NCBI RefSeq assembly: GCF_900128445.1
Contig: NZ_LT671417.1
Span: forward strand, 2,367,201-2,431,200
Source: Thermophilibacter provencensis
GTDB lineage: Bacteria > Actinomycetota > Coriobacteriia > Coriobacteriales > Atopobiaceae
DNA length: 64,000 nucleotides
Direction: 5' to 3'
The stretch's first letter is position 1, and the number at the start of each line of letters is the position of its first letter. Below, in pieces: positions 1-64,000 of the stretch. The notes under the pieces are model-generated. The model had not been told where the DNA came from and did not search any database. It saw only the letters and a list, made by a program, of their open reading frames with translations. The position numbers and the translations under genes were made by a program.

Positions 1-383
1 GGAGCGTCCACCCAGGCCACGTTGAGGTCGCGCGCGTCCGCGCCGGCGAGCGCCGTCACCTGCGCGTCGGTTCGGTGCTGGAGCACGGCGACGGCATGGA
101 TGAGGTCGGCCGCGGAGAGGCCGCGCGCGAGGCTCGAGGGAGAGAGGTCGCGCAGCTTCTCTATGCCAAAGCGGTCGCAGACGTCGCGGTTGCGGTCCGC
201 GAGGGAGAGGACGAGGTCGTAGGAGAACGGCTCGCGGCCGGCAGGCGCCTCCGCCCACGCGGCGCGCAGGACCCCGAGCGCCTCCTCGTTCTTGGCGCGC
301 TCGGCGGAGAGCGAGGCGTCATCCGTGAGGAACCCGGGGAACACGAAGGCGCTCGCGCACTCTATGGCTTGGCTGAGGTCCAC
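1..383 (-). CDS. Hypothetical protein, partial (3' end outside window)
   Basis: An uninterrupted reading frame on the minus strand starts near 383 and runs off the left edge, giving about 127 N-terminal residues. I prefer the GTG at 383-381 because GGGAG lies 8 nt upstream; another GTG sits at 392. The protein begins VDLSQAIECASAFVFPGF and is a soluble, mostly helical-looking Ala/Leu/Asp/Glu-rich sequence without signal peptide or membrane segment. I do not recognise the family. It lies downstream of the nitroreductase gene on the same strand, separated by a likely terminator, so it is probably transcribed on its own. Confidence 0.6.
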   Translation of the reverse strand, partial: MDLSQAIECASAFVFPGFLTDDASLSAERAKNEEALGVLRAAWAEAPAGREPFSYDLVLSLADRNRDVCDRFGIEKLRDLSPSSLARGLSAADLIHAVAVLQHRTDAQVTALAGADARDLNVAWVDA

Positions 384-403
384 GTTGCTCACTCCCGTCC
401 ACG

Positions 404-430
404 AAAAAAGACGCCGAGAAGAACCCGGCG
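404..430 (-). terminator. Intrinsic terminator after the nitroreductase gene
   Basis: Read on the minus strand, a CGCCG stem, a nine-base loop and CGGCG are followed by TCTTTTTTC. It lies about 37 bases past the nitroreductase stop codon. The loop contains GTTCTTCTC, a 9-mer that recurs in intergenic DNA across the window. Confidence 0.75.
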
Positions 431-466
431 CCTTCCTAGGCTAACAGAACGCGCGGCCGGCTCGGC

Positions 467-988
467 CTACTCCGCGTAAAACACGCGACCGTCTCTTCTC
501 GGCTTGGGCTCCGGCGTCTCGGCCGGGTACCCCAGGATGCAGTGGCCGATGCCCTCGTAGTCGCCCTCGATGCCCAGCTCGGTGAGGATGGCCTTGCCCT
601 CGGGGGTGTCGAACTCCTCGCGGGCGCGGTGGATCCAGCAGCTGCCGAGCCCCAGCGCGTGCGCGGCGAGCATTAGGTTGCCCATGACGAGGCTTCCGTC
701 GTAGACGCGGTTGCGCTCGCCGCGCGGGGCGAGCACCACGAGGACCACCGGCGCGCCATAGAACGGGTCGCGGCTGGGGTCGCCGATGACCTCGGCGTTC
801 ATGGCGGAGAGGCGATCGCGCAGCTCGCGGTTCGTGACGGCCACGATGATGGGGCCCTGGCGGTTCATGCCGCTCGCAGCCCAGAGGCCGGCCTCGACGA
901 CCTGGTCGATCAGCTCCCGGCTCGGCACCTCGTCGGTGTACGCGCGGATGCTCCTGCGGTCGAGCATGCCCTGGATGATGTCGCTCAT
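467..988 (-). CDS. Nitroreductase family protein
   Basis: A 173-residue FMN-dependent nitroreductase-type oxidoreductase, expected to use NAD(P)H to reduce nitro compounds, quinones or a similar acceptor in the cytoplasm. The N-terminus carries the family signature RRSIRAYTDEVPSRELIDQ (residues 10-28) and the middle WAASGMNRQGPIIV, both FMN-site regions; the C-terminal part GIGHCILGYPAE is also typical. The length matches the short single-domain subfamily. The ATG at 988 is preceded by GGCGAGGAGGAG, which settles the start over an upstream ATG at 1048. The physiological substrate cannot be told from sequence. It is transcribed divergently from the amylosucrase gene and ends in a terminator at 404-430. 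Confidence 0.85.
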   Translation of the reverse strand: MSDIIQGMLDRRSIRAYTDEVPSRELIDQVVEAGLWAASGMNRQGPIIVAVTNRELRDRLSAMNAEVIGDPSRDPFYGAPVVLVVLAPRGERNRVYDGSLVMGNLMLAAHALGLGSCWIHRAREEFDTPEGKAILTELGIEGDYEGIGHCILGYPAETPEPKPRRDGRVFYAE

Positions 989-1066
989 GGCTCCTCCTCG
1001 CCTCGATTGCCGCCTGAGGCTGTTATACCCAAGTGCGCGACGTCCCACCCTGACGCCCCTCCCGCG

Positions 1067-1184
1067 TTTGCACGGGCAAACTCCACAGACGGGGACACTG
1101 GGATGACGATCATTTGCGTCTTAGCAGGTAGAGGCGTTGTCCGTTCTTCTCTCCACGCGCTGTGGCGAGTTTGCTCGTGCAAAC
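1067..1184. repeat. Element bounded by GTTTGC-N-CG-N-GCAAAC palindromes
   Basis: Two near-palindromes, GTTTGCACGGGCAAAC and GTTTGCTCGTGCAAAC, bracket about 118 bases. The interior includes GATCATTTGCG. A diverged version of the same arrangement occurs at 20880-21012. This looks like a small dispersed non-coding repeat, but the two copies are too diverged for certainty. Confidence 0.4.
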
Positions 1185-1232
1185 GCCGAACGGGGGCGGC
1201 AGGCGGCCGCCGTCCACGTGGAGCGCGCGTGA

Positions 1233-1305
1233 GGGAACGTTCCCACCCCTCATTGGCTACGTCTACGGAATCGTTCCCATCCCCAGGCGGGAACGCCGCT
1301 ACAAT
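1233..1305 (+). promoter_or_regulatory. Putative LacI-type operators and -10 of the amylosucrase gene
   Basis: A perfect palindrome GGGAACGTTCCC lies at 1233-1244, a variant GGAATCGTTCCC at 1267-1278 and a half-match CGGGAACG at 1288-1295. TACAAT at 1300-1305 is a likely -10. The same CG-centred palindrome family occurs before the sucrose-type PTS gene (6712-6743) and fructokinase (15164-15175), and a LacI-family gene lies nearby at 5479. CG-centred palindromes are typical of LacI-family operators; assignment to that regulator is inference. Confidence 0.65.
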
Positions 1306-1341
1306 GCGTCCGGGAGCATACGGAGAGCGAAAGGAACCGCC

Positions 1342-3276
1342 ATGACGGAGAAGGCCAGCAGGAAGGGCCCCGCCAAGAAGACCGCCGCGAGAAGGACGCG
1401 GAAGGCCGTCGCCGCGCCACGCGTCGGCGGGGCGGAGCGCGTGAGGGCCGACGCCGTCTTCCAGGAGCGCCTGGCCCGCCACCACGACGAGCTCCGCTGG
1501 CTCTACATGGAGCTCTACGACAACGGCGACATGTTCGCCGAGCTGCTCGATCAGATGCGGGCCTACTACGACGCACGCTCCGAGCGGCTGCGCGCCCTCG
1601 ACGCCGAGCGCGAGGCCGCCGGCGAGTGGTACCGCAGCCGCGACATGCTCGGCATGCAGATGTACATCGACAACTTCGCCGGGAACATCAGGGGCGTGGA
1701 GGACCGCCTGGACTACCTCGAGCGCGTGGGCGTGAACTACCTCCACCTCATGCCGTTCCTCGACACCCCCGCGGACAGGAGCCGCTCGGACGGCGGCTAC
1801 GCCGTCAAGGACTTCCGTCGCGTCAAGCCCGAGCTCGGGACGATGGAGGACCTCGCCCACCTCGCGGGGAAGTGCCACGAGCGCGGCATCAGCCTCTGCA
1901 TGGACTTCGTCATGAACCACACCTCGGAGGAGCACGAGTGGGCGCGGCGGGCCCGCGCCGGCGAGGGCGAGTACATGAGCCGGTACTTCTTCGAGGGCAA
2001 CCAGGCGGTGATCGACCAGTACACCCGCGACGTGCCGCAGGTCTTCCCCACCACGGCGCCCGGCCACTTCACCTACCTGCCGGAGCTGGGCCAGTCCGTG
2101 ATGACGCAGTTCTACCCCTACCAGTGGGACCTCAACTATCGCAACCCGCGCGTCTTCAACGAGATGATGTACAACTTCCTCTACCTGGCCAACCAGGGCA
2201 TGGACATCATCCGCATCGACGCCGTGCCCTACATCTGGAAGCAGCTCGGCACCAACTGCCGCAACCTCCCCCAGGTCCACACCATCGTGCGCATGATGCG
2301 CATGATCGGCGAGATCGTGTGCCCCGGCATCGTGCTCCTGGGCGAGGTGGTCATGGCGCCGGTGGAGGTGGTCCCCTACTTCGGGACCGTGGAGAAGCCC
2401 GAGTGCCACATGCTCTACAACGTCACGACGATGGCCACCACCTGGAACTCGGTGGCGTGCCGCGACACGCGCCTGCTGCGCTCGCAGCTCGACGCCGTGT
2501 GCGGCCTGCCCAGCCAGTACACCTTCCTCAACTACCTGCGATGCCACGACGACATCGGCTGGGGCCTCGACTACGCCACACTCAGCACCTGGGGCATGGA
2601 GGAGGTTCCGCACAAGCGCTACCTCAACGACTACTTCCAGGGCCGCGTGCCGGGCAGCACCTCGCGCGGCGAGCTCTACAACGCCGACCCGGTGACCGGC
2701 GACGCCCGCTTCTGCGCCACCACGGCCTCCATGTGCGGCATCGAGGCGGCGGGCTTCGAGGGCGACGAGGAGGCGATGGAGGTCGCCATCCGCAAGGACG
2801 TCATGCTCCACGCCTACCTGCTCGCGCAGTCCGGCCTGCCGATCATCTACAGCGGCGACGAGGTGGCCCAGGTGAACGACTACGCCTACAAGGACGACCC
2901 CGAGAAGGCCGACGACTCGCGCTACATCCATCGCGGCCGCTTCGACTGGTCGCTCGTCGACCGCGTTGACGAGAAGGGCAGCGTCCAGGAGCGCATCTTC
3001 GACGCGCTCGGCGAGCTCGAGGCCATCCGCCGGCGCGAGGACGTCTTCGACGCCGACGCGGAGGTGGGCATCGTCGACTACAGCGACCCCTCGATCCTCT
3101 GGATCCGCCGGAGCGCCGGGGGCCGCACGCTCAACGCGGTCTTCAACTTCTGCGACGCCGAGAAGACCGTCTGGATGCCGGCCTGCGCCGAATACACCAA
3201 CCTGCTCACGGGCGAGACCATGGGCTTCGAGACCTTCCAGCTGCCCGCCTGGGGCTTCGTCTGGTACCTCGCGTAG
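1342..3276 (+). CDS. Amylosucrase-like GH13 enzyme
   Basis: A 644-residue glycoside hydrolase family 13 protein most like amylosucrase (GH13_4), which transfers glucose from sucrose to an alpha-1,4-glucan and releases fructose. Visible signatures are the helical N-terminal domain (about residues 35-95), MDFVMNHTSEEHEWA of the barrel, nucleophile region DIIRIDAVPYIWK, acid/base region LLGEVVMAPVEV and the third acid in RCHDDIGWG. Length is close to characterised amylosucrases (about 630-640). The first 30 residues are an unusual Lys/Arg/Ala-rich tail absent from most family members. The ATG at 1342 follows AAAGGAA; a longer frame upstream crosses the promoter and is rejected. Sucrose hydrolase or sucrose isomerising activity are alternatives. 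Operators upstream suggest co-control with the sucrose PTS. Confidence 0.85.
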   Translation: MTEKASRKGPAKKTAARRTRKAVAAPRVGGAERVRADAVFQERLARHHDELRWLYMELYDNGDMFAELLDQMRAYYDARSERLRALDAEREAAGEWYRSRDMLGMQMYIDNFAGNIRGVEDRLDYLERVGVNYLHLMPFLDTPADRSRSDGGYAVKDFRRVKPELGTMEDLAHLAGKCHERGISLCMDFVMNHTSEEHEWARRARAGEGEYMSRYFFEGNQAVIDQYTRDVPQVFPTTAPGHFTYLPELGQSVMTQFYPYQWDLNYRNPRVFNEMMYNFLYLANQGMDIIRIDAVPYIWKQLGTNCRNLPQVHTIVRMMRMIGEIVCPGIVLLGEVVMAPVEVVPYFGTVEKPECHMLYNVTTMATTWNSVACRDTRLLRSQLDAVCGLPSQYTFLNYLRCHDDIGWGLDYATLSTWGMEEVPHKRYLNDYFQGRVPGSTSRGELYNADPVTGDARFCATTASMCGIEAAGFEGDEEAMEVAIRKDVMLHAYLLAQSGLPIIYSGDEVAQVNDYAYKDDPEKADDSRYIHRGRFDWSLVDRVDEKGSVQERIFDALGELEAIRRREDVFDADAEVGIVDYSDPSILWIRRSAGGRTLNAVFNFCDAEKTVWMPACAEYTNLLTGETMGFETFQLPAWGFVWYLA

Positions 3277-3284
3277 ACGCCAAA

Positions 3285-3345
3285 CCTGACAGATTGCCCT
3301 GGCACCATTGTCATCATGACAGAGGTGCCAGGGCAATCTGTCAGG
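3285..3345. terminator. Long palindrome at convergent gene ends (REP-like)
   Basis: Two perfect 22-base arms, starting CCTGACAGATTGCC at 3285-3306 and complementary at 3324-3345, enclose a 17-base loop that contains a smaller palindrome TGTCATCATGACA. It lies between the amylosucrase stop and the stop of the LysR gene on the other strand (3348). A bidirectional terminator role fits the position. The arms contain GTGCCAGGG, shared with other REP-like hairpins in the window. Confidence 0.7.
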
Positions 3346-3347
3346 TC

Positions 3348-4238
3348 CTAGGAGAGGATCTTCATCTTGGAGAGGGCGCGGCTGAGCTCGAGGTAGCTGA
3401 AGCTCGCCCCCTTGAGCGAGGAGAGGCAGATGGGGATCGCAAGCCGGTCCTTCTGCGCGATCGGCCTCATGACGCAGCCGTCGAAGGGGCCGATGAACTC
3501 TCCTCCCACGATGAGCGAGAGGCCGTTTCTGTGCTCCATCAGGTCGCCGTACGACTCGAGCGTGGGAATCTCGACGAGCTCCGAGGTCATGCCGTGCGCC
3601 GCGTAGGCGCGGCAGACGGACTCGTTGAAGTGGTCGAACTCCGGCGCGAGGGCGACGGGGCACGCGTTGATGTCCTCGAGCGTGAGCTCGCTCTTCTTGG
3701 CGAGCGGGTTGGACCCCGCCATAACCACGTAGGGGGACATCGTGCCGAGGCTCCCCGTGACGACGCCCCGCTCCTTCAGCGATCCGACCGTCACGAGGGC
3801 GTCGAAGCGCCCCTCCCTGAGCTCGTCGATGCAGGCCGAGCAGGTCGTGAGCACGACGTCGACCTCGCATCCGAGGGCGCGGCCGGCCACGACGCTGATC
3901 ATCGTGCAGATGCGCTCGATGCCAGGGAACCTGGGCACGCAGAGACCGAGGCGCAGGGCGCGCGAGACGCCGGCCTCGCGAGCGCTTGACCGGGCGAAGC
4001 TTACGAGCGCGTCGTACTCCGCGAGCACCCGCTTGGCACGGGCGCCGAAGGCGCGGCCGAGTGGCGTGGGCGTCACCCCGGAGCTCGCGCGGTTGAAGAG
4101 CGGGGCGCCCGTCCTCCCCTCGAGCTCGGACATGGCCTTGGAGACTGCCTGGACGGAGACGCCCTCACGCTCGGCAGCGGCAGAGAAGCTCCCCGTAGCG
4201 AGGATCGCCACGACGTATCTGAGCTGCTTTATGTTCAC
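3348..4238 (-). CDS. LysR family transcriptional regulator
   Basis: A 296-residue LysR-type regulator. Residues 1-60 form the N-terminal winged helix-turn-helix (LRYVVAILATGSFSAAAEREGVSVQAVSKAMSELE), followed by an effector-binding domain to the C-terminus. Full family length. The start codon is GTG at 4238-4236, with GGGGAGG seven bases upstream. The gene converges on amylosucrase and stands alone; its target is not evident. The divergent region upstream leads to the HPr-like gene, the usual arrangement for a LysR target, but no obvious T-N11-A palindrome convinced me. The effector is unknown. Confidence 0.85.
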   Translation of the reverse strand: MNIKQLRYVVAILATGSFSAAAEREGVSVQAVSKAMSELEGRTGAPLFNRASSGVTPTPLGRAFGARAKRVLAEYDALVSFARSSAREAGVSRALRLGLCVPRFPGIERICTMISVVAGRALGCEVDVVLTTCSACIDELREGRFDALVTVGSLKERGVVTGSLGTMSPYVVMAGSNPLAKKSELTLEDINACPVALAPEFDHFNESVCRAYAAHGMTSELVEIPTLESYGDLMEHRNGLSLIVGGEFIGPFDGCVMRPIAQKDRLAIPICLSSLKGASFSYLELSRALSKMKILS

Positions 4239-4428
4239 GAACGGGCCTCCCCGGAGAATGCGCTGCCGAGAGCTGGAGATACATCAGCGATATATGGCTA
4301 GTTTGTCACAGGGGCATTTCGGACGGAGAACATGCGCCCCCTCCTCAAAGCGGAGTTGACGTAACGCCATCTCCCTCCGCTCGGAAGGCCGCCCCCATTT
4401 GCGCGGGTTTTCTCGCCACGCGCCGAAA

Positions 4429-4459
4429 GCCCCTCTCCCTCGGCGAGGGTTGAGGGCTA
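4429..4459. repeat. Hairpin in the leader of the HPr-like gene
   Basis: AGCCCCTC, CCCTCG and their complements CGAGGG, GAGGGCT form an interrupted hairpin about 50 bases before the HPr-like start. The rest of 4239-4510 contains no credible gene. Function is unknown; it could affect mRNA stability or attenuation. Confidence 0.4.
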
Positions 4460-4510
4460 TCGTGTGGGGGCAAGGCGGCCCGTTTCCCCCGCCCCCCGAG
4501 AGGACGCCCC

Positions 4511-4765
4511 ATGCACGAGATACCCTGCGACATCACAGACCCGCTGGGCCTGCACATCCAGCTCGCCGTCCTGCTGGCGAGCGAGGCCGAGCGCTGGAGG
4601 AGCGACGTCACCCTGGAGCACGCGGGGCGCGTCGTGGACGCCAAGCAGCTCATGCAGCTCCTGATGCTCGGCGTGCGCACGGGCGAGCACGTGGTCGTGA
4701 CCGTGAGCGGGCCGGACGAGGACACCGCCGCCGGGGCCATCCGGCAGATCACGCGGACGTTCTAG
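4511..4765 (+). CDS. HPr-like protein, degenerate at regulatory site
   Basis: An 84-residue protein with the HPr fold pattern. HPr carries phosphate from enzyme I to PTS EIIA domains via His15. Here the active-site motif reads DPLGLHIQLA, so the histidine is kept but the Arg and Pro of the usual GLHARPA are replaced. The Ser46 motif AKSIM of Firmicute and actinobacterial HPr reads AKQLMQLLMLG, so the HPr kinase target serine is missing. The remainder (GEHVVVTVSGPDEDTAAGAIRQI) matches the family well. ATG at 4511 follows GAGAGGAC. No PTS gene is adjacent, though two PTS permeases lie within 9 kb. It is probably a paralogue beside a canonical HPr elsewhere. Confidence 0.7.
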   Translation: MHEIPCDITDPLGLHIQLAVLLASEAERWRSDVTLEHAGRVVDAKQLMQLLMLGVRTGEHVVVTVSGPDEDTAAGAIRQITRTF

Positions 4766-4786
4766 CGCGGGGAGTCGGGCGCCCGG

Positions 4787-4843
4787 CGTTCTTGTCGCCT
4801 TGGCCCCGCAGACCTGCCGTGCGGGGCCAAGGCGACAAGAACG
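4787..4843. terminator. 24-bp perfect palindrome between convergent genes
   Basis: Perfect 24-base arms (4787-4810 and 4820-4843; the outer part reads CGTTCTTGTCGCC) enclose a nine-base loop. It lies between the HPr-like stop (4765) and the end of the glycosylase gene (4852). No U-run follows, so termination is inferred from stem strength and position. Confidence 0.65.
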
Positions 4844-4851
4844 TCCGGCCG

Positions 4852-5361
4852 TCAGCCCAGCAGCCCGTCGAGCTCCTCTCTCCACCGCGCGACGAGACGG
4901 TCGAGCGACCACGCGGCGTTGGCGGGGCTCGTGGACGGCAGCACCCGCGCCGAGAGGCCGCACGCGGGCTCCAGCCAGCGACGATAGAGCCGCCCCGCCG
5001 TGCCGCCGTTGCAGAGCACGGCCTCGACGGGCGCCGCGCGCAGGACGCGGGGGACGTCGGCCGGGACCACGTTCTTGATGGAGGCGTCCGACGACCCACG
5101 GATGTCGCAGCTCTCGATGACGTCCCAGAGCGCGATGCCGTGGCGCAGCAGCAGCGAGCGCTTGGCCGCGACGTCGCCGTCCGCCGGGACGGGCTCGCCC
5201 GCGCACGCAGCAATCACCCGCCAGAAGCGGTTGCGCGGGTTGCCGTAGTAGAAGCGGTTCTCGCGCGAGAGCGCCGAGGGGAGCGAGCCCAGCACGAGAA
5301 CGCGGGAGCGCTCGTCGAACACCGGATCGAACTCATGGACTATGTGCTCGTAGCCTACCAT
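4852..5361 (-). CDS. DNA-deoxyinosine (hypoxanthine) glycosylase, UDG superfamily
   Basis: A 169-residue member of the uracil-DNA glycosylase superfamily, most like the short hypoxanthine-DNA glycosylases that remove deaminated adenine. Key motifs are LVLGSLPSALSRENRFYYG near residue 22-40 (motif 1 with the GSxPS loop), RNRFWRVI, and the C-terminal LPSTSPANA loop that contacts DNA. Length is typical. The ATG at 5361 has only a weak ribosome binding site; no better start lies in frame. It is a stand-alone repair gene convergent with the HPr-like gene. Exact base preference is inferred from resemblance. Confidence 0.75.
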   Translation of the reverse strand: MVGYEHIVHEFDPVFDERSRVLVLGSLPSALSRENRFYYGNPRNRFWRVIAACAGEPVPADGDVAAKRSLLLRHGIALWDVIESCDIRGSSDASIKNVVPADVPRVLRAAPVEAVLCNGGTAGRLYRRWLEPACGLSARVLPSTSPANAAWSLDRLVARWREELDGLLG

Positions 5362-5478
5362 GACACGAGCATAGCGCCCCGAGGCGCCGCCTGCGGCCTC
5401 AGTCTGCCCTCTCGTGGGTGTTTGGTGAGAAGGGTCCCGCCCGCGCTACACTCGTTACGTTGAAGGGAGTCCCCCAGG

Positions 5479-6462
5479 ATGGACATCAACCAGATCGCGC
5501 AGATGGCAGGCGTCTCGCGGGCGACGGTCTCGCGCTATCTCAACGACGGCTACGTCAGCCAGGAGAAGCGCGCCGCCATCCGCCGCGTCATCGAGAAGAC
5601 CGGCTACGTGCCTTCCCAGCACGCCAAGACCCTGCGCACGGGCAAGACCAACGTCGTGGGGATCATCATCCCCAAGATCAACTCCGCCTCGGTGAGCCGG
5701 ATGGTCGCGGGCATCACGCCCGTGCTCAACGCCGCCGGCTACCAGGTGCTGCTTGCCAACACGGACAACAACGCCTCGCGCGAGGTGGACTTCCTGCGCC
5801 TCTTCTCTGAGAAGAACCAGGTTGACGGCGTCATCCTTATCGCCACCGTCATCACCGAGGAGCATCGGGAGGCGATCTCCTCCCTTCCCGTGCCCATCGT
5901 GGTGCTCGACCAGGACGTGGACTTCCGCTCGTGCGTCTTCCAGAACGACTACGAGGGCATGCGGGAGGTCGCCTCGATCGCGCTGCGCTCCGCCAGGCGT
6001 CCGGCCTACATCGGCGTCTTCGAGGAGGACGTCGCCGTCGGGCGGATGCGCCGCCAGGGGTTTCTCGCCGCATGCGCCGAGGCCGGCGTGGAGGTGCCCG
6101 AGCGCGCGATGCGCATCGCGGAGTTCACCGTTGACTCCGGATACGAGCAGGCGGAGGCCCTGCTCGAGACCTACCCCGAGCTCGACGGCATCGTGTGCGC
6201 CACCGACTCCATCGCCTACGGCGCCCTCACCTGCCTGCGCGAGTACGGCCACCGCGTCCCCGAGGACGTGGTGGTGACGGGCATGGACGACTCCGAGATC
6301 TCCCAGATCGTCACGCCGACGCTGACCACGGTGCACCTTCACTACAAGTCCTCCGGCGCGCAGACCGCCCGGATGCTCGTGGGCTTCATGACCGGCGAGG
6401 AGTACGTGGCGCGCAAGGTCAAGATGGACTACGAGGTGGTGGCGAGGAACTCCACGCGGTAG
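5479..6462 (+). CDS. LacI family transcriptional regulator, probable sucrose repressor
   Basis: A 327-residue LacI/GalR regulator. The first 25 residues (DINQIAQMAGVSRATVSRYLNDGYVS) are the helix-turn-helix, followed by the hinge region and a periplasmic-binding-protein-like sugar domain (TNVVGIIIPKINSASVSRMVAGI onward). It directly precedes the sucrose-type PTS and hydrolase genes on the same strand. CG-centred palindromes before that PTS gene, before amylosucrase and before fructokinase fit its family, so I infer it represses a sucrose regulon and responds to a sucrose-derived or phosphorylated sugar. Its own promoter shows no clear operator. Another inducer is possible. Confidence 0.85.
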   Translation: MDINQIAQMAGVSRATVSRYLNDGYVSQEKRAAIRRVIEKTGYVPSQHAKTLRTGKTNVVGIIIPKINSASVSRMVAGITPVLNAAGYQVLLANTDNNASREVDFLRLFSEKNQVDGVILIATVITEEHREAISSLPVPIVVLDQDVDFRSCVFQNDYEGMREVASIALRSARRPAYIGVFEEDVAVGRMRRQGFLAACAEAGVEVPERAMRIAEFTVDSGYEQAEALLETYPELDGIVCATDSIAYGALTCLREYGHRVPEDVVVTGMDDSEISQIVTPTLTTVHLHYKSSGAQTARMLVGFMTGEEYVARKVKMDYEVVARNSTR

Positions 6463-6574
6463 ACCGCGCGCCATGGCCCCGCGCAACGCGCGGGCGCGCC
6501 AGATTGCCACGACCCCCCTCGCAGCGACGTACCAGCCCGAGCGCCCGCAAGCGTGACGAGAAGGACGTGCGGTC

Positions 6575-6637
6575 GAGCATGCCCCCGCGCACGGAAGCGC
6601 CCCGACGCGACCGCGATCCGTGCGCGGGGGCATGCTC
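6575..6637. repeat. 21-bp perfect inverted repeat
   Basis: Arms at 6575-6595 (GAGCATGCCCCCGCGCACGGA reversed and complemented at 6617-6637, minus one edge base) enclose a 21-base loop. A second palindrome with the same 21-base loop length occurs at 18320-18386. It could terminate the regulator transcript, but no U-run follows. Confidence 0.6.
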
Positions 6638-6710
6638 GGCCAAACCACCGTTCACCGACAATTCCATGCCGTTGGCGACATCTCCCCGCTCGCACGTTTT
6701 TCTCGCCGTA

Positions 6711-6754
6711 TTGTGAGAACGATTCCATATGGGAACGTTCTCACGTGGTATGAT
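6711..6754 (+). promoter_or_regulatory. Promoter and paired operators of the sucrose-type PTS gene
   Basis: Two sites, TGAGAACGATTCCA (6714-6727) and TGGGAACGTTCTCA (6730-6743), sit 16 bases apart centre to centre. The second is a near-perfect palindrome of the same class as the site before amylosucrase. TATGAT at 6749-6754 is a good -10, so a bound repressor would cover the promoter. Confidence 0.7.
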
Positions 6755-6777
6755 GAGGCGGAGAAAAAGGTGGTCAC

Positions 6778-8757
6778 ATGGCACTCGACTATCGGCAGGC
6801 GGCTCAGGAGATCCTGGACGCCATAGGCGGCCCGGGCAACGTGGTCTCGGCGGCGCACTGCGCCACGCGCCTGCGCCTGGTGCTCGCGGACGACGCGAAG
6901 GTGGACCAGGCGGCCGTGGACAATGCGGCCGGCGCCAAGGGCAACTTCAAGGCGTCCGGCCAGCTGCAGGTCATCTACGGCACGGGCACGGTGAACAAGG
7001 TATACGACGAGTTCATCGCGCTCGGCCACATCACGGCCGCCACCAAGGCGGAGGTGAAGGAGGCCGCCGCGCAGCAGCAGACCAACCCCTTCATGCGCGC
7101 GATCAAGCTCCTGGGGGACGTCTTCGTGCCCATCATCCCGGCGATCGTGGCCTCCGGCCTGCTGCTGGGCATCATGAGCGCGCTCTCCTTCATGGACGCC
7201 AACGGATTCATCGCGCTTGACACCAACAACGCCTGGTATCAGATCCTGAACCTCGTCTCCAACACGGCGTTCACGTTCCTGCAGATCCTCATCGGCTTCT
7301 CCGCGGCCAAGGCATTTGGCGCCAACCCCTACCTCGGCGCGGTCGTGGGCATGCTGCTCATCAACCCGGGCCTCCAGAACGCCAACACGGTGGCCACCGA
7401 GGGCGTGCTCCAGACCTATCCCGTCATCCCCGGCCTCTACTCCATCGAATGGACCGGCTACCAGGGCCACGTCATTCCCATCGTCATCGCCTGCGGCATC
7501 CTCGCCTTCATCGAGAAGCGCCTGCACAGGGTGGTGCCCGAGGCCTTCGACCTCTTCGTGACGCCGCTCGTCTCCGTTGCCGCGACCGCCTACGTCACCA
7601 TGCTCGCCGTCGGGCCCATCTTCGTGTGGGCCGAGAACGCCATCCTCGGCGGCATCCAGTTCCTGCTCACGCTGCCGCTCGGCCTGGGCTCGCTCATCAT
7701 GGGCGCGCTCTACGCCCCCACCGTGGTCACCGGCATCCATCAGATGTACACCACGATCGACCTCGGCCAGATCGCCACCTACGGCGTCACCTACTGGCTG
7801 CCACTCGCCAGCGCCGCCAACATCGGCCAGGCCGGCGCCGCCCTCGCCGTGGCCCTCAAGACCAAGGATGTCAAGGTCCGCTCGCTCGCCCTCCCCTCCT
7901 CGCTCTCCGCCTTCATGGGAATCACCGAGCCCGCCATCTTCGGCGTCAACCTGCGCTTCTTCAAACCCTTCGTGGCCGGCTGCATCGGCGGTGGCCTGGG
8001 CGCCATGTTCGCCTCCATCGTGGGGCTCGCCGCGGCGGGCACCGGCGTCACCGGCATCTTTGGCATCCTGCTCTGCCTCAGCCAGCCCGTGCAGTACGTG
8101 ATCATGTTCGCCATCTCCGGAGTCGTGGCCTTCGCCATCTCCTACGCGCTCTACAAGGACCCCGAGGCCGCGACCCCCGCCGAGAAGCCCGTCGTCCAGG
8201 CCTCCGTCTCCGCGCCCGCCACTGACGCCGCCAACGCCGCGGCCCTCTCCGCCGCCGCTGCCGACGCCGCCGTCGCAACCGTGACCGACGCCGCGCCCGC
8301 CATGCGAGCAGAGGTCCTTCTCGCCCCGATGACGGGCGCCGCAATCAGGATGACCGAGGTCCCCGACCCCGTCTTCGCGAGCGAGGCCATGGGCACCGGC
8401 GCCGCCGTCCGCCCCACCGAGGGAAGGCTCGTCGCCCCTGCCGCGGGCACCGTCACCGTGCTCGCCGAGACCGGCCACGCCCTCGGCATGACCACGGACG
8501 CGGGCGCCGAGGTACTCATGCACATCGGGATCGACACCGTGACGCTCGAGGGCAAGCCCTTCGCCGCGCACGTCAAGGTGGGCGATCACGTGGAGGCCGG
8601 GCAGCTCCTCATGGACGTCGACCTCGACGCCATCCGCGCCGCGGGGCTCGACCCGGTGACCCCGGTCATCGTGACCAACGCCGATGCCTACGCCACGGTC
8701 GCGCCGCATGTCGGCATGGCCGTGCGCGCCGGCGAGAGCCTCGTCGAGCTCTCCTAA
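6778..8757 (+). CDS. PTS transporter EIIBCA, probably sucrose-specific
   Basis: A 659-residue membrane permease of the glucose/sucrose/beta-glucoside PTS superfamily that imports and phosphorylates a sugar. Domain order: EIIB (residues 1-85; phosphocysteine in SAAHCATRLRL, Cys28), multi-spanning EIIC (about 100-460, including GITEPAIFGVNLRF), an Ala-rich linker, and a C-terminal Crr-type EIIA (about 505-659) with phosphohistidine region VLMHIGIDTVTLEGK. ATG at 6778 follows AAAAAGGTGG. A GH32 hydrolase follows after 65 bases, which is the basis for calling the substrate sucrose; trehalose or another disaccharide is less likely. A hairpin sits in the intercistronic gap. Expression is probably repressed by the upstream LacI protein. 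Confidence 0.85.
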   Translation: MALDYRQAAQEILDAIGGPGNVVSAAHCATRLRLVLADDAKVDQAAVDNAAGAKGNFKASGQLQVIYGTGTVNKVYDEFIALGHITAATKAEVKEAAAQQQTNPFMRAIKLLGDVFVPIIPAIVASGLLLGIMSALSFMDANGFIALDTNNAWYQILNLVSNTAFTFLQILIGFSAAKAFGANPYLGAVVGMLLINPGLQNANTVATEGVLQTYPVIPGLYSIEWTGYQGHVIPIVIACGILAFIEKRLHRVVPEAFDLFVTPLVSVAATAYVTMLAVGPIFVWAENAILGGIQFLLTLPLGLGSLIMGALYAPTVVTGIHQMYTTIDLGQIATYGVTYWLPLASAANIGQAGAALAVALKTKDVKVRSLALPSSLSAFMGITEPAIFGVNLRFFKPFVAGCIGGGLGAMFASIVGLAAAGTGVTGIFGILLCLSQPVQYVIMFAISGVVAFAISYALYKDPEAATPAEKPVVQASVSAPATDAANAAALSAAAADAAVATVTDAAPAMRAEVLLAPMTGAAIRMTEVPDPVFASEAMGTGAAVRPTEGRLVAPAAGTVTVLAETGHALGMTTDAGAEVLMHIGIDTVTLEGKPFAAHVKVGDHVEAGQLLMDVDLDAIRAAGLDPVTPVIVTNADAYATVAPHVGMAVRAGESLVELS

Positions 8758-8773
8758 CCGTCCCTCCTCGCAC

Positions 8774-8802
8774 GGGGCGGCCCGCGCCGGACGGGCCGCC
8801 CC
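8774..8802. repeat. Intercistronic hairpin between PTS and hydrolase genes
   Basis: GGGGCGGCCCG and CGGGCCGCCCC enclose seven bases, 20 bases before the hydrolase start. It may stabilise the upstream message or reduce read-through; no U-run follows. Confidence 0.55.
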
Positions 8803-8822
8803 CCTCACACTCGGGAGCCATC

Positions 8823-10262
8823 ATGTCACACGATCTATGGAGAATGGGCTTTCACCTCATGCCGCCCGTCGGCTGGCTCAACGACCCCAACGGCCTCTGC
8901 CAGCTGGGCGGCACCTACCACGTGTTCCATCAGTACAGCCCCGACTGGCCCATGCCCGGCGCGGCGCGCGGGTGGGGGCACCTCTGGAGCCACGACCTCG
9001 TCCACTGGCAGGGCGGGGGCAGCGGCTTCGCCATCGCGCCGGACACGCCCGACGAGGCCTCGGGCGCCTACTCGGGCTGCGCCGTCCCCTTCGAGGGCGG
9101 GGTGCGCCTCTACTACACCGGTAACGCCAAGGAGCCGGGAGACTTCGACTACGTGCGCGCGGGGCGCCGCTCCGCGCAGATCCTCATTGAGGCCGAGGCG
9201 GACCCCGCCGCACCCGGAGGCCTCGCGCTCGGCAAGAAGGACGTGCTGCTGAGAAACGCCGACTACCCCGCGTTCTGCTCGTGCCACGTACGCGACCCCA
9301 AGGTCTGGCGCGAGGGCGGCTCGTGGTGGATGCTCCTCGGGGCGCGCGACCTCGACGACCGGGGGCTTGCGCTCGTGCTGCGCTCGGGCGACGGCGTGGC
9401 CTGGGAGGGCACGGGCACGGTGCGCCCGCGGGAGACGTTCGGCTTCATGTGGGAGTGCCCGGACCGCGTGGCGCTCGCCGGGCGCACGTGGCTCTCGCTC
9501 TGCCCGCAGGGCATGGAGGGCCGGCCCTGGTCCTTCGGGCAGCGTGATGTGGCGGGCTACGTCCCGCTGCCGGAGGGGGCGAGCCTCGCGCGCGCGGGCG
9601 AGCTTGTGGTGGACGAGGGCCGCTTCCGCCTCTGGGACCACGGCTTCGACTTCTACGCGCCGCAGACCTTCGTGGACGAGTCCGGCCGCACGCTGCTCGT
9701 GGGCTGGATGGGGCTTCCCGAGGCCCCCTACGGGAGCGCGCCGGAGGGGCTCACCTGGTGCCACTGCCTCACGGTGCCGCGCGAGGTCACGGCAGGCGCG
9801 GACGGCGGGCTGCGTCAGTGGCCCGCCCGCGAGCTCGAGGGGCTGCGCGGCGCGCGGCACGAGCTCGCGGGCGCTGCGGGCGCGCTCGAGCTGCCCCGCC
9901 ACCGCGCGGACGTGGTGGCGGAACATCCGCACGCCCGAGGCGAGCTCGCCCTCGACGGGGCGCTCTCGATTGGCTGGGGGGACGGCGCGGTCTGCCTGCG
10001 CTTTGCGGACGACGCCGTGGGATGCGGCCGCACCGAGCGCGCCGCGCGCTGCGGGGACGTCCGCGACCTGCGCGTCCTTGTCGACAGCTCGGCCGTCGAG
10101 GTCTACGTCAACGAGGGGGCGCTCGTGCTCTCCACGCGCTGGTTCCCCCGCTCCCCCGCCCTCTCGCTCGCGGCCTCCGGCGTAGACGGCGTCACCGCCT
10201 GGGAGATGGGCGACGGGATGTCCGGGACGTACCCGCCCGCAGGGCAAGACGGCGTTATGTAG
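8823..10262 (+). CDS. scrB: Sucrose-6-phosphate hydrolase, GH32
   Basis: A 479-residue glycoside hydrolase family 32 enzyme expected to split sucrose 6-phosphate delivered by the adjacent PTS into glucose 6-phosphate and fructose. The three catalytic signatures are visible: WLNDPNG (nucleophile Asp21), VRDPKVW (transition-state Asp) and MWECPD (acid/base Glu). The five-blade propeller is followed by a short beta-sandwich with VDSSAVEVYVNEG near the C-terminus. No signal peptide, as expected for a cytoplasmic enzyme. ATG at 8823 follows CGGGAG. It is cotranscribed with the PTS gene, and the fructokinase at 15195 would process the fructose. A levanase-like specificity is unlikely without export. 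Confidence 0.88.
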   Translation: MSHDLWRMGFHLMPPVGWLNDPNGLCQLGGTYHVFHQYSPDWPMPGAARGWGHLWSHDLVHWQGGGSGFAIAPDTPDEASGAYSGCAVPFEGGVRLYYTGNAKEPGDFDYVRAGRRSAQILIEAEADPAAPGGLALGKKDVLLRNADYPAFCSCHVRDPKVWREGGSWWMLLGARDLDDRGLALVLRSGDGVAWEGTGTVRPRETFGFMWECPDRVALAGRTWLSLCPQGMEGRPWSFGQRDVAGYVPLPEGASLARAGELVVDEGRFRLWDHGFDFYAPQTFVDESGRTLLVGWMGLPEAPYGSAPEGLTWCHCLTVPREVTAGADGGLRQWPARELEGLRGARHELAGAAGALELPRHRADVVAEHPHARGELALDGALSIGWGDGAVCLRFADDAVGCGRTERAARCGDVRDLRVLVDSSAVEVYVNEGALVLSTRWFPRSPALSLAASGVDGVTAWEMGDGMSGTYPPAGQDGVM

Positions 10263-10286
10263 CAGGGAGTTTTTTCTTCAGCTCCC

Positions 10287-10315
10287 TTGACGTCGCCACG
10301 CCGCCGTAGTACGCT
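10287..10315 (+). promoter_or_regulatory. Putative promoter of the EamA transporter gene
   Basis: TTGACG at 10287-10292 and TACGCT at 10310-10315 are spaced by 17 bases. This places a start near 10322, about 45 bases before a strong intrinsic terminator that itself lies 100 bases ahead of the transporter gene. Confidence 0.5.
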
Positions 10316-10365
10316 GTCCGCGTCTAAAAACGCGTGGACTTTTCTGGGCGCTAGCCACCTTTTCG

Positions 10366-10399
10366 CCACGCAACCGAGTAGTCGGTTGCGTGGTTTTTT
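10366..10399 (+). terminator. Intrinsic terminator in leader of EamA transporter gene
   Basis: CCACGCAACCGA and its exact complement enclose a GTAG loop and are followed by TTTTTT. It is the best rho-independent terminator in the window. It may end the sucrose operon, but the promoter-like sequence at 10287-10315 and a smaller hairpin at about 10317-10342 make a short attenuated leader RNA equally plausible. Confidence 0.85.
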
Positions 10400-10502
10400 G
10401 GTGCCGAGAGCACCGCGGCAGGGCCGGACGAACCCCACCTTCCGACTGCGAGAGGCAGACGCACGACACGTGTGCCCGCTCAGGCGGGCGGAAGGGAGCA
10501 TG

Positions 10503-11483
10503 ATGGCAGAGACGACGATCGAGCGGCAGGCTGCCGGGACGCAGGGCGCCGCGGCCTCCGGGCAGGCCAAGGCGGCACTTCAGGTGTTCGCGGGAGGCGC
10601 CTGCTACGGCGCCATGGCCACGACGTACAAGCTCGCCTACGCCGCGGGCTTCACCTCGGCGCAGGTGGTGGCGAGCCAGGCGTGGTTCGGCTGCCTCTTC
10701 TTCGCCCTCGCCACGCTCGCGGGGCGCGCGCTCGGCCACCGCTGGCAGCACGTGGGCTGGAGGCTCGCGCTCAAGCTCATGGGCCTGGGAGCCCTCACCT
10801 GCTTCACCTCGATCCTCTACTGCTACGCCATGAGCGTGCTGCCCGCCCCGGTGGCGCTCACGCTGCTCTTCCAGTTCACGTGGCTCGGGCTCGTGTGGCA
10901 GACCATCATGACGCGCCGGCCGCCCAAGGCCGTCCAAGTCGTCTCCGCCCTGGTCATCGTCTTCGGAACGGTCTTCGCGAGCGGCGTCTACAAGACCGGC
11001 ATCGCCGGGTACGACCCCGTGGCCCTGCTCTGCGCGCTGGGGGCGGCCGTGTCCTGCTCCCTCTTCGTCACCCTCTCCGGCAAGGTCGAGGCCCCCTGCT
11101 CCAGCGAGCAGCGCGGCGTCATCGTGTGCGCGGGCTCCGTGGTCATGTCGCTCACGGTCTGCCCCGACTACCTGGTCTCGGGCGTCCTCGTCCAGGGCAT
11201 CCTCCCCTTTGCCGTCATCGCCGGGTTCTTCGGCCTGCTCTGCCCGGTCCTGCTCTTCGGCATGGGCTCCCCGCACCTGCCCGCGGGCCTCTCCACCGTC
11301 ATGGCCGCCGCGGAGCTCCCCGCCGGCCTGCTCATCGCCATGATCGTCCTCGGCGAGCCGCTCGGCGTCGTCGAGTGGCTGGGCGTCGCCATCATCCTCG
11401 CCGGCGTGTGCCTGGCGCAGCTGCCCTCCCTGCTCGGCGGCAGGGCGGCCCGTCGCGCCGCCGCGGGCCAGGCAGCCAGCTAG
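10503..11483 (+). CDS. EamA/DMT family transporter
   Basis: A 326-residue integral membrane protein with ten predicted hydrophobic segments arranged as two EamA repeats, the drug/metabolite transporter superfamily. The N-terminus (first 28 residues) is hydrophilic, then helices start at LQVFAGGACYGAMATTYKLAYAAGF. The second repeat ends LGEPLGVVEWLGVAIILAGVCLAQLPSLL, a typical EamA C-terminus. Two ATGs occur in tandem at 10500 and 10503; spacing to GGAAGGGAG favours 10503. Substrate is unknown; the family moves metabolites such as amino acids or nucleosides. It sits between two sugar operons but has its own leader with an intrinsic terminator. Confidence 0.8.
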   Translation: MAETTIERQAAGTQGAAASGQAKAALQVFAGGACYGAMATTYKLAYAAGFTSAQVVASQAWFGCLFFALATLAGRALGHRWQHVGWRLALKLMGLGALTCFTSILYCYAMSVLPAPVALTLLFQFTWLGLVWQTIMTRRPPKAVQVVSALVIVFGTVFASGVYKTGIAGYDPVALLCALGAAVSCSLFVTLSGKVEAPCSSEQRGVIVCAGSVVMSLTVCPDYLVSGVLVQGILPFAVIAGFFGLLCPVLLFGMGSPHLPAGLSTVMAAAELPAGLLIAMIVLGEPLGVVEWLGVAIILAGVCLAQLPSLLGGRAARRAAAGQAAS

Positions 11484-13040
<1,557 letters not shown>

Positions 13041-13071
13041 CCGCCCGGGCAACATCCCTAAGGAGAGACTC

Positions 13072-14994
13072 ATGGCAGGAAAGTACGACGATCTGGCCAG
13101 GTCCATACTCGAGAACGTGGGCGGCGCCGAGAACGTCACGAGCGTCGCGCACTGCATCACGCGCGTGCGCTTCAAGCTCAAGGACGAGTCGCGCGCCAAC
13201 ACGCCCAAGATCGAGGCCCTGAAGGGCGTCATCCAGGTCATCCAGGCCAACGGCCAGTACCAGGTGGTCGTGGGCAACATCGTGGAGGACGTCTACGACG
13301 CGGTCCTGGAGGCCGGCGGGCTTGCGGGCGGCGGCAGCGCCGCCGAGGATGAGCCTGAGGGCGAGAAGACCGTGGCGTCGGTCATCATCGACCTCATCTC
13401 GGGCATCTTCCAGCCCATCCTGGGACCGCTCGCCGCCGCGGGCATCATGAAGGGGCTTCTCGCCCTCTTCACCTACTTCGTCCCGGACTTTGCCAACGAC
13501 GGCCTCTACACGCTGCTCTACACCGTGGCGGACGGCTTCTTCTACTTCCTCCCCGTCGCCCTGGCGTTCAGCGCCGCGCGCAAGTTCCGCATGAACGAGT
13601 TCACCGGCGTGGCGATAGGCGTGGCGCTCGTCTACCCGACGATGGTCGCCCTGACCTCGGGCGAGGTCCTCGGCAGCATCGACCTCGGCGTCGCCGGCAC
13701 GTTCTCGTGGTACGCGACCGCCCTCGGGATCCCCATCATCATGCCCGCCTCGGGCTACGCGAGCTCGGTGATTCCCGTCCTTCTCATGGTGTGGTTCGGC
13801 TCGCTCGTGGAGCGCTGGCTCAAGGGCTGGATGCCGGCGGCGCTCAAGATGTTCCTCGTCCCGCTCGCCACGATGACGGTCTCCATCGTCCTGGGCTACC
13901 TCGTCATCGGCCCGGTGGCCACCCTCATCACCAACCTGCTGAGCGCGGCGTTCTCGTTCATCTTCCAGCTCCCCGTGGTGGGCGCGGTCCTGGGCAGCGC
14001 CCTGGTCGGCGGGCTCTGGATGTGCCTCGTCATCTTTGGCTTCCACTGGAGCCTCATCCCCATCTCCATCATGAACCTGAACACCCTCGGCCACGACTAC
14101 GTGCTCGCCGCCACCATCGGGCACGGGTTCGCGCTCGGCGCGGTCATCTTCGCCATGTACCTCAGGAACAGGGACGAGCGCTTCCGCGGCATCGCCCTCC
14201 CCGCGATGATCTCCGCGTTCTTCTTCGGCGTCACCGAGCCGGGCATCTACGGCGTCGCCCTCCCCAACAAGCGCGCGTTCGTCGTGGCGTGCCTGAGCTC
14301 CGCCGTGGGCGGCGCCATCGTGGGGATGACGGGCGCCCTCATGTACATCTCGGGCGGGCTCGGCGTCTTCAACCTGCTCAACTTCATCGACGAGACCCCC
14401 GGCGGCGCCGGGATCTCCCACATGGTCTTCGCGATCGTCGCCTCGCTCGTCTCGGCGGTCCTGGCCTTCGTCGTCGAGTTCGTCACCTACCGGCCTGATG
14501 CCGAGGAGGGCGCGCCCGAGCTCGCGCCCGTCCAGACCGAGTACGAGCGCGGCACCGTCTGCTCCCCCGTCACCGGCTCCGTGGTCCAGCTCTCCGAGAC
14601 CGCCGACCCCGTGTTCTCCTCCGGGGCGATGGGCGCCGGCGTCGCCGTGAGCCCCGCCGAGGAGACGGTCTTCTCGCCGGTCTCCGGCACCGTGCTCTCC
14701 GCCATGCCGCACGCCGTGGGCATCCTCGCCGACGACGGCTCCGAGGTACTCGTGCACGTGGGCATCGACACGGTGGAGATGGCCGGTGACGGCCTGACCT
14801 GCCACGTCCAGCAGGACGCCCGCGTGACGGCGGGAGACCCCATCGTGACCTTCTCCAAGGCCAAGGTCGCCGCGGCGGGAAAGCAGGACACGGTCTTCGT
14901 CATCGTGACCAACACCGACGACTTCGCCTCCGTCCAGCCGCGCGAGGACGGTCCCGTCACCGCCGGCAGCCCGATCATCCGCGTGACGCGCTAG
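13072..14994 (+). CDS. PTS beta-glucoside transporter EIIBCA
   Basis: A 640-residue fused EIIBCA permease of the beta-glucoside class. EIIB spans residues 1-85 with phosphocysteine in SVAHCITRVRFKLKD (Cys28), EIIC about 100-470 with the FFFGVTEPGIYGVALP loop, and a Crr-like EIIA about 490-640 with phosphohistidine in VLVHVGIDTVEM. AAGGAGAG precedes ATG 13072. It follows the GH1 gene by 31 bases and ends just before a strong terminator, so the pair is a two-gene operon for uptake and hydrolysis of beta-glucosides. The domain order and length match BglF/BglP-type proteins. The exact sugar is inferred from the GH1 partner. Confidence 0.87.
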   Translation: MAGKYDDLARSILENVGGAENVTSVAHCITRVRFKLKDESRANTPKIEALKGVIQVIQANGQYQVVVGNIVEDVYDAVLEAGGLAGGGSAAEDEPEGEKTVASVIIDLISGIFQPILGPLAAAGIMKGLLALFTYFVPDFANDGLYTLLYTVADGFFYFLPVALAFSAARKFRMNEFTGVAIGVALVYPTMVALTSGEVLGSIDLGVAGTFSWYATALGIPIIMPASGYASSVIPVLLMVWFGSLVERWLKGWMPAALKMFLVPLATMTVSIVLGYLVIGPVATLITNLLSAAFSFIFQLPVVGAVLGSALVGGLWMCLVIFGFHWSLIPISIMNLNTLGHDYVLAATIGHGFALGAVIFAMYLRNRDERFRGIALPAMISAFFFGVTEPGIYGVALPNKRAFVVACLSSAVGGAIVGMTGALMYISGGLGVFNLLNFIDETPGGAGISHMVFAIVASLVSAVLAFVVEFVTYRPDAEEGAPELAPVQTEYERGTVCSPVTGSVVQLSETADPVFSSGAMGAGVAVSPAEETVFSPVSGTVLSAMPHAVGILADDGSEVLVHVGIDTVEMAGDGLTCHVQQDARVTAGDPIVTFSKAKVAAAGKQDTVFVIVTNTDDFASVQPREDGPVTAGSPIIRVTR

Positions 14995-15019
14995 CCTCCT
15001 GGCGCGTCCATCCCCTCCT

Positions 15020-15056
15020 GGCCCCGCCGGTCTCCCCCACCGGCGGGGCCCTTCTG
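15020..15056 (+). terminator. Terminator of the beta-glucoside operon
   Basis: GGCCCCGCCGG and its complement enclose nine bases and are followed by CTTCTGT, 26 bases after the PTS stop codon. The U-run is poor but the stem is very stable. Confidence 0.65.
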
Positions 15057-15151
15057 TGGGTGGCCCCGCCCCGGCGGCGCTCCCCGCGCCGCGCGCGCCG
15101 CCGTTGGCCGAGAAGGGCGCGAGGCAGGCGGCACGGGCTTTCCCGACGGGC

Positions 15152-15175
15152 GATAATGGGCATGGAATCGATTCC
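15152..15175 (+). promoter_or_regulatory. -10 and operator of the fructokinase gene
   Basis: GATAAT at 15152-15157 is a likely -10. A perfect palindrome GGAATCGATTCC at 15164-15175 lies immediately downstream, in the transcript start region. It belongs to the same CG-centred class as the amylosucrase and PTS operators and suggests control by the LacI-type protein at 5479. Confidence 0.6.
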
Positions 15176-15194
15176 GCAAACGAAAGGATCCAAC

Positions 15195-16148
15195 ATGTTC
15201 TCTGTCAGCGCACTGGGAGAGCTCCTCATCGACTTCACCGACGCCGGCACGTCCGAGGGCGGCCAGCAGCTGTTCGAGCGCAACGCCGGCGGCGCGCCCG
15301 CCAACGTGCTCGTGGCCCTGGAGAAGCTCGGCCACAAGACGGCGTTTCTCGGCAAGGTGGGCTGCGACATGCACGGCGAGTTCCTGCGCGCCACGCTCGA
15401 GGCCAACGGCATCGACACCACGGGCCTGATCAGCGACCCGGACGCCTTCACCACGCTGGCGTTCGTTGCGCTCTCCCCGGACGGCGAGCGCGAGTTCTCC
15501 TTCGCGCGCAAGCCCGGCGCGGACACGCGCCTCACGGAGGGGGAGCTGGCGCGCGACGTGATCGCCGCCTCGCGCGTCTTCCACGTGGGCTCGCTCTCGC
15601 TCACCGACGAGCCGGCCCGCTCCGCCACGCTCGCCGCGCTCGCCTGCGCGCGCGAGGCCGGCTGCACCCTCTCGTACGACCCCAACTACCGCGCGAACCT
15701 CTGGCCCTCGGTCGAGGCCGCCGTGGAGCAGATGCGCGCCGTGGTGCCGCAGATGGACCTCATGAAGATCTCCGACGAGGAGTGCGAGCTGCTCACGGGA
15801 GAGAAGGACCCGGAGGCCGCGGCCGCCGCGCTGCTGGGACGCGGTCCCAAGGTCGTTGCCGTGACGCTCGGCGCGGGCGGAGCGTACGTGCGCTGCGCCG
15901 GCGGCGGCGCCGAGGTCGCCGGCTTCCCCGCCGATGCCGTGGACGCCACGGGCGCGGGCGACTCCTTCTGGGGCGGCTTCCTCGCGGGCTTCTGCGAGAG
16001 CGGCAAGGCTGCGGGAGAGGTCACCGTCGAGGATGCCGCGAGCTTCGCGCGCCTGGGAAACGCCGTCGCGTCCCTGTGCGTCCGCAGGCGCGGCGCCATC
16101 CCCGCGATGCCGGAGCGCGCTGACGTGGAGGCGCTCCTCGCCGAGTAG
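15195..16148 (+). CDS. scrK: Fructokinase, PfkB family
   Basis: A 317-residue carbohydrate kinase of the ribokinase/PfkB family, probably phosphorylating the fructose released by the GH32 hydrolase. Visible are the N-terminal substrate segment ELLIDFT and NAGGAPANVLVALEKLG, and the C-terminal PfkB signature DAVDATGAGDSFWGGFLAG with the catalytic Asp. Length is typical. The ATG at 15195 has AAAGGA six bases upstream; a longer frame from 15156 would begin inside the operator and lacks a binding site. It stands apart from the sucrose operon but shares its operator type. Another ketose or nucleoside substrate cannot be excluded. Confidence 0.83.
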   Translation: MFSVSALGELLIDFTDAGTSEGGQQLFERNAGGAPANVLVALEKLGHKTAFLGKVGCDMHGEFLRATLEANGIDTTGLISDPDAFTTLAFVALSPDGEREFSFARKPGADTRLTEGELARDVIAASRVFHVGSLSLTDEPARSATLAALACAREAGCTLSYDPNYRANLWPSVEAAVEQMRAVVPQMDLMKISDEECELLTGEKDPEAAAAALLGRGPKVVAVTLGAGGAYVRCAGGGAEVAGFPADAVDATGAGDSFWGGFLAGFCESGKAAGEVTVEDAASFARLGNAVASLCVRRRGAIPAMPERADVEALLAE

Positions 16149-16183
16149 CCCGCAGAGCCCGTCACTCTGCCAAGGCAGCATGA

Positions 16184-16254
16184 GACCTGACAAAGGTGAC
16201 AGGGTCGTCTGTCATGAAAAACATGACAGACGACCCTGTCACCTTTGTCAGGTC
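16184..16254. terminator. 33-bp perfect palindrome at convergent gene ends
   Basis: Two perfect 33-base arms (16184-16216 and 16222-16254), beginning GACCTGACAAAGGTGACAGG, enclose only AAAAA. It lies between fructokinase and the VTT gene, and its right edge overlaps the VTT stop codon. It should form an extremely stable hairpin in either transcript. It contains the GGTGACAGGGTC core of the REP-like family. Confidence 0.75.
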
Positions 16255-16963
16255 ACGAGCGGGCGAGGGACTCAAAGCGGCGATAGAGCAGCCCTCCCGC
16301 GGCGGCAAGCGCCACCGCCACGACGATGGACGCGGCGGCGACCCCGTAGTTCCCGTTCCCCAGGGCGGACGCGGCAACCGTTGACGTCACGATGGAGGGG
16401 ATGCGGCCGAGCGTGGTGATGCCCAGCACCGCCCCAAAGCGCATGTCCGTAAGCCCCGCAAAGTACGTGAGGAAGTCCTTGGGCGTCCCCGGGATGAGAA
16501 AGACGACGAGCATGACGAGCTCGAGCCGCCGGGCGTCGCGCAGCCACGAGAAACGCTCGAGGTGGGAGCGGTCGAAGAAGACGCCCACGAGCGACCATCC
16601 CCAGCGGCGCACCGCCCAGAAGATGGCGCTCGACGCGACGGCGCTCGCGGCCATGCACACGAGCGTGCCCTCCCAGAAGCCGAAGGCGTATCCGCTCGCC
16701 AGCTCGACGGGCTCTCCCGGGAGGAAGGCGAGCGCGATCTGAAGCGCGTTCGCGCCGCCGATGACGAGCCGCGAGAGGATCGCGTGCTCCGCAACGAAGG
16801 ACCGCACCGCAGCGGGGTCGCTCGCCCAGGCATAGGCATCGGGGGCCCAGCGCAGGCACATGGCCGCGAGCGCGATCGCCACCGTCACGAGCGCGCCGAT
16901 GACGAGCGCCCTTCTTGCCCTCAGGTCGCGATCCGCGACGTCACGCCGGTTCTTCTCGCCCAA
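16253..16963 (-). CDS. VTT (SNARE-associated/TVP38-type) membrane protein
   Basis: A 236-residue integral membrane protein of the VTT/DedA-like superfamily. After a short basic N-terminus a membrane segment (about 22-42) is followed by the conserved core LAFLPGEPVELASGYAFGFWEGTLVCM, a second hydrophobic stretch and the LIPGTPKDFLTYFAGLTDM re-entrant motif. I choose TTG at 16963 because GGGGAGG lies six bases upstream; an ATG at 16984 or 17002 would add 7 or 13 residues without a good binding site. Family members act in membrane lipid scrambling or homeostasis; the specific role here is unknown. The stop codon overlaps a large palindrome. Confidence 0.75.
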   Translation of the reverse strand: MGEKNRRDVADRDLRARRALVIGALVTVAIALAAMCLRWAPDAYAWASDPAAVRSFVAEHAILSRLVIGGANALQIALAFLPGEPVELASGYAFGFWEGTLVCMAASAVASSAIFWAVRRWGWSLVGVFFDRSHLERFSWLRDARRLELVMLVVFLIPGTPKDFLTYFAGLTDMRFGAVLGITTLGRIPSIVTSTVAASALGNGNYGVAAASIVVAVALAAAGGLLYRRFESLARS

Positions 16964-17101
16964 TGCGCACCTCCCCACGTCCATCTTGCCACCCGCGGGC
17001 ATCGCCGGGAGGCCTCCGCGAGAACCCTTGCCCGATGCTTGCGCCGCCCTTACAGAGCCAGCCGGGGAGGCAGATGCGGCCGAGACCGGGGCTCGGCGGA
17101 C

Positions 17102-17209
17102 CTAGAGCGTAGCCGCGTGGACGAGCATCGCAAGCGCGAGGCTGCCCAGAAGCGTCGAGGTTACCAGGCAACCGAGAAGAACGGCCTTCTCGGACATCCT
17201 CTTGATCAT
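17102..17209 (-). CDS. Small membrane protein, 35 residues
   Basis: A short frame starting ATG at 17209 and ending TAG at 17102. GAGGGGAGG lies about five bases upstream, a strong ribosome binding site. The product is a four-residue basic start (MIKR) followed by one long hydrophobic helix (AVLLGCLVTSTLLGSLALAM) and a short tail VHAATL. It is preceded by a long hairpin in the DNA (17244-17295) and followed by the VTT gene on the same strand. I do not recognise it. The strong start signal and clean single-helix composition make it a credible small protein, though expression is unproven. Confidence 0.5.
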   Translation of the reverse strand: MIKRMSEKAVLLGCLVTSTLLGSLALAMLVHAATL

Positions 17210-17243
17210 GGTGCCTCCCCTCCTCGCTGCCACCCCTCCCCCA

Positions 17244-17294
17244 GGGACCGGGCACGCCGAGTCGCCTGCGTGCCCGCTCCTGGGAGGGTGACTC
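17244..17294 (-). ncRNA. Structured leader upstream of the small membrane protein
   Basis: GGGCACGC and GCGTGCCC form an inner stem, extended by CTCCCAGGAGC and GGTCCCTGGGGGAG into a long imperfect hairpin of about 50 bases. It lies 35 bases before the small gene. A palindrome CCAATCGATTGG at 17321-17332 is further upstream. It resembles no riboswitch that I know; it may be a terminator of unseen minus-strand transcription or a regulatory leader. Confidence 0.3.
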
Positions 17295-17402
17295 CATTCT
17301 TGCAGCTCAGAAGGACGGGACCAATCGATTGGACTTACTGTCGGGTGACGCTTTGGTAAGATTCGCGCCGCGCCTCGCCATGCGGCGGCGCGTGGGCGGG
17401 AC

Positions 17403-18185
17403 CTAGCTCCGCAGCTCGGAGAGGGCCACGCGCACGGCCTCGTCCTCGTCGTCGGTCACCTGGACGAGGTCGGGGTCGAGGGGCGAGATGTTTCCCGCCT
17501 CGCGGACGGTCCCCTCGAGCCAGTCCATGAGGCCGCCCCAGTACTCGGAGCCGAAGAGCACCACGGGGACGCGCGCCACCTTGTGCGTCTGGACGAGGGT
17601 GAGCAGCTCGAAGGCCTCGTCGAGCGTGCCGAAGCCGCCCGGGAAGACGATCGCCCCGCCCGAGTACTTGACGAACATCGTCTTGCGGACGAAGAAGTAG
17701 CGGAAGGTCATGCCCAGGTTGACCCACTTGTTGATGCCCTGCTCGTGCGGGAGCTCGATTCCCAGGCCCACGGACTTGCCGCCGGCCCTGGCCGCCCCGC
17801 TGTTGGCGGCCTCCATGATGCCCGGGCCGCCGCCGGTGATCACGGCCACGCCCGCCTCGGCGAGCTTTCTGCCCACGTGGCGCGCGGCGCGATACATCGG
17901 GTCGGTGCGCGGCGTGCGCGCCGAGCCAAAGACGGTCACGGCGGGGCCCAGCTCCGCGAGCGCGCCGAAGCCGTCAACGAACTCCGCCTGGATGCGCAGC
18001 ACGCGCCACGGGTCCATGTGCAGCCAGTCCGTGGAGCCCTCCGGGGCGAGGAGGTTGCCGGTGGTCGTGTCGGCGGGGATCATGGGGCCGCGCATGATCA
18101 CGGGGCCGCGGTGGTAGGTCTGCCCGAGGGGCTCCTCGGGGGTGGGCGCGGAGACGTGGCCCGCGGGGTTCTTCTCGTCTGTCAT
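17403..18185 (-). CDS. LOG family protein (TIGR00730-type Rossmann fold)
   Basis: A 260-residue LOG-family protein. The diagnostic motifs are ITGGGPGIMEAANSGAARAGG near the middle and FPGGFGTLDEAFELLT (PGGxGTxxE). Characterised members are nucleotide 5'-monophosphate phosphoribohydrolases that release a base from AMP or a cytokinin nucleotide; many bacterial homologues remain unassigned. It has a 75-residue N-terminal extension compared with the shortest LOG proteins, like the larger group found in actinobacteria. ATG at 18185 follows AAGGAG. It lies downstream of the feoAB fusion gene but is separated by a long palindrome, so it is probably independently expressed. Confidence 0.8.
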   Translation of the reverse strand: MTDEKNPAGHVSAPTPEEPLGQTYHRGPVIMRGPMIPADTTTGNLLAPEGSTDWLHMDPWRVLRIQAEFVDGFGALAELGPAVTVFGSARTPRTDPMYRAARHVGRKLAEAGVAVITGGGPGIMEAANSGAARAGGKSVGLGIELPHEQGINKWVNLGMTFRYFFVRKTMFVKYSGGAIVFPGGFGTLDEAFELLTLVQTHKVARVPVVLFGSEYWGGLMDWLEGTVREAGNISPLDPDLVQVTDDEDEAVRVALSELRS

Positions 18186-18319
18186 CTCTGCTCCTTGTCG
18201 TTGGGATGACCACGCTACGCCGCGCGCGTCAGAAGCGCGTAAGCGGCGCCATAGCATTTGTGTACCCATTCGCCGCCGCGCGAGCCCGTCACCGTGCGCT
18301 GCCGGGCGCGACGTCACGG

Positions 18320-18386
18320 CAATGTACAGAAGTTCGGCCCCACCGACGCCCGGAGGCGCCACGTGGGGCCGAACTTCTGTACATTG
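18320..18386. repeat. 23-bp perfect inverted repeat after feoAB
   Basis: Perfect 23-base arms, 18320-18342 (starting CAATGTACAGAAGTTCGGC) and 18364-18386, enclose 21 bases. It lies between the feoAB stop codon (18453) and the LOG gene start on the same strand, so transcript termination is plausible although no U-run follows. Confidence 0.65.
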
Positions 18387-18452
18387 CGGAACGGGGACAG
18401 AACGGGGCGGGGCGGCGCGGGCCGAAAGCGGCGCGGGGCGCGGGACGGGGCG

Positions 18453-20807
18453 CTACGCCAGGCCGAGCGCCGTCCCCGCCAGGCGCACCACCAGCGCCAC
18501 GACCCACGCGACGCCGCACTGCATGGCGACGACGGCCCACATCATCTTTGTCCCCAGCTCGGCCCTCACCGCGGACACCGCGGCCACGCATGGCGTGTAA
18601 AGCAGCGTGAACGTGAGGAACGCGAAGGCGGTGAGCGGCGAGAAGAGCTCGGGCAGCGCCGCCGTGGACCCGCCCATGAGGACGGTCAGCGTGGCCACGA
18701 CGTTCTCCTTGGCGCCGAAGCCGGCCGCCAGGGCCGCCGCCGCGCGCCAGTTGCCAAAGCCGAGCGGCGCGAAGAGCGGGGCCAGCAGCGCGCCGAGCGC
18801 CGCGAGCATGCTCTGCGACTGGTCGGACACCACGTTGAGGCGCACGTCGAAGGTCTGCAGGAACCAGATCACCACGCTCGCCACGAAGATGATCGTGAAC
18901 GCCTTGGTGGCAAAGCCCTTGGCCTTGTCCCAGGCCAGGCGCGCCACGGTGCGCGGGGCGGGCATGCGGTAGTTGGGAAGCTCCATCACAAAGGGCACCG
19001 GGTCGCCCTTGAAGGCCGTCCCCTTGAGCACGAGCGCCACGAGAATGCCCACCACGATGCCCATGAGGTAGAGGGCGATCGTCACGAGCGGCGCGCACTC
19101 CGGGAAGAACGCGGCCGAGAAGAGCGCGTAGACCGGCACCTTGGCCGAGCAGCTCATGAACGGCGTGAGCATGACCGTCATCTTGCGGTCGTGCTCGGAG
19201 GGCAGGGTGCGCGTGGCCATGATGGCGGGCACCGAGCAGCCAAAGCCGATGAGCATCGGCACGAAGCTGCGCCCGGAGAGCCCCAGGCGCCGCAGCAGCT
19301 TGTCCATCACGAAGGCCACGCGCGCCATGTAGCCGGAGTCCTCGAGAATCGAGAGCAGGATGAAGAGCACCACGATGATCGGGAGGAAGGAGAGAACCGA
19401 GCCCACGCCTGCAAAGACGCCGTCGATCACGAGGCTGTGCACCACGGGGTTGAGGCCAAATGCCGTGAGCGCGGCGTCGACCTGCGCCGTCACCCAGTCA
19501 ATGCCTGCGGCGAGAAGGTCGGAGAGCCGCTGGCCGATGACGTCGAAGGTGAGCCAGAAGACGAGCGCCATGATCCCGACGAACACGGGGATGGCCGTGT
19601 ACTTGCCCGTGAGGATGCGGTCGGCCGCCACCGAGCGCGCATGCTCGCGGCTCTCGCGCGGCTTGACCACGCACTCGGCGCAGACGCCCTCGATGAACGA
19701 GAAGCGCATGTCGGCAAGCGCCGCCATGCGGTCGCGGCCGGACTCGCCCTCCATCTGGCTGATGATGTGCTCGACGGCGTCGAGCTCGTTCTGGTCCAGC
19801 CCCAGGGCGCGCATCACGAGCTGGTCGCCCTCGATGAGCTTGGTCGCCGCAAAGCGCACGGGAAGGTTGGCCGCGGCGGCGTGGTCCTCGATGATGTGGC
19901 AGATGCCGTGTATGCAGCGGTGCAGGGCGCCGTGGTCCGGGCCGTCCGCCGCGCAGAAGTCCACGCGGCCCGGGTGCTCGCGGAAGCGCGCCACGTGCAG
20001 CACGTGCTCCACGAGCTCGGAGATGCCCTCCTCGCGCGCCGCGGAGATGGGGACCACGGGGATGCCGAGCGCCGCCTCCAGGCGGTTCACGCTCACCGTG
20101 CCGCCGTTGGCCGTGAGCTCGTCCATCATGTTGAGGGCGAGCACCATCGGCCGGTCGAGCTCCATGAGCTGGAGCGTGAGGTAGAGGTTGCGCTCGATGT
20201 TGGTGGCGTCAACGATGTCGATGATCGCGTCCGGGCCGTCCTCGAGGATGAAGCGACGGCTCACCACCTCCTCGCTCGTGTACGGGCTGAGCGAGTAGAT
20301 GCCGGGCAGGTCCGTGACCGTGGCCTCGGGATGGCCCTTGACCTGCCCGTCCTTGCGGTCCACGGTGACGCCGGGGAAGTTTCCCACGTGCTGGTTGGAG
20401 CCCGTGAGCGCGTTGAAGAGCGTGGTCTTGCCACAGTTCTGGTTGCCGGCCAGGGCCAGCTTGAGCGGGCGCCCCTCGGGGATTGCCTTGCCGGCCGCGC
20501 GCGGCGCGTACCTCTCGCCAATGGCGGGGTGAACGGCCGCCTCCAGGCGCTCGCGGCCGCGCGGGGCGTCGTGCATGTCGTGCACCTGCGTGAGCGCGAT
20601 GTGCGCGGCGTCGTCCCGGCGAAGCGTGAGCTCGTAGCCGCGCAGGCGAATCTCGAGCGGGTCCCCCATGGGGGCGCGCTTCATGAGCGTGACCTCCACG
20701 CCCGGCGTGAGGCCCATGTCCAGGATGTGCTGGCGCAGCGACGGCTCGTCACAGTCCACCGACGCCACCACGGCATCCTTGCCAATCTCCAGCTCATCAA
20801 GGTTCAT
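18453..20807 (-). CDS. feoB: FeoA-FeoB fusion ferrous iron transporter
   Basis: A 784-residue protein that joins FeoA (residues 1-75, SH3-like; MGLTPGVEVTLMKRAPMGDPLEIRLRGYELTLR spread over 31-63) to FeoB. The FeoB G domain starts with the P-loop GNQNCGKT (121-128), followed by NFPGVTVDR, DLPGIYSLSPYT and NMMDELT (G2-G4). The membrane part carries the two Gate motifs (LPIIVVLF...LEDSGYMAR and the second C-terminal half). FeoB imports Fe(II). The region between the first and second membrane segments has the usual short length, unlike the second FeoB in this window. ATG at 20807 follows GGGAG; the frame extends further upstream but through a repeat element. No DtxR-like box was evident here. 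Confidence 0.88.
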   Translation of the reverse strand: MNLDELEIGKDAVVASVDCDEPSLRQHILDMGLTPGVEVTLMKRAPMGDPLEIRLRGYELTLRRDDAAHIALTQVHDMHDAPRGRERLEAAVHPAIGERYAPRAAGKAIPEGRPLKLALAGNQNCGKTTLFNALTGSNQHVGNFPGVTVDRKDGQVKGHPEATVTDLPGIYSLSPYTSEEVVSRRFILEDGPDAIIDIVDATNIERNLYLTLQLMELDRPMVLALNMMDELTANGGTVSVNRLEAALGIPVVPISAAREEGISELVEHVLHVARFREHPGRVDFCAADGPDHGALHRCIHGICHIIEDHAAAANLPVRFAATKLIEGDQLVMRALGLDQNELDAVEHIISQMEGESGRDRMAALADMRFSFIEGVCAECVVKPRESREHARSVAADRILTGKYTAIPVFVGIMALVFWLTFDVIGQRLSDLLAAGIDWVTAQVDAALTAFGLNPVVHSLVIDGVFAGVGSVLSFLPIIVVLFILLSILEDSGYMARVAFVMDKLLRRLGLSGRSFVPMLIGFGCSVPAIMATRTLPSEHDRKMTVMLTPFMSCSAKVPVYALFSAAFFPECAPLVTIALYLMGIVVGILVALVLKGTAFKGDPVPFVMELPNYRMPAPRTVARLAWDKAKGFATKAFTIIFVASVVIWFLQTFDVRLNVVSDQSQSMLAALGALLAPLFAPLGFGNWRAAAALAAGFGAKENVVATLTVLMGGSTAALPELFSPLTAFAFLTFTLLYTPCVAAVSAVRAELGTKMMWAVVAMQCGVAWVVALVVRLAGTALGLA

Positions 20808-20879
20808 GCGCGCTTCTCCCCTCGCAGCTCCACTCGCACGCCATTGTAGCGTTTGCGCCCGCCCCGGCGCGGCCCCTTC

Positions 20880-21012
20880 GCGCTTGCTCGTGCTAACTCG
20901 GCAGGAGCTCTGGGAGCAGCGCAAATCATCATGCCTCTGAGCTGCGCAAACGCTGCCAGCCTTGTTTTGGGGGATGAAAAATGCGCAACGCTTGCGCGCG
21001 CAAACTCGACGG
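20880..21012. repeat. Diverged element with TTGC-CG-GC palindromic ends
   Basis: CGCTTGCTCGTGCTAACTCG at the left and CGCTTGCGCGCGCAAACTCG at the right bracket about 90 bases that include GCGCAAATCATCATGCC. Compared with the element at 1067-1184 it shares end palindromes and a GCAAAT-TCAT interior. The region 20808-21091 contains no gene. Confidence 0.35.
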
Positions 21013-21091
21013 AGGCCCGCGCCCCATGGCCTAGAATGGCGAGAAGGGCCGAGAAGGACGCGCGCCCGCGGCGCCAAGGGAGGGGAAGCCC

Positions 21092-22030
21092 ATGAACGTG
21101 CTCGTGCTGCTGCCCGTGGATGACGCCCAGCGCGCCCGGCTCGAGGCCGCCGCGCCCGGGGCGCGCTTCTCCTATGCCACGACGCCCGACGCCCCTGCGG
21201 ACGCCGTCGGGCGGGCGGACGTCATCGTGGGCAACCTCCCGCCCGAGCGGCTCGGCGAGGCGAGGAGCCTGCGCCTGCTGCAGCTCAACTCCGCCGGGTT
21301 CGACAACTACGTCGCCGCAGGGACGCTGCCCGATGGGGCGATGCTCGCCTCGGCCTCGGGCGCCTACGGCCAGGCCGTCTCCGAGCACATGCTCGCGATG
21401 CTGCTCTCGCTGATGAAGCGCCTCCCCGCCTACCGCGACGACCAGCGCGCGCACCGCTGGGCGGACGAGGGCGTGGTGACCTCGCTTCGCGACGCGCGGG
21501 TGCTCGTGCTCGGAACGGGCGACATCGGGACGCACTTCGCCTCGCTCTGCGCGGCGCTCGGGGCGCGCGCCACGGGCGTTCGGCGCTCGGCGCGGCCGGC
21601 CGAGCCGCCCTTCGAGGCCGTGTCCCCGATGGCGGGCCTCCCGGAGCTCCTGCCCCAGGCGGACGTGGTCGCGTCGTTCCTGCCGAGCACGCCCGAGACG
21701 AGAGGGCTCGCCGACGCTCGGTTCTTCTCGGCGATGCGGCGTGGGTCGTACTTCGTCAACGGCGGGCGCGGGGACCTCGTGGTGACGGACGACTTGGTCG
21801 CGGCGCTCGAGGCGGGCCATCTTGCCGGGGCGGCGCTCGACGTCACGGACCCGGAGCCGCTGCCCGCCGGCCACCCGCTCTGGGACGTGCCCGGCGCGCT
21901 CGTGACGCCGCACGTCTCGGGCTGGTACCACCTGCCCGTCACGCTGGACAACATCGTGGGGATCGCTGCGGAGAACCTGGGGCGGCTCGCGCGCGGCGAG
22001 CGGCCGCGCAACCTCGTTGAGCTGGTCTAG
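21092..22030 (+). CDS. D-2-hydroxyacid dehydrogenase family protein
   Basis: A 312-residue NAD(P)-dependent D-isomer-specific 2-hydroxyacid dehydrogenase. The nucleotide fold begins RVLVLGTGDIGTHFASLCAALGA. Catalytic Arg, Glu and His are visible in NGGRGDLVV, TDPEPLPAGHPLWD and VTPHVSGWYHLP. The N-terminal substrate half is short and ends RLLQLNSAGFDNY. Such enzymes reduce 2-ketoacids to D-hydroxyacids; the exact substrate cannot be read from sequence. ATG at 21092 follows GGGAGGGGAAG. It converges with the DegV gene, leaving only 12 bases between the stop codons. Confidence 0.83.
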   Translation: MNVLVLLPVDDAQRARLEAAAPGARFSYATTPDAPADAVGRADVIVGNLPPERLGEARSLRLLQLNSAGFDNYVAAGTLPDGAMLASASGAYGQAVSEHMLAMLLSLMKRLPAYRDDQRAHRWADEGVVTSLRDARVLVLGTGDIGTHFASLCAALGARATGVRRSARPAEPPFEAVSPMAGLPELLPQADVVASFLPSTPETRGLADARFFSAMRRGSYFVNGGRGDLVVTDDLVAALEAGHLAGAALDVTDPEPLPAGHPLWDVPGALVTPHVSGWYHLPVTLDNIVGIAAENLGRLARGERPRNLVELV

Positions 22031-22042
22031 GGCCCGCCGGGG

Positions 22043-22903
22043 CTATGCCCGCGCCCTCACGGCAAACGCCACGCCGAGCGCGCCGGGGCCGCAGTGCGAC
22101 GTGATGACGTCCCCGGTCTCGTACCACTCCACCTCGGCGAAGCCCAGCTCGCGCACATGCTCGCTCACGAGCTCGCGCACCTGGTCGGGGAGGCCCGGCG
22201 ACTTCACGAAGACGATGCGCGCGGGGTCGAAGTCCTCGCGCAGCGCGAGGTAGTCGACGAGGCGGACGGATGCCGCCGCCATCGAGCCGCGCAGCTTCTT
22301 GGTGGCCACGAGCCTGCCCTCGAGCAGCTCGACGACGGGCTTGATCTTGAGGAGGGTGGCGCCCAGGAACGCCACGTTGGAGAGGCGGCCGCCGGCGCGC
22401 AGGTAGCCGAGGTCGCCGGGAAGAAACGCCATGCGCACGCGCGCGGAGAGGTCCTCGACGTAGGCGCGCGCCTCGTCGACGCCCGCCTCGGGGTGCTCGC
22501 GCACCCAGCGGGCCGTCTCGCGCACCACGAGGCCCTGGCCGATGGTCACGTGGCGGGTGTCGACGGCGGTCACGTAGTCGCGCGTCTCGGCCGCCGCGAG
22601 GGCGGACTCGAGGGAGCAGGTCGTGACGGCCGAGTAGGCGATGTGCAGGATCTGCGCGTCGGGGCGCTCGTCGTGGATGCGGTCGAAGGCCACCTCGAAG
22701 TCATGCGGGGTGCAGCCGCTCGTCTTGGGGAGCACGCCGAGCTGGCGGCACTGCTCGAGCATCTCGGCCGGGGAGATCTCCCCGTCGTCGATGGTCCGGC
22801 TCCCCACGGTGACGTGCATGGGAACGAGCACGACCCCCAGCTCGGCCGCCTCGGCGGCGGGGACGTCGCAGCCCGTCTCGGCGGTGATGACGATGTGTGC
22901 CAT
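22043..22903 (-). CDS. DegV family fatty-acid-binding protein
   Basis: A 286-residue DegV protein. Proteins of this family bind fatty acids and in Firmicutes present exogenous fatty acids to the FakA kinase as FakB. The typical elements are the N-terminal VITAETGCDVP, the TSGCTPHDFEVAF loop, LGYLRAGGRLSNVAFLGATLLKIKP and the C-terminal GPGALGVAFAV. The family TSxPS motif reads TSGCT here, a modest departure. ATG at 22903 has GGGAG upstream; an earlier in-frame ATG at 22936 has no binding site. No fakA gene is in the window. Confidence 0.85.
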   Translation of the reverse strand: MAHIVITAETGCDVPAAEAAELGVVLVPMHVTVGSRTIDDGEISPAEMLEQCRQLGVLPKTSGCTPHDFEVAFDRIHDERPDAQILHIAYSAVTTCSLESALAAAETRDYVTAVDTRHVTIGQGLVVRETARWVREHPEAGVDEARAYVEDLSARVRMAFLPGDLGYLRAGGRLSNVAFLGATLLKIKPVVELLEGRLVATKKLRGSMAAASVRLVDYLALREDFDPARIVFVKSPGLPDQVRELVSEHVRELGFAEVEWYETGDVITSHCGPGALGVAFAVRARA

Positions 22904-23017
22904 GGCAAGCTCCCATCTCGGCGCAGTGGTATGCACATTTTAGTCGTTTTGGCACGCCGGGGCCACGGGCGGCGAAAACCCACCCAGGCCCGCAGTTTTC
23001 CGCAGGCGCGACACAAC

Positions 23018-23030
23018 TCTGGCATCAAAA
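23018..23030. repeat. TCTGGCATCAAAA loop motif, copy 1
   Basis: The 13-mer lies between CACA and TGTG half-arms with GTTTTC and GAGAAC further out, so it forms the loop of a weak hairpin before the dxs-like gene. The same 13-mer is the loop of a different hairpin at 61547-61589. Confidence 0.45.
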
Positions 23031-23083
23031 TGTGAGAACCTAGAAATCTCTGGCACGGTCGAACGCGGATGGGAGGGGGTATC

Positions 23084-24841
23084 ATGTATCTTGAGCGCAT
23101 CGACTCCCCCGAGGACCTGCGCGCCCTGCCCGCAGAGGCGCTCGGCCCCCTCTGCGACGAGATTCGCTCCGCCATCCTGAAGAGCTCCGCGGTCGTGGGC
23201 GGGCACGTGGGACCGAACCTCTCGGTCGTCGAGCTCACCGTGGCGCTGCACCGCGTCTTTGAGAGCCCGCGCGACAAGATCGTCTTCGACGTCTCGCACC
23301 AGACCTACCCGCACAAGATGCTCACCGGCCGCGCCGCCGCGTTTCTTGACCCGGCCCACTACGAGGACGTCTCGGGCTTCTCGAGCCCCGGGGAGTCCGA
23401 GCATGACCTGTTTGCGATGGGGCACACCTCGACCTCGGTGAGCCTCGCCTGCGGCCTCGCCGCTGCGCGCGAGCTTGCCGGCGAGAAGTACGCGGTGGTG
23501 GCAGTCATCGGCGACGGCGCGCTCTCCGGCGGACTCGCCTTCGAGGGGCTCGACAACGCCGCCTCCCTCACGAGCGGCCTCATCATCGTCGTGAACGACA
23601 ACGAGTGGTCGATCGCGCCCAACCACGGCGGCATCTACGGGGCGCTCGCGGAGCTGCGCGCCACGGGCGGCGCCTCGCCGCGCAACCCCTTCACCGCGCT
23701 CGGGCTGGACTACCGCTACCTTGAGGACGGCCACGACGAGCGGGCGCTCGAGAAGGCGCTCGCCGAGCTCGCGGGCGTCGACCACCCCGTCGTGCTGCAC
23801 GTCCACACCGAGAAGGGCCACGGCTACGCCCCCGCCCTCGAGGACCCCGAGGGGTGGCATCACGCCGCGCCGTTCGACCTCTCCTCCGGCTCTCCGCTGA
23901 GCCAGGGCGGTGGCCCGGACTACGCCCAGATCACGGCCTCCTTCCTCACGGAGCGCATGGCGGGCGACCCGGGCTTCGTTGCCGTGAGCGCGGCGACCCC
24001 CTACATCATGGGCTTCACGCCCGAGCTGCGCGCCCGGGCAGGCCGTCAGTTCGTGGACGTGGGCATTGCCGAGGAGCATGCCGTGACGTACGTGACGGGG
24101 CTCGCCCGCGCTGGCGCCACCCCCGTGCTCGGAATCTACTCGACCTTCCTGCAGCGTGCCTATGACGAGCTGTGGCACGACCTCTGCCTCAACGCGGCGC
24201 GCGCCGTCATCCTCGTCTTCGGCGCGTCGGCCTATGGCACCACGGACGCCACGCACCTCGGCTTCTTCGACATCCCCATGCTCGGCGCCATGCCGGGCCT
24301 GCCCTATCTCGCGCCCACCTGCCCCGAGGAGTACCTCGACATGCTCGCATGGGCGCTCGACCGCGCGGAGGGCCCCGTCGCCATCCGCGTCCCGGTTGCG
24401 GGCGCGGCGTCGCGCCCGGACTTCTCGCGCCCCGCGGGGGGCTACGCGCGCGGGGCCGAGGTCGTGCGGAGGGGCTCGCGCGTCGCGCTGCTCGCCCTCG
24501 GAGACCTCTTCCCCCTCGGCGAGCAGGTCGCCGACAAGCTCGCGGCATGCGGCATAGACGCCACCCTCGTCAACCCCCGCCTCGCCACGACGGTCGACGA
24601 GGACCTGCTGGGGCGGCTCGCGGCCGGCCACGACGCCATCGTCACAATCGAGGACGGCGTCCTCGACGGGGGCTTTGGCGAGCGCGTGGCACGCGCCCTC
24701 TCCTGCGACGACGTGCGCGTGCGCTGCTACGGGCTGCCGCGCGCCTTTGCGGACCGCTACGACCCCTCCGCGCTCCTCGAGAGCTGCGGGATGACCGCAG
24801 AGGGCATCGTCGCGGACGTGCGCGTCCTTCTCGGCGCGTAG
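23084..24841 (+). CDS. dxs: 1-deoxy-D-xylulose-5-phosphate synthase
   Basis: A 585-residue thiamine diphosphate enzyme that joins pyruvate and glyceraldehyde 3-phosphate, the first step of the MEP isoprenoid pathway. Visible parts: N-terminal domain with VGGHVGPNLSVVELTVALH, TPP-binding signature VIGDGALSGGLAFEGLDN and NDNEWSIAPN; middle domain FVDVGIAEEHAVTYVTGLARAG with the catalytic Glu; C-terminal transketolase domain from about 465. It is about 35 residues shorter than the common 620-residue enzyme, like the short DXS found in some Gram-positives. ATG at 23084 follows GGGAGGGGG. It converges with the Crp-like gene. A transketolase-like side activity is possible. Confidence 0.83.
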   Translation: MYLERIDSPEDLRALPAEALGPLCDEIRSAILKSSAVVGGHVGPNLSVVELTVALHRVFESPRDKIVFDVSHQTYPHKMLTGRAAAFLDPAHYEDVSGFSSPGESEHDLFAMGHTSTSVSLACGLAAARELAGEKYAVVAVIGDGALSGGLAFEGLDNAASLTSGLIIVVNDNEWSIAPNHGGIYGALAELRATGGASPRNPFTALGLDYRYLEDGHDERALEKALAELAGVDHPVVLHVHTEKGHGYAPALEDPEGWHHAAPFDLSSGSPLSQGGGPDYAQITASFLTERMAGDPGFVAVSAATPYIMGFTPELRARAGRQFVDVGIAEEHAVTYVTGLARAGATPVLGIYSTFLQRAYDELWHDLCLNAARAVILVFGASAYGTTDATHLGFFDIPMLGAMPGLPYLAPTCPEEYLDMLAWALDRAEGPVAIRVPVAGAASRPDFSRPAGGYARGAEVVRRGSRVALLALGDLFPLGEQVADKLAACGIDATLVNPRLATTVDEDLLGRLAAGHDAIVTIEDGVLDGGFGERVARALSCDDVRVRCYGLPRAFADRYDPSALLESCGMTAEGIVADVRVLLGA

Positions 24842-24861
24842 ACGCCTCCCGGCGCCCTCCC

Positions 24862-25446
24862 CTACTGGACCACGCCCTCGTTTCTCAGCTCCGTGCGCAG
24901 GCGCGAGAGCGTCACCGGCGTCATGCCGAGCAGCGACGCCACGTAGCGGTTGGGGACCTTGCCCACGACGCCCGGATAGCGCCTGAGGAACCACAGGTAG
25001 CGGTCGCGAGAGCGGAGCTGCGACACCACCCGGCGCGTCTCCCAGTGCATGTGCCACGCCTCGCTGACGATGCGGATGAACAGGTGGTTTGCCGGCAGGC
25101 TGGTCTCGAGGAGCCCCTTTATGAGGGCGATGCCCAGATATACCACCTCGCCGTCCGAGAGCATCTCGACGGTCGAGGACGAGGGCCCCTCGAGCTCCAC
25201 GCTCGGCACGAGCACGGAGCCCGGCATGAACAGGATGCAGTCGGTGATGTCGTGGCCGTCCGCGTCCACAGAGAAGCTTCTCACGATGCCCTTGACGAGA
25301 AACCCGACCTCGGTCTGCGGCTCCCCGGAGCGGACCACGGAATCTCCCTTGAAGAGCTCGCGGTGCCTCGCGTTATGTGACAGGACGTCGAGAAGCTCCT
25401 CGTCGCTCACCTTGACGACGTCCCTGAAAAAGGCTCGGAAATCCAT
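24862..25446 (-). CDS. Crp/Fnr family transcriptional regulator
   Basis: A 194-residue protein with an N-terminal cyclic-nucleotide-binding-type beta-roll (about 25-115, LFKGDSVVRSGEPQTEVGFLVKGIVRSFSVD) and a C-terminal helix-turn-helix (PNRYVASLLGMTPVTLSRLRTELRNEG). The beta-roll lacks the phosphate-binding cassette of true cAMP receptors and there is no N-terminal Cys cluster for an FNR iron-sulfur centre, so the ligand is unknown. GGAGGAGG precedes ATG 25446. The family often controls anaerobic or stress genes; no target is evident nearby. Confidence 0.8.
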   Translation of the reverse strand: MDFRAFFRDVVKVSDEELLDVLSHNARHRELFKGDSVVRSGEPQTEVGFLVKGIVRSFSVDADGHDITDCILFMPGSVLVPSVELEGPSSSTVEMLSDGEVVYLGIALIKGLLETSLPANHLFIRIVSEAWHMHWETRRVVSQLRSRDRYLWFLRRYPGVVGKVPNRYVASLLGMTPVTLSRLRTELRNEGVVQ

Positions 25447-25490
25447 CCCCTGACCTCCTCCTCCCCAGGTTGAGGCTAAGAACGTCTAGT

Positions 25491-27017
25491 TTACTCTACG
25501 TCGTCCGGCTCGACGACCTCGGAGCCCGCCGCTCCCTGCTCAGCGGCCGAATCGGCCGCCCGTGCGTCCGCCTCCTCCCGGGCGGAGCGGGCCTGGGCGA
25601 ACTTCTCGCGCATGGTGGGGTTCTTCCACGTGAGCTTGCGGATGGTGAGCTCGTCGGCCTTCTTGTTGGCGAGTCGCAGCTGGTTCTCCGACGAGGTGAG
25701 GCTCTCCTTCACCTTCTGCAGGCGCGCGATGGCCTTGTCGATCTCCGCGATGGCGTCGTTGAACTTGCGGCTCGCCGTCTCGTAGTTGCGGCCGAACCGA
25801 TCCTTGAAGTCCTCGAGAGCGTCCTCGAAGCGCGTGATGTCGATGTTCTGCTGGCGGATCTCGGCGAGCTCGCGGCGCGAGGCGTGCGCGCTCTCGGCGG
25901 CGTTTCTCAGCAGCGTGATCATGGGGATGAAGAACTGCGGGCGGATGACGTACATCTTCTCGTACTCGTAGGAGACGTCCACGATGCCGGCATTGTAGAG
26001 CTCGCTCTCGGGCTCGAGCAGCGAGACGAGCACCGCGTACTCGCACCCCTTGTTCCTGCGGTCCTGGTCGAGCTTCTTGAAGAAGTCGGCGTTCCTGTGG
26101 CGACTCGCCGCGGCCGAGGACTCCTCCTCGCTCTTCATCTCGAACATGATGGAGACGACCTCGACGCCGTCCTCGTCCTTCTCGCGATAGACGTAGTCGC
26201 CCTTGGAGCCCCCCACGACCTCGTTGTCCTTGTGGAACTCGGCGTTCCGGAATGCCGTGGGACGCCAGCGGTTGAACTCCATCTCGCAGTGCTGCTCGAG
26301 AGACTCGCCGATGAGCTTGGTCGTGAGGCGCGAGCGCTGGTTGCGGAGACGCTCGATCTCGTCCTCGCGGTCACGAATGGTCTGGTCCTTGTAGGTGGCC
26401 TGCTCGACCAGCTGCTGCCTGAGCGAAGCCTCCACCTGCTCGCGCTCGAGGGCGGCGGCGCGGACCTGCCCCTCGAGCTCGGCGATGCGCAGCCCCTGCT
26501 CGCCGGTGGCCTCGCTCACGGCGAGGGCCTTCTCGGCCGCGAACGTCGACTCGCGGGCCTTGAGCTGCTCCTCGAGCGCGGCTATCTTGCGGTCGCGCTC
26601 CGCGAGCTCTCGCTCGCTCTGGGCGGCGGAGTCCGTGAGCGCGCGGTCCCGCGCGGCCGCGGCCTCGAGGAGGGCGCGGTCCTTCTCGGCGATCGTCTGG
26701 TCCCGCTCGGCGAGCGCCTGGGCGAGCTCGCGCTCGGCAGCCGCGCGGGCCAGCGCGACGGCGTCCTCGCCGCGCTCGACCTGGGCGCGGAGCTCGGCGA
26801 GCTGCGCGTCCTTCTCGGCGGCCGCCCGCTGGGCCTCCTGGCGAGCCTGGGCGACGGCCGCCTCCACGGCGCTCGCGCGCTCGCGCTCCGCAAGCCGCCC
26901 GCGCTCCGCGAGCTCCCGCTGGAACTCCGCGTCGCGCACCTGGCGCACGATCTGCGCGTACTCGGTCTCGTCGACCTGGAACACCTCTCCGCAGTGCGGG
27001 CATCTGATCTCTGCCAT
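25491..27017 (-). CDS. DUF2130 domain-containing coiled-coil protein
   Basis: A 508-residue protein with three parts. Residues 1-15 hold a zinc-ribbon-like CPHCGE knuckle (one CxxC only). Residues about 25-250 are a long Ala/Glu/Arg-rich coiled coil. The C-terminal half matches DUF2130, with ESLEQHCEMEFN, MFEMKSEEESS and DQDRRNKGCEYAVLVSLLEPES. The E-x-K in FEMK together with upstream acidic residues resembles a PD-(D/E)XK nuclease core, but that is my inference. GGGAGGG precedes ATG 27017; upstream in-frame codons lack a binding site. Function is unknown. The C-terminus is acidic and low-complexity. Confidence 0.75.
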   Translation of the reverse strand: MAEIRCPHCGEVFQVDETEYAQIVRQVRDAEFQRELAERGRLAERERASAVEAAVAQARQEAQRAAAEKDAQLAELRAQVERGEDAVALARAAAERELAQALAERDQTIAEKDRALLEAAAARDRALTDSAAQSERELAERDRKIAALEEQLKARESTFAAEKALAVSEATGEQGLRIAELEGQVRAAALEREQVEASLRQQLVEQATYKDQTIRDREDEIERLRNQRSRLTTKLIGESLEQHCEMEFNRWRPTAFRNAEFHKDNEVVGGSKGDYVYREKDEDGVEVVSIMFEMKSEEESSAAASRHRNADFFKKLDQDRRNKGCEYAVLVSLLEPESELYNAGIVDVSYEYEKMYVIRPQFFIPMITLLRNAAESAHASRRELAEIRQQNIDITRFEDALEDFKDRFGRNYETASRKFNDAIAEIDKAIARLQKVKESLTSSENQLRLANKKADELTIRKLTWKNPTMREKFAQARSAREEADARAADSAAEQGAAGSEVVEPDDVE

Positions 27018-27132
27018 GGTCCCTCCCGTTCTTCTCGTGCTACCTAGGGTACCCGTACTGCCGGACAGAAATGGGCGCGGATGGAGGCACGCATGGAGAA
27101 CGGGGCCCGCGACGCACGCCGCGGGCCCCGAG

Positions 27133-27167
27133 AACCTGACAGTTGACCCTGTCACCTTTGTCAGGTT
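27133..27167. repeat. REP-like hairpin at the htrA stop codon
   Basis: AACCTGACA and TGTCAGGTT enclose GTTGACCCTGTCACCTTT, which on the minus strand carries the GGTGACAGGGTC core of the family. It ends five bases from the stop codon of the protease gene and may terminate it. Confidence 0.65.
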
Positions 27168-27171
27168 TTGG

Positions 27172-28641
27172 CTACCTGCCGCCGAAGGGGCTCATCTGCT
27201 GCTCCTGCTGGTACTGCTGGTAGAGGTCGATGAGGTCGTCGATCGTGACCTCCTGGCCGTTGACGTTGACGGTCTGGTCGCCCTGCTCCTCCTGCTCCTG
27301 CTGGAGGGACTCGTCGGAGCCGAGCGTCACGTCGAAGGTCAGCTCCTGGCTGCCGCGCATGACGGTCACCTGGACGGTCTCGCCGATGCTGTGGGAGCGC
27401 ACGGCGAGGATGGCGGCGTCCGCGGACGAGATGGCGTCGTCCCCGATGCGGGTGATGACGTCGCCCTGCTGGATGCCCGCCGCCTCCGCCGGGCCGCCGG
27501 ACGCGACCTCGACCACGTAGGCGCCCTGATCGACGGAGAGGTTGTTCCTGAAGGAGTTCTGCGCGTTCACCGTCTGCATGGTGAGGCCGATGTAGGCGTG
27601 CGTGACCGTCTCGCCGGCGATGATCTTGTCGGCGACCTCGGTGGCGTAGTCGCTCGGGATGGCGTAGCCGATGCCGGCGAAGCTCTGCGTGTCGGACGAG
27701 TAGAGCGTGCAGATGCCCACGAGCTGACCCTCGGCGTTCACGAGCGCGCCTCCGGAGTTGCCCGGGTTGATCGTGGCGTCCGTCTGGATGAGGTTGGTGT
27801 AGAGCGTGTTGCCCGAGGCGCTCTCCATGAGCGTGTTGCGGGAGAGCGCCGAGACGATGCCCTGCGAGACGGAGTTCTCAAGCCCGAACGGGCTGCCCAC
27901 GCTCATCACCCAGTCGCCCACCTGAAGGTCGGACGAGCTCCCGATCTCCATCGGCGTGACCTCGGTGTCCCCGAAGTCCACGTGCAGGACGGCGAGGTCG
28001 CTCGACGCGTCGGTGCCCACGAGGGTGGCGTCGTAGCTCTGGCCGTTCAGGCTCACGCTGATGGACTCCGCGTCCTCGATGACGTGGTTGTTGGTGATGA
28101 CGTTGCCGTTGGTGTCGTAGATGACGCCCGAGCCCATGCCCTCACCGTCGGCATAGGTGCTGTAGACGGTCACCACGGACGGCAGCGTCTTGGCCGCGAC
28201 CGCGTTGGCGACGGTGGTGTCCTCGGCGGATGGGTCGATGGTGATGGACTGCGAGGTCCCCGACTGCGAGGTCCCGCCGCCCGTGCTCACCACGCCCGTG
28301 CCCAGGAGCACGCCCGTGAGCGCCGCCGCGCCCAGGACGCCGCCGAGAAGCCCGGCAAGCACCGCCCTCAGGCCGGGACGCGGCTTCTTCTCGGTCTCGA
28401 AATCGGGCGCCGCGGGCGGCTGGGGAGCGATCGGCTCGGGCTGGGGCGGCGTCTGGCCGGACTGCGCCTGGCGCTGCGCGCCCTGGGGCGAGCCCCCCTG
28501 GGCGCTGTGGGCGCCCGGGAAGGGGGGCCGCTGCTGGGTGGGCTGGGCCTGCGTGGGCTGCTGGTCGGCAGACTGCTGGTAGGAGCCCTGGGGGTCCTGC
28601 GGGTTCTGGGGGTCCTGCGCGCCATACGGATAGTCGCTCAT
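27172..28641 (-). CDS. HtrA/DegP-like membrane-anchored serine protease
   Basis: A 489-residue trypsin-like protease for extracytoplasmic protein quality control. The N-terminal 85 residues are a Gln/Pro-rich cytoplasmic tail, followed by one membrane anchor (about 91-113, LRAVLAGLLGGVLGAAALTGVLL). The protease domain shows the triad His in VITNNHVIEDAE, Asp in SSDLAVLHVD and Ser in INPGNSGGALVN. A PDZ domain follows (about 360-445, GAYVVEVASGGPAEAAGIQQGDVI), then an unusual Gln/Glu-rich C-terminus. ATG at 28641 follows AGGGAAG. It lies downstream of the response regulator gene, separated by 255 bases without another gene. The stop codon adjoins a REP-like hairpin. Confidence 0.87.
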   Translation of the reverse strand: MSDYPYGAQDPQNPQDPQGSYQQSADQQPTQAQPTQQRPPFPGAHSAQGGSPQGAQRQAQSGQTPPQPEPIAPQPPAAPDFETEKKPRPGLRAVLAGLLGGVLGAAALTGVLLGTGVVSTGGGTSQSGTSQSITIDPSAEDTTVANAVAAKTLPSVVTVYSTYADGEGMGSGVIYDTNGNVITNNHVIEDAESISVSLNGQSYDATLVGTDASSDLAVLHVDFGDTEVTPMEIGSSSDLQVGDWVMSVGSPFGLENSVSQGIVSALSRNTLMESASGNTLYTNLIQTDATINPGNSGGALVNAEGQLVGICTLYSSDTQSFAGIGYAIPSDYATEVADKIIAGETVTHAYIGLTMQTVNAQNSFRNNLSVDQGAYVVEVASGGPAEAAGIQQGDVITRIGDDAISSADAAILAVRSHSIGETVQVTVMRGSQELTFDVTLGSDESLQQEQEEQGDQTVNVNGQEVTIDDLIDLYQQYQQEQQMSPFGGR

Positions 28642-28797
28642 GTCTTCCCTCTCTCGTCTTGCCCCGTCCTGTTGGGGCGCGTCTTTGTGTCCGCAGTCGA
28701 ATGTACCCCGCGGAAGGGGGCGCATACATCGCCCGGGCGCGCATCACCGGGGCGGCATGATGCTTTCCGCTTCCTGAAAATGCAGGTCACAGGGCAA

Positions 28798-28854
28798 CGA
28801 GAAGAACGGTGCGGGCAAGAGGACCGCCCGGCCGCAGGTTCTTCTCGCGCCTTC
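28798..28854. repeat. GAGAAGAAC inverted pair in the htrA upstream region
   Basis: GAGAAGAAC near 28799 and GTTCTTCTC near 28846 face each other across about 40 bases and could form a loose hairpin. The 9-mer is common in intergenic DNA of this window. The rest of 28642-28896 holds nothing I can name. Confidence 0.35.
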
Positions 28855-28896
28855 CGCGCCCTTCTCTCAAAGGGGCCGACGGGGCCCGAGAGGGCG

Positions 28897-29571
28897 CTAG
28901 ATGCGGAAGAGGTAGCCCACACCGCGGATGGTGACGATGTGGCTCGCCACCTGGGGGCCCACCTTGGAGCGGACGCGGCGGATGTGGACGTCGACGGTGC
29001 GCGTGCCGCCGCAGTACTCGAAGCCCCAGACACGGTGCAGCAGGGTCTCGCGCGAGTAGGCGCGCGAGGGGTGCGTTGCCAGGAAGGACAGCAGCGAGTA
29101 CTCCATCAGGGTGAGGTCGACGGGCTTGTCGTCGATATAGACCTGGTAGGTGGCGAGGTTGATCGTCATGTTGTCAACGGTGACGATGTCCGCCGGCGCG
29201 GACTCCTCTCCGGGCCAGAGCAGCAGGGTGCAGCGGACCTCGAGCTCGGCGACGCCGGCGGTGGAGAGGATGAAGTCGTTCTTCCCCTGCATGGGCATGC
29301 GCAGCGTGGCAAGCTTGTCGGGGTCCTGGACGAGGAGCATCGGGATGAAGCCGTTCTCCGCCACGAACGCGTCGACGGCGTTCAGGATGTCCTGGCCCAT
29401 GCCCTCGCCGTCCAGGATGACAAGGTCGAACTCGTGGCCGGACGAGACCGCCTGCGAGAAGGTCTCCTCGCTCGCGAGGGCGATGGAGACGTCAATGGCG
29501 TGGGAGAGCTCGCGCATGCGGTCGTGGAGCCGCGTGGTTGCAGATACGAGAAGGATGTTCTTGTGATGCAT
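28897..29571 (-). CDS. OmpR-type response regulator, orphan
   Basis: A 224-residue two-domain regulator. The N-terminal receiver (about 1-115) has a phospho-acceptor candidate in DLVILDGEGMG and a K in GKNDFI, but the DD pair usual near residue 10 is replaced by SATTR, so classical phosphorylation is doubtful. The C-terminal winged helix (about 130-224) is standard: VDLTLMEYSLLSFLATHPSRAYSRETLLHRVWG and RTVDVHIRRVRSKVG. No histidine kinase gene is adjacent. ATG at 29571 has GGGAGG seven bases upstream; a codon at 29598 would add nine residues. This resembles atypical response regulators; targets are unknown. Confidence 0.8.
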   Translation of the reverse strand: MHHKNILLVSATTRLHDRMRELSHAIDVSIALASEETFSQAVSSGHEFDLVILDGEGMGQDILNAVDAFVAENGFIPMLLVQDPDKLATLRMPMQGKNDFILSTAGVAELEVRCTLLLWPGEESAPADIVTVDNMTINLATYQVYIDDKPVDLTLMEYSLLSFLATHPSRAYSRETLLHRVWGFEYCGGTRTVDVHIRRVRSKVGPQVASHIVTIRGVGYLFRI

Positions 29572-29616
29572 CCTCAGGCCTCCCGGAATTGAGCACATGT
29601 ATTTGAAAAGATTAGC

Positions 29617-29648
29617 ACATCGCCCCCGCGTTCGACGGGGGCGATGTC
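29617..29648 (-). terminator. Terminator downstream of the glnQ-like gene
   Basis: ACATCGCCCCCG and CGGGGGCGATGT form a very stable hairpin, followed on the minus strand by GCTAATCTTTTC. It ends the amino-acid ABC operon before the response regulator gene. Confidence 0.65.
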
Positions 29649-29658
29649 AGAACTTCGT

Positions 29659-29737
29659 AAACGAGCCGCAGCTCAGTGACCGTCTGGAAACGGCGCTTAA
29701 CGAGCCAGAAACGCTATGTTTCAAACGAGCCGCAGCT
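29659..29737 (-). repeat. AAACGAGCCGCAGCT direct repeats at glnQ stop
   Basis: AAACGAGCCGCAGCT occurs at 29659-29673 and again at 29723-29737, with a partial copy TTAACGAGCC at 29698-29707. The second copy overlaps the stop codon of the ATPase gene. On the minus strand each copy reads as a short GAGC-TGCG-GCTC hairpin followed by GTTT. Confidence 0.55.
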
Positions 29738-30596
29738 AGTTGATGCTGCCGAGGAACTCGGCCGTGCGGGCGTTCTCGGGATGGTCGAAGACCTTCTCGG
29801 GCAGGCCCTGCTCCACCACGTAGCCGTCCTCCATAAATACCACGCGGTCGGCCACGTCGCGCGCGAAGCCCATCTCGTGCGTGACCACGATCATGGTCAT
29901 GCCCGAGTTCTCCGCGAGGTCGCGCATGACGTCAAGGACGCCACGGACGAGCTCGGGGTCGAGCGCCGAGGTGGGCTCGTCGAAGAGGAGCACGTTGGGG
30001 TGCATGGCCACGGCGCGGGCGATGGCGACGCGCTGCTGCTGGCCTCCGGAGAGCTGCGTGGGCTTGAAGTCCGCGCGGTCGGCGAGCCCGACGGCGGCAA
30101 GCTGCTTGAGCGCCTCGGCCTCGGCCTCCTCTCGGCTCTTCTTGAGCACCTTCGTCTGGCCGATCATGACGTTTTCCTTGGCCGTGAGGTGCGGGAAGAG
30201 GTTGAACTGCTGGAAGACCATGCCCACGTCGCGGCGCAGGCGGTTGACCTCGGCCGCGCTCTTGTTGGTGATCTCCTCGTCCTCGATGAGGATGTGGCCC
30301 GCGCTCGGGCGCTCAAGGAGGTTGATGCAGCGCAGCATCGTGGACTTGCCCGAGCCCGAGGGGCCGAGCACCACGACGACCTCGCCGGGCCAGACGTTGA
30401 GGTTCACGTCCTTCAGGACGAGCGTCTCGTCAAAGCTCTTGTTTAGGTGCTCGATGCGCACGATCGGGTGCTCGCCGGGCGTGAAGTGGTGGCTCGTGAG
30501 GCCCTGGTCGTGGCCGTAGGCGATGCGCGCCGCCTCGTCTGCCGGCAGCGCGGGCGGGACGTCGATGGCCACGCGGCGATGGTGCTTAGCAGGCAT
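29736..30596 (-). CDS. glnQ: Polar amino acid ABC transporter ATP-binding protein
   Basis: A 286-residue ABC ATPase of the polar amino acid (GlnQ/HisP) class. Walker [11 protein letters not shown]-loop [12 protein letters not shown], signature LSGGQQQR, Walker [14 protein letters not shown] and the switch His in VVTHEMGFA are intact. It has about 45 extra N-terminal residues before [11 protein letters not shown] compared with ordinary 240-residue homologues. The gene starts at 30596, overlapping the end of the permease gene by 11 bases, so translation is coupled. It powers uptake through the adjacent permease. Glutamine, glutamate or another polar amino acid could be the substrate. Confidence 0.88.
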
Positions 30597-31947
30597 TCGC
30601 GGCCTCCTTGATCTGGGCGACGGTGGCGGAGGGGGCGTCCTTCTCGGCGTCCTTCTCGATGAGCTCGTCGGCGTTGTCGGCCACGTCGGCGCGACGCCTG
30701 GGGCGCGGGCCGCCGCCGCGCTCGGAACGGGCGATGTTCTCCTCGACGATGCCCACGACCTTGATCAGCGGCAGCGTGACGATGAGGTAGAAGATGCCCG
30801 CGGCCACGTACGGCGTGATGTTGCCCGTGACGGTGGTGAGGTTCTTGGAGAACATCATGAGCTCCATGACGCCCACCGAGGAGAGCAGGGACGTGTCCTT
30901 GAAGGCGGTGATGAAGTCGCTCGTCACCGTGGGGATCACGCGGCGCACGGTCTGCGGCAGGATGATGGAGAACATCGTCTGCACGTAGTTCATGCCGAGC
31001 GAGCTCGCGGCCTCGTACTGGCCCTGCGGGATGGACTGGATGCCCGCGCGGAAAATCTCGGCGAGGTAGGCCGAGGAGTTGATGGCCATGACGATGATGC
31101 CCAGCAGGTTGTTGTCGATGTTGATGTTGAGCATCGGCAGGCCGAAGAACATGATGTAGATCTGAAGGAACAGCGGCGTGCCGCGCAGCACGTTGATGTA
31201 GACCACGGCGACGGCGCGCAAGATCTTCCACTTGGAGATCTTAAGCATGGCGAAGAGCAGGCCGAGCGCGATGGCAAACGGGTAGGCGGCCACCACGATG
31301 CCCAGGCAGAGCAACCAGCCCGGCGCAAGTGACGAGAAGGACGTCACGAGCAGCTGGGGCCTCAGGAACATGCCGAGGAACTGGTTGGAGTTCCAGGCCT
31401 CCACCCAGGGCTGCTCGTCGAGCCAGTTGACGAGGCTCTGGAGCGGGGTGTTGGCGATCGTGGAGATGGGCGCGGAGTCCGCGAGCTCGTGGGTGCCGTC
31501 GGCCGCCTCGTAGCTGCCGGAGACCACCACGTCGCCGCCCTCGGAGGGGAACTGCATGTTGGTGATCTCAAGACGCAGGAGTGAGCCCTCGGGAATGGCC
31601 TGGTCGAAGGTAACCGTGATGGAGCTGCCGGACGGGACGGCCTCTCCGGTCACGTCCATGCGCGTCAGGCCCTCGAGGGCGGTGATGCGCGTCGTGGAGC
31701 CGTCGAACGTGGCGCCCTCGGGCAGGGTCAGCGTGACCGAGGAGACCTCCTCGCCGGGCTCCACCGTGCCCTCCCAGGTGAGGCGCGTGTCCATCCCGCC
31801 GATGACGCCGTCGCCGCCGTCCTCGTTGGGGCGAGCGGTGGCCTTCTCGGTGGTAAGCGCCTGAGCGGGCTGCGGCGCCGCCGTCGCGAAGACGCCCGCG
31901 AGCGCCAGGGCGAGGGCAACGAGAAGCGCCCCCCGTCTATGCTGCAT
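30586..31947 (-). CDS. Amino acid ABC permease with extra exported N-terminal domain
   Basis: A 453-residue fusion. Residues 1-35 are a cleavable-looking signal peptide (basic MQHRR, hydrophobic core, AAPQPAQA). Residues about 36-190 are a beta-rich, acidic exported domain ([39 protein letters not shown]) that I cannot assign; it looks like an Ig-like sandwich and is not a solute-binding domain. From about 215 a HisM/GlnP permease follows, with the ATPase-contact loop [24 protein letters not shown]. The C-terminus is charged. ATG at 31947 follows CGGAGGAA. It is followed by the ATPase and preceded by two binding-protein genes. The architecture is unusual for this permease family. Confidence 0.82.
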
Positions 31948-31964
31948 GCTTCCTCCGTTTCGTA

Positions 31965-31995
31965 CCGTGCAAAAGTGACTGTCCCCTTTGCACGG
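31965..31995. repeat. REP-like hairpin between binding protein and permease genes
   Basis: CCGTGCAAA and TTTGCACGG enclose AGTGACTGTCCCC. The loop (GGGGACAGTCACT on the other strand) is the core shared with the hairpin at 32877-32904, whereas stems of other family members differ. Confidence 0.7.
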
Positions 31996-32015
31996 CCGCC
32001 GCAGGCTCTTCTCGC

Positions 32016-32855
32016 TTAGATCTCGGTGGTGCCGAACCACTTCTGCTTGATCTCGTCCATCGTGCCGTCCTCCTCGATGGCCGCGAGGGCGTCGTTGATG
32101 GCCGCGAGCAGACCGGGGTTGTCCTTGGAGACGGCGATGCCGTACTGCTCGCCGGTGGGGATCTCCTCGACGACCTCGAGGTCGGAGAAGGACTCTGCGA
32201 TCATGTTCTGGGCGACGGGCAGGTCGATGACCATGGCGTTGTAGAGGCCCGTGGAGATGCCCATGAGGGCGGCCGTGACGTCGGCAAGCGGCACCTTGGT
32301 GGCGTTGGGCAGGTTCTCGGAGATCCACTCGTCGCCGGTGGTGCCGGTCTGGCAGGCGACCTGCATGCCCTCGGCGTTGAGGCTCTCGGAGTTGAGGTCG
32401 GAGCCGGCGGCGGCCACGATGCCCTGGTTGGAGTTCAGATAGGGGTCGGAGAAGTCGACCTGCTCGAGGCGCTCGTCGCTGATCGTCATGCCGGCGATGG
32501 AGATGTCGGCCTTGCCGCCCTGCTGGATGGTGGGGACGAGCGTGTCGAAGGCCTGGTTGGGCAGCCACTCGCAGGTGAGGCCGAGCTTCTCGGCGAGGGC
32601 GTTGGAGAGGTCCACGTCAAAGCCCACGGTGTTGCCGTCCTCGTCGATGTACTCGAAGGGCGCGAAGCCGAGCTCGGCCACGTTGGTGAGCACGCCCTCC
32701 TTCACGAGGGTGTAGGAGGCCTCATCGGTGGTCTGGTCGGTGGTCTGGTCGCCGGTGGTCTGGGCGGGCTCCCCGGAGCCGTTGCAGCCGGCGAGGGCAA
32801 GGGCGCCGGCGGCGCCGAGGGTTGCGAAGAAGTTGCGGCGGGTCATGCTGGTCAT
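32016..32855 (-). CDS. Amino acid ABC transporter substrate-binding lipoprotein 1
   Basis: A 279-residue family 3 solute-binding protein. The N-terminus combines a twin-arginine-like TRRNFF with a lipobox LALAGC, so it is probably a lipoprotein. A Thr/Asp-rich linker precedes the mature domain (ELGFAPFEYIDEDGNTVGFDVDLSNALAEKLGL), and the hinge ends VEEIPTGEQYGIAVSKDNPGL. ATG at 32855 has GGAGG seven bases upstream; a second ATG at 32846 is possible. It lies between a second binding-protein gene and the permease gene, each separated by a REP-like hairpin. It likely feeds the adjacent permease. Confidence 0.87.
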   Translation of the reverse strand: MTSMTRRNFFATLGAAGALALAGCNGSGEPAQTTGDQTTDQTTDEASYTLVKEGVLTNVAELGFAPFEYIDEDGNTVGFDVDLSNALAEKLGLTCEWLPNQAFDTLVPTIQQGGKADISIAGMTISDERLEQVDFSDPYLNSNQGIVAAAGSDLNSESLNAEGMQVACQTGTTGDEWISENLPNATKVPLADVTAALMGISTGLYNAMVIDLPVAQNMIAESFSDLEVVEEIPTGEQYGIAVSKDNPGLLAAINDALAAIEEDGTMDEIKQKWFGTTEI

Positions 32856-32876
32856 TTCATTTCCTCCCATTGTGAT

Positions 32877-32904
32877 GTGCAAAAGTGCCTGTCCCTTTTG
32901 CACG
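32877..32904. repeat. REP-like hairpin between the two binding-protein genes
   Basis: GTGCAAAA and TTTTGCAC enclose GTGCCTGTCCC. It lies eight bases past the stop codon of the upstream binding-protein gene and has the same core as 31965-31995. Confidence 0.7.
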
Positions 32905-32911
32905 CTTACGG

Positions 32912-33736
32912 CTAGAGCTCGGCGCCGAGCCACTTGACCTCGAGCTCGGAGATGTAGCCCTCCTCCTCGAGCTCGGCCAGGGCGCCGTTGATGGCCTCGG
33001 TGAGGCCGGGGTTGTCCTTGTTGACGGCGATGCCGTACTGCTCGCCCGTGGGGATCTCGATGGCCACCTGGCAGTCGGTGAACGAGTTGGTGCAGAGGTA
33101 GGTCATGACGGGCAGGTCGGCCACGGCCGCGGCGTAGAGCCCGGTCTGCACGCCGGTCACGGCCACGACCGGGTCGTCGAGCGCCACGATCTCCGCGTTG
33201 GGAAGGTTCTCCTCGGCCCACGCGGCGCCGGTCGTTCCGGCCTGGACGGCGACCTTGGCGCCCTCGACGTTGAGGGACTCCTCGGTGACGTCTCCCGCGC
33301 TCGCAAGCGTCACGAGGCCCTGGTTGGAGTCCATGTAGGAGTCGGTGAAGTCGACCTGCTCCCAGCGCTCGTCCGTGATGGTGATGTTGGAGACGCCCAC
33401 GTCGGCGCGGCCGCCCTGCTCGATGAGCGGGACGATGGTGTCGAACTTCATGGCGGGCAGGACCTCGCACTCGAGGCCGAGCTTGTCGGCGACGGCGTTG
33501 ATGAGGTCGATCTCAAAGCCCTGGGCCTCGCCGGTCTTCTCGTCGACGAAGTCGAGCGGCGCGTTGGCGAGGTCGGACGCGACGATGATCTTGCCGTCCT
33601 CGACGAGGGTGTAGGCGGCGTCCGCGGTGTCGCTGGCTGGGGTGCTTGTCTGCCCTCCCCCGCTGCATCCCGCGATAGACACGGCTAACGCGCAGGCAAC
33701 CGCAAGGCCGCCCGCAATCCGGCTGGAGAGCTTCAT
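32912..33736 (-). CDS. Amino acid ABC transporter substrate-binding lipoprotein 2
   Basis: A 274-residue family 3 solute-binding lipoprotein, paralogous to the next gene (both contain ...GFEIDLINAVADKLGLECE-like and IPTGEQYGIAVNKDNPGL-like stretches). Signal peptide with lipobox VSIAGC, then a short Ser/Thr linker. It has residues of the ligand site such as the NITITDERWEQVDFTDSYM segment. ATG at 33736 is preceded by AAGGAAA. It is the first gene of the probable four-gene transport operon. The two binding proteins differ enough to have different affinities or ligands. Confidence 0.87.
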   Translation of the reverse strand: MKLSSRIAGGLAVACALAVSIAGCSGGGQTSTPASDTADAAYTLVEDGKIIVASDLANAPLDFVDEKTGEAQGFEIDLINAVADKLGLECEVLPAMKFDTIVPLIEQGGRADVGVSNITITDERWEQVDFTDSYMDSNQGLVTLASAGDVTEESLNVEGAKVAVQAGTTGAAWAEENLPNAEIVALDDPVVAVTGVQTGLYAAAVADLPVMTYLCTNSFTDCQVAIEIPTGEQYGIAVNKDNPGLTEAINGALAELEEEGYISELEVKWLGAEL

Positions 33737-33935
33737 GGTGGGTTTCCTTCCCCCAATGCTTCGGCGCGTGGTCACGCCCTTTCCCGACGGTGGCACGGGT
33801 CTTCCCGTGTCAGGGCGCATGCATGCCCCGTCCGTCGCCAGAGACTCAGTTTGGTTCAACTCGCCTGAAGAGGTCCATATCGCCAAGTTTCTTAACAAGA
33901 TTGACACGTATGGGGCGAGCTGCGGCGAGAGGGAC

Positions 33936-33965
33936 GGCGCCGCCCGGAGAGCCCCGGGCGGCGCC
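33936..33965. repeat. GC-rich hairpin downstream of the GS-like gene
   Basis: GGCGCCGCCCGG and its complement CCGGGCGGCGCC enclose six bases. It lies 45 bases after the GS-like stop codon and may terminate that transcript before the transporter operon. Confidence 0.55.
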
Positions 33966-34009
33966 GCGCCGTCGTTCGTCGTTCTTCTCGCCGGCCCCTC
34001 GTCGCGGGC

Positions 34010-35350
34010 CTAGAACCCGCCGTAGTAGTGCTCGCGCTCCCAGTCGGTGACGGCAGTGCAGTACTCGTACCACTCGGCGCGCTTCTCGCGGACCAGGTAG
34101 TCGAAGATGTGGTCGCCGAGCACGGTGCGCATGAGCTCGGAGGACTCGAAGCGGTCGACGGCCTCGCCGAGCGTGCGCGGCAGGCGGGCGATCCCGCGGG
34201 CGGCGAGCTCGCGGTCCGAGAGGGCGAGCATCTCGCTCGTGGCCTCCTCGGGGAGCGGCAGCTCCTCCTCGATGCCCTTGAGGCCGGCGGCGATGGTCAC
34301 CGCGAGGGCCAGGTAGGGGTTCGCCGTGGGGTCGGGGCTGCGCAGCTCGACGCGGGTGGCGATGTGCTTGCCCGGCTTGTGCGTGGGCACGCGCACGAGC
34401 GCGGCGCGGTTCTTGCGGCCCCACGTGGCGTGCGTGGGCACCTCACCCGTGGAGATGAAGCGCTTGTAGGAGTTCACCGTGGGGTTGGTGACCAGCGTGA
34501 ACTCGGGCGCGTACTTGAGGATGCCAGCGATGTAGTGCTGGGCGAGCTCGGAGAGGTGCGCCTCGTGGAACTCCTTGGGGCCCCAGAAGAGGTTCTCGCC
34601 GTCGTGGTCGAGCAGCGACTGGTAGAGGAACATCGCGGAGCCGGGGACGTCGGTGATGGGCTTGGGCATGAACGAGGCGTACATGCCCTGCTCGGCGGCC
34701 TCCTGCTTGATGACCAGACGGGCCGTCATGATGTTGTCCGCACAGCTCACGGCCTCGGTGAAGCGCAGCTCCACGCCGTTTTGCGAGGGGCCGGCGGCGT
34801 GGTAGGAGTACTGGACGGGGATGGACATCTTCTCCAGCGTGAGCGTGGTCTGCCGGCGCAGGTCGTTGGCCGTGTCCATGGGCGTGAGGTCGAAGTAGCC
34901 CGCGTTGTCGAGCGGCACCGGGTCGAGGTCGTTGTCAAAGTAGAAGTACTCCATCTTGGGGCCGACGTTGGGCACGTAGCCCTGCTCCTCGGCGCGGGCG
35001 AAGACGTTCTTGAGGCAGCGGCGCGGATCGCCCCCGAAGGGCTCGCGCGACGGGGTGTACACGTCGCAGAAGACGCGCGCGACGCCGGACTCCGAGGGGC
35101 GCCACGGCAGCAGCGCGAAGGTGTCCGGGTCGGGGAAGGCGAGCATGTCAGACTCCTCGAGCGAGGCAAAGCCGTCGACGGCCGACCCGTCGAAGCCGAT
35201 GCCCTCCTCGAAGGCCTCCTCGAGCTCCTCGGGGGAGATTGCGAACGACTTGAGGTTGCCGAGCACGTCGGCGAACCACAGCCTCACGAAGCGGATGTCG
35301 CGCTTCTCGACGGTCCGGAGAACGAAGTCGATGTCCTTCTCGCTGCTCAT
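34010..35350 (-). CDS. Glutamine synthetase type I-like protein with altered metal site
   Basis: A 446-residue protein of the length and overall pattern of GSI-alpha or GlnA2-type enzymes, which ligate ammonia or an amine to glutamate using ATP. The scaffold is conserved (FVRLWFADVLGNLKSF, GIGFDGSAVDGF, VTNPTVNSYKRF, RVELRSPDPTANPYLALAV). Yet four of six conserved metal ligands differ: GPEPE reads GPKME (K132), HHEVAPGQHEID reads YHAAGPSQNGVE (A185 and G192), and GSGMHxH reads GSAMFLYQ (F241). E134 and the Glu of RVELRS remain. AAAGGAAA precedes ATG 35350. Its catalytic ability is therefore doubtful; it may bind ligand or act as a sensor beside the amino-acid transporter. A third possibility is an unusual substrate. 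Confidence 0.75.
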   Translation of the reverse strand: MSSEKDIDFVLRTVEKRDIRFVRLWFADVLGNLKSFAISPEELEEAFEEGIGFDGSAVDGFASLEESDMLAFPDPDTFALLPWRPSESGVARVFCDVYTPSREPFGGDPRRCLKNVFARAEEQGYVPNVGPKMEYFYFDNDLDPVPLDNAGYFDLTPMDTANDLRRQTTLTLEKMSIPVQYSYHAAGPSQNGVELRFTEAVSCADNIMTARLVIKQEAAEQGMYASFMPKPITDVPGSAMFLYQSLLDHDGENLFWGPKEFHEAHLSELAQHYIAGILKYAPEFTLVTNPTVNSYKRFISTGEVPTHATWGRKNRAALVRVPTHKPGKHIATRVELRSPDPTANPYLALAVTIAAGLKGIEEELPLPEEATSEMLALSDRELAARGIARLPRTLGEAVDRFESSELMRTVLGDHIFDYLVREKRAEWYEYCTAVTDWEREHYYGGF

Positions 35351-35482
35351 GCGGTTTCCTTTCCGGTTGACCGGCAGGGCTACTCATTTTTCAGCGACAG
35401 GTTCTCACACGCGTGTTTCGCCCCTGTTAATGGCGTCGCCGGCGCGGCGCCCGGCGCCCGTGGGGCAAGGCCGGCGGAACGG

Positions 35483-35677
35483 CTACTTGCCGAGGTTCTT
35501 CTCGACGTTCCTGAGCATGTCCTGGGCGGCCGGGCAGGGCGCGCCCGTTGCGTGCGCGGAGCACGAGCCCCTGCTCCCGCAGCCTGAGCACTCGCCTCCC
35601 GACCTCCTGATGGACCGCAGCGCCAGGGCGAGAAGAACCGCGATCGCGGCGATGATGACGACGTCGACGAGCCCCAT
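35483..35677 (-). CDS. FeoB-associated Cys-rich membrane protein
   Basis: A 64-residue peptide with one N-terminal membrane helix (VDVVIIAAIAVLLALALRSI) followed by a Cys-rich tail ECSGCGSRGSCSAHATGAPC and a short charged end. This is the pattern of small proteins usually encoded after feoB, proposed to bind or hand over iron. ATG at 35677 has GGAGG eight bases upstream, better than a codon at 35692. Here it lies four kilobases from the feoB gene of the iron cluster and is transcribed divergently from gpmA. Confidence 0.72.
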   Translation of the reverse strand: MGLVDVVIIAAIAVLLALALRSIRRSGGECSGCGSRGSCSAHATGAPCPAAQDMLRNVEKNLGK

Positions 35678-35806
35678 GCGACCAACCTCCAAAAAGAGGG
35701 GAAAAGTTTGTTGTTAACCAAAGGCAACTATACCCATCTGCGTCATACTAGAGGGGCAAGGCGGCCGCGGCCGCACAAACTTTGCATCAGAAGGGACGTG
35801 TCTCCA

Positions 35807-36571
35807 ATGAACGACGATCAGACCATGCAGCTCGTCATCGTCCGTCACGGCGAGTCCGAGTGGAACAAGCTCAACCTCTTCACCGGCTGGACCGACGTCG
35901 ACCTCACCGACACCGGTCGCGAGGAGGCCCACGCCGGCGGCAAGGCCCTCAAGGAGGCCGGCTACGACTTCGACGTCTGCTACACCTCGCTGCTCAAGCG
36001 CGCCATCCACACGCTCAACTGCGTGCTCGACGAGCTCGACCGCAACTGGCTGCCCGTCCACAAGGCCTGGCAGCTCAACGAGCGCCACTACGGCGCCCTC
36101 CAGGGCCTGAACAAGGCCGACGCCGCCGCCGAGCACGGCGAGGACCAGGTCAAGATCTGGCGCCGCTCCTTCGACGTCTGCCCGCCCGCCCTCGAGCCCG
36201 GCGACGAGCGCGACCCGCACGTCCTTGAGATGTTCCGCGACGTGCCCAAGGAGGACCTCCCCTACACCGAGTGCCTCAAGGACACCATCGCCCGCGCCTG
36301 GCCGTACTTTGAGGCCGAGATCAAGCCGCAGATGGAGGCCGGCAAGCGCGTGCTCATTGCCGCTCACGGCAACTCGCTGCGCGCCCTCGTCATGCAGTTC
36401 GAGAAGCTGACCCCCGAGGAGATCCTCGAGGTCAACATCCCGACCGGCGTGCCGTGCGCCTACACCTTCGACAAGGACTGGAACGTCGTCGACAAGCACT
36501 ACATCGGCGACCCCGCCACCATCGAGGCCAAGATCAACGCCGTCGCCAACCAGGGCAAGGCCAAGAAGTAG
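35807..36571 (+). CDS. gpmA: 2,3-bisphosphoglycerate-dependent phosphoglycerate mutase
   Basis: A 254-residue glycolytic enzyme interconverting 3- and 2-phosphoglycerate. The active-site phosphohistidine motif VIVRHGESEWNKLNLFTGW starts near residue 11, with LNERHYGALQGLNKAD and the second His in IAAHGNSLRALVMQFE. Full length. AAGGGA lies upstream of ATG 35807; AT-rich sequence at 35695-35750 should contain the promoter. Third-position codon use is very biased to G and C, as expected for a highly expressed gene. It ends at a long cruciform-like hairpin. It is a housekeeping gene embedded among iron genes. Confidence 0.95.
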   Translation: MNDDQTMQLVIVRHGESEWNKLNLFTGWTDVDLTDTGREEAHAGGKALKEAGYDFDVCYTSLLKRAIHTLNCVLDELDRNWLPVHKAWQLNERHYGALQGLNKADAAAEHGEDQVKIWRRSFDVCPPALEPGDERDPHVLEMFRDVPKEDLPYTECLKDTIARAWPYFEAEIKPQMEAGKRVLIAAHGNSLRALVMQFEKLTPEEILEVNIPTGVPCAYTFDKDWNVVDKHYIGDPATIEAKINAVANQGKAKK

Positions 36572-36597
36572 GCTGCGTTCGTCCGCAACGCGAGGCT

Positions 36598-36662
36598 GAG
36601 GCCCCCGGTTTCCACGAGAGAGTGCGCTTCGCGAAACTCTCTCTTAGGAAACCGGGGGCCTC
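36598..36662 (+). terminator. Long nested hairpin after gpmA
   Basis: Perfect 16-base outer arms (GAGGCCCCCGGTTTCC and complement) contain an inner AGAGAGT-GCG...CGC-AACTCTCT-like hairpin. It begins 26 bases after the gpmA stop and precedes the end of the flavodoxin gene on the other strand, so it likely terminates both. Confidence 0.7.
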
Positions 36663-36712
36663 TCGCGTTTCTGCCGCAGGTCGCCGACCGAGGGGTTTGG
36701 GACGCCACGCCC

Positions 36713-37138
36713 CTAGCCGACGAGGACGCGTCCGGCGGCGCTGCAGGCCTCGAGCGCCTCGTCGTCGGGGGCGTTGTTGGCTATCACCGTGGACACCACG
36801 TTTACGCCCGCGGCCTCTGCATCGGCTCGCCAGGTCTCCATCCATTCGCCGGTGCCCCAGTCGTAGCTGCCGAAGAGCGCCACGGGGCGCTCGCCAATCA
36901 CCTCCCTGCACTCATCCCAGACCGGCTCGAACTCGTCCGACTCGAGCTCCTCCGCGCCCATCGCCGGGCATCCGAAGGCGAGCGCGTCATATCCGTCAAC
37001 CCCGTCTGCCGAGAAGTCGCCGACGGCGACGACGAACGCGGTCCCGCCCGCGCTCTCGACACCCGCCGCGACGGCGCGCGCCATCTCCTCGGTGTTCCCG
37101 GTGCCGCTCCAGTAGACGATTGCCACGTTCTTGCTCAT
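36713..37138 (-). CDS. Flavodoxin
   Basis: A 141-residue short-chain flavodoxin, an FMN electron carrier that can replace ferredoxin when iron is scarce. The FMN phosphate loop YWSGTGNTEEMARAV sits near residue 8, with GCPAMGAEEL and LFGSYDWGTGEWMETW as the two isoalloxazine loops. I start at ATG 37138 because AGGAGG is six bases upstream; the ATG at 37144 overlaps that site. It follows the DUF3793 gene by 44 bases, a common pairing. Two iron-box-like sequences lie upstream of the pair. Confidence 0.9.
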   Translation of the reverse strand: MSKNVAIVYWSGTGNTEEMARAVAAGVESAGGTAFVVAVGDFSADGVDGYDALAFGCPAMGAEELESDEFEPVWDECREVIGERPVALFGSYDWGTGEWMETWRADAEAAGVNVVSTVIANNAPDDEALEACSAAGRVLVG

Positions 37139-37182
37139 GATCATCCTCCTTCTCCCGCCTCAGCGGGAACGAAACCGCCGTT

Positions 37183-37836
37183 CTATGCCGCCGCCATCCG
37201 AAGCAGCTCCCGCATGGGAACCCCCTCGGAGTAGAGCCTCCTCACATGACGCTCGACGCGCTCGAGCCGCTCGAATCGCTTGCGGGCGACCCTCGGGTCG
37301 CCGTACACCCTCCAACGCCCTCGTGCAATCGACCCGCGACCGCCGTCGGCGATGAACCCCTCCACGTCCTCGAGCGGGTAGCCCAGAACGAGCCCGACTT
37401 CGTGCGGGAACTCCGCATGGCGCGTGCAGCAGGCGATCATCCGCTCCGCGAGGGCGCGCATAAGGGCGTCGGCACCCGTCGCGGGAAGCGCGCGCCTGGT
37501 GAGAAAGTCTCGGTTGGACGCGCTCTCCAAGAGCTTTGCCACGAGACGGGGACGCCACACGACCAGCATTTGCGCCCCTCCCCGCTCTCCGAGCAGGTGC
37601 ATCATGACGCCTTCGGCCGCGAATCGGCGCGCATAGGCATCTATTGCCCGCGAGACCATGTCATCCTGGCATCGAGAGGCGCGGGGGCGGAACCCGAAGA
37701 CCGCGGCGGGCTTCACACCCGCTATTACGAGGCCAGACTGTCGCACCAGGCAGGCGACGAACTCCGACTCCAAGCACTCCTCACAGGTTGCCGCATCCTC
37801 CGGACGCGCGAGGCAGACGTCGAATCCCCGTCCCAT
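37183..37836 (-). CDS. DUF3793 family protein
   Basis: A 217-residue cytoplasmic protein. The stretch CCTRHAEFPHEVGLVLGYPLEDVEGFI is diagnostic of DUF3793, proteins found next to flavodoxins and iron transport genes in anaerobic Gram-positives; their function is unknown. Upstream is GFRPRASRCQDDM and a Cys pair CEECLESEFVACLV near the N-terminus. ATG at 37836 follows AAGGA. It is the first gene of a two-gene operon with the flavodoxin and is preceded by the TAGGTTAACTTA box, so iron control is likely. Confidence 0.78.
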   Translation of the reverse strand: MGRGFDVCLARPEDAATCEECLESEFVACLVRQSGLVIAGVKPAAVFGFRPRASRCQDDMVSRAIDAYARRFAAEGVMMHLLGERGGAQMLVVWRPRLVAKLLESASNRDFLTRRALPATGADALMRALAERMIACCTRHAEFPHEVGLVLGYPLEDVEGFIADGGRGSIARGRWRVYGDPRVARKRFERLERVERHVRRLYSEGVPMRELLRMAAA

Positions 37837-37850
37837 AGGAATCCTTAGTA

Positions 37851-37892
37851 AGAATAGGTTAACTTATGGATAGATAGTATGCCTAAGTTGAC
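37851..37892 (-). promoter_or_regulatory. DtxR-like boxes before the DUF3793-flavodoxin operon
   Basis: AGAATAGGTTAACTTATGG at 37851-37869 contains the near-palindrome TAGGTTAACTTA. CTAAGTTGAC follows at 37883-37892. A sister copy AGAATAAGTTAACTCTGGC lies at 38088-38106. The half-site resembles TTAGGTTA of DtxR/IdeR operators. The pairing with iron-sparing flavodoxin supports metal-dependent repression. Confidence 0.5.
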
Positions 37893-37954
37893 TTTTAGTC
37901 CAGAGCGACTGAGCCAGCGGGCAACGCAACGCCGCCCGGGCGCCAAAGACAAAG

Positions 37955-37990
37955 GCGCCACCTGCCATAGAGGGGGTTGGCAGGTGGCGC
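37955..37990 (-). terminator. Hairpin terminator after the ZIP gene
   Basis: GCGCCACCTGCCA and its exact complement enclose ten bases and are followed on the minus strand by CTTTGTCTTT. It lies about 180 bases after the ZIP stop codon. Confidence 0.6.
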
Positions 37991-38085
37991 ATGGGCTGGC
38001 CTTTGCGGCGGGGAGAGGATCCGTCGCTCGGGCAGGGTTAAACGTGCCGGCGCCGATGCGAGTCGCTGTTCTTCTCGGCGCATGG

Positions 38086-38110
38086 TTAGAATAAGTTAAC
38101 TCTGGCTAAT
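38086..38110 (-). promoter_or_regulatory. Second DtxR-like box
   Basis: TTAGAATAAGTTAACTCTGG followed by CTAAT shows outer TTAG and CTAA with an inner GTTAAC. It matches the box at 37851-37869 at most positions. Confidence 0.45.
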
Positions 38111-38171
38111 TCCTATCGTGAACAGGGCAATATCACAGGTTCTCCATAAGTAAGCCATAGCTTACTATTGG

Positions 38172-38981
38172 CTACCCCAGCGCGACGTCGAGCACCATCA
38201 TCAGGACAAAGCCGGTGATGAAGCCGAGCGTGCCCACGTTGGAGTGCTCGCCGAGGTGCGACTCGGGAATGAGTTCCTCCACCACCACGTAGACCATCGC
38301 CCCGGCGGCAAACGCCAGGAGCCACGGCATGTACGGACTGATCCAGCCGCTGGCCAGGACCACGAGCACGCCGAAGATAGGCTCGACGATCCCCGAGAGG
38401 CTGCCCATCACGAAGGCCCGCCCGCGGCTCATGCCCTCGCGGGCGAGGGGCAGCGAGATGGCGGCGCCCTCCGGGAAGTTCTGAAGGCCGATGCCGATGG
38501 CGAGCGCCATTGCCATGCCGAGGTAGGCCTCCCCCGCCGCGCCGGAGGTCTGCGCGGCCATGGCGAAGAGCAGGCCCACCGACATCCCCTCGGGGATGTT
38601 GTGCAGCGTCACCGCGGAGACGAGCAGCGTCGTGCGCTTCCAGCCGGACGGCACGCCCTCAGGCTCGTCGGAGCCCGCATGGAGGTGCGGCAGGAACGTG
38701 TCGAGCGCCATGAGGAACGCCACGCCCAGGAGAAATCCGCCCGCGGCCGGAAGCCAGCCGGGAACGCCGAGGTTCTCCGCCTGCTCGATCGCCGGGTTGA
38801 GAAGCGACCACACGCTTGCCGCCACCATGACCCCGGCGGCAAAGCCGAGGAAGATGTGGTGCATGTTCTTGCGGTCGGAGCGAAAGAAAAACACGACGGC
38901 GGACCCCACCGTGGTCATGAGCCAGGTGAATCCGCAGCCGAGCGCGGCCCATGCGAGCGCCTGAGGTATGTTGTCGATCAT
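38172..38981 (-). CDS. ZIP family metal transporter
   Basis: A 269-residue eight-helix ZIP transporter of the GufA type, which imports divalent metals such as zinc, iron or manganese. The metal-site signatures SAVTLHNIPEGMSVGLLFA (helix 4) and LQNFPEGAAISLPLAREG (helix 5) are intact; a His/Asp-containing loop LPHLHAGSDEPE lies between helices 3 and 4. AGGAG lies upstream of ATG 38981. It sits between feoB and the DUF3793-flavodoxin operon, so iron or manganese is a reasonable guess. A palindrome CTACTTAAATAGTAG lies in its promoter region. Confidence 0.87.
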   Translation of the reverse strand: MIDNIPQALAWAALGCGFTWLMTTVGSAVVFFFRSDRKNMHHIFLGFAAGVMVAASVWSLLNPAIEQAENLGVPGWLPAAGGFLLGVAFLMALDTFLPHLHAGSDEPEGVPSGWKRTTLLVSAVTLHNIPEGMSVGLLFAMAAQTSGAAGEAYLGMAMALAIGIGLQNFPEGAAISLPLAREGMSRGRAFVMGSLSGIVEPIFGVLVVLASGWISPYMPWLLAFAAGAMVYVVVEELIPESHLGEHSNVGTLGFITGFVLMMVLDVALG

Positions 38982-39030
38982 GCGAGAAGCTCCTTTTTTT
39001 CGATGTGGCGCGCCATCTCATGACGCCCCC

Positions 39031-39160
39031 AAGTTTGTAGTGTAGTCTGTGAGCGACATCTGAAGTACTACTTAAATAGTAGCATTTATCTACCTGCCGA
39101 TTCTCAGATGCAGTTTCGTAGTGTACGTGAGGTGTCCGTCACAAAGCACACTACAAACTC
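39031..39160. repeat. Inverted GTTTGTAGTGT repeats around the ZIP promoter
   Basis: GTTTGTAGTGT at about 39031-39041 recurs inverted as ACACTACAAAC at about 39151-39161, with further similarity inward (CTGTGAGCGAC against TTGTGACGGAC). The palindrome CTACT-TAAAT-AGTAG (39068-39082) lies between. A second GTAGTGT-ACACTAC hairpin sits at 39121-39157. This could be a promoter operator region or a small insertion. Confidence 0.45.
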
Positions 39161-39200
39161 GACGGGACGGGAAGAGCCCCCCGAGGGAGCGCACAAAAGG

Positions 39201-39235
39201 GGCGCGCCGCCGGGAAGAAGAGCCGGCGGCGCGCC
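39201..39235 (-). terminator. Terminator of feoB
   Basis: GGCGCGCCGCCGG and CCGGCGGCGCGCC enclose nine bases and are followed on the minus strand by CCTTTTGTG. It lies 28 bases past the feoB stop codon. Confidence 0.75.
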
Positions 39236-39243
39236 AATCTGCA

Positions 39244-39264
39244 AATTGGGGACTGTCCCCAATT
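39244..39264. repeat. REP-like palindrome overlapping the feoB stop codon
   Basis: AATTGGGGAC-T-GTCCCCAATT is a perfect 10-bp palindrome whose right edge touches the feoB stop codon (39263-39265). It carries the GGGGACAGTCCCC core of the REP-like family. Confidence 0.7.
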
Positions 39265-41926
39265 AACAGAGCTGTGCGAGGACCTTCTCGTCCTTCTCGT
39301 CCTGCTTGGGCATCGGGCGCACGATCTGGAAGATCATGCCCGCGAGCAGCACGAACGCGACCACCGTCCACAGCCCGAAGTTGCCCAGCACGAAGAGCTC
39401 CCAGAGCTGGTTGATGATCAGGCCCACGCACCAGGCGAAGACGCACTGGTAGCCAATGGCGAACCAGAACCACTTGGGCGAGTCCATCTGCTTGCGGATG
39501 GTGCCGATGGCGGCGAAGCACGGCGCGTCGAGCATGTTGAAGGCCACGAAGGCGCACATCGCACCGACGTGCAGGATGCCGGAGGCGTCGGTGAACATGC
39601 CGGCGAAGCCGCTCCACATGGTCACGGAGTTCTCGGTGGCGTCGCCGATGCCATAGATCACGCCGAAGGTGGAGACGAGGTTCTCCTTGGCGATGAGGGC
39701 GTTGATCGACGCCGCGGCGGCCTGCCAGGTGTCGGCGCCAAGCGGGGCGAAGATCCAGGCGACGGCGTTGCCCACGATCGCGAGCAGGGAGTAGTCGGTG
39801 TAGTACTCGGGCGCGCCCTCCATGAGCGACATGAAGCCGAAGGCGCCGTTGCCGCCCTCCCAGTTGGCAAAGCCGAACTCGAGCAGGAACCACACCACCA
39901 CGGACGCGGCAAAGATGATCGTCGTGGCCTTCTTGAGGTACGCGGAGATGCGCTCCCACACGTGCAGCCACCAGCTCTTGAGGGTGGGCAGGTGGTAGTC
40001 GGGGAGCTCCATCACGAACGGCGCGGGCTCGCCGGCGAACATCTTGGTCTTCTTGAGCATGAGCGCGGAGACGACGATCGCCGCGAGGCCGAGGAAGTAG
40101 AACATCGGCGCCACCCACCAGGCGTCGGAGCCGCCGATGAGCACGCCCATCACGAGGGCGATGATCGGGGTCTTGGCGCCGCACGGGATCATGGTGGTGA
40201 GCATCGCCGTCATGCGGCGGTCCTTCTCGTTCTCGATGGTCTTGGTGGCCATGACGCCCGGCACGCCGCAGCCCGAGGAGATGAGCATCGGGATGAAGCT
40301 CTTGCCGGACAGGCCGAAGCGGCGGAACACGCGGTCCATGACGAAGGCCACGCGGCTCATGTAGCCGCAGTCCTCGAGGAAGCACAGCATGACGAAGAGC
40401 ACGAGCATCTGCGGGATGAAGCCGAGCACCGCGCCAACGCCGGCGACGATGCCGTCGAGGACGAGCGCGGTCACGAACTCGGAGGCGCCCGCCGCGGCGA
40501 GCCAGCCCTCGATGACGGAGGGGATCGACGGCACGAAGCTGGCGTAGTCATCGAGCGCCGGCGCGCTCTCCTGCGCGGCGACGGCGTCGGCGAAGTCCGA
40601 CGCGCTCACGGAGTCGATGACCGCGAGCTCCTGCCCGTCGGCCAGCACGGGCTCGCCGTCGGCGTCGATGCGGGTGACGACCTCCTCGTTCGCGTCGAGG
40701 AAGTTGCCGTCGCCGTCGTGCATCGGGACGTCGGTGGCCACGACACCGGCGGCCTCCGCCTCGGCGACGAAGCCAGAGACGACGGCCTGCGCCTCGGCGT
40801 CCTCGGGATCCTCGGCGAGGGCGGCGACCGCGTCGCTCACGCCGGCGGTGTCAAGCCCGTCGGCCTCGGCCGCGGCCAGGAAGCCGTCGATCTTGTCGCC
40901 GTAGTAGCCGGCGTCGTACTCCTCGGTCGCCGTCTCGTAGGCCGCCTGGTCGGACGGGTTCCAGAGCCAGCCGTCGCCGAAGACGCCGTCGTTGGCCCAG
41001 TCGGTGCCCCACGTTCCCACCGTGGACACCGCGATGTAGTACACGACGAACATCACCACGACGAAGATGGGCAGGCCGAGGATGCGGTTGGTCACGACCT
41101 TGTCGATCTTCTCGGACATGCTGAGCTTCTTGGGAGCCTTCTTCACGCAGGCGGCCATGACGCCCGCGATCCAGTCGTAGCGATCTGAGGTGATGATGGA
41201 CTCGGCGTCGTCGTCACGGGACTTCTCCACTGCCTTGATGACCTGCTCGGCCTTGTTGAGCTGCGCGGACGAGAGGTGGAGGGCCTTCACCGCCTCGGCG
41301 TCGCGCTCGAAGACCTTGATCGAGTACCAGCGCACGAGGTTTGCGTCGCAGCTGCCGGAGACTACGTCGGCGATCTGCGCGAGCGCGCCCTCGACCTCAG
41401 GCGAGAAGCACCGCGCGCCCGGCTGGACCTTGCCCGCCCTGCCGGCCTCCACGGCCTTGCTCACCAGCGCGTCGAGGTTGGTGTTGCGCAGCGCGGAGAC
41501 CTCCACGACCGGCGCGCCCAGGCGCTCCGAGAGCGCGGCGGCATCGATGACGTCTCCCCGCTCCTTGAGCAGGTCGCACATGTTGAGACCCACCACGACG
41601 GGGCGCCCGGCCTCCAGGAGCTGCGTGGTGAGGTAGAGGTTGCGCTCGAGGTTGGTGGCGTCCACGAGGTCGATCACGGCGTCCGGGCGCTCGTTCACGA
41701 TGTAGTCGCGCGAGACGACCTCCTCGGGCGTGTACGGGGAGAGCGAGTAGATGCCGGGCAGGTCGACGAAGGTGACGTCGCGGTCCGCGCGCCAGGTCGC
41801 CTGCTTCTTCTCCACGGTGACGCCGGGCCAGTTGCCCACGTACCCGTTGGAGCCGGTGAGCTCATTGAACAGCGTGGTCTTGCCGCAGTTTGGGTTGCCT
41901 GCGAGACCGATCGTGATCTCAGCCAT
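39263..41926 (-). CDS. feoB: Ferrous iron transporter FeoB with large exported insertion
   Basis: An 887-residue FeoB. The G domain starts at the P-loop GNPNCGKT (10-17) with NWPGVTVEKK, DLPGIYSLSPYTPEE and GLNMCDLL, followed by the helical GDI-like region (about 170-265). Membrane helices start near 283. Between the first helix and the GIVAGVGAVLGFIPQ gate motif lie about 185 residues instead of about 50; the extra part (roughly 320-465) is Ala/Asp/Glu-rich and predicted outside the cell. The second half has ISSGCGVPGVMATKTI and the C-terminal gate. It is transcribed from its own promoter with a DtxR-like box, after the two feoA genes. It is the second FeoB in this window. Confidence 0.88.
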   Translation of the reverse strand: MAEITIGLAGNPNCGKTTLFNELTGSNGYVGNWPGVTVEKKQATWRADRDVTFVDLPGIYSLSPYTPEEVVSRDYIVNERPDAVIDLVDATNLERNLYLTTQLLEAGRPVVVGLNMCDLLKERGDVIDAAALSERLGAPVVEVSALRNTNLDALVSKAVEAGRAGKVQPGARCFSPEVEGALAQIADVVSGSCDANLVRWYSIKVFERDAEAVKALHLSSAQLNKAEQVIKAVEKSRDDDAESIITSDRYDWIAGVMAACVKKAPKKLSMSEKIDKVVTNRILGLPIFVVVMFVVYYIAVSTVGTWGTDWANDGVFGDGWLWNPSDQAAYETATEEYDAGYYGDKIDGFLAAAEADGLDTAGVSDAVAALAEDPEDAEAQAVVSGFVAEAEAAGVVATDVPMHDGDGNFLDANEEVVTRIDADGEPVLADGQELAVIDSVSASDFADAVAAQESAPALDDYASFVPSIPSVIEGWLAAAGASEFVTALVLDGIVAGVGAVLGFIPQMLVLFVMLCFLEDCGYMSRVAFVMDRVFRRFGLSGKSFIPMLISSGCGVPGVMATKTIENEKDRRMTAMLTTMIPCGAKTPIIALVMGVLIGGSDAWWVAPMFYFLGLAAIVVSALMLKKTKMFAGEPAPFVMELPDYHLPTLKSWWLHVWERISAYLKKATTIIFAASVVVWFLLEFGFANWEGGNGAFGFMSLMEGAPEYYTDYSLLAIVGNAVAWIFAPLGADTWQAAAASINALIAKENLVSTFGVIYGIGDATENSVTMWSGFAGMFTDASGILHVGAMCAFVAFNMLDAPCFAAIGTIRKQMDSPKWFWFAIGYQCVFAWCVGLIINQLWELFVLGNFGLWTVVAFVLLAGMIFQIVRPMPKQDEKDEKVLAQLC

Positions 41927-41976
41927 GTCCTGCCTTTCAGAGTTACCTAATTGCTACTTGCATGGTGACAATTGTT

Positions 41977-41993
41977 AGACTCAGCTAACTTGG
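41977..41993 (-). promoter_or_regulatory. DtxR-like box before feoB
   Basis: AGACTCAGCTAACTTGG resembles the boxes at 37851 and 38088 (shared AGA-T-AG-TAACT). A second AGTTACCTAA lies at 41941-41950, nearer the gene. Together they suggest metal-dependent control of feoB. Confidence 0.45.
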
Positions 41994-42001
41994 TGCGCGA
42001 G

Positions 42002-42025
42002 AAAAACGGCCGCTCTCGGCCGTTT
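42002..42025 (-). terminator. Intrinsic terminator between feoA and feoB
   Basis: On the minus strand AAACGGCCG, AGAG and CGGCCGTTT are followed by TTC, giving a stem with a run of five T. It separates the feoA pair from feoB. Confidence 0.75.
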
Positions 42026-42056
42026 CCTGACAAAGGTGCCAGGGACGTTTGTCAGG
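42026..42056. repeat. REP-like hairpin at the feoA stop codon
   Basis: CCTGACAAA and TTTGTCAGG enclose GGTGCCAGGGACG. It ends two bases from the feoA stop codon (42059). Confidence 0.75.
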
Positions 42057-42058
42057 TT

Positions 42059-42301
42059 CTATCGATCGTCGCGCGTCACGTCGGAAACCTCGACCGAGGC
42101 CGCCTCGTCCTTGCGGATCGAGAGCTCGTAGCCGCGCACCGTGAGCTCGAGCGGGTCGCCGAGCGGCGCCACCTTGCGCACGTGGACGCGCGTCCCCTTG
42201 GTGAGCCCCATGTCCATGATGCGGCGCTTGAGGGCCCCGGCGCCCGTGAGCTTGGTCACCGTCGCGCTCTCCCCCACCTTCACGTCCTTCAGAGTTGCCA
42301 T
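42059..42301 (-). CDS. feoA: FeoA family protein 2
   Basis: An 80-residue SH3-like FeoA protein, thought to assist FeoB at its cytoplasmic face. The typical sequence KRRIMDMGLTKGTRVHVRK followed by APLGDPLELTVRGYELSIRKDEA is complete. GGAAGG precedes ATG 42301. It follows the first feoA by 46 bases and is closely similar to the FeoA domain fused to the other FeoB in this window. The stop codon adjoins a REP-like hairpin and then a terminator. Confidence 0.9.
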   Translation of the reverse strand: MATLKDVKVGESATVTKLTGAGALKRRIMDMGLTKGTRVHVRKVAPLGDPLELTVRGYELSIRKDEAASVEVSDVTRDDR

Positions 42302-42347
42302 CTACCTTCCTTTCTCCCCAATGACGGAGCGGGACGGTCCCGCCCCG

Positions 42348-42578
42348 TCACAGTGTCACGGTTATGCGGCTCGCCATCGAGCGGTTGAGTGCCAGGCGCG
42401 CGCCCTTCACGGACACGATGACGTCGCCCGCGGCGCGCGAGATGACCTTGACCTCGGAGCCCTCCACAAAGCCGAGCTCCGCCAGGTGCTGCCGCAGGTC
42501 TGCGCCGCCGCGCACGCCGACCACGCGGGCCCTCTCGTCCGGGCCCACCATCGCCAGCGGGAGCCGAGATCCTGCCAT
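42348..42578 (-). CDS. feoA: FeoA family protein 1
   Basis: A 76-residue FeoA-like protein, more diverged than its neighbour: LRQHLAELGFVEGSEVKVISRAAGDVIVSVKGARLALNRSMASRI. GGGAGG precedes ATG 42578. It is the first gene of the feoA pair. Two FeoA proteins with one FeoB is a common arrangement in anaerobic Gram-positives. Confidence 0.85.
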   Translation of the reverse strand: MAGSRLPLAMVGPDERARVVGVRGGADLRQHLAELGFVEGSEVKVISRAAGDVIVSVKGARLALNRSMASRITVTL

Positions 42579-42927
42579 CTGCTGCCTCCCTTAGAGTTAC
42601 CTTTCCCCAACTCAACAGAAGTAATATATACCTAACTTCACTGAGCGCAACCCCTTTTGCGGATTGAGTTACAAACGGCTGACTTTTGTGGCTCAGGCCC
42701 ATTCTCGTGAGTGACGGGTTTCGGCCAAACGGGGCGGCCCGCCCTGGCTGAGTGACCCGTTTCGGCCAAACGGGGCCTCAAACGAGACCCCATCCGGTCG
42801 AAACGAGTCACTCTGCCCAGCGCCCACCCTGTGAGCAGCGCCCACCCCACGACTCCCGTCCAGCACCGCAACGGAAATGGGGAACATATACAGGAACGGG
42901 CGCGGGCGGGCGCGACGAGGAGGCAGC
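42579..42927. other. Intergenic region between feoA and PPK2
   Basis: The first part contains AGTTACC (about 42594) and ATATATACCTAACTTCA (42625-42640), AT-rich sequence likely to be the feoA promoter with a DtxR-like half-site. The second part is the GAGTGAC repeat element (42706-42813). I see no gene. Confidence 0.55.
42706..42813. repeat. 64-bp palindromic GAGTGAC element, copy 1, with half unit
   Basis: A 64-base unit at 42750-42813 begins GAGTGACCCGTTTCGGCC and ends with the complement GGTCGAAACGAGTCACTC. A half unit GTGAGTGACGGGTTTCGGCC precedes it at 42708-42727. The same 64-base unit lies on the other side of the PPK2 gene at 43924-43987. Confidence 0.75.
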
Positions 42928-43839
42928 ATGGGAGCGGACAAGGGCATGCGTGACGTCAGCGACTTCGTCGTCACGGGCGAGAAGGACTTCCGCCTGGAGG
43001 ACTTCCCCACCACGCTGAAGGTTGACGCGGAGGAGCGCCCCGCATACGAGGCGCGGCTCGAGCGCAACAAGGCACGCATCGAGGAGCTGCAGGACCGCCT
43101 CTACGCCGAGGCGCGACAGAGCCTCATCGTGATCCTGCAGGCCATGGACGCCGCCGGCAAGGACTCCACGATCCGCCACGTGCTCGGCGGCATCAATCCC
43201 ACGGGCATAGACGTGCGCAGCTTCAAGCAGCCAACCAGCGTGGACCGGGCGCACGGCTTCCTCTGGCGGAGCTTCTCCGCGCTGCCGGAGCGCGGCAAAA
43301 TCGCCGTGTTCAACCGCTCCTACTACGAGGAGTGCCTCGTCGTGCGCGTCCACGGGCTCTGGCGTGACTACCAGCTGCCCCGCCGCTGCACGGACATGAG
43401 CGAGAAGCGCTACTTTGAGGAGCGCTACGAGGACATCCGCGGCTTCGAGCGATACCTCTGGCGCACGGGCAACCGCGTGGTGAAGATTTTCCTCAACGTG
43501 AGCGCGGACAAGCAGCGCGAGCGCTTCCTCGAGCGCATCGACGACGAGGCCAAGAACTGGAAGTTCTCCGAGAGCGACCTTGCCGAGCGCATGGAGTGGG
43601 ACGAGTACCAGCGCGCCTACGAGGAGATGGTCAACGGCACCGCCACCCGGCGAGCGCCCTGGCTCGTCATCCCCGCGGACCAGAAGTGGGTCGCGCGCAC
43701 GCTGGTGTCCGAGGCGCTGCTCCAGGTGCTGGAGGACATGGACCCGCGCTACCCCGAGCTGCCGCGCGCGTCGCACGACCGGCTCGACGAGTGCCGCGCC
43801 GCGCTCATGGACGGCCCCGCGGCGGACGTTGACGACTAG
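42928..43839 (+). CDS. PPK2 family polyphosphate kinase
   Basis: A 303-residue PPK2 enzyme, transferring phosphate between polyphosphate and nucleotides. Walker A is AMDAAGKDSTIRHVLGG (about 73-89), the lid and Walker B regions are SFKQPTSVDRAHGFLWR and VFNRSYYEECLVVRVH, and RWERTGNxVVKxFLxxS-like YLWRTGNRVVKIFLNVSADKQ is present. Length and motifs fit the one-domain class that phosphorylates AMP or NDP; the precise direction is not readable. ATG at 42928 has GAGGAGG upstream; an internal ATG at 42946 is possible. It stands alone between two repeat elements. Confidence 0.85.
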   Translation: MGADKGMRDVSDFVVTGEKDFRLEDFPTTLKVDAEERPAYEARLERNKARIEELQDRLYAEARQSLIVILQAMDAAGKDSTIRHVLGGINPTGIDVRSFKQPTSVDRAHGFLWRSFSALPERGKIAVFNRSYYEECLVVRVHGLWRDYQLPRRCTDMSEKRYFEERYEDIRGFERYLWRTGNRVVKIFLNVSADKQRERFLERIDDEAKNWKFSESDLAERMEWDEYQRAYEEMVNGTATRRAPWLVIPADQKWVARTLVSEALLQVLEDMDPRYPELPRASHDRLDECRAALMDGPAADVDD

Positions 43840-43864
43840 GCGAGAAGAACGCGGCGGCAGGCGC

Positions 43865-43940
43865 CGTATGCGAGTGACGCGCTCGGGTGACGTATGCGAG
43901 TGACGCGATCGAGTGACGCGTGCGAGTGACACACTCTGAC
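43865..43940. repeat. 26-bp tandem repeat, about three copies
   Basis: Units at 43865-43890 and 43891-43916 share CGTATGCGAGTGACGCG and differ at three of 26 positions; a diverged third unit follows at 43917-43940. Each carries the GAGTGAC sequence that starts the adjoining 64-bp element. Confidence 0.75.
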
Positions 43941-43987
43941 CAAACGGGCCTCGAATCATACGTCCATCCAGCCAAAACGCGTCACTC
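43924..43987. repeat. 64-bp palindromic GAGTGAC element, copy 2
   Basis: GAGTGAC at 43924 and GTCACTC at 43987 end a unit of the same length and orientation as 42750-42813, sharing ACCAAACGGG-CCTCGAA and CCATCC-G-C-AAACG. A further half unit ending ACCCGTCACTCACG follows at 44006-44020. Confidence 0.75.
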
Positions 43988-44059
43988 AAATAGCAGTCCG
44001 TCCAAAACCCGTCACTCACGTCACGGGCGAGAAGAACGGACGCGCCGTGGGCCCGACCC

Positions 44060-44731
44060 CTACAGCAGGTGCTTGCGGAGCTTCCTCAGGAACGTCTTCA
44101 CGAAGTTGCGGCGCGTGCCGAAGAAGAGCCGGTCCGTGGCGTTCTCCTCGTGCGCGTCGTACCTCAGCGCCGCCAGCTCCACGCCGCAGGCGTAGTCGGC
44201 GACCTGCAGCATGCGATACCCGTCAGGCCGCGCGTCGCGATAGATGACCGCCTCGCGGGCGAGCGCATACTCAAATCCGTCGTGAAGCGCCCGCGTCACG
44301 AGCGCCTGGCCGTCGTCATAGTAAATCTTCACCAGGTCGAACCCCTGGAGGCGCTCGATGTGGTCAAAGAGGAACTCGACGAGATCGCGCCTCATTCTGG
44401 CGCCGAGCGATGCACGGTCGCGAAACTCGCTCTTGCGGTACACAAACACGTGGTAGGTAAAGGGAGAGTGCTGAACGAAGGTGCCAAAGCTAGCGAGATA
44501 GGCGGCGCAACGCTTTGGCTCCATCGCAGCGTAGGCGTCGTTTCCCCGAAGCAGGGGGCTGAGGTGCAGAGGAACGTCTTCAAGCCCGCGGACGGCCAGA
44601 TCGCCCTCATAGAGGCGAATCGTTCGCCCAAGATCATCTGCTTGATCATGAAAGACAAGCGCAAGGAGATAGTACTTGGACTCACCGCCCAAGTCGCCCG
44701 ACTCGTCAACGAATACCGAGAGCTCCCTCAC
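44060..44731 (-). CDS. DUF3800 domain-containing protein
   Basis: A 223-residue protein starting at GTG 44731. The N-terminal FVDESGDLGGESKYYLLALVF and C-terminal LQVADYACGVELAALRYD are the acidic signatures of DUF3800, a family with an RNase H-like fold often found near mobile elements or defence genes. The biochemical role is unknown. The upstream 240 bases are A+T-richer than surroundings and include a CCGGGGGGAACCCCCCGG palindrome (44760-44777), which fits acquired DNA. It stands alone. Confidence 0.75.
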   Translation of the reverse strand: MRELSVFVDESGDLGGESKYYLLALVFHDQADDLGRTIRLYEGDLAVRGLEDVPLHLSPLLRGNDAYAAMEPKRCAAYLASFGTFVQHSPFTYHVFVYRKSEFRDRASLGARMRRDLVEFLFDHIERLQGFDLVKIYYDDGQALVTRALHDGFEYALAREAVIYRDARPDGYRMLQVADYACGVELAALRYDAHEENATDRLFFGTRRNFVKTFLRKLRKHLL

Positions 44732-44759
44732 CTTCCACCGCCTCGCGATATTAAAAATG

Positions 44760-44777
44760 CCGGGGGGAACCCCCCGG
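44760..44777. repeat. Perfect GC palindrome in an AT-rich region
   Basis: CCGGGGGGAACCCCCCGG upstream of the DUF3800 gene. It may terminate transcription; otherwise 44732-44977 is AT-rich DNA where I see no gene. Confidence 0.5.
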
Positions 44778-44977
44778 CCCTTGATAGCCCCCTCTTACGA
44801 GATGACCAGTTAGTTTATATCACAGCTCATCTTAAGATGCAAGGAAGTTCTTAGGTTGTTATGATTCAACATTAACACAATGTCATACTATATAATCTTC
44901 TAGTCCATCTCACCAAGAGACATGAATGGGGCACATCAAGACCGCCCGGCGAGAAGGACGCGCGGCACACGGACTCG

Positions 44978-45958
44978 CTACTGCCCCGCCCGGCCGCGGA
45001 CCCTCCGGACGATGGTGGCCACCAGCAGAACAAGCACCACGACCAGCATCGCCAGCCCGCCGATGCGCAGCCAGCGCTCGACCTCGAGCGCGGGCGAGCC
45101 GGTCGACTCCGCCGGGAGGAACGCCGCGACCACCCGCTCGACGGCACCCGGGCTCGCCTGCGCCTCGTCGTTCTCCACTCGCTCGCAGTACACCAGATAG
45201 CGATGCGAGGAGACGGCGTAGGGGTGGCAGGTGAAGAGCGTGACCAGGTCCCTGCCCTCCTGGACGGCAAGCGCGTCGACGTCGTCCGGCTCGATGACGC
45301 GAATCTCGCAGACCCGGTAGGTGAGCTCGTCCCATGCCGTCGTGATGGTAATCGTGTCCCCCACCTCGAGGAGCTCGATGTCGCGGAACATCTGGACGCC
45401 GTGCCAGACGCCCCGGTGCGCCGCGATCACGCAGTTGGAGGACTCCCCGCCGACGGGCATCGACGTCCCGGCGACCACCGCCGCGCCGAGCTCCATGTTG
45501 GCCTCGGTCGCCCCGAGGTAGATGGGCAGCGTGACGCCCATGGCCGGGATGTCGATTGAGCCCACGATACCGTCCGGCAGACCTATCGCGGCCAGCTCGT
45601 CGCCAGAGAAGGCGAAGGGGTCGTTCACCTCGTCGCCCGTGCCCTCGCGGACCCGCTCGCTGTACTCGACGAGCGCCTCGTAGGTGGGGTCGCCCTCCTT
45701 GGGGCGGAAGGCGTCCCCATCATCGTCTTCAGCGGCGGCGGAGGGATCCTCCTCGTCGGACACGGTCGCGGACGCGCGAGACTCCTCGACCACCTGCTCC
45801 ACGCGTCCCTGCTCGATGACCGCCGAGACGCTCGGCGCCAGGAGCAGGCACGCGCCGATGGCGAGAAGGGCGAGCGCAGCCACGAGGGGTGCCACCCCGT
45901 CCCGCTGCCTACGGTGCCCCTCGGGACCGGGCGTTCCCTGGGCGAGGTGCCTAGCCAC
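44978..45958 (-). CDS. Class C (pilin) sortase 2
   Basis: A 326-residue membrane sortase that joins pilin subunits through LPXTG-like signals. Membrane helix near the N-terminus (about 25-45), an acidic linker, then the catalytic domain with the active His in CVIAAHRGVWHG, Cys in LVTLFTCHPYAVSSHRYLVYCER and its Arg. A C-terminal membrane helix LRIGGLAMLVVVLVLLVAT is typical of class C. I prefer GTG 45958, which overlaps the stop of the upstream sortase gene and has GGGAGG seven bases upstream; ATG 45988 would lie inside that gene. The usual TGH reads AAH here, a small departure. Coupled translation with sortase 1 is likely. Confidence 0.83.
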   Translation of the reverse strand: MARHLAQGTPGPEGHRRQRDGVAPLVAALALLAIGACLLLAPSVSAVIEQGRVEQVVEESRASATVSDEEDPSAAAEDDDGDAFRPKEGDPTYEALVEYSERVREGTGDEVNDPFAFSGDELAAIGLPDGIVGSIDIPAMGVTLPIYLGATEANMELGAAVVAGTSMPVGGESSNCVIAAHRGVWHGVQMFRDIELLEVGDTITITTAWDELTYRVCEIRVIEPDDVDALAVQEGRDLVTLFTCHPYAVSSHRYLVYCERVENDEAQASPGAVERVVAAFLPAESTGSPALEVERWLRIGGLAMLVVVLVLLVATIVRRVRGRAGQ

Positions 45959-47021
45959 GGTAGCGCCTCCCGTCACGGCGACGTCCATCGCGCGGGATGA
46001 CGGGCCTCACGCCCACGGCGCGTCTCGGGCCGGCCGATGCGTCGCCTCCGGGACCCTGGCCGGCGAAGTGCCTGCCCGTCGGCCTTGGCGTGGGCTGGCC
46101 AGCGGGAACCGGGGCGCTCCCCGAGCCGCCGCGCCCGCGGGACCGCAGCTTGGACACGAGCACGTATGTGCCAATCACCAGCGCGGCGAGAAGCAGGCCG
46201 AGAAGGACGGAGGGTAGCAGCGCCTTGTCGGGCGGCTCGGTGTAGCCGGAGGGGAAGTCGGCGTCGCCCTTGTCGAGCCACTCCGCGGGCAGCTCGCAGC
46301 GCTCCGCGTGGACGAGCAGGCGGTGGGTGTTAACGCCGTACGGAGTGCAGGTGACGAGCGTGCAGAGATCGCGGCCCTGCTCGATGACGAGGGAGTCGGT
46401 CTCGTCGGGAAGGACCACCTCGACAGAGGTGACGCGGTAGGCGTGGTCCTCGCCGAGGACCGAGATGACGAAGTAGTCCCCCACCTCGAGCTGGTCCAGG
46501 TTGTCGAAGATCTTCATCGAGGGGAGGCCGGTATGGCCGGAGAGGACGCAGTGCGTCGACTCGCCGCCGATGGGGACGGAGGTGCCCTCGAGGTGCCCGA
46601 TGCCATGCTCGAGCACGTCGGTGTCCGTGGTGTGGTAGATGGGAAGCTCGACGTGGATCTTTGGGATGTTGATGGTGGCCATCACCCCATCGCCGGAGAG
46701 GTTCAGGACGTTGTCGTAGTCCTCGTCCGTGGGACGCTCAGCATCGGGGTCGAAGGGATCGGTCACCACCGCACGGCCGTCGAGGAGCTGCTGGTTGTAG
46801 GTAACGGCCTTCTCGCGCTCGGCGGCGAGGGTGGCTTCGTCGGTGCTGTAGACACTCTGAATAGTAGTTTCAACAACCTCTTTCTCCTGTGCCTGGTTCA
46901 AGGCATCGCTCACGAACGGATACGCAATACAGCCCATCCCAACGAGAAGTGCGAGAAGTGCAACGAAGACCCCTCGTCGCGATGGGAGCCCCCCTTTTTT
47001 CTCTCCCCTAAGCGCGGACAT
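45951..47021 (-). CDS. Class C (pilin) sortase 1
   Basis: A 356-residue class C sortase with N-terminal helix ([19 protein letters not shown]), catalytic His in [18 protein letters not shown], Cys in [23 protein letters not shown] and a C-terminal helix ([21 protein letters not shown]) followed by a basic tail of about 60 residues, longer than usual. A DPFDP sequence in the linker may be the lid motif (DPF/W) that covers the active site of pilin sortases. ATG at 47021 follows AGGAGG. It lies downstream of the backbone pilin and should polymerise it. Confidence 0.9.
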
Positions 47022-47103
47022 AAGAGCCTCCTGATGTTCCAGAAAACGTATCAATCGTCAATCGAGGGACACACTTTGTAAGTTGCCACACAAGTGCAAC
47101 AAT

Positions 47104-47134
47104 GACCCGGCCCCCTAACTGGGGGGGCCGGGTC
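47104..47134. terminator. Hairpin between backbone pilin and sortase genes
   Basis: GACCCGGCCCCC and GGGGGCCGGGTC enclose seven bases, 44 bases after the pilin stop. It is followed on the minus strand by ATTGTTG rather than a clean U-run, so partial termination, lowering sortase relative to pilin, is plausible. Confidence 0.6.
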
Positions 47135-47177
47135 GCCTAGCTCGTTAAACACGACCGAAATGGCCGCGAATCAGCGA

Positions 47178-48602
47178 CTAGTTCTCCTTGCGGAAGCGGA
47201 CAATGAAGGCAGCCGCGCCGGCAACAAGCACGACGCCAGCAGCGGTCAGGGCAACAGTACCCATGCCACCGGTGGTCGGGAGCTCAATGCCCTCGTGGTC
47301 GGTGGAGGCGACGTTGGGGATGTAGAAGGTGCCGCCCTCAGCGGTGACCTCAATCTCGATCGGGTTGGCCACGATCTGGTAGCCGGACGGGGCAGCGGTC
47401 TCCATGAGGTAGTAGGTGCCAGGCTCGAGGAGCGTATCGGCGTCCGTGGAAGCCTCACCATTGACGGTCGTAAGGGTGACCTGAGTCGTGCTGTCCTTCT
47501 TGTAGACGGGGTTCTGGCAGGCCTGGTCGTAGTAGAGCGCGAACTCGGCGCCGCTCAGGAGATCCTCGCCCTCGTCGTATTTGCTGTCCTCGTCAGCGTC
47601 ACCGTACTTGACGATGTCGAAGCCGACGAAGTCGACGGTGACGGTGTCGCCGTCAGCGTTGTTGGTCGAGGTGACCGTGTTGGTCACGCCGTCAAGCGTG
47701 GCTTCAGGAGTGATGAGGCCCTTGTACTCGATGGTGTAGGTACCGGCGTTGACCGAAGTGCCGTTGGCGCTCTTCTCCTGGAGCCAATCAGTGTCGAAGT
47801 TGACCGTGAAGGACTGGTCGCCCTCGTTGTCGGAAACGGTGTAGACACCCTCAGCGGGGACGATCTGGCCGTTCTTGTACAGCACGACGTCCTCGGCGCC
47901 GGTGAAGGTGAGGCCGGTGCTCATAGTATCGGTGAGGACGAACTCGCTCTGATTGGCGTTAATCTCGAAGGTGACCTGGAAGGTGACCTCGTCGCCGACC
48001 ATGGCGTAACCGAGCTTGCCGCCATTCTGCTCATACTGAACGGCGCCACCGGTGATCTTCTTGTCGAGCGTCGTAGTGCTCTTCTTGAGGTCGATGTAGG
48101 CGTCATCGAAGGTCCAGTCAGTGGTGTCCTCGACAGCGACCGGGCTCATGGCGACGATCGTGGGCTGGTAGGTCACGGACTCGTCCGCGGGGACAACGTC
48201 AACGAGGTAAAGACCAGCGTCAACGTTGCTGAAGATGACGGAGGTTTGGCCGTCCTGGACCGTAGCAGCGGTACCGAACGGACTCGCATCGCCGCGGTCC
48301 TCCCAGACGTCCTGAGCGGTCTCAGAGCCGGCGGCGTCGAGGTACGCGTCAACCGTGTCCTGCTCGAAGCCGGTCTGGACGACGAGTGTGGTGGTGTTGT
48401 CATCGTTGAGCTGAACGTCAGCGACCTTGTAGAGGGTCACCACGTCACCCGGCTGGAGGTTGCTGACCGTGATGGTCTTGGTCTCGCCGCCGGTCCACGG
48501 CGTAGGCTCGGCCTGGGCCACGCCCGGGGCGATGGCGAGGGCGGCGACGAGCGCCACGAAAGCGACTAGCAGCCCCCTCAGCCTGTTCTTGATGTGAGCC
48601 AT
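47178..48602 (-). CDS. SpaA-type LPXTG backbone pilin
   Basis: A 474-residue surface protein. Signal peptide 1-31 (GLLVAFVALVAALAIAPGVAQA), then beta-rich domains with pilin-type repeats: the isopeptide domain around LDKKITGGAVQYEQN, a Cna-B/SpaA module FDIVKYGDADEDSKYDEGEDLLSGAEFALYYD, and the E-box YYLMETAAPSGYQ. The sorting signal is LPTTG (ELPTTGGMG) followed by a hydrophobic helix and RFRKEN. AAAGGAGA precedes ATG 48602. Sortase C joins such subunits into pili. The gene lies between the tip adhesin and sortase genes. Confidence 0.9.
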   Translation of the reverse strand: MAHIKNRLRGLLVAFVALVAALAIAPGVAQAEPTPWTGGETKTITVSNLQPGDVVTLYKVADVQLNDDNTTTLVVQTGFEQDTVDAYLDAAGSETAQDVWEDRGDASPFGTAATVQDGQTSVIFSNVDAGLYLVDVVPADESVTYQPTIVAMSPVAVEDTTDWTFDDAYIDLKKSTTTLDKKITGGAVQYEQNGGKLGYAMVGDEVTFQVTFEINANQSEFVLTDTMSTGLTFTGAEDVVLYKNGQIVPAEGVYTVSDNEGDQSFTVNFDTDWLQEKSANGTSVNAGTYTIEYKGLITPEATLDGVTNTVTSTNNADGDTVTVDFVGFDIVKYGDADEDSKYDEGEDLLSGAEFALYYDQACQNPVYKKDSTTQVTLTTVNGEASTDADTLLEPGTYYLMETAAPSGYQIVANPIEIEVTAEGGTFYIPNVASTDHEGIELPTTGGMGTVALTAAGVVLVAGAAAFIVRFRKEN

Positions 48603-48706
48603 TTCTCTTCTCCTTTCGCCGACTCCCCGCCGGCATTGCCCACAAACCAACACATGCTTGCTTCTATCAACACCATCCGCAAAACGGATGAGAGTTGCCT
48701 CTCCTC

Positions 48707-48734
48707 CCGGCCCCGCCTCAAGACGAGGCCGGGC
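48707..48734. terminator. Hairpin between tip adhesin and backbone pilin genes
   Basis: CCCGGCCCCGCCTC, AAGA and GAGGCCGGG form an imperfect hairpin five bases past the adhesin stop codon. It may end part of the transcripts. Confidence 0.55.
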
Positions 48735-48739
48735 TCAGG

Positions 48740-51700
48740 CTAGTTCCTAAGGTTTCCGAACTTCTTGCTCAGGTAGACTCCGGCAAGGACGATCGCAGCG
48801 AAGCCAGCAGACATCATGAGGAGCGTCCCGTTGGAGCCGGAGGACGGAATGTCGGGGAGCTTCACATTGGAAACCTGAATGTAGAAGCAGTGGTCAACCT
48901 CGTCGCTCGTTCCGTCTGGATTGCCATCGACACGAGCAGGATCAAGTTCAACCCACTTACCGTCACCGTTGAGAACCTTCACAACGCCATTTTCAACCTT
49001 GACTTGGAAGCTCACACCGTCCTCAGACTCAGCTTGATATCCGGACGGGAACTTCGTCTCGGTGAGGGTGTAGGTCTTGCCGTCCTCTAACCCGTAGAAG
49101 TAGAGAATGCCCTGATCGTTAGTGGCCTGCTCATCGGCACCAAGCCTGTTATCCTCCGTCGCCTCAGGCGCGCGGTACGCAGGGACCTCATTACCTTCCT
49201 CGTCCTCAAGCGAGAAGTACGCGTTGGGGAGTCGAGTAGCAGTCCCCTTCTCGACCTTTACGATCTGCAGCCCGAGCGGCCTAAGCTCGTTAGTGAACGT
49301 CAGCGTGTACTCGGGCGCTACCGCCCTGGACTGCACCCCACCATCTGACTGCGTAAGCGATGCATCAACGGGCTGGAACGATCCGTTGGAAGGATAGGTA
49401 CCAATCAGCTCGGGATTCGCTGAATCAACATCCCCGTCCTCAATGGTCGCCTGGTAAAGCTGGACCTCGAGGCGCCCGTTGACAATCACCGGCTTGAACT
49501 GAAGGAGATATCGAGTCTCGTCAAAGACGAAGTCGTCCTCCGAGTAATCGCCCTGGTAGTTATCAGACATACCAGTCTCGGTGATGAGGTACTCAAAGAC
49601 TCTTCCAGCCCTGGCATCAGCTGTGGTAAAGCGCATGCCTCGCAGGCCGTCGATAGCGCCCGAGGTGGTCGTCCCGTTTGAGAACACATAGGTGTTCGGG
49701 GAGAGGCCCGCCATCTTCGCCGCCTCATTGGCAGACACATACGTGCCGTCTGCCTCGTTGCCGGTCTGGCGCGCTTCAATGGAGAACTCGAACATGTTCT
49801 CCTCAAGTTCGGCGCCCTCGAGAACCTTCTTGACACCGACGGCGTAGACGATCTCCTTCGAGTCAAAGGTGATTACGGGGTTAGGATACTCGTCAGTCTG
49901 CTGTGTGCCGGCTGACTCATAGGTAAGGGTCGCCTCAGTATTGCTATGGAAGCCATCCTTATCCGTCGAGATGTAATTCTCCTCGGCAGTTCCGGGGACG
50001 TCGGTTATCTTCTCGCCCGTGTCCGGGTAGGTGCCGTGCTCGTTGAAATAGTCGACGGCGGTTTCGCTGGGCTCAATCTGCGTCGTAACGGTGTACGTCC
50101 AGCCGTCCTCGAGCGCGTAGTCCTGGGGGAACGAGAGCGTAAACTTCTTGGCTGAGCCGTCGTAGCTGAGCGTCAGCTCTTGTTGCTTCCCCTCACCGTC
50201 TGTGAAGGTGAACTTCGCGTTCTCGACATTCCCGTTGTCATTGACACGCACGGGACCATTAGTAGTCACTGCAACCGAATCTCCGCTGTGATATCCCTTG
50301 GTGATGGAGACAGTGAACTCAGCATCGTCCGTGAGGTCGGCGTACTCGCTCAGGGTGTCGGTAATTGTCACGCCCGTGCAGTTCACGCTCGTGATCTCGG
50401 CGGCGATGCCCTCAAAACGGGCAATGAGGTCCTCGCGATTGCTGCTCTTGAACATCTCCTTCTCAGTAGAAGATGTCGCACCGTTTACGATCTCCTGAAG
50501 GCGGTTCTCGAACTGGTCGTCGCCGACGCCCACCACGTAGAACTTGTCGGCGTTGAACTGTCCGGCAACCTCCGCGGCTTGGCGCGTCGCTTCGTCTGCA
50601 TTCTGGTCCTGTTCGTTGCCGTCATTATCAAGACAGCGGTTGGGCTCGCCGTCGGAGATGAACACGACAACCTTCTGCGCATCATCCCGCGCGGTACTGA
50701 AGATGGGGAGTGCATCGGTCAGACCGGCCTCGTAGTTCGTACCCGTGGCGAACGAACTCCATGCAGCCTCGGGCAAGGCGAAACTACTGAGGGGCGTAAA
50801 GCCACTCTTATCTATGGTGTCATAAGCGAAGGTCACCAATGCGGCGCGAGCATCGATGCCCGTCTCGCCCAGCTTGTCGTTCAGGGCGTTGATAGCATCC
50901 GTTGCCGCACTATAGCGTCCAAACGAATAGTCATATCCCTGCTCGTCGCCGCTCGTATTGTCGCTTCCACCAGGGTAGGAGCCATTCATATCCCACATCA
51001 TGCTGTAGGAGAGGTCGAGAACGTACACGATGTCGACCTCGGTCGGATCGGCCTCATCTCTGCGGACAGTGCCGTGAACGTCAAGGCTCAGGTCGTAGCT
51101 GCCGTCATCATTCTTGGCAACGTACTTGTGGAAATCGGGCTTTACCGGCTCGGGCGGGGTCACGAGAGACTCGTCGACCTGGATGACGGGCTTGGGGAAC
51201 GGCGCCTCGTCGGGTTCAAGCTCAGTTACATCATCGTCTTCCACGGCAATTGGGGTAAAGTCAACCTTCGCGTTTGCGTTGTCGTTGCTCCAGAAGCCAC
51301 GCTGGTTCGCGTGCGTTCCCGTGTATGCTTCGCCTGTGCCGTCATAGGCGTTCGTATCGTTCGCCTCAAAAGCGCTGATCGCAGCTTCGCTCGGCGCAAT
51401 CGTAGACGAGACCGTATAGCGATAGTTCTGGGCGAGAGGATAATCTTTGTCAAACTCAACTCGGATGGTTTCCTTGCCGCTAGCATCAACGTCGACAAAA
51501 ACGGTCATCTCGACGGTCTGGCTACCGTCGCTAATCGTCACATTCGTGCCCTGTTGAGCGTTGGGGCTAACGGTTATCTCCTCGGTGGTAACCGTCTCGT
51601 AGGCACTCTGAGCGTTATCGCGCTTTTCCAGCTCAAGCGTAAAGCTGTAGCTTCCATCATCGTTCGCGACGAGATCGGCGTTGTCGCTCAGGGGGTCCGT

Positions 51701-53530
51701 CATCTTAACGCCCTGCGTATCGAAGAAGGTAATCTGCTTTTGGATGTCTGCGAACGCCTCGAGGAGCTGGCCAGCATCGCTGGCCACATATTTTCCTTTG
51801 TTCGACTCGTGAACGTTAACCGCGTCGAGCATGTTATTGAAGACGTTCGATTCAAAATTATCGGTCACGCCAACCATGTAGAAATAATCGGCATTAAGCT
51901 TGTCGCACTCATTGACAGCCATTTTCAATGCATCAGGGTCATATTCTGTTGTCTCACCACCTGAAAGGCCATTGTTTTGGTAGTACAGCGTCGGGTTACC
52001 ATCAGTGATGAAGATCACGACCCTGTAAGCGCCGTCACGCGAGTTTTCTAATAGCTTGGCTCCCTCCATTATTCCAGCCTGATAGTTAGTTCCGCCGTCG
52101 AGGCGCGAGTCGTCAAATGAATTGGGCACCGAGTTGATGAGCGTAGAGCTATTCCCCGTCCACTCCTGCAGAAGCTCGGAATCGTTATACGCACTGTCAG
52201 TGTAGGAACCGCTCTGGTAACGGCCTGTTTTTCCACCTTTGAAGCCCACAAGAGCGTATTGCGCGTCAATAGAATCGTTTGACGACAAGCCGGGGTTATT
52301 GTTGTCCCCTACAAGAATCTGTCTAATTGCATTCTTTGCGGCAGCGATTCTTGTCTGCCCGCCCCAGATTTCCGCCATACTGTTGGACTCATCAAGAATG
52401 AAAAGGACGTCGACCTTCTGCTTCTGATCGACCTGGCCACGGTCGCCCGAGACAGACAGGTTGAGCTCATAGTTGCCGGACCCGTCCTCAAGCTTTACTG
52501 CCGACTTGCCGGTCGTGACCGTCGCGTTGCTTTCAGGAATCTCAGGCTCCGATTGTTCCTCGGTATATACGAGGTAAATATGTGCATATTGGGTACTTGA
52601 GTACCAATGTCCGGTGTCATAGGTGAGAGTGTCGACATGGCCACTAGCACCCGAGTTGCTGTTATAAAACGCAAGTGAATATTCGGGGTATCGAGAGCCA
52701 CTCGACGACGATACCATGCGAACAACGGACTTTGCATCGTCGAAATTACCCTGTTGCCCCTCGCTGTAGAGAGACTCGCCTGAGAACGTGTATCCAGGAA
52801 TAGTAACGCCCTCGGCATAATCCGCAAATGTATATGTTTGTTTATTCGAAATCGATACGTCTCTGTGAAGATCGTTGTCCCCTATTTCTTTGCCGTTCTC
52901 ATCGACATAGTGAACGGTGATCTCGAAATAACGGGAATAGCCATAGTTGCCGCTCCACGTAATCGTGAACTTGGAGAAGCTCTCCACCGCGAACTCGGCG
53001 TCGACGGTGGCGTCGTCTTGGACGGCAACGGTGCCCTCGGTGGCGTCAGCGTCGTCGGCCACGGCCTCGACCTCAGAGACGGTGCCGTCCTCGGCCTCGG
53101 CGAGGTGGTGGACGGCGAGGTCCTCGGCGCCCTCGGGCACGGCGCCCTCGGGGAGCTCGAAGCGGACGCTCACGGCCTCGGTCGGCTCGACCTCGTTGCC
53201 GTCGGCATCAGTGAAGTAGACGTCGAAGGCGGCGAAGCCGTCGTAGGAGACCCCGGCCTCGTCGAGCTCGTCCGTGACTGCCTGAACGTCCTCGTCGGAC
53301 GTGACGGGGTCGACGTGGAGCGCCGCGCCATCGGGAAGCGCGCCCTGGGGAGCGCTGACGCTCACCTTGACGCCGTCCTCGGTGGTCGCCTCATAGCTCG
53401 TCGCCGAAGTCATCGCGCTTGCCGCCATCGCGACCGTCGAGGTCACGCCCATGACCGCTAGCGTCGCGACGACCATCACGACCACCAGCGAGGCGACCCT
53501 CCTCAGCGCCGTTCTTCTCGGTACCTTCAT
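48740..53530 (-). CDS. Pilus tip adhesin with two von Willebrand A domains
   Basis: A 1596-residue exported protein. Signal peptide 1-38. Residues about 200-325 form a beta-rich module. A first vWA domain (about 370-600) has MIDAS sequence FILDESNSMA (380-384) and a second (about 830-1020) has YVLDLSYSMM (839-843). Each is followed by a similar beta module (TDPLSDNADL near 611 and TDTLSEYADL), so a 450-residue unit is duplicated. C-terminal SpaA-like stalk ends near 1560 with LTETKFPSGYQ. The sorting signal is unusual: IPSSGSNG and then a hydrophobic helix. ATG at 53530 has GGAGG seven bases upstream. DNA at 51.4-52.9 kb is visibly A+T-richer than the flanks, suggesting transfer. The protein should cap the pilus and bind host or bacterial ligands. 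Confidence 0.88.
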   Translation of the reverse strand: MKVPRRTALRRVASLVVVMVVATLAVMGVTSTVAMAASAMTSATSYEATTEDGVKVSVSAPQGALPDGAALHVDPVTSDEDVQAVTDELDEAGVSYDGFAAFDVYFTDADGNEVEPTEAVSVRFELPEGAVPEGAEDLAVHHLAEAEDGTVSEVEAVADDADATEGTVAVQDDATVDAEFAVESFSKFTITWSGNYGYSRYFEITVHYVDENGKEIGDNDLHRDVSISNKQTYTFADYAEGVTIPGYTFSGESLYSEGQQGNFDDAKSVVRMVSSSSGSRYPEYSLAFYNSNSGASGHVDTLTYDTGHWYSSTQYAHIYLVYTEEQSEPEIPESNATVTTGKSAVKLEDGSGNYELNLSVSGDRGQVDQKQKVDVLFILDESNSMAEIWGGQTRIAAAKNAIRQILVGDNNNPGLSSNDSIDAQYALVGFKGGKTGRYQSGSYTDSAYNDSELLQEWTGNSSTLINSVPNSFDDSRLDGGTNYQAGIMEGAKLLENSRDGAYRVVIFITDGNPTLYYQNNGLSGGETTEYDPDALKMAVNECDKLNADYFYMVGVTDNFESNVFNNMLDAVNVHESNKGKYVASDAGQLLEAFADIQKQITFFDTQGVKMTDPLSDNADLVANDDGSYSFTLELEKRDNAQSAYETVTTEEITVSPNAQQGTNVTISDGSQTVEMTVFVDVDASGKETIRVEFDKDYPLAQNYRYTVSSTIAPSEAAISAFEANDTNAYDGTGEAYTGTHANQRGFWSNDNANAKVDFTPIAVEDDDVTELEPDEAPFPKPVIQVDESLVTPPEPVKPDFHKYVAKNDDGSYDLSLDVHGTVRRDEADPTEVDIVYVLDLSYSMMWDMNGSYPGGSDNTSGDEQGYDYSFGRYSAATDAINALNDKLGETGIDARAALVTFAYDTIDKSGFTPLSSFALPEAAWSSFATGTNYEAGLTDALPIFSTARDDAQKVVVFISDGEPNRCLDNDGNEQDQNADEATRQAAEVAGQFNADKFYVVGVGDDQFENRLQEIVNGATSSTEKEMFKSSNREDLIARFEGIAAEITSVNCTGVTITDTLSEYADLTDDAEFTVSITKGYHSGDSVAVTTNGPVRVNDNGNVENAKFTFTDGEGKQQELTLSYDGSAKKFTLSFPQDYALEDGWTYTVTTQIEPSETAVDYFNEHGTYPDTGEKITDVPGTAEENYISTDKDGFHSNTEATLTYESAGTQQTDEYPNPVITFDSKEIVYAVGVKKVLEGAELEENMFEFSIEARQTGNEADGTYVSANEAAKMAGLSPNTYVFSNGTTTSGAIDGLRGMRFTTADARAGRVFEYLITETGMSDNYQGDYSEDDFVFDETRYLLQFKPVIVNGRLEVQLYQATIEDGDVDSANPELIGTYPSNGSFQPVDASLTQSDGGVQSRAVAPEYTLTFTNELRPLGLQIVKVEKGTATRLPNAYFSLEDEEGNEVPAYRAPEATEDNRLGADEQATNDQGILYFYGLEDGKTYTLTETKFPSGYQAESEDGVSFQVKVENGVVKVLNGDGKWVELDPARVDGNPDGTSDEVDHCFYIQVSNVKLPDIPSSGSNGTLLMMSAGFAAIVLAGVYLSKKFGNLRN

Positions 53531-53954
53531 CCGCCTACCTCCATGCCTTTGGAGCGCCAATGCGTCCATGCTTCGTTGCGTGTCATAAATCGAGACGCAT
53601 TTTTGAATCACATGTAGGCAAGTTTAGGGTTGGTTGAGGGATAATCTCTTTTCCTGTTTTATGATAGGGGGTACTGAAATCGCATCATATTCGCAATGTT
53701 ATGGGGAGGGGGTATGTCTATTTCGAAACAGCCCTCTCATGATGCGGATGTCGACTGGCTCTTCTCGCTGAGAACCAGCGCGCGGTTGAGTGCGATGAGC
53801 TGGAATAACGCATCCATGCACGTTATTCGCCCCACGTCGCCTCCACCATTTTGCTGGGAGGGGGTATTTCTTTCACTCACGAGATTTTTACACGCCTGCG
53901 ACTGACACTACGGTCCGAGCATTATCAAATGTTATAACTACGACCCTAGGGACG
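53531..53954. other. Pilus operon upstream region
   Basis: This 424-base region is A+T-rich near the adhesin gene and holds G-rich repeats on the plus strand (53665-53874). A plus-strand frame at 53714-53905 has a binding-site-like GGAGG but no family resemblance; I do not call it a gene. The promoter of the pilus operon must lie here; I cannot pick -10 and -35 with confidence. Confidence 0.5.
53665..53874. promoter_or_regulatory. C-rich motifs upstream of the pilus operon
   Basis: On the strand of the pilus genes, ATACCCCCTCCC occurs at 53855-53866 and near 53703-53715, and a shorter GTACCCCCTAT at 53665-53675. A fourth copy, AGACCCCCTCCCC, lies at about 55182-55195 upstream of the second winged-helix gene. 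Flanking bases AAAATGGTG and AAATGATG also match for two of them. They could be binding sites for the adjacent winged-helix proteins. Confidence 0.4.
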
Positions 53955-54368
53955 TCAGTCCTCGGGCCACACCTCGTCCACCACCGTGTAGACGTTGGCA
54001 AGCTGCGCTCCGTTCTCGGCGTGGACGGGCTCGGAGAGCACGATGCCCTCGCGGCGCATGCGGGAGAGCAGCCGGTCGACGGTCTTCTCGTTTCTCCCTA
54101 GGGCGAGCGCGATCTTTGCCTTGGAGCAGGGCCTGCCCGCGTGCCGCTCGATGAACTCAATGATCTGCGCCTCCGTGGGCGTAAGGCGGACGGGCCCGTT
54201 TGCCGTCATGCGGATGCGCTTGGAGCGCCGCTCGCGCCGAGGCCGATTGTTCGTGCGCCCTCCGTCGCGGGCCTCCTGCACCGCATCGCGCTCAGCGCCC
54301 TCCGCGGGCACGCCGCCCCGAGAGGCAGCAACCCCCCACTGAACTTTGCTTGCGCCGATGCGCGCCAT
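53955..54368 (-). CDS. Winged helix-turn-helix protein A (in frame)
   Basis: A 137-residue putative regulator. N-terminus MARIGASKVQWGVAAS, then a low-complexity basic linker (about 17-50) and a C-terminal winged helix: RLTPTEAQIIEFIERHAGRP, CSKAKIALALGRNEKTVDRLLSRMRREGIV, PVHAENGAQLANVYTVV. ATG at 54368 has GGAGGGA upstream, and the same N-terminus occurs in the neighbouring paralogue, which supports this start. A run of six G follows the Trp codon and keeps the frame open. The gene lies next to the pilus tip gene on the same strand and may control it. I know no named family beyond winged helix. Confidence 0.7.
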   Translation of the reverse strand: MARIGASKVQWGVAASRGGVPAEGAERDAVQEARDGGRTNNRPRRERRSKRIRMTANGPVRLTPTEAQIIEFIERHAGRPCSKAKIALALGRNEKTVDRLLSRMRREGIVLSEPVHAENGAQLANVYTVVDEVWPED

Positions 54369-54608
54369 GAGCCACGTCCCTCCGCCCAAGATCTGTCTCC
54401 TGGCGACGGGCCCGACGATGAGGCCGGCCGGCCGCCGTCCCCCTACGTTACGGAGGGAACGCGACAGCAAGATTGCGCAACATTGCATCGGAGCAGCTCG
54501 CGGACGGCAGGAACACGCGGCATGCACGGATTTGGTGCCTGGGGGCATCGCTCTGCGGTGGACACGCCCCGTCCGACTAACGCGTTCTTCTCGCCCCGCG
54601 CTCGCGCG

Positions 54609-55018
54609 TCAGTCGAGCGGCTGCGACTCCTCAACCACCTCGTAGACGTTGGCGAGCTGCGCGCCGTTTTCCGCGTGGACGGGCGTGGATATGACGATGC
54701 CCTCCCGGCGCATGCGGGAGAGCAGGCGGTCGACGGTCTTCTCGTTGCAGCCCAGCACGGCCGCGATCTGCGCCTTGGAGCAGGGCTTTCCCTCGTGCCG
54801 CTCGATGAACTCGATGATCTTTGCCTCCGTGGGGGTAAGGCGGACGGGCCCCGCGGCGGTCATGCGGATGCGCTTGGCGCCGCGCATGCCCCGCGGCCTC
54901 CGCGCGTCGGCGGCCCCGCGCGTCTGGGTGGCCTCCTCGGAGCCGGGCGTCATCTCCAGGGGTTTATCCGGTGAGGACCCCCCCCCCACTGCACTTTTTT
55001 CGCCCCTATGCGCGCCAT
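54609..55018 (-). CDS. Winged helix-turn-helix protein B, out of frame at a poly-G tract
   Basis: A paralogue of the neighbouring gene. ATG at 55018, preceded by AAGGG, starts MARIGAKKVQWGGG and then meets ten G residues (54978-54987 on the plus strand as C). With ten G the frame ends after about 20 residues at a TGA near 54951. The remaining coding sequence for the winged helix (RLTPTEAKIIEFIERHEGKP, NEKTVDRLLSRMRREGIVIS, PVHAENGAQLANVYEVV) continues in another frame to 54609. Eight or eleven G would join both parts into a protein of 135 or 136 residues, matching the paralogue's 137. A poorly supported internal ATG at 54953 could make the DNA-binding part alone. The simplest reading is a phase-variable regulator in its OFF state. 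Confidence 0.7.
54978..54987 (-). repeat. Poly-G(10) tract, putative phase-variation switch
   Basis: Ten identical bases (G on the coding strand) lie at codons 11-14 of winged-helix gene B. The corresponding place in gene A has six G. Homopolymer tracts of this length are prone to slippage during replication. Confidence 0.75.
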
Positions 55019-55172
55019 CCTGCGCCCTTCCCGTCACGTGCCCGACCGACCAGAGCCTAGCCCTCTGGTCGCACGAGCCACATTGTTCCAATCGTTGCGG
55101 AAAGTGTACGGGGCGAGCGGGGGCGCTTCCGCGCAAGGCGTCGCGCAATCCGCGGCGCGCCATCAAACCGTC

Positions 55173-55195
55173 ATCATTTCGTGGGGAGGGGGTCT
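55173..55195. promoter_or_regulatory. C-rich motif upstream of winged-helix gene B
   Basis: AGACCCCCTCCCCACGAAAT on the minus strand, about 155 bases before gene B, matches the motifs upstream of the pilus operon. The rest of 55019-55257 has no credible gene. Confidence 0.35.
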
Positions 55196-55257
55196 GACGC
55201 GTGGGTACCGGCTGTCGCGGTGCCGGCGGGTCAGGGCGAGTCGGCGCGGGTCTGTGC

Positions 55258-55506
55258 TCAGAGTGCGGCGGCGATGGCCCTCCTGATGAAGTCGGACCGG
55301 TTCTGCGCCCTCTCGTCAATCGCTTCGACCATCGACTGGGGAATCTTGACGGTCACCGTCACGAGCGGCTCGTCGGCGACGGCCGCCGGTCCCTGGTGGA
55401 TGCGCTGGAGGCGGCCCGCCCATGACTCAGTCTCGAACTCCTTGCAGATGCGGTCGATGTCCTCGTCCGTGAGAACTCCACCGTTTGCCAGCTTGTACTC
55501 TGCCAT
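55258..55506 (-). CDS. Putative antitoxin, ribbon-helix-helix
   Basis: An 82-residue acidic protein. Its C-terminal half VTVTVKIPQSMVEAIDERAQNRSDFIRRAIAAAL is a classical CopG/MetJ-like ribbon-helix-helix DNA-binding domain; the N-terminal half is likely the toxin-binding region. AAGGAGA precedes ATG 55506, which lies one base after the stop codon of the upstream gene, so translation is coupled. The gene order toxin then antitoxin is seen in several type II families such as BrnT/BrnA. A palindrome before the toxin gene could be its operator. Confidence 0.7.
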   Translation of the reverse strand: MAEYKLANGGVLTDEDIDRICKEFETESWAGRLQRIHQGPAAVADEPLVTVTVKIPQSMVEAIDERAQNRSDFIRRAIAAAL

Positions 55507-55507
55507 C

Positions 55508-55765
55508 TCAGTTTCTCCTTATTAGATAGTCAATCTCATTCAGGACCTTCTTGGTTGGAGGGGTCATCGCGTGATACACGAGCCACTCACCACCTGGAAG
55601 AAGCGACCCTACCATCTCAACCAGACGCCCCGCAGGGTCAACCCCCACGCGAACCTCCAATTCTCCGGGAACGAGGACGGCACCGATCAGATAGTTCTCC
55701 CAAGCCAATCTGATTTCAGTGGCGGAGAGGCCATGCTTGAGAGCGTTCGAGTGCACCTTTACCAT
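55508..55765 (-). CDS. Putative toxin of a type II toxin-antitoxin pair
   Basis: An 85-residue protein: MVKVHSNALKHGLSATEIRLAW near the start, a central beta hairpin VRVGVDPAGRLVEMVGSLLPGGEWLVYHAMT, and a C-terminal helix KKVLNEIDYLIRR. The KHGLS and terminal K/R-rich helix recall BrnT-like RNase toxins, but similarity is weak and I call it by context: small size, coupling to a ribbon-helix-helix antitoxin and an upstream operator. GGGAGGAG precedes ATG 55765. Confidence 0.6.
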   Translation of the reverse strand: MVKVHSNALKHGLSATEIRLAWENYLIGAVLVPGELEVRVGVDPAGRLVEMVGSLLPGGEWLVYHAMTPPTKKVLNEIDYLIRRN

Positions 55766-55781
55766 CTGTCTCCTCCCTATT

Positions 55782-55800
55782 GTAATACTTTGGGTATTAC
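55782..55800 (-). promoter_or_regulatory. Operator-like palindrome before the toxin-antitoxin pair
   Basis: GTAATAC-TTTGG-GTATTAC is a perfect seven-base inverted repeat 17 bases before the toxin start. Ribbon-helix-helix antitoxins commonly repress their own operon through such sites. Confidence 0.6.
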
Positions 55801-55993
55801 CAATTGGAAAGAACCTTCTCCCCAACGCGGATGTTCCCAATCGATTCATCCTCCCCAGGGCGCGAGCGTAGCACCTGGAGCGGCGGAGGTGTCTTCCCAG
55901 TTGCTGACGCGTTGCTGCGCCCGCAGGTCAGCGCGGGTTTGGAGAGCTGCGAGCCGTGGTTCTTCTCGGCGGGTGGCGAGAATGTGGGGATGG

Positions 55994-56226
55994 GCGGGGT
56001 GCGGGAGTTCGCCGCGTCGTGGGGCGCGTCGCAAATCTTCCGCGGAGTTGACGGGCGGGGGATTGGCGACAGAATACGGGCCGGAAACGTCGCCTCTCCC
56101 CCGCAGGGTGGGTGTGCGGGGGATTCGCGACGGAACGCGCAGGAGAAACGTCGCCGGGGCCCCGCACACCCACTCCGCGGGGCCCCGGCGACGTTCTACG
56201 GGACCAATCTGTCGCAAATCCCCCGC
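55994..56226. repeat. 61-bp-period palindromic tandem array
   Basis: Four 50-base units start at 55994, 56055, 56116 and 56177, exactly 61 bases apart with 11-base spacers. Each is a hairpin with GCGGGG ... CCCGC ends and a GCGAC ... GTCGC inner stem (consensus start GCGGGGGATT-GCGAC). Units two and three run one way, one and four are inverted. A further GCGGGGCC at 56238 keeps the period and leads into the ppc stop. The surrounding 55801-55993 contains GTTCTTCTC at about 55959 and no gene. Confidence 0.75.
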
Positions 56227-56263
56227 ACGCCAGCTCCGCGGGGCCAACACAACAAGGCAGGGA

Positions 56264-59029
56264 TCACCCCGTGTTCTGCAGGCCGGCCGCCACGCCGGAG
56301 ACGGTGCAGAGGATGAGGTAGGTGAGGGCGTCGCGCTCCTCGGGCGTGAGGTCGCCCGCGCGCAGGCGCCGCAGCGCGAGGGCCTGCGTCACGGAGAGCA
56401 CGTTCACGAACGGCAGGCGCATGCGGATCACGGGCCCGAGCACGCGGCGGTGCTCGAGCGGCCAAGCGTCGCCCACGATGGCGAGCACCCAGCGGCGGGT
56501 GAGCGCCATCTCGTCCAGGACCTTCTCGGCGAGGTCAGAGCGGTCGCCGAGCGAGAGGTAGAGCCGCGCGATGCGCTCGTCGGTCTTGGAGAGCGACATC
56601 TCGACGTTGTCCACGAACGTGGTGAAGAGGGGCCACTCGGCGTAGGCCTCGCGCAGGCGGTCGAGGTCGCCCAGGCGCTCGCACGCGGTCCCCAGGCCGA
56701 ACCACGCGGCCAGGTTGATGCGCGCCTGGCTCCACGAGAAGATCCACGGGATGGCGCGCAGGTCGTCGAGGGACGTGGCGCCGAGGCCGCGCTTCGCGGG
56801 ACGCGACCCGATGGGCAGAAGGCCAATCTCCGTGAGCGGCGTCACCGTGGAGAACCACTCGGCGAAGCCGTCCGTGTGCAGCAGGTCGAGGTACTTCTCG
56901 CGAGAGGCGGCGTCGAGGGCGCGCGCCAGGTCGTCGTACTTCTGGGTGGCCTCGGTGTTCACCCACTCGATGGAGGGCGCGGACTGCAGGAGCGTGGCGC
57001 CGGCGACGGACTCCACGTGGCGGCGGGCCAGCGTGGGGTCGCCGTAGCGGGCGAAGATGACCTCGCCCTGCTCCGTGAGCTTGAAGCGGCAGTTGACCGA
57101 GCCCTTGGGCTGCGAGAGCACCGCGCGGTTGGCGGGGCCGCCGCCGCGGCCCACCGCCCCGCCTCGGCCGTGCATGAGGACGAGGTCGATGCTGTTCTCG
57201 TCCGCCCACTGCGCGATGGCCGCCTGCGTGGCGTGCAGCACGAGCGTCGCCGAGGTGGGGCCGGCGTCCTTGGAGGAGTCGGAGTAGCCGAGCATGACCT
57301 CGAGGCGGCGGCCCGTCTGCTCCAGGCGGCGCTGGACCTCGGGGAGGCGGACCATCTCGTCGAGCGTGGCCACCGCGTTCTCCAGGTCCTCCGCCTGCTC
57401 GAAGAGCGGGATGACGTCGAGCACGGGGACGTCCGCCTCGTGCGCGAAGGCGAGGTGGGCGAGCTCGTAGACGTCTGCCACGTTCCGCGCGGACTTGGTG
57501 AACGAGATGATGTAGCGCCGGGCGGCGTCCACGCCGTTCTTGCGCTGGATCTGGCCGATGGCCCGGAAGGTGTCCAGGACCTCGCGCGTCATGGGCTGGA
57601 GCTCGCCGCGCTCGCCCCAGCGCCCGTGCTCGCGGATGTCGTCGAGCGCGCGGGTGTGCACCACGGAGTGCTGGCGGAACTCCATCTCGACGAGGTGGAA
57701 GCCGAAGGTCTCCGCCTGCCAGATGAGCTTCTGGAGCGGGCCGTACGCGGTGCGGACCGCACCGGCCTTGGCGAGGGAGAGCTGCACCACGCGCAGGTCG
57801 GCGATGTAGGCGTCCGCGTCGGGGTACATGATGTCCGCCGTGCGGTCGATGGTCGCGCGCAGGCGCTCGGCTATGACGAGCATGCACGCGCGGTGGAGCT
57901 CGCTCGCGGAGACCTCGAGCGCGCGGGCGGTGATGGCCTCGCTCATCTCCATCTGGTGGTTCCAGAGGTTGACGAGCTGGTCCGAGGGGGGCGTGGAGGA
58001 GGCGTCGAGCGTGAGGTTGCGGCCGGTCGCGCGCGTGGCGTCGGCGAGCGCGCCCAGGACGTGCCCGCGGAACTTCTCGGCCACCTGGCGGCTCACCTTG
58101 GCGGTGACGTTGGGGTTGCCGTCGCGGTCGGAGCCGATCCAGCTCCCGGCGTGGAAGAACGCCGGGCACACGGGCGGCACGGTGCCGGCACGCTCGCCGA
58201 GCTCCCAGTCGTCGAAGCGGCGGTACACCTCCGGGACCATGTCGAAGAGCGTGTTGTCGAAGATGTCGACGATGGTGTCGGCCTCCTCGACGGGCGTGGG
58301 CTTCTTATGCGCGATCGGGGAGGTGCGGAAGAGCGCGTCGATCTCCTGCAGGAGCATGCGCTCGTTCTCGGCGAGGGCGACCCCGGCAAGGCCGGGGCGC
58401 TCGTCGAGCAGGCCCGCGATCCGGCGGATCTTGCCCTCGACGGCCTTGCGGCGCGCCTCGGTGGGGTGCGCGGTGAAGACCGGGCGGAACTCCAGGCGGT
58501 TGAGCAGCGCGATCGCCTTGCCGCGGCCGCACTCGTCCACGAGCTGGCGGTAGGCCACCGTGATGTCGTTGATGGGGTCCTCGTCCGCCGTGGTGGGGAC
58601 GGCGCTCTCGCGGGTGCGGAGCGACCCCACGCGGTAGTTCTCCTCGCAGACGTTGGCGAGGTGGAAGTACGCCGTGAACGCGCGCATGATGAGCGTGGCG
58701 CGCTCCTCGTCGAGGCCGTCGATGATCTTCTCCAGGTCGGCGAAGGCCGCGCGCTCGCCCTCGGTCTCCTCGGCCTCGTCCGCGTTCGCCCGGATCGCGT
58801 CGGCGAGAAGGACGTCGAAGGTCGCGCGCAGGTCCGGGTCGTACTCCTCGAGCACCTTGCGGACGAGGCGCAGGAAGAGCGCCATGTTCTCGGCGATGCT
58901 CTCGGGGACGTCGACGCCGGAGAGCGCCTGGCGCGCGGAGTCCGTGGCGGCTCGCACGGCGTCGGCGAGCACCGACGGGGCGGGCATGATAGCGGACGTG
59001 TTCTCGGGCGAGAGATTCTTCTCGGCCAA
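56264..59029 (-). CDS. ppc: Phosphoenolpyruvate carboxylase
   Basis: A 921-residue enzyme making oxaloacetate from phosphoenolpyruvate and bicarbonate. Motifs include VFTAHPTEARRKAV (catalytic His), GSWIGSDRDGNPNVTA, EVMLGYSDSSKDAGPTSA, VLMHGRGGAVGRGGGP (mobile loop) and the invariant C-terminal QNTG. I start at TTG 59029 because AAAGGAGG lies four bases upstream; a GTG at 59059 lacks a binding site. Full length for the bacterial family. It likely supplies oxaloacetate to biosynthesis or succinate formation in a fermentative organism. The stop codon lies next to the 61-bp array. Confidence 0.93.
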   Translation of the reverse strand: MAEKNLSPENTSAIMPAPSVLADAVRAATDSARQALSGVDVPESIAENMALFLRLVRKVLEEYDPDLRATFDVLLADAIRANADEAEETEGERAAFADLEKIIDGLDEERATLIMRAFTAYFHLANVCEENYRVGSLRTRESAVPTTADEDPINDITVAYRQLVDECGRGKAIALLNRLEFRPVFTAHPTEARRKAVEGKIRRIAGLLDERPGLAGVALAENERMLLQEIDALFRTSPIAHKKPTPVEEADTIVDIFDNTLFDMVPEVYRRFDDWELGERAGTVPPVCPAFFHAGSWIGSDRDGNPNVTAKVSRQVAEKFRGHVLGALADATRATGRNLTLDASSTPPSDQLVNLWNHQMEMSEAITARALEVSASELHRACMLVIAERLRATIDRTADIMYPDADAYIADLRVVQLSLAKAGAVRTAYGPLQKLIWQAETFGFHLVEMEFRQHSVVHTRALDDIREHGRWGERGELQPMTREVLDTFRAIGQIQRKNGVDAARRYIISFTKSARNVADVYELAHLAFAHEADVPVLDVIPLFEQAEDLENAVATLDEMVRLPEVQRRLEQTGRRLEVMLGYSDSSKDAGPTSATLVLHATQAAIAQWADENSIDLVLMHGRGGAVGRGGGPANRAVLSQPKGSVNCRFKLTEQGEVIFARYGDPTLARRHVESVAGATLLQSAPSIEWVNTEATQKYDDLARALDAASREKYLDLLHTDGFAEWFSTVTPLTEIGLLPIGSRPAKRGLGATSLDDLRAIPWIFSWSQARINLAAWFGLGTACERLGDLDRLREAYAEWPLFTTFVDNVEMSLSKTDERIARLYLSLGDRSDLAEKVLDEMALTRRWVLAIVGDAWPLEHRRVLGPVIRMRLPFVNVLSVTQALALRRLRAGDLTPEERDALTYLILCTVSGVAAGLQNTG

Positions 59030-59224
59030 CGTGCCTCCTTTGTCGTGCGGGCGGTACACGTGCGATGCCTATCCACCATAGCGTGAGTGAGGGCCCGGCG
59101 AGAAGACCGTGCAAGAAAGACCCATGGGTGAAACGCGTTGTTCACGCGGGCCACGCGCCGCCCGCGCGGGCGTCAACCCCGGATGCATGCGCCGACGCTT
59201 TACACTCCCGTCACGCCGGGACGC

Positions 59225-59230
59225 TACAAT
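59225..59230 (+). promoter_or_regulatory. -10 box of the flippase gene
   Basis: TACAAT lies 40 bases before the start codon; TTTACA at about 59199 is a candidate -35 but the spacing of 20 is long. Confidence 0.4.
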
Positions 59231-59269
59231 CGTGGGGCGAGAAGAGCCTCGAGAGGAAATAGTCCGTCC

Positions 59270-60733
59270 ATGCCACGCAACCCGTTCAAGCGCCACGAAG
59301 TCACGCCCGTGCGGCCCGCAAACCAGACGCCCAGGACGCCGCGCTACGGCGTGGTGGTGAAGGGCCGCAAGCGGAGGCGGGCGCCCAAGGCGGCGGCCGA
59401 AAGGCAGCCCGGGTTCCTTGCCCGCGTGGCCAACGACTGGTGGAACCGCCTCATCGGCGCCGTCTTCGGAGGGACCTTCTCGAGCGAGACCGAGCAGTAC
59501 CTCGCCCACCAGACCAAGCGGGACTACGTGTGCAACACCCTGGGGCAGGCCGCCTGGGGCATGCTGTTCCCGCTGCTCACGATGGTCGCCACGTGGTTCG
59601 TGGGGGCCGAGCAGGCGGGACTCTTCTCGATGGCCTTCACCGTGGGCACGCTGCTGCTGTTCCTCGCCAACTACGGGGTGCGCACCTATCAGGTCTCAGA
59701 CCTCGACGAGATGCAGACCTTTCTGGACTACCAGGTCAACCGCGTCATAACGTGCGCGCTCATGCTGCTCGTGGGATGGCTGTGGTGCCAGTTCCGCGGA
59801 TATGACGGCTACATGTTCTCCATCTGCATGGGCGTGCTCGTCTTCCGCGCGGTCGACGGCCTGGCGGACGTCTACGAGGGGCGCCTGCAGCAGGCGGACA
59901 AGCTCTACCTTGCGGGGCTCTCGCAGGCGGCGCGCTGCGTGCTGGGGATCGCGGTATTCTTCGTCGTCCTGCTGGTGACGCGCAACCTGGCGTGGGCGAG
60001 CTGGGGGCTCGCCGTGGGCGGCGTGGCGTCGCTGCTGCTGCTCACGCTCCCGCTCGCGTACTTCGAGACGGAGCGGTCGCTCCCGGCGAGCCTCCGCGGC
60101 GTGAGGGAGCTCTTCGTCCAGTGCTTCCCGCTGTTCCTCGCGCTCTTCCTCTACAACCTCATCGACTCCGTGCCCAAGTTCACGATGGAGGGCGCGCTCA
60201 GCTACGACAACCAGCTCTACTACAACGCCATGTACTTCCCCGCGCACTCCATCCTCATGGCGGCGGGCTTCATCTACAAGCCGCAGCTCGTCCGCCTCGC
60301 GCGCATCTGGGACGATCCCGAGAAGCACCGGCGCTTTGACCTGCTGGTGCTCGCCATGATGGGCGTGATCGCGCTCATCACCGGCGGCATGGCGCTCGTG
60401 ATGGGCACCGTGGGCATCCCGGTGATGAGCTTCATGTACGGAATCGACTTCGAGCAGTTCCGCAGCCTCTGCCTCGTGATGGTGGCGACGGGCGGCGTCT
60501 GCGCGTGCATCGACTTCCTCTATCAGATCATCACGGTGCTCCGGGCGCAGGAGCAGGTCTCGCGGCTCTATCTCATCGCCATCGCCTTCGCCGTGCCGGT
60601 CTCGATGCTGCTGGTGAGCTTCGCCGGGCTCGCGGGCGCCGTGGTCTCGAGCCTCGTCTCCATGGCAATCCTGCTGGTGCTGCTCGTGACGGAGTACTTC
60701 GCCATCCGCAGGCGCATGGCGGGAGGGCGCTAG
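59270..60733 (+). CDS. Oligosaccharide flippase family (MATE/Wzx-like) membrane protein
   Basis: A 487-residue polytopic membrane protein with about twelve to fourteen hydrophobic segments. The first 55 residues are strongly basic and Pro-rich; the first helices follow RDYVCNTLGQAAWGMLFPLLTMVATWFVGAEQAGLFSMAFTVG, a pattern of the Wzx/polysaccharide export superfamily. It would flip lipid-linked sugars or export a glycopolymer. The start at ATG 59270 has GAGAGGAAA at a rather long distance; no better start is visible. No glycosyltransferase is adjacent, so the substrate is unknown. Confidence 0.75.
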   Translation: MPRNPFKRHEVTPVRPANQTPRTPRYGVVVKGRKRRRAPKAAAERQPGFLARVANDWWNRLIGAVFGGTFSSETEQYLAHQTKRDYVCNTLGQAAWGMLFPLLTMVATWFVGAEQAGLFSMAFTVGTLLLFLANYGVRTYQVSDLDEMQTFLDYQVNRVITCALMLLVGWLWCQFRGYDGYMFSICMGVLVFRAVDGLADVYEGRLQQADKLYLAGLSQAARCVLGIAVFFVVLLVTRNLAWASWGLAVGGVASLLLLTLPLAYFETERSLPASLRGVRELFVQCFPLFLALFLYNLIDSVPKFTMEGALSYDNQLYYNAMYFPAHSILMAAGFIYKPQLVRLARIWDDPEKHRRFDLLVLAMMGVIALITGGMALVMGTVGIPVMSFMYGIDFEQFRSLCLVMVATGGVCACIDFLYQIITVLRAQEQVSRLYLIAIAFAVPVSMLLVSFAGLAGAVVSSLVSMAILLVLLVTEYFAIRRRMAGGR

Positions 60734-60784
60734 CCCCCCGGGCGGCCGCCGCGCCGGGCGACGCGCACGGGCCCTCTCGGCGGC

Positions 60785-60865
60785 CGAATAACGCGCAGAA
60801 ACTGTTTTCACAATGCATATCCGCAGGAACGCGCAGGGCGTTTATCGGATTATGTGCGTTAATCG
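60785..60865. terminator. Imperfect palindrome between convergent genes
   Basis: CGAATAACGCGCA (60785-60797) and TGTGCGTTAATCG (60853-60865) are complementary except at two positions and enclose 55 bases that contain a second GAACGCGCAGG. It lies between the flippase and flavin reductase gene ends. Confidence 0.5.
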
Positions 60866-60886
60866 AGGACGCGGGCCCGCCTGAGC

Positions 60887-61501
60887 CTACCGAGCGCGAC
60901 CACCGCGGCCCCCGCGGCGGGGAGCCTGCCGAGGCCGGTCCTTGCGAACGGAGTACCCGAAGGACCCGATGCGCCTCCCCAGCTCGAAGTACTCGCCGTG
61001 GCTGTACGCGGTGAGGCCCGCGCGGGCGAGGTCCAGCCTACCGCGCGCGTCGAGGAGGCCCTCCTCCACCTGGACGGCGGTCACGTCCGCGAGGAAGAGG
61101 TGGTGGCTCCCCAGCTCAAGCACGTCGTGGACGCGGCACTCTATGCTCACGGGCGACTCCTCGATCGCGGGCGCAAGTCCGAGCGTCGCGGCCGGCGCGG
61201 GGGTGAGGCCGCACTCCGCCCACTTGTCGAAGTCGCGGCCGGAGCGGACGCCGCACCAGTCGCACGCGCGCTGGAGCCGCGCGGTCACGAGGTTGACGAC
61301 GAACTCGCCCGACTCGCGGACGATGTGGTAGCTGTGGCGCTCGGGCCTGAGGGAGATGGAGAGCATGGGAGGGTTAGTGCAGACGGTCCCCGCCCAGGCG
61401 ACGGTCACGATGTCCCTCTCTCCCGCCTCGCTCGCGCAGCTCACCATCACCGCCGGAAGCGGGTAGAGCATGTTGCCGCCCTTCCATGCCTGCTTCGCCA
61501 T
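60887..61501 (-). CDS. Flavin reductase family protein
   Basis: A 204-residue protein with the FMN-binding split-barrel of flavin reductase-like proteins: LPAVMVSCASEAGERDIVTVAWAGTVCTNPPMLSISLRPERHSYHIVRESGEFVVNLV spread over residues 14-72. The C-terminal 20 residues are basic. GGGAGAG precedes ATG 61501. Members bind FMN and reduce it or act as flavoprotein oxidoreductases; the partner is not known. It converges with the flippase gene. Confidence 0.82.
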   Translation of the reverse strand: MAKQAWKGGNMLYPLPAVMVSCASEAGERDIVTVAWAGTVCTNPPMLSISLRPERHSYHIVRESGEFVVNLVTARLQRACDWCGVRSGRDFDKWAECGLTPAPAATLGLAPAIEESPVSIECRVHDVLELGSHHLFLADVTAVQVEEGLLDARGRLDLARAGLTAYSHGEYFELGRRIGSFGYSVRKDRPRQAPRRGGRGGRAR

Positions 61502-61546
61502 GGCTCTCCCTTCGTTGTGCGGGCCAGAGAGTTCCCAAGTGTGCGC

Positions 61547-61589
61547 GTGCCGCGCTTCCCACCCAATTCTGGCATCAAAACGCGGCACG
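61547..61589. repeat. Hairpin with TCTGGCATCAAAA loop, copy 2
   Basis: CGTGCCGCG and CGCGGCACG enclose a loop that ends with TCTGGCATCAAAA (61568-61580), the same 13-mer as at 23018-23030. The stems of the two hairpins are unrelated. It lies just upstream of the flavin reductase gene. Confidence 0.5.
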
Positions 61590-61648
61590 TGCACGGTCGG
61601 GGCGGGCAGCCTCGCCCCATCGAGGGCGCGGGATAGAACGCCCCTGAC

Positions 61649-61698
61649 GCACAACCCGACAAAACGGGCGTTATTTCCTCTGATTTGTCGGGTTGTGC
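61649..61698. terminator. Hairpin after crcB
   Basis: GCACAACCCGACAAA and its exact complement enclose 20 bases, about 20 bases after the crcB stop codon. No U-run follows the hairpin on the minus strand. Confidence 0.6.
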
Positions 61699-61717
61699 GG
61701 CATCGCGCGAGGGCATC

Positions 61718-62092
61718 TCAGGAGCAGAGCGCGGCGCCGAGGCGCGTGCCCGCCCAGACCGCGACGAGGCACGTGGCCACGTTCGCCGCGACGTTCACCG
61801 CCGCAGCCAGACCGTTGCCTGCCTCGAGCAGCTGAAACGTCTCGTTTGAGAACGTGGAGAACGTGGAGAGCCCGCCGCAGAGCCCCACGGTGAGAAGCAG
61901 GCGTGCGGGCTCGGGCAGCGGAGAGGCCGCGTTCGCGCCGCTCACGACGCCGATGACAAGCCCGGCGAGGACGTTGGCGACGAAGGTCCCCGCCGGCAGG
62001 CCCGGCAGGAGCGACGAGAGCACCAGCCCCAGGCCCCAGCGCCCCACGCTGCCCACGGCTCCGCCCAGCGCTACGGCCACAAGCTCGATCAT
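61718..62092 (-). CDS. crcB: Fluoride exporter CrcB/FluC
   Basis: A 124-residue four-helix membrane protein. GGAVGSVGRWGLGL near the N-terminus, GTFVANVLAGLVIG and GLCGGLSTFSTFSNETFQLLE are the Fluc signatures, including the Asn and Phe residues lining the fluoride path. Such proteins work as dual-topology dimers, either from one gene or a pair; only one copy is visible. There is no fluoride riboswitch in the 38-base gap upstream, so it probably depends on the ABC exporter promoter. Confidence 0.9.
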   Translation of the reverse strand: MIELVAVALGGAVGSVGRWGLGLVLSSLLPGLPAGTFVANVLAGLVIGVVSGANAASPLPEPARLLLTVGLCGGLSTFSTFSNETFQLLEAGNGLAAAVNVAANVATCLVAVWAGTRLGAALCS

Positions 62093-62130
62093 GCAAATCC
62101 CCTTTCCCGCTTCGCGGGCCCTCGAAGCGC

Positions 62131-63969
62131 CTAGTCCAGCTCCTTGGCGCCGGTCCAGAGCTGCCAGTACTCCCCGCGAAGCGCGAGGAGCTCCTCGTGC
62201 GTGCCGCGCTCCACGATGCGCCCGTGCTCCAGCACCATGATCGCGTCCGCGTTGCGGACCGTGGAGAGCCGGTGCGCGATCACGAAGACCGTGCGCCCCG
62301 CCATGAGGGCGTCCATGCCGCGCTGGATGAGCGCCTCGGTGCGCGTGTCGATGCTCGAGGTGGCCTCGTCGAGGATGAGCACCGGCGGGTTGGCCACGGC
62401 GGCGCGCGCAATGGCCAGGAGCTGCCGCTGCCCCTGGGAGAGGTTCGCACCGTCGGCCACCACGGGAGTGTCGTAGCCGCGAGGCAGGCGCGAGATGAAG
62501 CCGTCCGCGTTGGCCACGCGCGCCGCGGCGCGGACCTCCTCGTCGGTGGCGTCAAGCTTGCCGAAGCGGATGTTCTCGGCGATGGTCCCCGAGAAGAGGT
62601 GCGTGTCCTGCAGCACGATGCCGAGCGAGCGCCGCAGGCTCGCCTTCTCTATGTCGCGCACGTCGATGCCGTCGTAGGTGATCACGCCGGAGCGCGTCTC
62701 GTAGAAGCGGTTGATGAGGTTGGTGATCGTGGTCTTGCCGGCGCCCGTCGACCCCACGAAGGCGATCTTTTGGCCCGGCTTGGCGTAGAGGGTGAGGTCC
62801 TTGAGGACCGTCTGGCCCTCCTCGTAGCCAAAGTCCACGTTGTAGAAGCGAACGTCACCCTGGAGGGGCACGTGCTCGCCGTCGATGAGCCACGCCCAGC
62901 CCGCGGCGCCCGCCGCCACGCGTGCGGCCTCCACGTCGTCGGCGTGCTCGAGGCGCACCGCGCCCTCGTCGACCTCGGGCTCCAGACGCATCACGGAGAA
63001 GATGCGCTCGGCGCCGGCAAGCGCCGTGAGCAGGAAGTTTCCCTGCTGCGTGAACTGGTTGAGGGGAGCTGTGGCCTGGCGCACGAAGACGAGGTAGCTC
63101 GCGAGCGACCCCACGTCCATCTGCCCGCCCAGGGCAAGGACCGCGCCCAGGATGGTGACGATGGCGTAGTTGACGTAGCCCACGCACACGGTCACGGGCA
63201 CCATCGTGGAGGCATAGGCCTGCGCCGACGTGCCCGCCTCGCGCAGGCGCTCGTTGAGCTCGCGGAAGCCGGCGAGGTTGGCCGCCTCATGGTTGAAGAC
63301 CTTCACGACCTTCTGGCCGGAGATCATCTCCTCCACGTAGCCGTCGAGCGCGCCGAGCTCGTGCTGCTGTCGCGAGAAGAACCGCCGGCTCCGGCCGCCC
63401 GAGAAGCGCACGTAGAGCGCGATGCCCGCGTCGCACGCGATGGTCACCAGCGTGAGGCGCCAGTCGAGCACCAGAAGCAGCGTGAGCGTGCCCACGATCT
63501 GCACGCCCGCCTGGACGAGGCTCGCAAAGCTGTTGTTGAGCGCCTCGGAGACGGTGTCCACGTCGTTGGTGAAGTAGCTCATCACGTCGCCGTGCCGGCT
63601 GCGGTCGAAGAAGGAGAGCGGGAGGCGCTCGATGTGGTCGAAGAGGTCGCGCCGGATGTCAAAGACGACGCGCTGCGCCGCGCGCACCATCGTCTGCGTG
63701 TAGCCGGCGGCAGACGCCACGCCCAGGAGGTAGATGACCGCGGTCAGCGCGACGCCGGACGAGAAGGACGCGAAGTCGCCCTCCCCCACCGCGTTGACCA
63801 CGGGCTTGATCATGTACGTGCCGAAGAGGTTGGCGAGCGCGCTCACGGTGACGAGCACCGCCACGAGCAGGAGCATCCAGCGCGCGTGGCTCATGTAGGA
63901 GAGGAGCGTCCGCAGCGTGGCGAGCGGGTTTGTGGGGCGCGCAGGCGCCGCGGTCTGACGGGACGGCAT
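62131..63969 (-). CDS. ABC exporter, fused permease and ATPase
   Basis: A 612-residue type I (MsbA/MDR-like) half transporter. Six membrane helices span about 30-310; the ATPase carries Walker A GSTGAGKTT, Q-loop VLQDTHLFSGTIAENI, signature LSQGQRQ, Walker B PVLILDEATSSID and switch His in VIAHRLSTV. In the signature the third residue is Q instead of G. A 30-residue insertion, AARVAAGAAGWAWLIDGEHVPLQ-like, precedes the ATPase fold. ATG at 63969 follows directly after a TAG, which implies a partner gene upstream as in heterodimeric exporters. GGGGAGG precedes it. The substrate (drug, lipid or peptide) is unknown. Confidence 0.88.
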   Translation of the reverse strand: MPSRQTAAPARPTNPLATLRTLLSYMSHARWMLLLVAVLVTVSALANLFGTYMIKPVVNAVGEGDFASFSSGVALTAVIYLLGVASAAGYTQTMVRAAQRVVFDIRRDLFDHIERLPLSFFDRSRHGDVMSYFTNDVDTVSEALNNSFASLVQAGVQIVGTLTLLLVLDWRLTLVTIACDAGIALYVRFSGGRSRRFFSRQQHELGALDGYVEEMISGQKVVKVFNHEAANLAGFRELNERLREAGTSAQAYASTMVPVTVCVGYVNYAIVTILGAVLALGGQMDVGSLASYLVFVRQATAPLNQFTQQGNFLLTALAGAERIFSVMRLEPEVDEGAVRLEHADDVEAARVAAGAAGWAWLIDGEHVPLQGDVRFYNVDFGYEEGQTVLKDLTLYAKPGQKIAFVGSTGAGKTTITNLINRFYETRSGVITYDGIDVRDIEKASLRRSLGIVLQDTHLFSGTIAENIRFGKLDATDEEVRAAARVANADGFISRLPRGYDTPVVADGANLSQGQRQLLAIARAAVANPPVLILDEATSSIDTRTEALIQRGMDALMAGRTVFVIAHRLSTVRNADAIMVLEHGRIVERGTHEELLALRGEYWQLWTGAKELD

Positions 63970-64000
63970 CTACGCCACCTCCCCGCTGATCCCAGAGCCT
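63970..64000 (-). CDS. Tail of an upstream gene, partial
   Basis: A TAG at 63972-63970 abuts the start codon of the exporter gene, and the preceding codons read GSGISGEVA. The GGGGAGG binding site of the exporter lies inside this tail. Translational coupling to a partner half transporter is a reasonable guess, but only ten codons are visible. Confidence 0.35.
   Translation of the reverse strand, partial: GSGISGEVA

Follow-up and report, generated by a model that had tools for sequence, protein, structure and literature searches.

Two related regulator genes, B and A, lie in tandem on the minus strand of the window (the whole 64-kb stretch of DNA analyzed), in the order B, then A, then a sortase pilus operon. 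The principal features of the locus are the following:

54609..55018, minus strand: gene B, a predicted winged-helix regulator, out of frame in the assembly, with a 22-aa product as assembled
54978..54987, minus strand: G10 tract of gene B (C10 on the plus strand), codons 11-14; a tract of 8 or 11 G restores the frame
55025..55032, minus strand: Shine-Dalgarno-like GGGAAGGG, 5' of the gene B ATG, recognized by its sequence
54950..54953, minus strand: ATGA overlap of the OFF-frame stop TGA with an ATG in the winged-helix frame, a possible restart site recognized by its sequence
54609..54878, minus strand: winged-helix core of gene B (AKRIRM...), under purifying selection
53955..54368, minus strand: gene A, intact tandem paralogue of 137 aa, MARIGASKVQWG, with a short G6 in place of the long tract
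48740..53530, minus strand: first pilus gene, with VWA, SpaA, and MucBP domains, a likely tip adhesin
47178..48602, minus strand: backbone pilin with SpaA and GramPos_pilinBB domains and an LPXTG anchor
45951..47054, minus strand: sortase

The pilus locus that an earlier sequence-only reading had placed beside gene B is real, being composed of a VWA/SpaA adhesin, an LPXTG backbone pilin, and a sortase. Just upstream of B, a CopG-type protein gene (55258-55506) and a small neighboring gene (55508-55774), found in the same order in G029, a species of the same genus, look like a toxin-antitoxin pair.

Gene B spans 410 nt (55018-54609), two more than a multiple of three, and its ten-G tract is present where that reading had located it, a pure homopolymer in the 5' coding part whose length sets the reading frame. 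As assembled, the gene encodes MARIGAKKVQWGGGPHRINPWR, 22 aa, and then stops, close to the roughly 20 codons first estimated, and the predicted read-through at 8 or 11 G is borne out, yielding a putative winged-helix protein of 135 or 136 aa, respectively. The frame is thus ON at 8 and 11 G and OFF at 9, 10, and 12, and the 122 codons downstream of the tract contain no second frameshift or stop. A TTG at 55319 in the window, considered as a conserved in-frame upstream start for the winged-helix frame, was rejected, the frame being closed upstream in G029.

The G10 of gene B is the sole G/C run of at least 8 in the window, and the whole 2.63-Mb genome holds ~12 runs of at least 9 G, three of them in one stretch resembling assembly junk. 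In this genome, G16 and G19 runs in low-complexity junk and a transposon-end-like sequence beside an N gap (C3:1040866-1040953 and C3:1933227-1933271) are probably assembly artefacts. By composition a run of at least 8 G is unsurprising in this GC-rich window, with three 8-mers of G seen versus 4.6 expected from window shuffles, so the argument must rest on position, frame, and relatives rather than on run length. The position of the gene B tract, its effect on the frame, and its recurrence in relatives exceed chance.

Gene A carries six G at the matching place, as had been read from the letters, and its frame is open. The description of A and B as nearly identical fits the winged-helix core, with ~75% identity over residues 31-136, and fails for the linker; differences in the leader are mainly at synonymous third positions. 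In an AlphaFold2 model of gene A, residues ~53-130 form a confidently predicted winged-helix core with the order helix-helix-helix-strand-strand, while residues 10-48 are disordered. The tract falls in this disordered leader, so extra glycines should be tolerated. Searches against Pfam gave MarR_2, HTH_29, and HTH_Crp_2 as best matches, all below the gathering score, with no curated family above the cut-off, and the nearest PDB matches, including MepR, ZitR, and TFE, are weak, with E values of 2e-3 to 1e-2 and no hit under 1e-3. The regulator family is widespread in the genus, occurring in 26 of 31 genomes; TGA recoding, considered for homologues L019 and L021, was rejected, as the stops appear upstream of the real starts. 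Within the core, gene B of the window has an R-to-C change in the motif LGRNEKT that SW781 and G029 lack. This arginine is nearly invariant in 27 homologues, one of which (L027) also has C, and its replacement in the DNA-binding core is a possible sign of decay.

A search of 140 genomes of the family with the leader query ATGGCNCGNATHGGNGC...CARTGGGG found the leader in three species only, all of one genus: the window species, Olsenella sp. SW781 (G014), and G029; viral contigs searched for the gene B leader held no copy. SW781 possesses both A and B, and its gene B has G10 followed by one extra T, which places it in frame at 411 nt, while the G029 gene, with G9, is out of frame at 412 nt. Two of the three species are therefore OFF by different tract lengths (G10 and G9) and one is ON (G10+T), and none of the orthologues has a stop or indel behind the tract. 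The alignment across related genomes proposed as a check on the tract thus reveals a length that varies between species (9, 10, 10+T) with flanks intact, which at the level of species contradicts a tract fixed at ten. G029 has a single copy, flanked on the 5' side as B is and on the 3' side as A is, and located directly before a surface-protein operon; this arrangement resembles either the state preceding the tandem duplication or one following its collapse.

Substitutions in the 89-codon core indicate purifying selection in every pair, the two frameshifted copies included, with dN/dS of 0.13 for window-SW781, 0.25 for window-G029 (both OFF), and 0.20 for SW781-G029, and with a synonymous excess at Fisher P values of 0.012, 8e-5, and 9e-6, respectively. 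The core behind the tract is thus selected despite its out-of-frame state. The linker just behind the tract is unconstrained (dN/dS ~0.75-1.2 among B copies), and 5' of the tract the ATG and its GGAAGG ribosome site are kept at the same place in the OFF copies of the window and G029. Given that the core is selected in every pair and that the start 5' of the tract is retained, the OFF alleles appear to be recent and reversible. Such core selection is not expected of a gene that a frameshift inactivated long ago.

Tracts of this kind recur in the genus. Around regulators chosen by homology, runs of at least 9 G number 13 in 0.70 Mb versus 3.1 expected from the background of six whole genomes (~4-fold, Poisson P 2e-5), a count from which region L113 was excluded because it had been chosen by its G runs. 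Regulators with a 5' G9 tract include one in frame (G006 L111), one out of frame (G006 L114), and one with an ambiguous start (G008 L110). Giant surface proteins (956 to 3084 aa), most of which have a cell-wall sorting signal, carry G9-G10 at their first codons and are ON at L105:4316 and L108 and OFF at L104, L105:16671, and L115; a further surface protein with the tract deeper in the gene (L092) is out of frame, and L130 is ambiguous. ON and OFF loci coexist within one genome (G011, G006). The distribution of tracts across the genus is that of a collection of independent switches, though it is not universal. The enrichment is limited to the surroundings of these regulators; as a blanket claim, that G runs mark surface genes was rejected, since in the further genomes sampled most runs are scattered and unlinked to surface genes.

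With L145 and L170 added to the loci above, large surface proteins of other species in the genus carry G9-G14 tracts within their first codons, in mixed frame, at L104:19630, L105:4316/16671, L108:6942, L115:15786, L145:2922/5556, and L170:2602. In G006, the tracts at L113:3311, 6287, and 9930 (G9, G11, and G9) each separate a TTGACA/TTGACG box from a -10-like hexamer at a distance of 16-17 bp, one of them preceding a 1053-aa surface-type protein, and look like phase-variable promoter spacers. In four species, the promoter region of an orthologous ABC transporter contains a G tract (lengths 9, 11, 9, and 10) and, after it, TTCTCC, at L039 (C3:981742 in the window's own genome), L150, L161, and L166. 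Also in the window's own genome, a C10 at C3:895586-895595 (L037) sits in the 16-bp spacer between TTGCCC and CATAAT that precedes the gene of a small membrane protein, and is a possible promoter length switch.

Candidate operators flank the regulators on the coding strand:

55184..55193, minus strand: ACCCCCTCCC element 5' of gene B, a candidate operator
53856..53865, minus strand: ACCCCCTCCC element between gene A and the pilus operon
53704..53713, minus strand: ACCCCCTCCC element, first of a 41-bp pair upstream of the pilus operon
53665..53672, minus strand: ACCCCCTA element, second of the 41-bp pair, with the same spacing in relatives

The window contains four copies of ACCCCCTCCC versus 0.17 expected, three of them within 1.5 kb of the locus, in front of B and in the interval from A to the pilus operon; the whole genome has only 16. 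Upstream of the pilus operon, the paired elements are separated by exactly 41 bp (53713 and 53672), ~four helical turns, and the 41-bp pair recurs in five species: the window species, SW781, G029, An188, and O. profusa An794. Judged by sequence, the spaced pair is a candidate operator that A or B may bind. The element is also found upstream of or near exopolysaccharide-type genes (C3:396241, 398798, 1769594, and 1769654; L075, L076, L081, and L082), encoding chain-length, tyrosine kinase, and sugar transferase functions, which may form a shared surface regulon.

Gene B is probably a phase-variable regulator of the pilus operon, switched by slipped-strand mispairing; from the data above we infer slippage within a culture, DNA binding, and an effect on pili. 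The phase switch first proposed from the letters gains support from three independent lines: the differing frame states in three species, the purifying selection on the core, and the like tracts in other regulators and surface proteins. Mispairing at the G tract, in the unstructured N-terminal leader, would add or remove G during replication, with 8 or 11 G giving the full winged-helix protein and 9 or 10 G a translation stop within ~22 codons. Together with its always-in-frame sister A, the B protein would probably bind the ACCCCCTCCC elements located 5' of both gene B and the pilus operon, and a switch in B would alter expression of the pilus and, perhaps, of B itself. The effect of B may be smaller if gene A can fill the same role. 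The weakest single fact is the length of exactly ten G, which may be misread in an assembly with N gaps and poly-G junk.

It is unlikely that gene B is instead a young pseudogene of this strain, gene A having taken over and the first frameshift having happened to hit the tract. An intact paralogue does lie next to B, and the R-to-C change in LGRNEKT is confined, among the three B copies, to that of the window. Against decay stand the 122 codons free of an additional frameshift or stop and the comparable 5' tracts at several other loci; moreover, G029, which has no A copy at the locus, is also OFF, by a different tract length and with its core selected.

An error in the assembled tract length, which would leave gene B in frame in nearly all cells, is very unlikely. 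Illumina reads misbehave in G tracts, and in Bifidobacterium breve the reference G11 proved to be a minority allele in the culture (PMC9187656). The assembly at hand contains N gaps, the G16/G19 junk stretch, and transposon-end-like sequence; however, a separately assembled second species is also out of frame, and the tract itself stands even if its length is wrong. We likewise assign very little probability to slippage during transcription or translation rather than replication, by which a fixed share of protein would always be made from the out-of-frame gene. Homopolymers can cause RNA polymerase slippage, and such a share would fit a core that is selected with two of three species out of frame, but the frame class differs between species and between like loci in one genome, which slippage on RNA would not require. 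Least probable is that translation restarts behind the tract, so that every state yields a shortened regulator and the tract does no more than trim the leader: the overlap of the OFF-frame TGA with the winged-helix-frame ATG (ATGA at 54953-54950) is classic restart geometry, and the OFF state of the window gene might still give a trimmed protein in this way, but the ATG is absent from G029, likewise out of frame, and in the window GGAG directly abuts it, too close for a good ribosome site.

With replication slippage at gene B as the preferred reading, a wider one can be put forward: that A and B are two copies of one regulator, the first locked and the second switchable, and that the genus runs a whole poly-G contingency system at three levels, namely in winged-helix regulators of pili, at the start of genes for giant cell-wall-anchored surface proteins (their first codons), and in the spacers of promoters. 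We judge the chances of this joint reading, taken as a whole, to be evenly balanced. With the tract in a regulator, one slip could switch the whole pilus operon, and graded or back-up control would be possible with an unswitched twin next to it. The genus offers many parallel loci for comparison.

Poly-G phase variation is well known in mucosal pathogens, and the Coriobacteriia are common gut and oral commensals; the literature searched contained no report of poly-G phase variation for the Coriobacteriia. Among actinobacteria, Gardnerella resembles the window's genus in having many G/C tracts near genes for cell-wall-anchored surface proteins and some regulators; its tracts lie mostly upstream of genes, and the parts of that report consulted describe no pilus regulator of the gene B kind (PMC11287997). 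The poly-C tract of bvgS in Bordetella pertussis is similar to that of gene B in being a homopolymer in a regulator gene that alters the frame and switches a surface gene set, but bvgS encodes a sensor kinase with a global regulon and alternates between C6 and C7, whereas B would be a winged-helix protein of 136 aa next to a single pilus operon (PMC1891110).

The closest system is that of the pilus clusters bbr_0113 and bbr_1889 of B. breve UCC2003, where replication slippage at a G11/G12 tract was established experimentally as an ON/OFF switch (Penno et al. 2022, PMC9187656) and where passage through the mouse gut enriches the tract length that appears to allow pili (PMC9187656). Both cases involve an intragenic G tract that decides the frame, sortase pili, and an actinobacterial host (PMC9187656). 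The B. breve tract belongs to the cluster's first pilin gene (PMC9187656), whereas here the tract is part of a predicted DNA-binding regulator before the cluster, adjoined by an unswitched twin. The first pilin gene of the window has no such tract, there being no second run of at least 8 in the window, although pilin-type genes elsewhere in the genus do carry them, as in B. breve. Gene B would thus work like the Bifidobacterium switch without being a member of it by definition, since its tract is not in a pilin, and on our best reading it is a new variant of that poly-G pilus switch, with the tract placed in the regulator.
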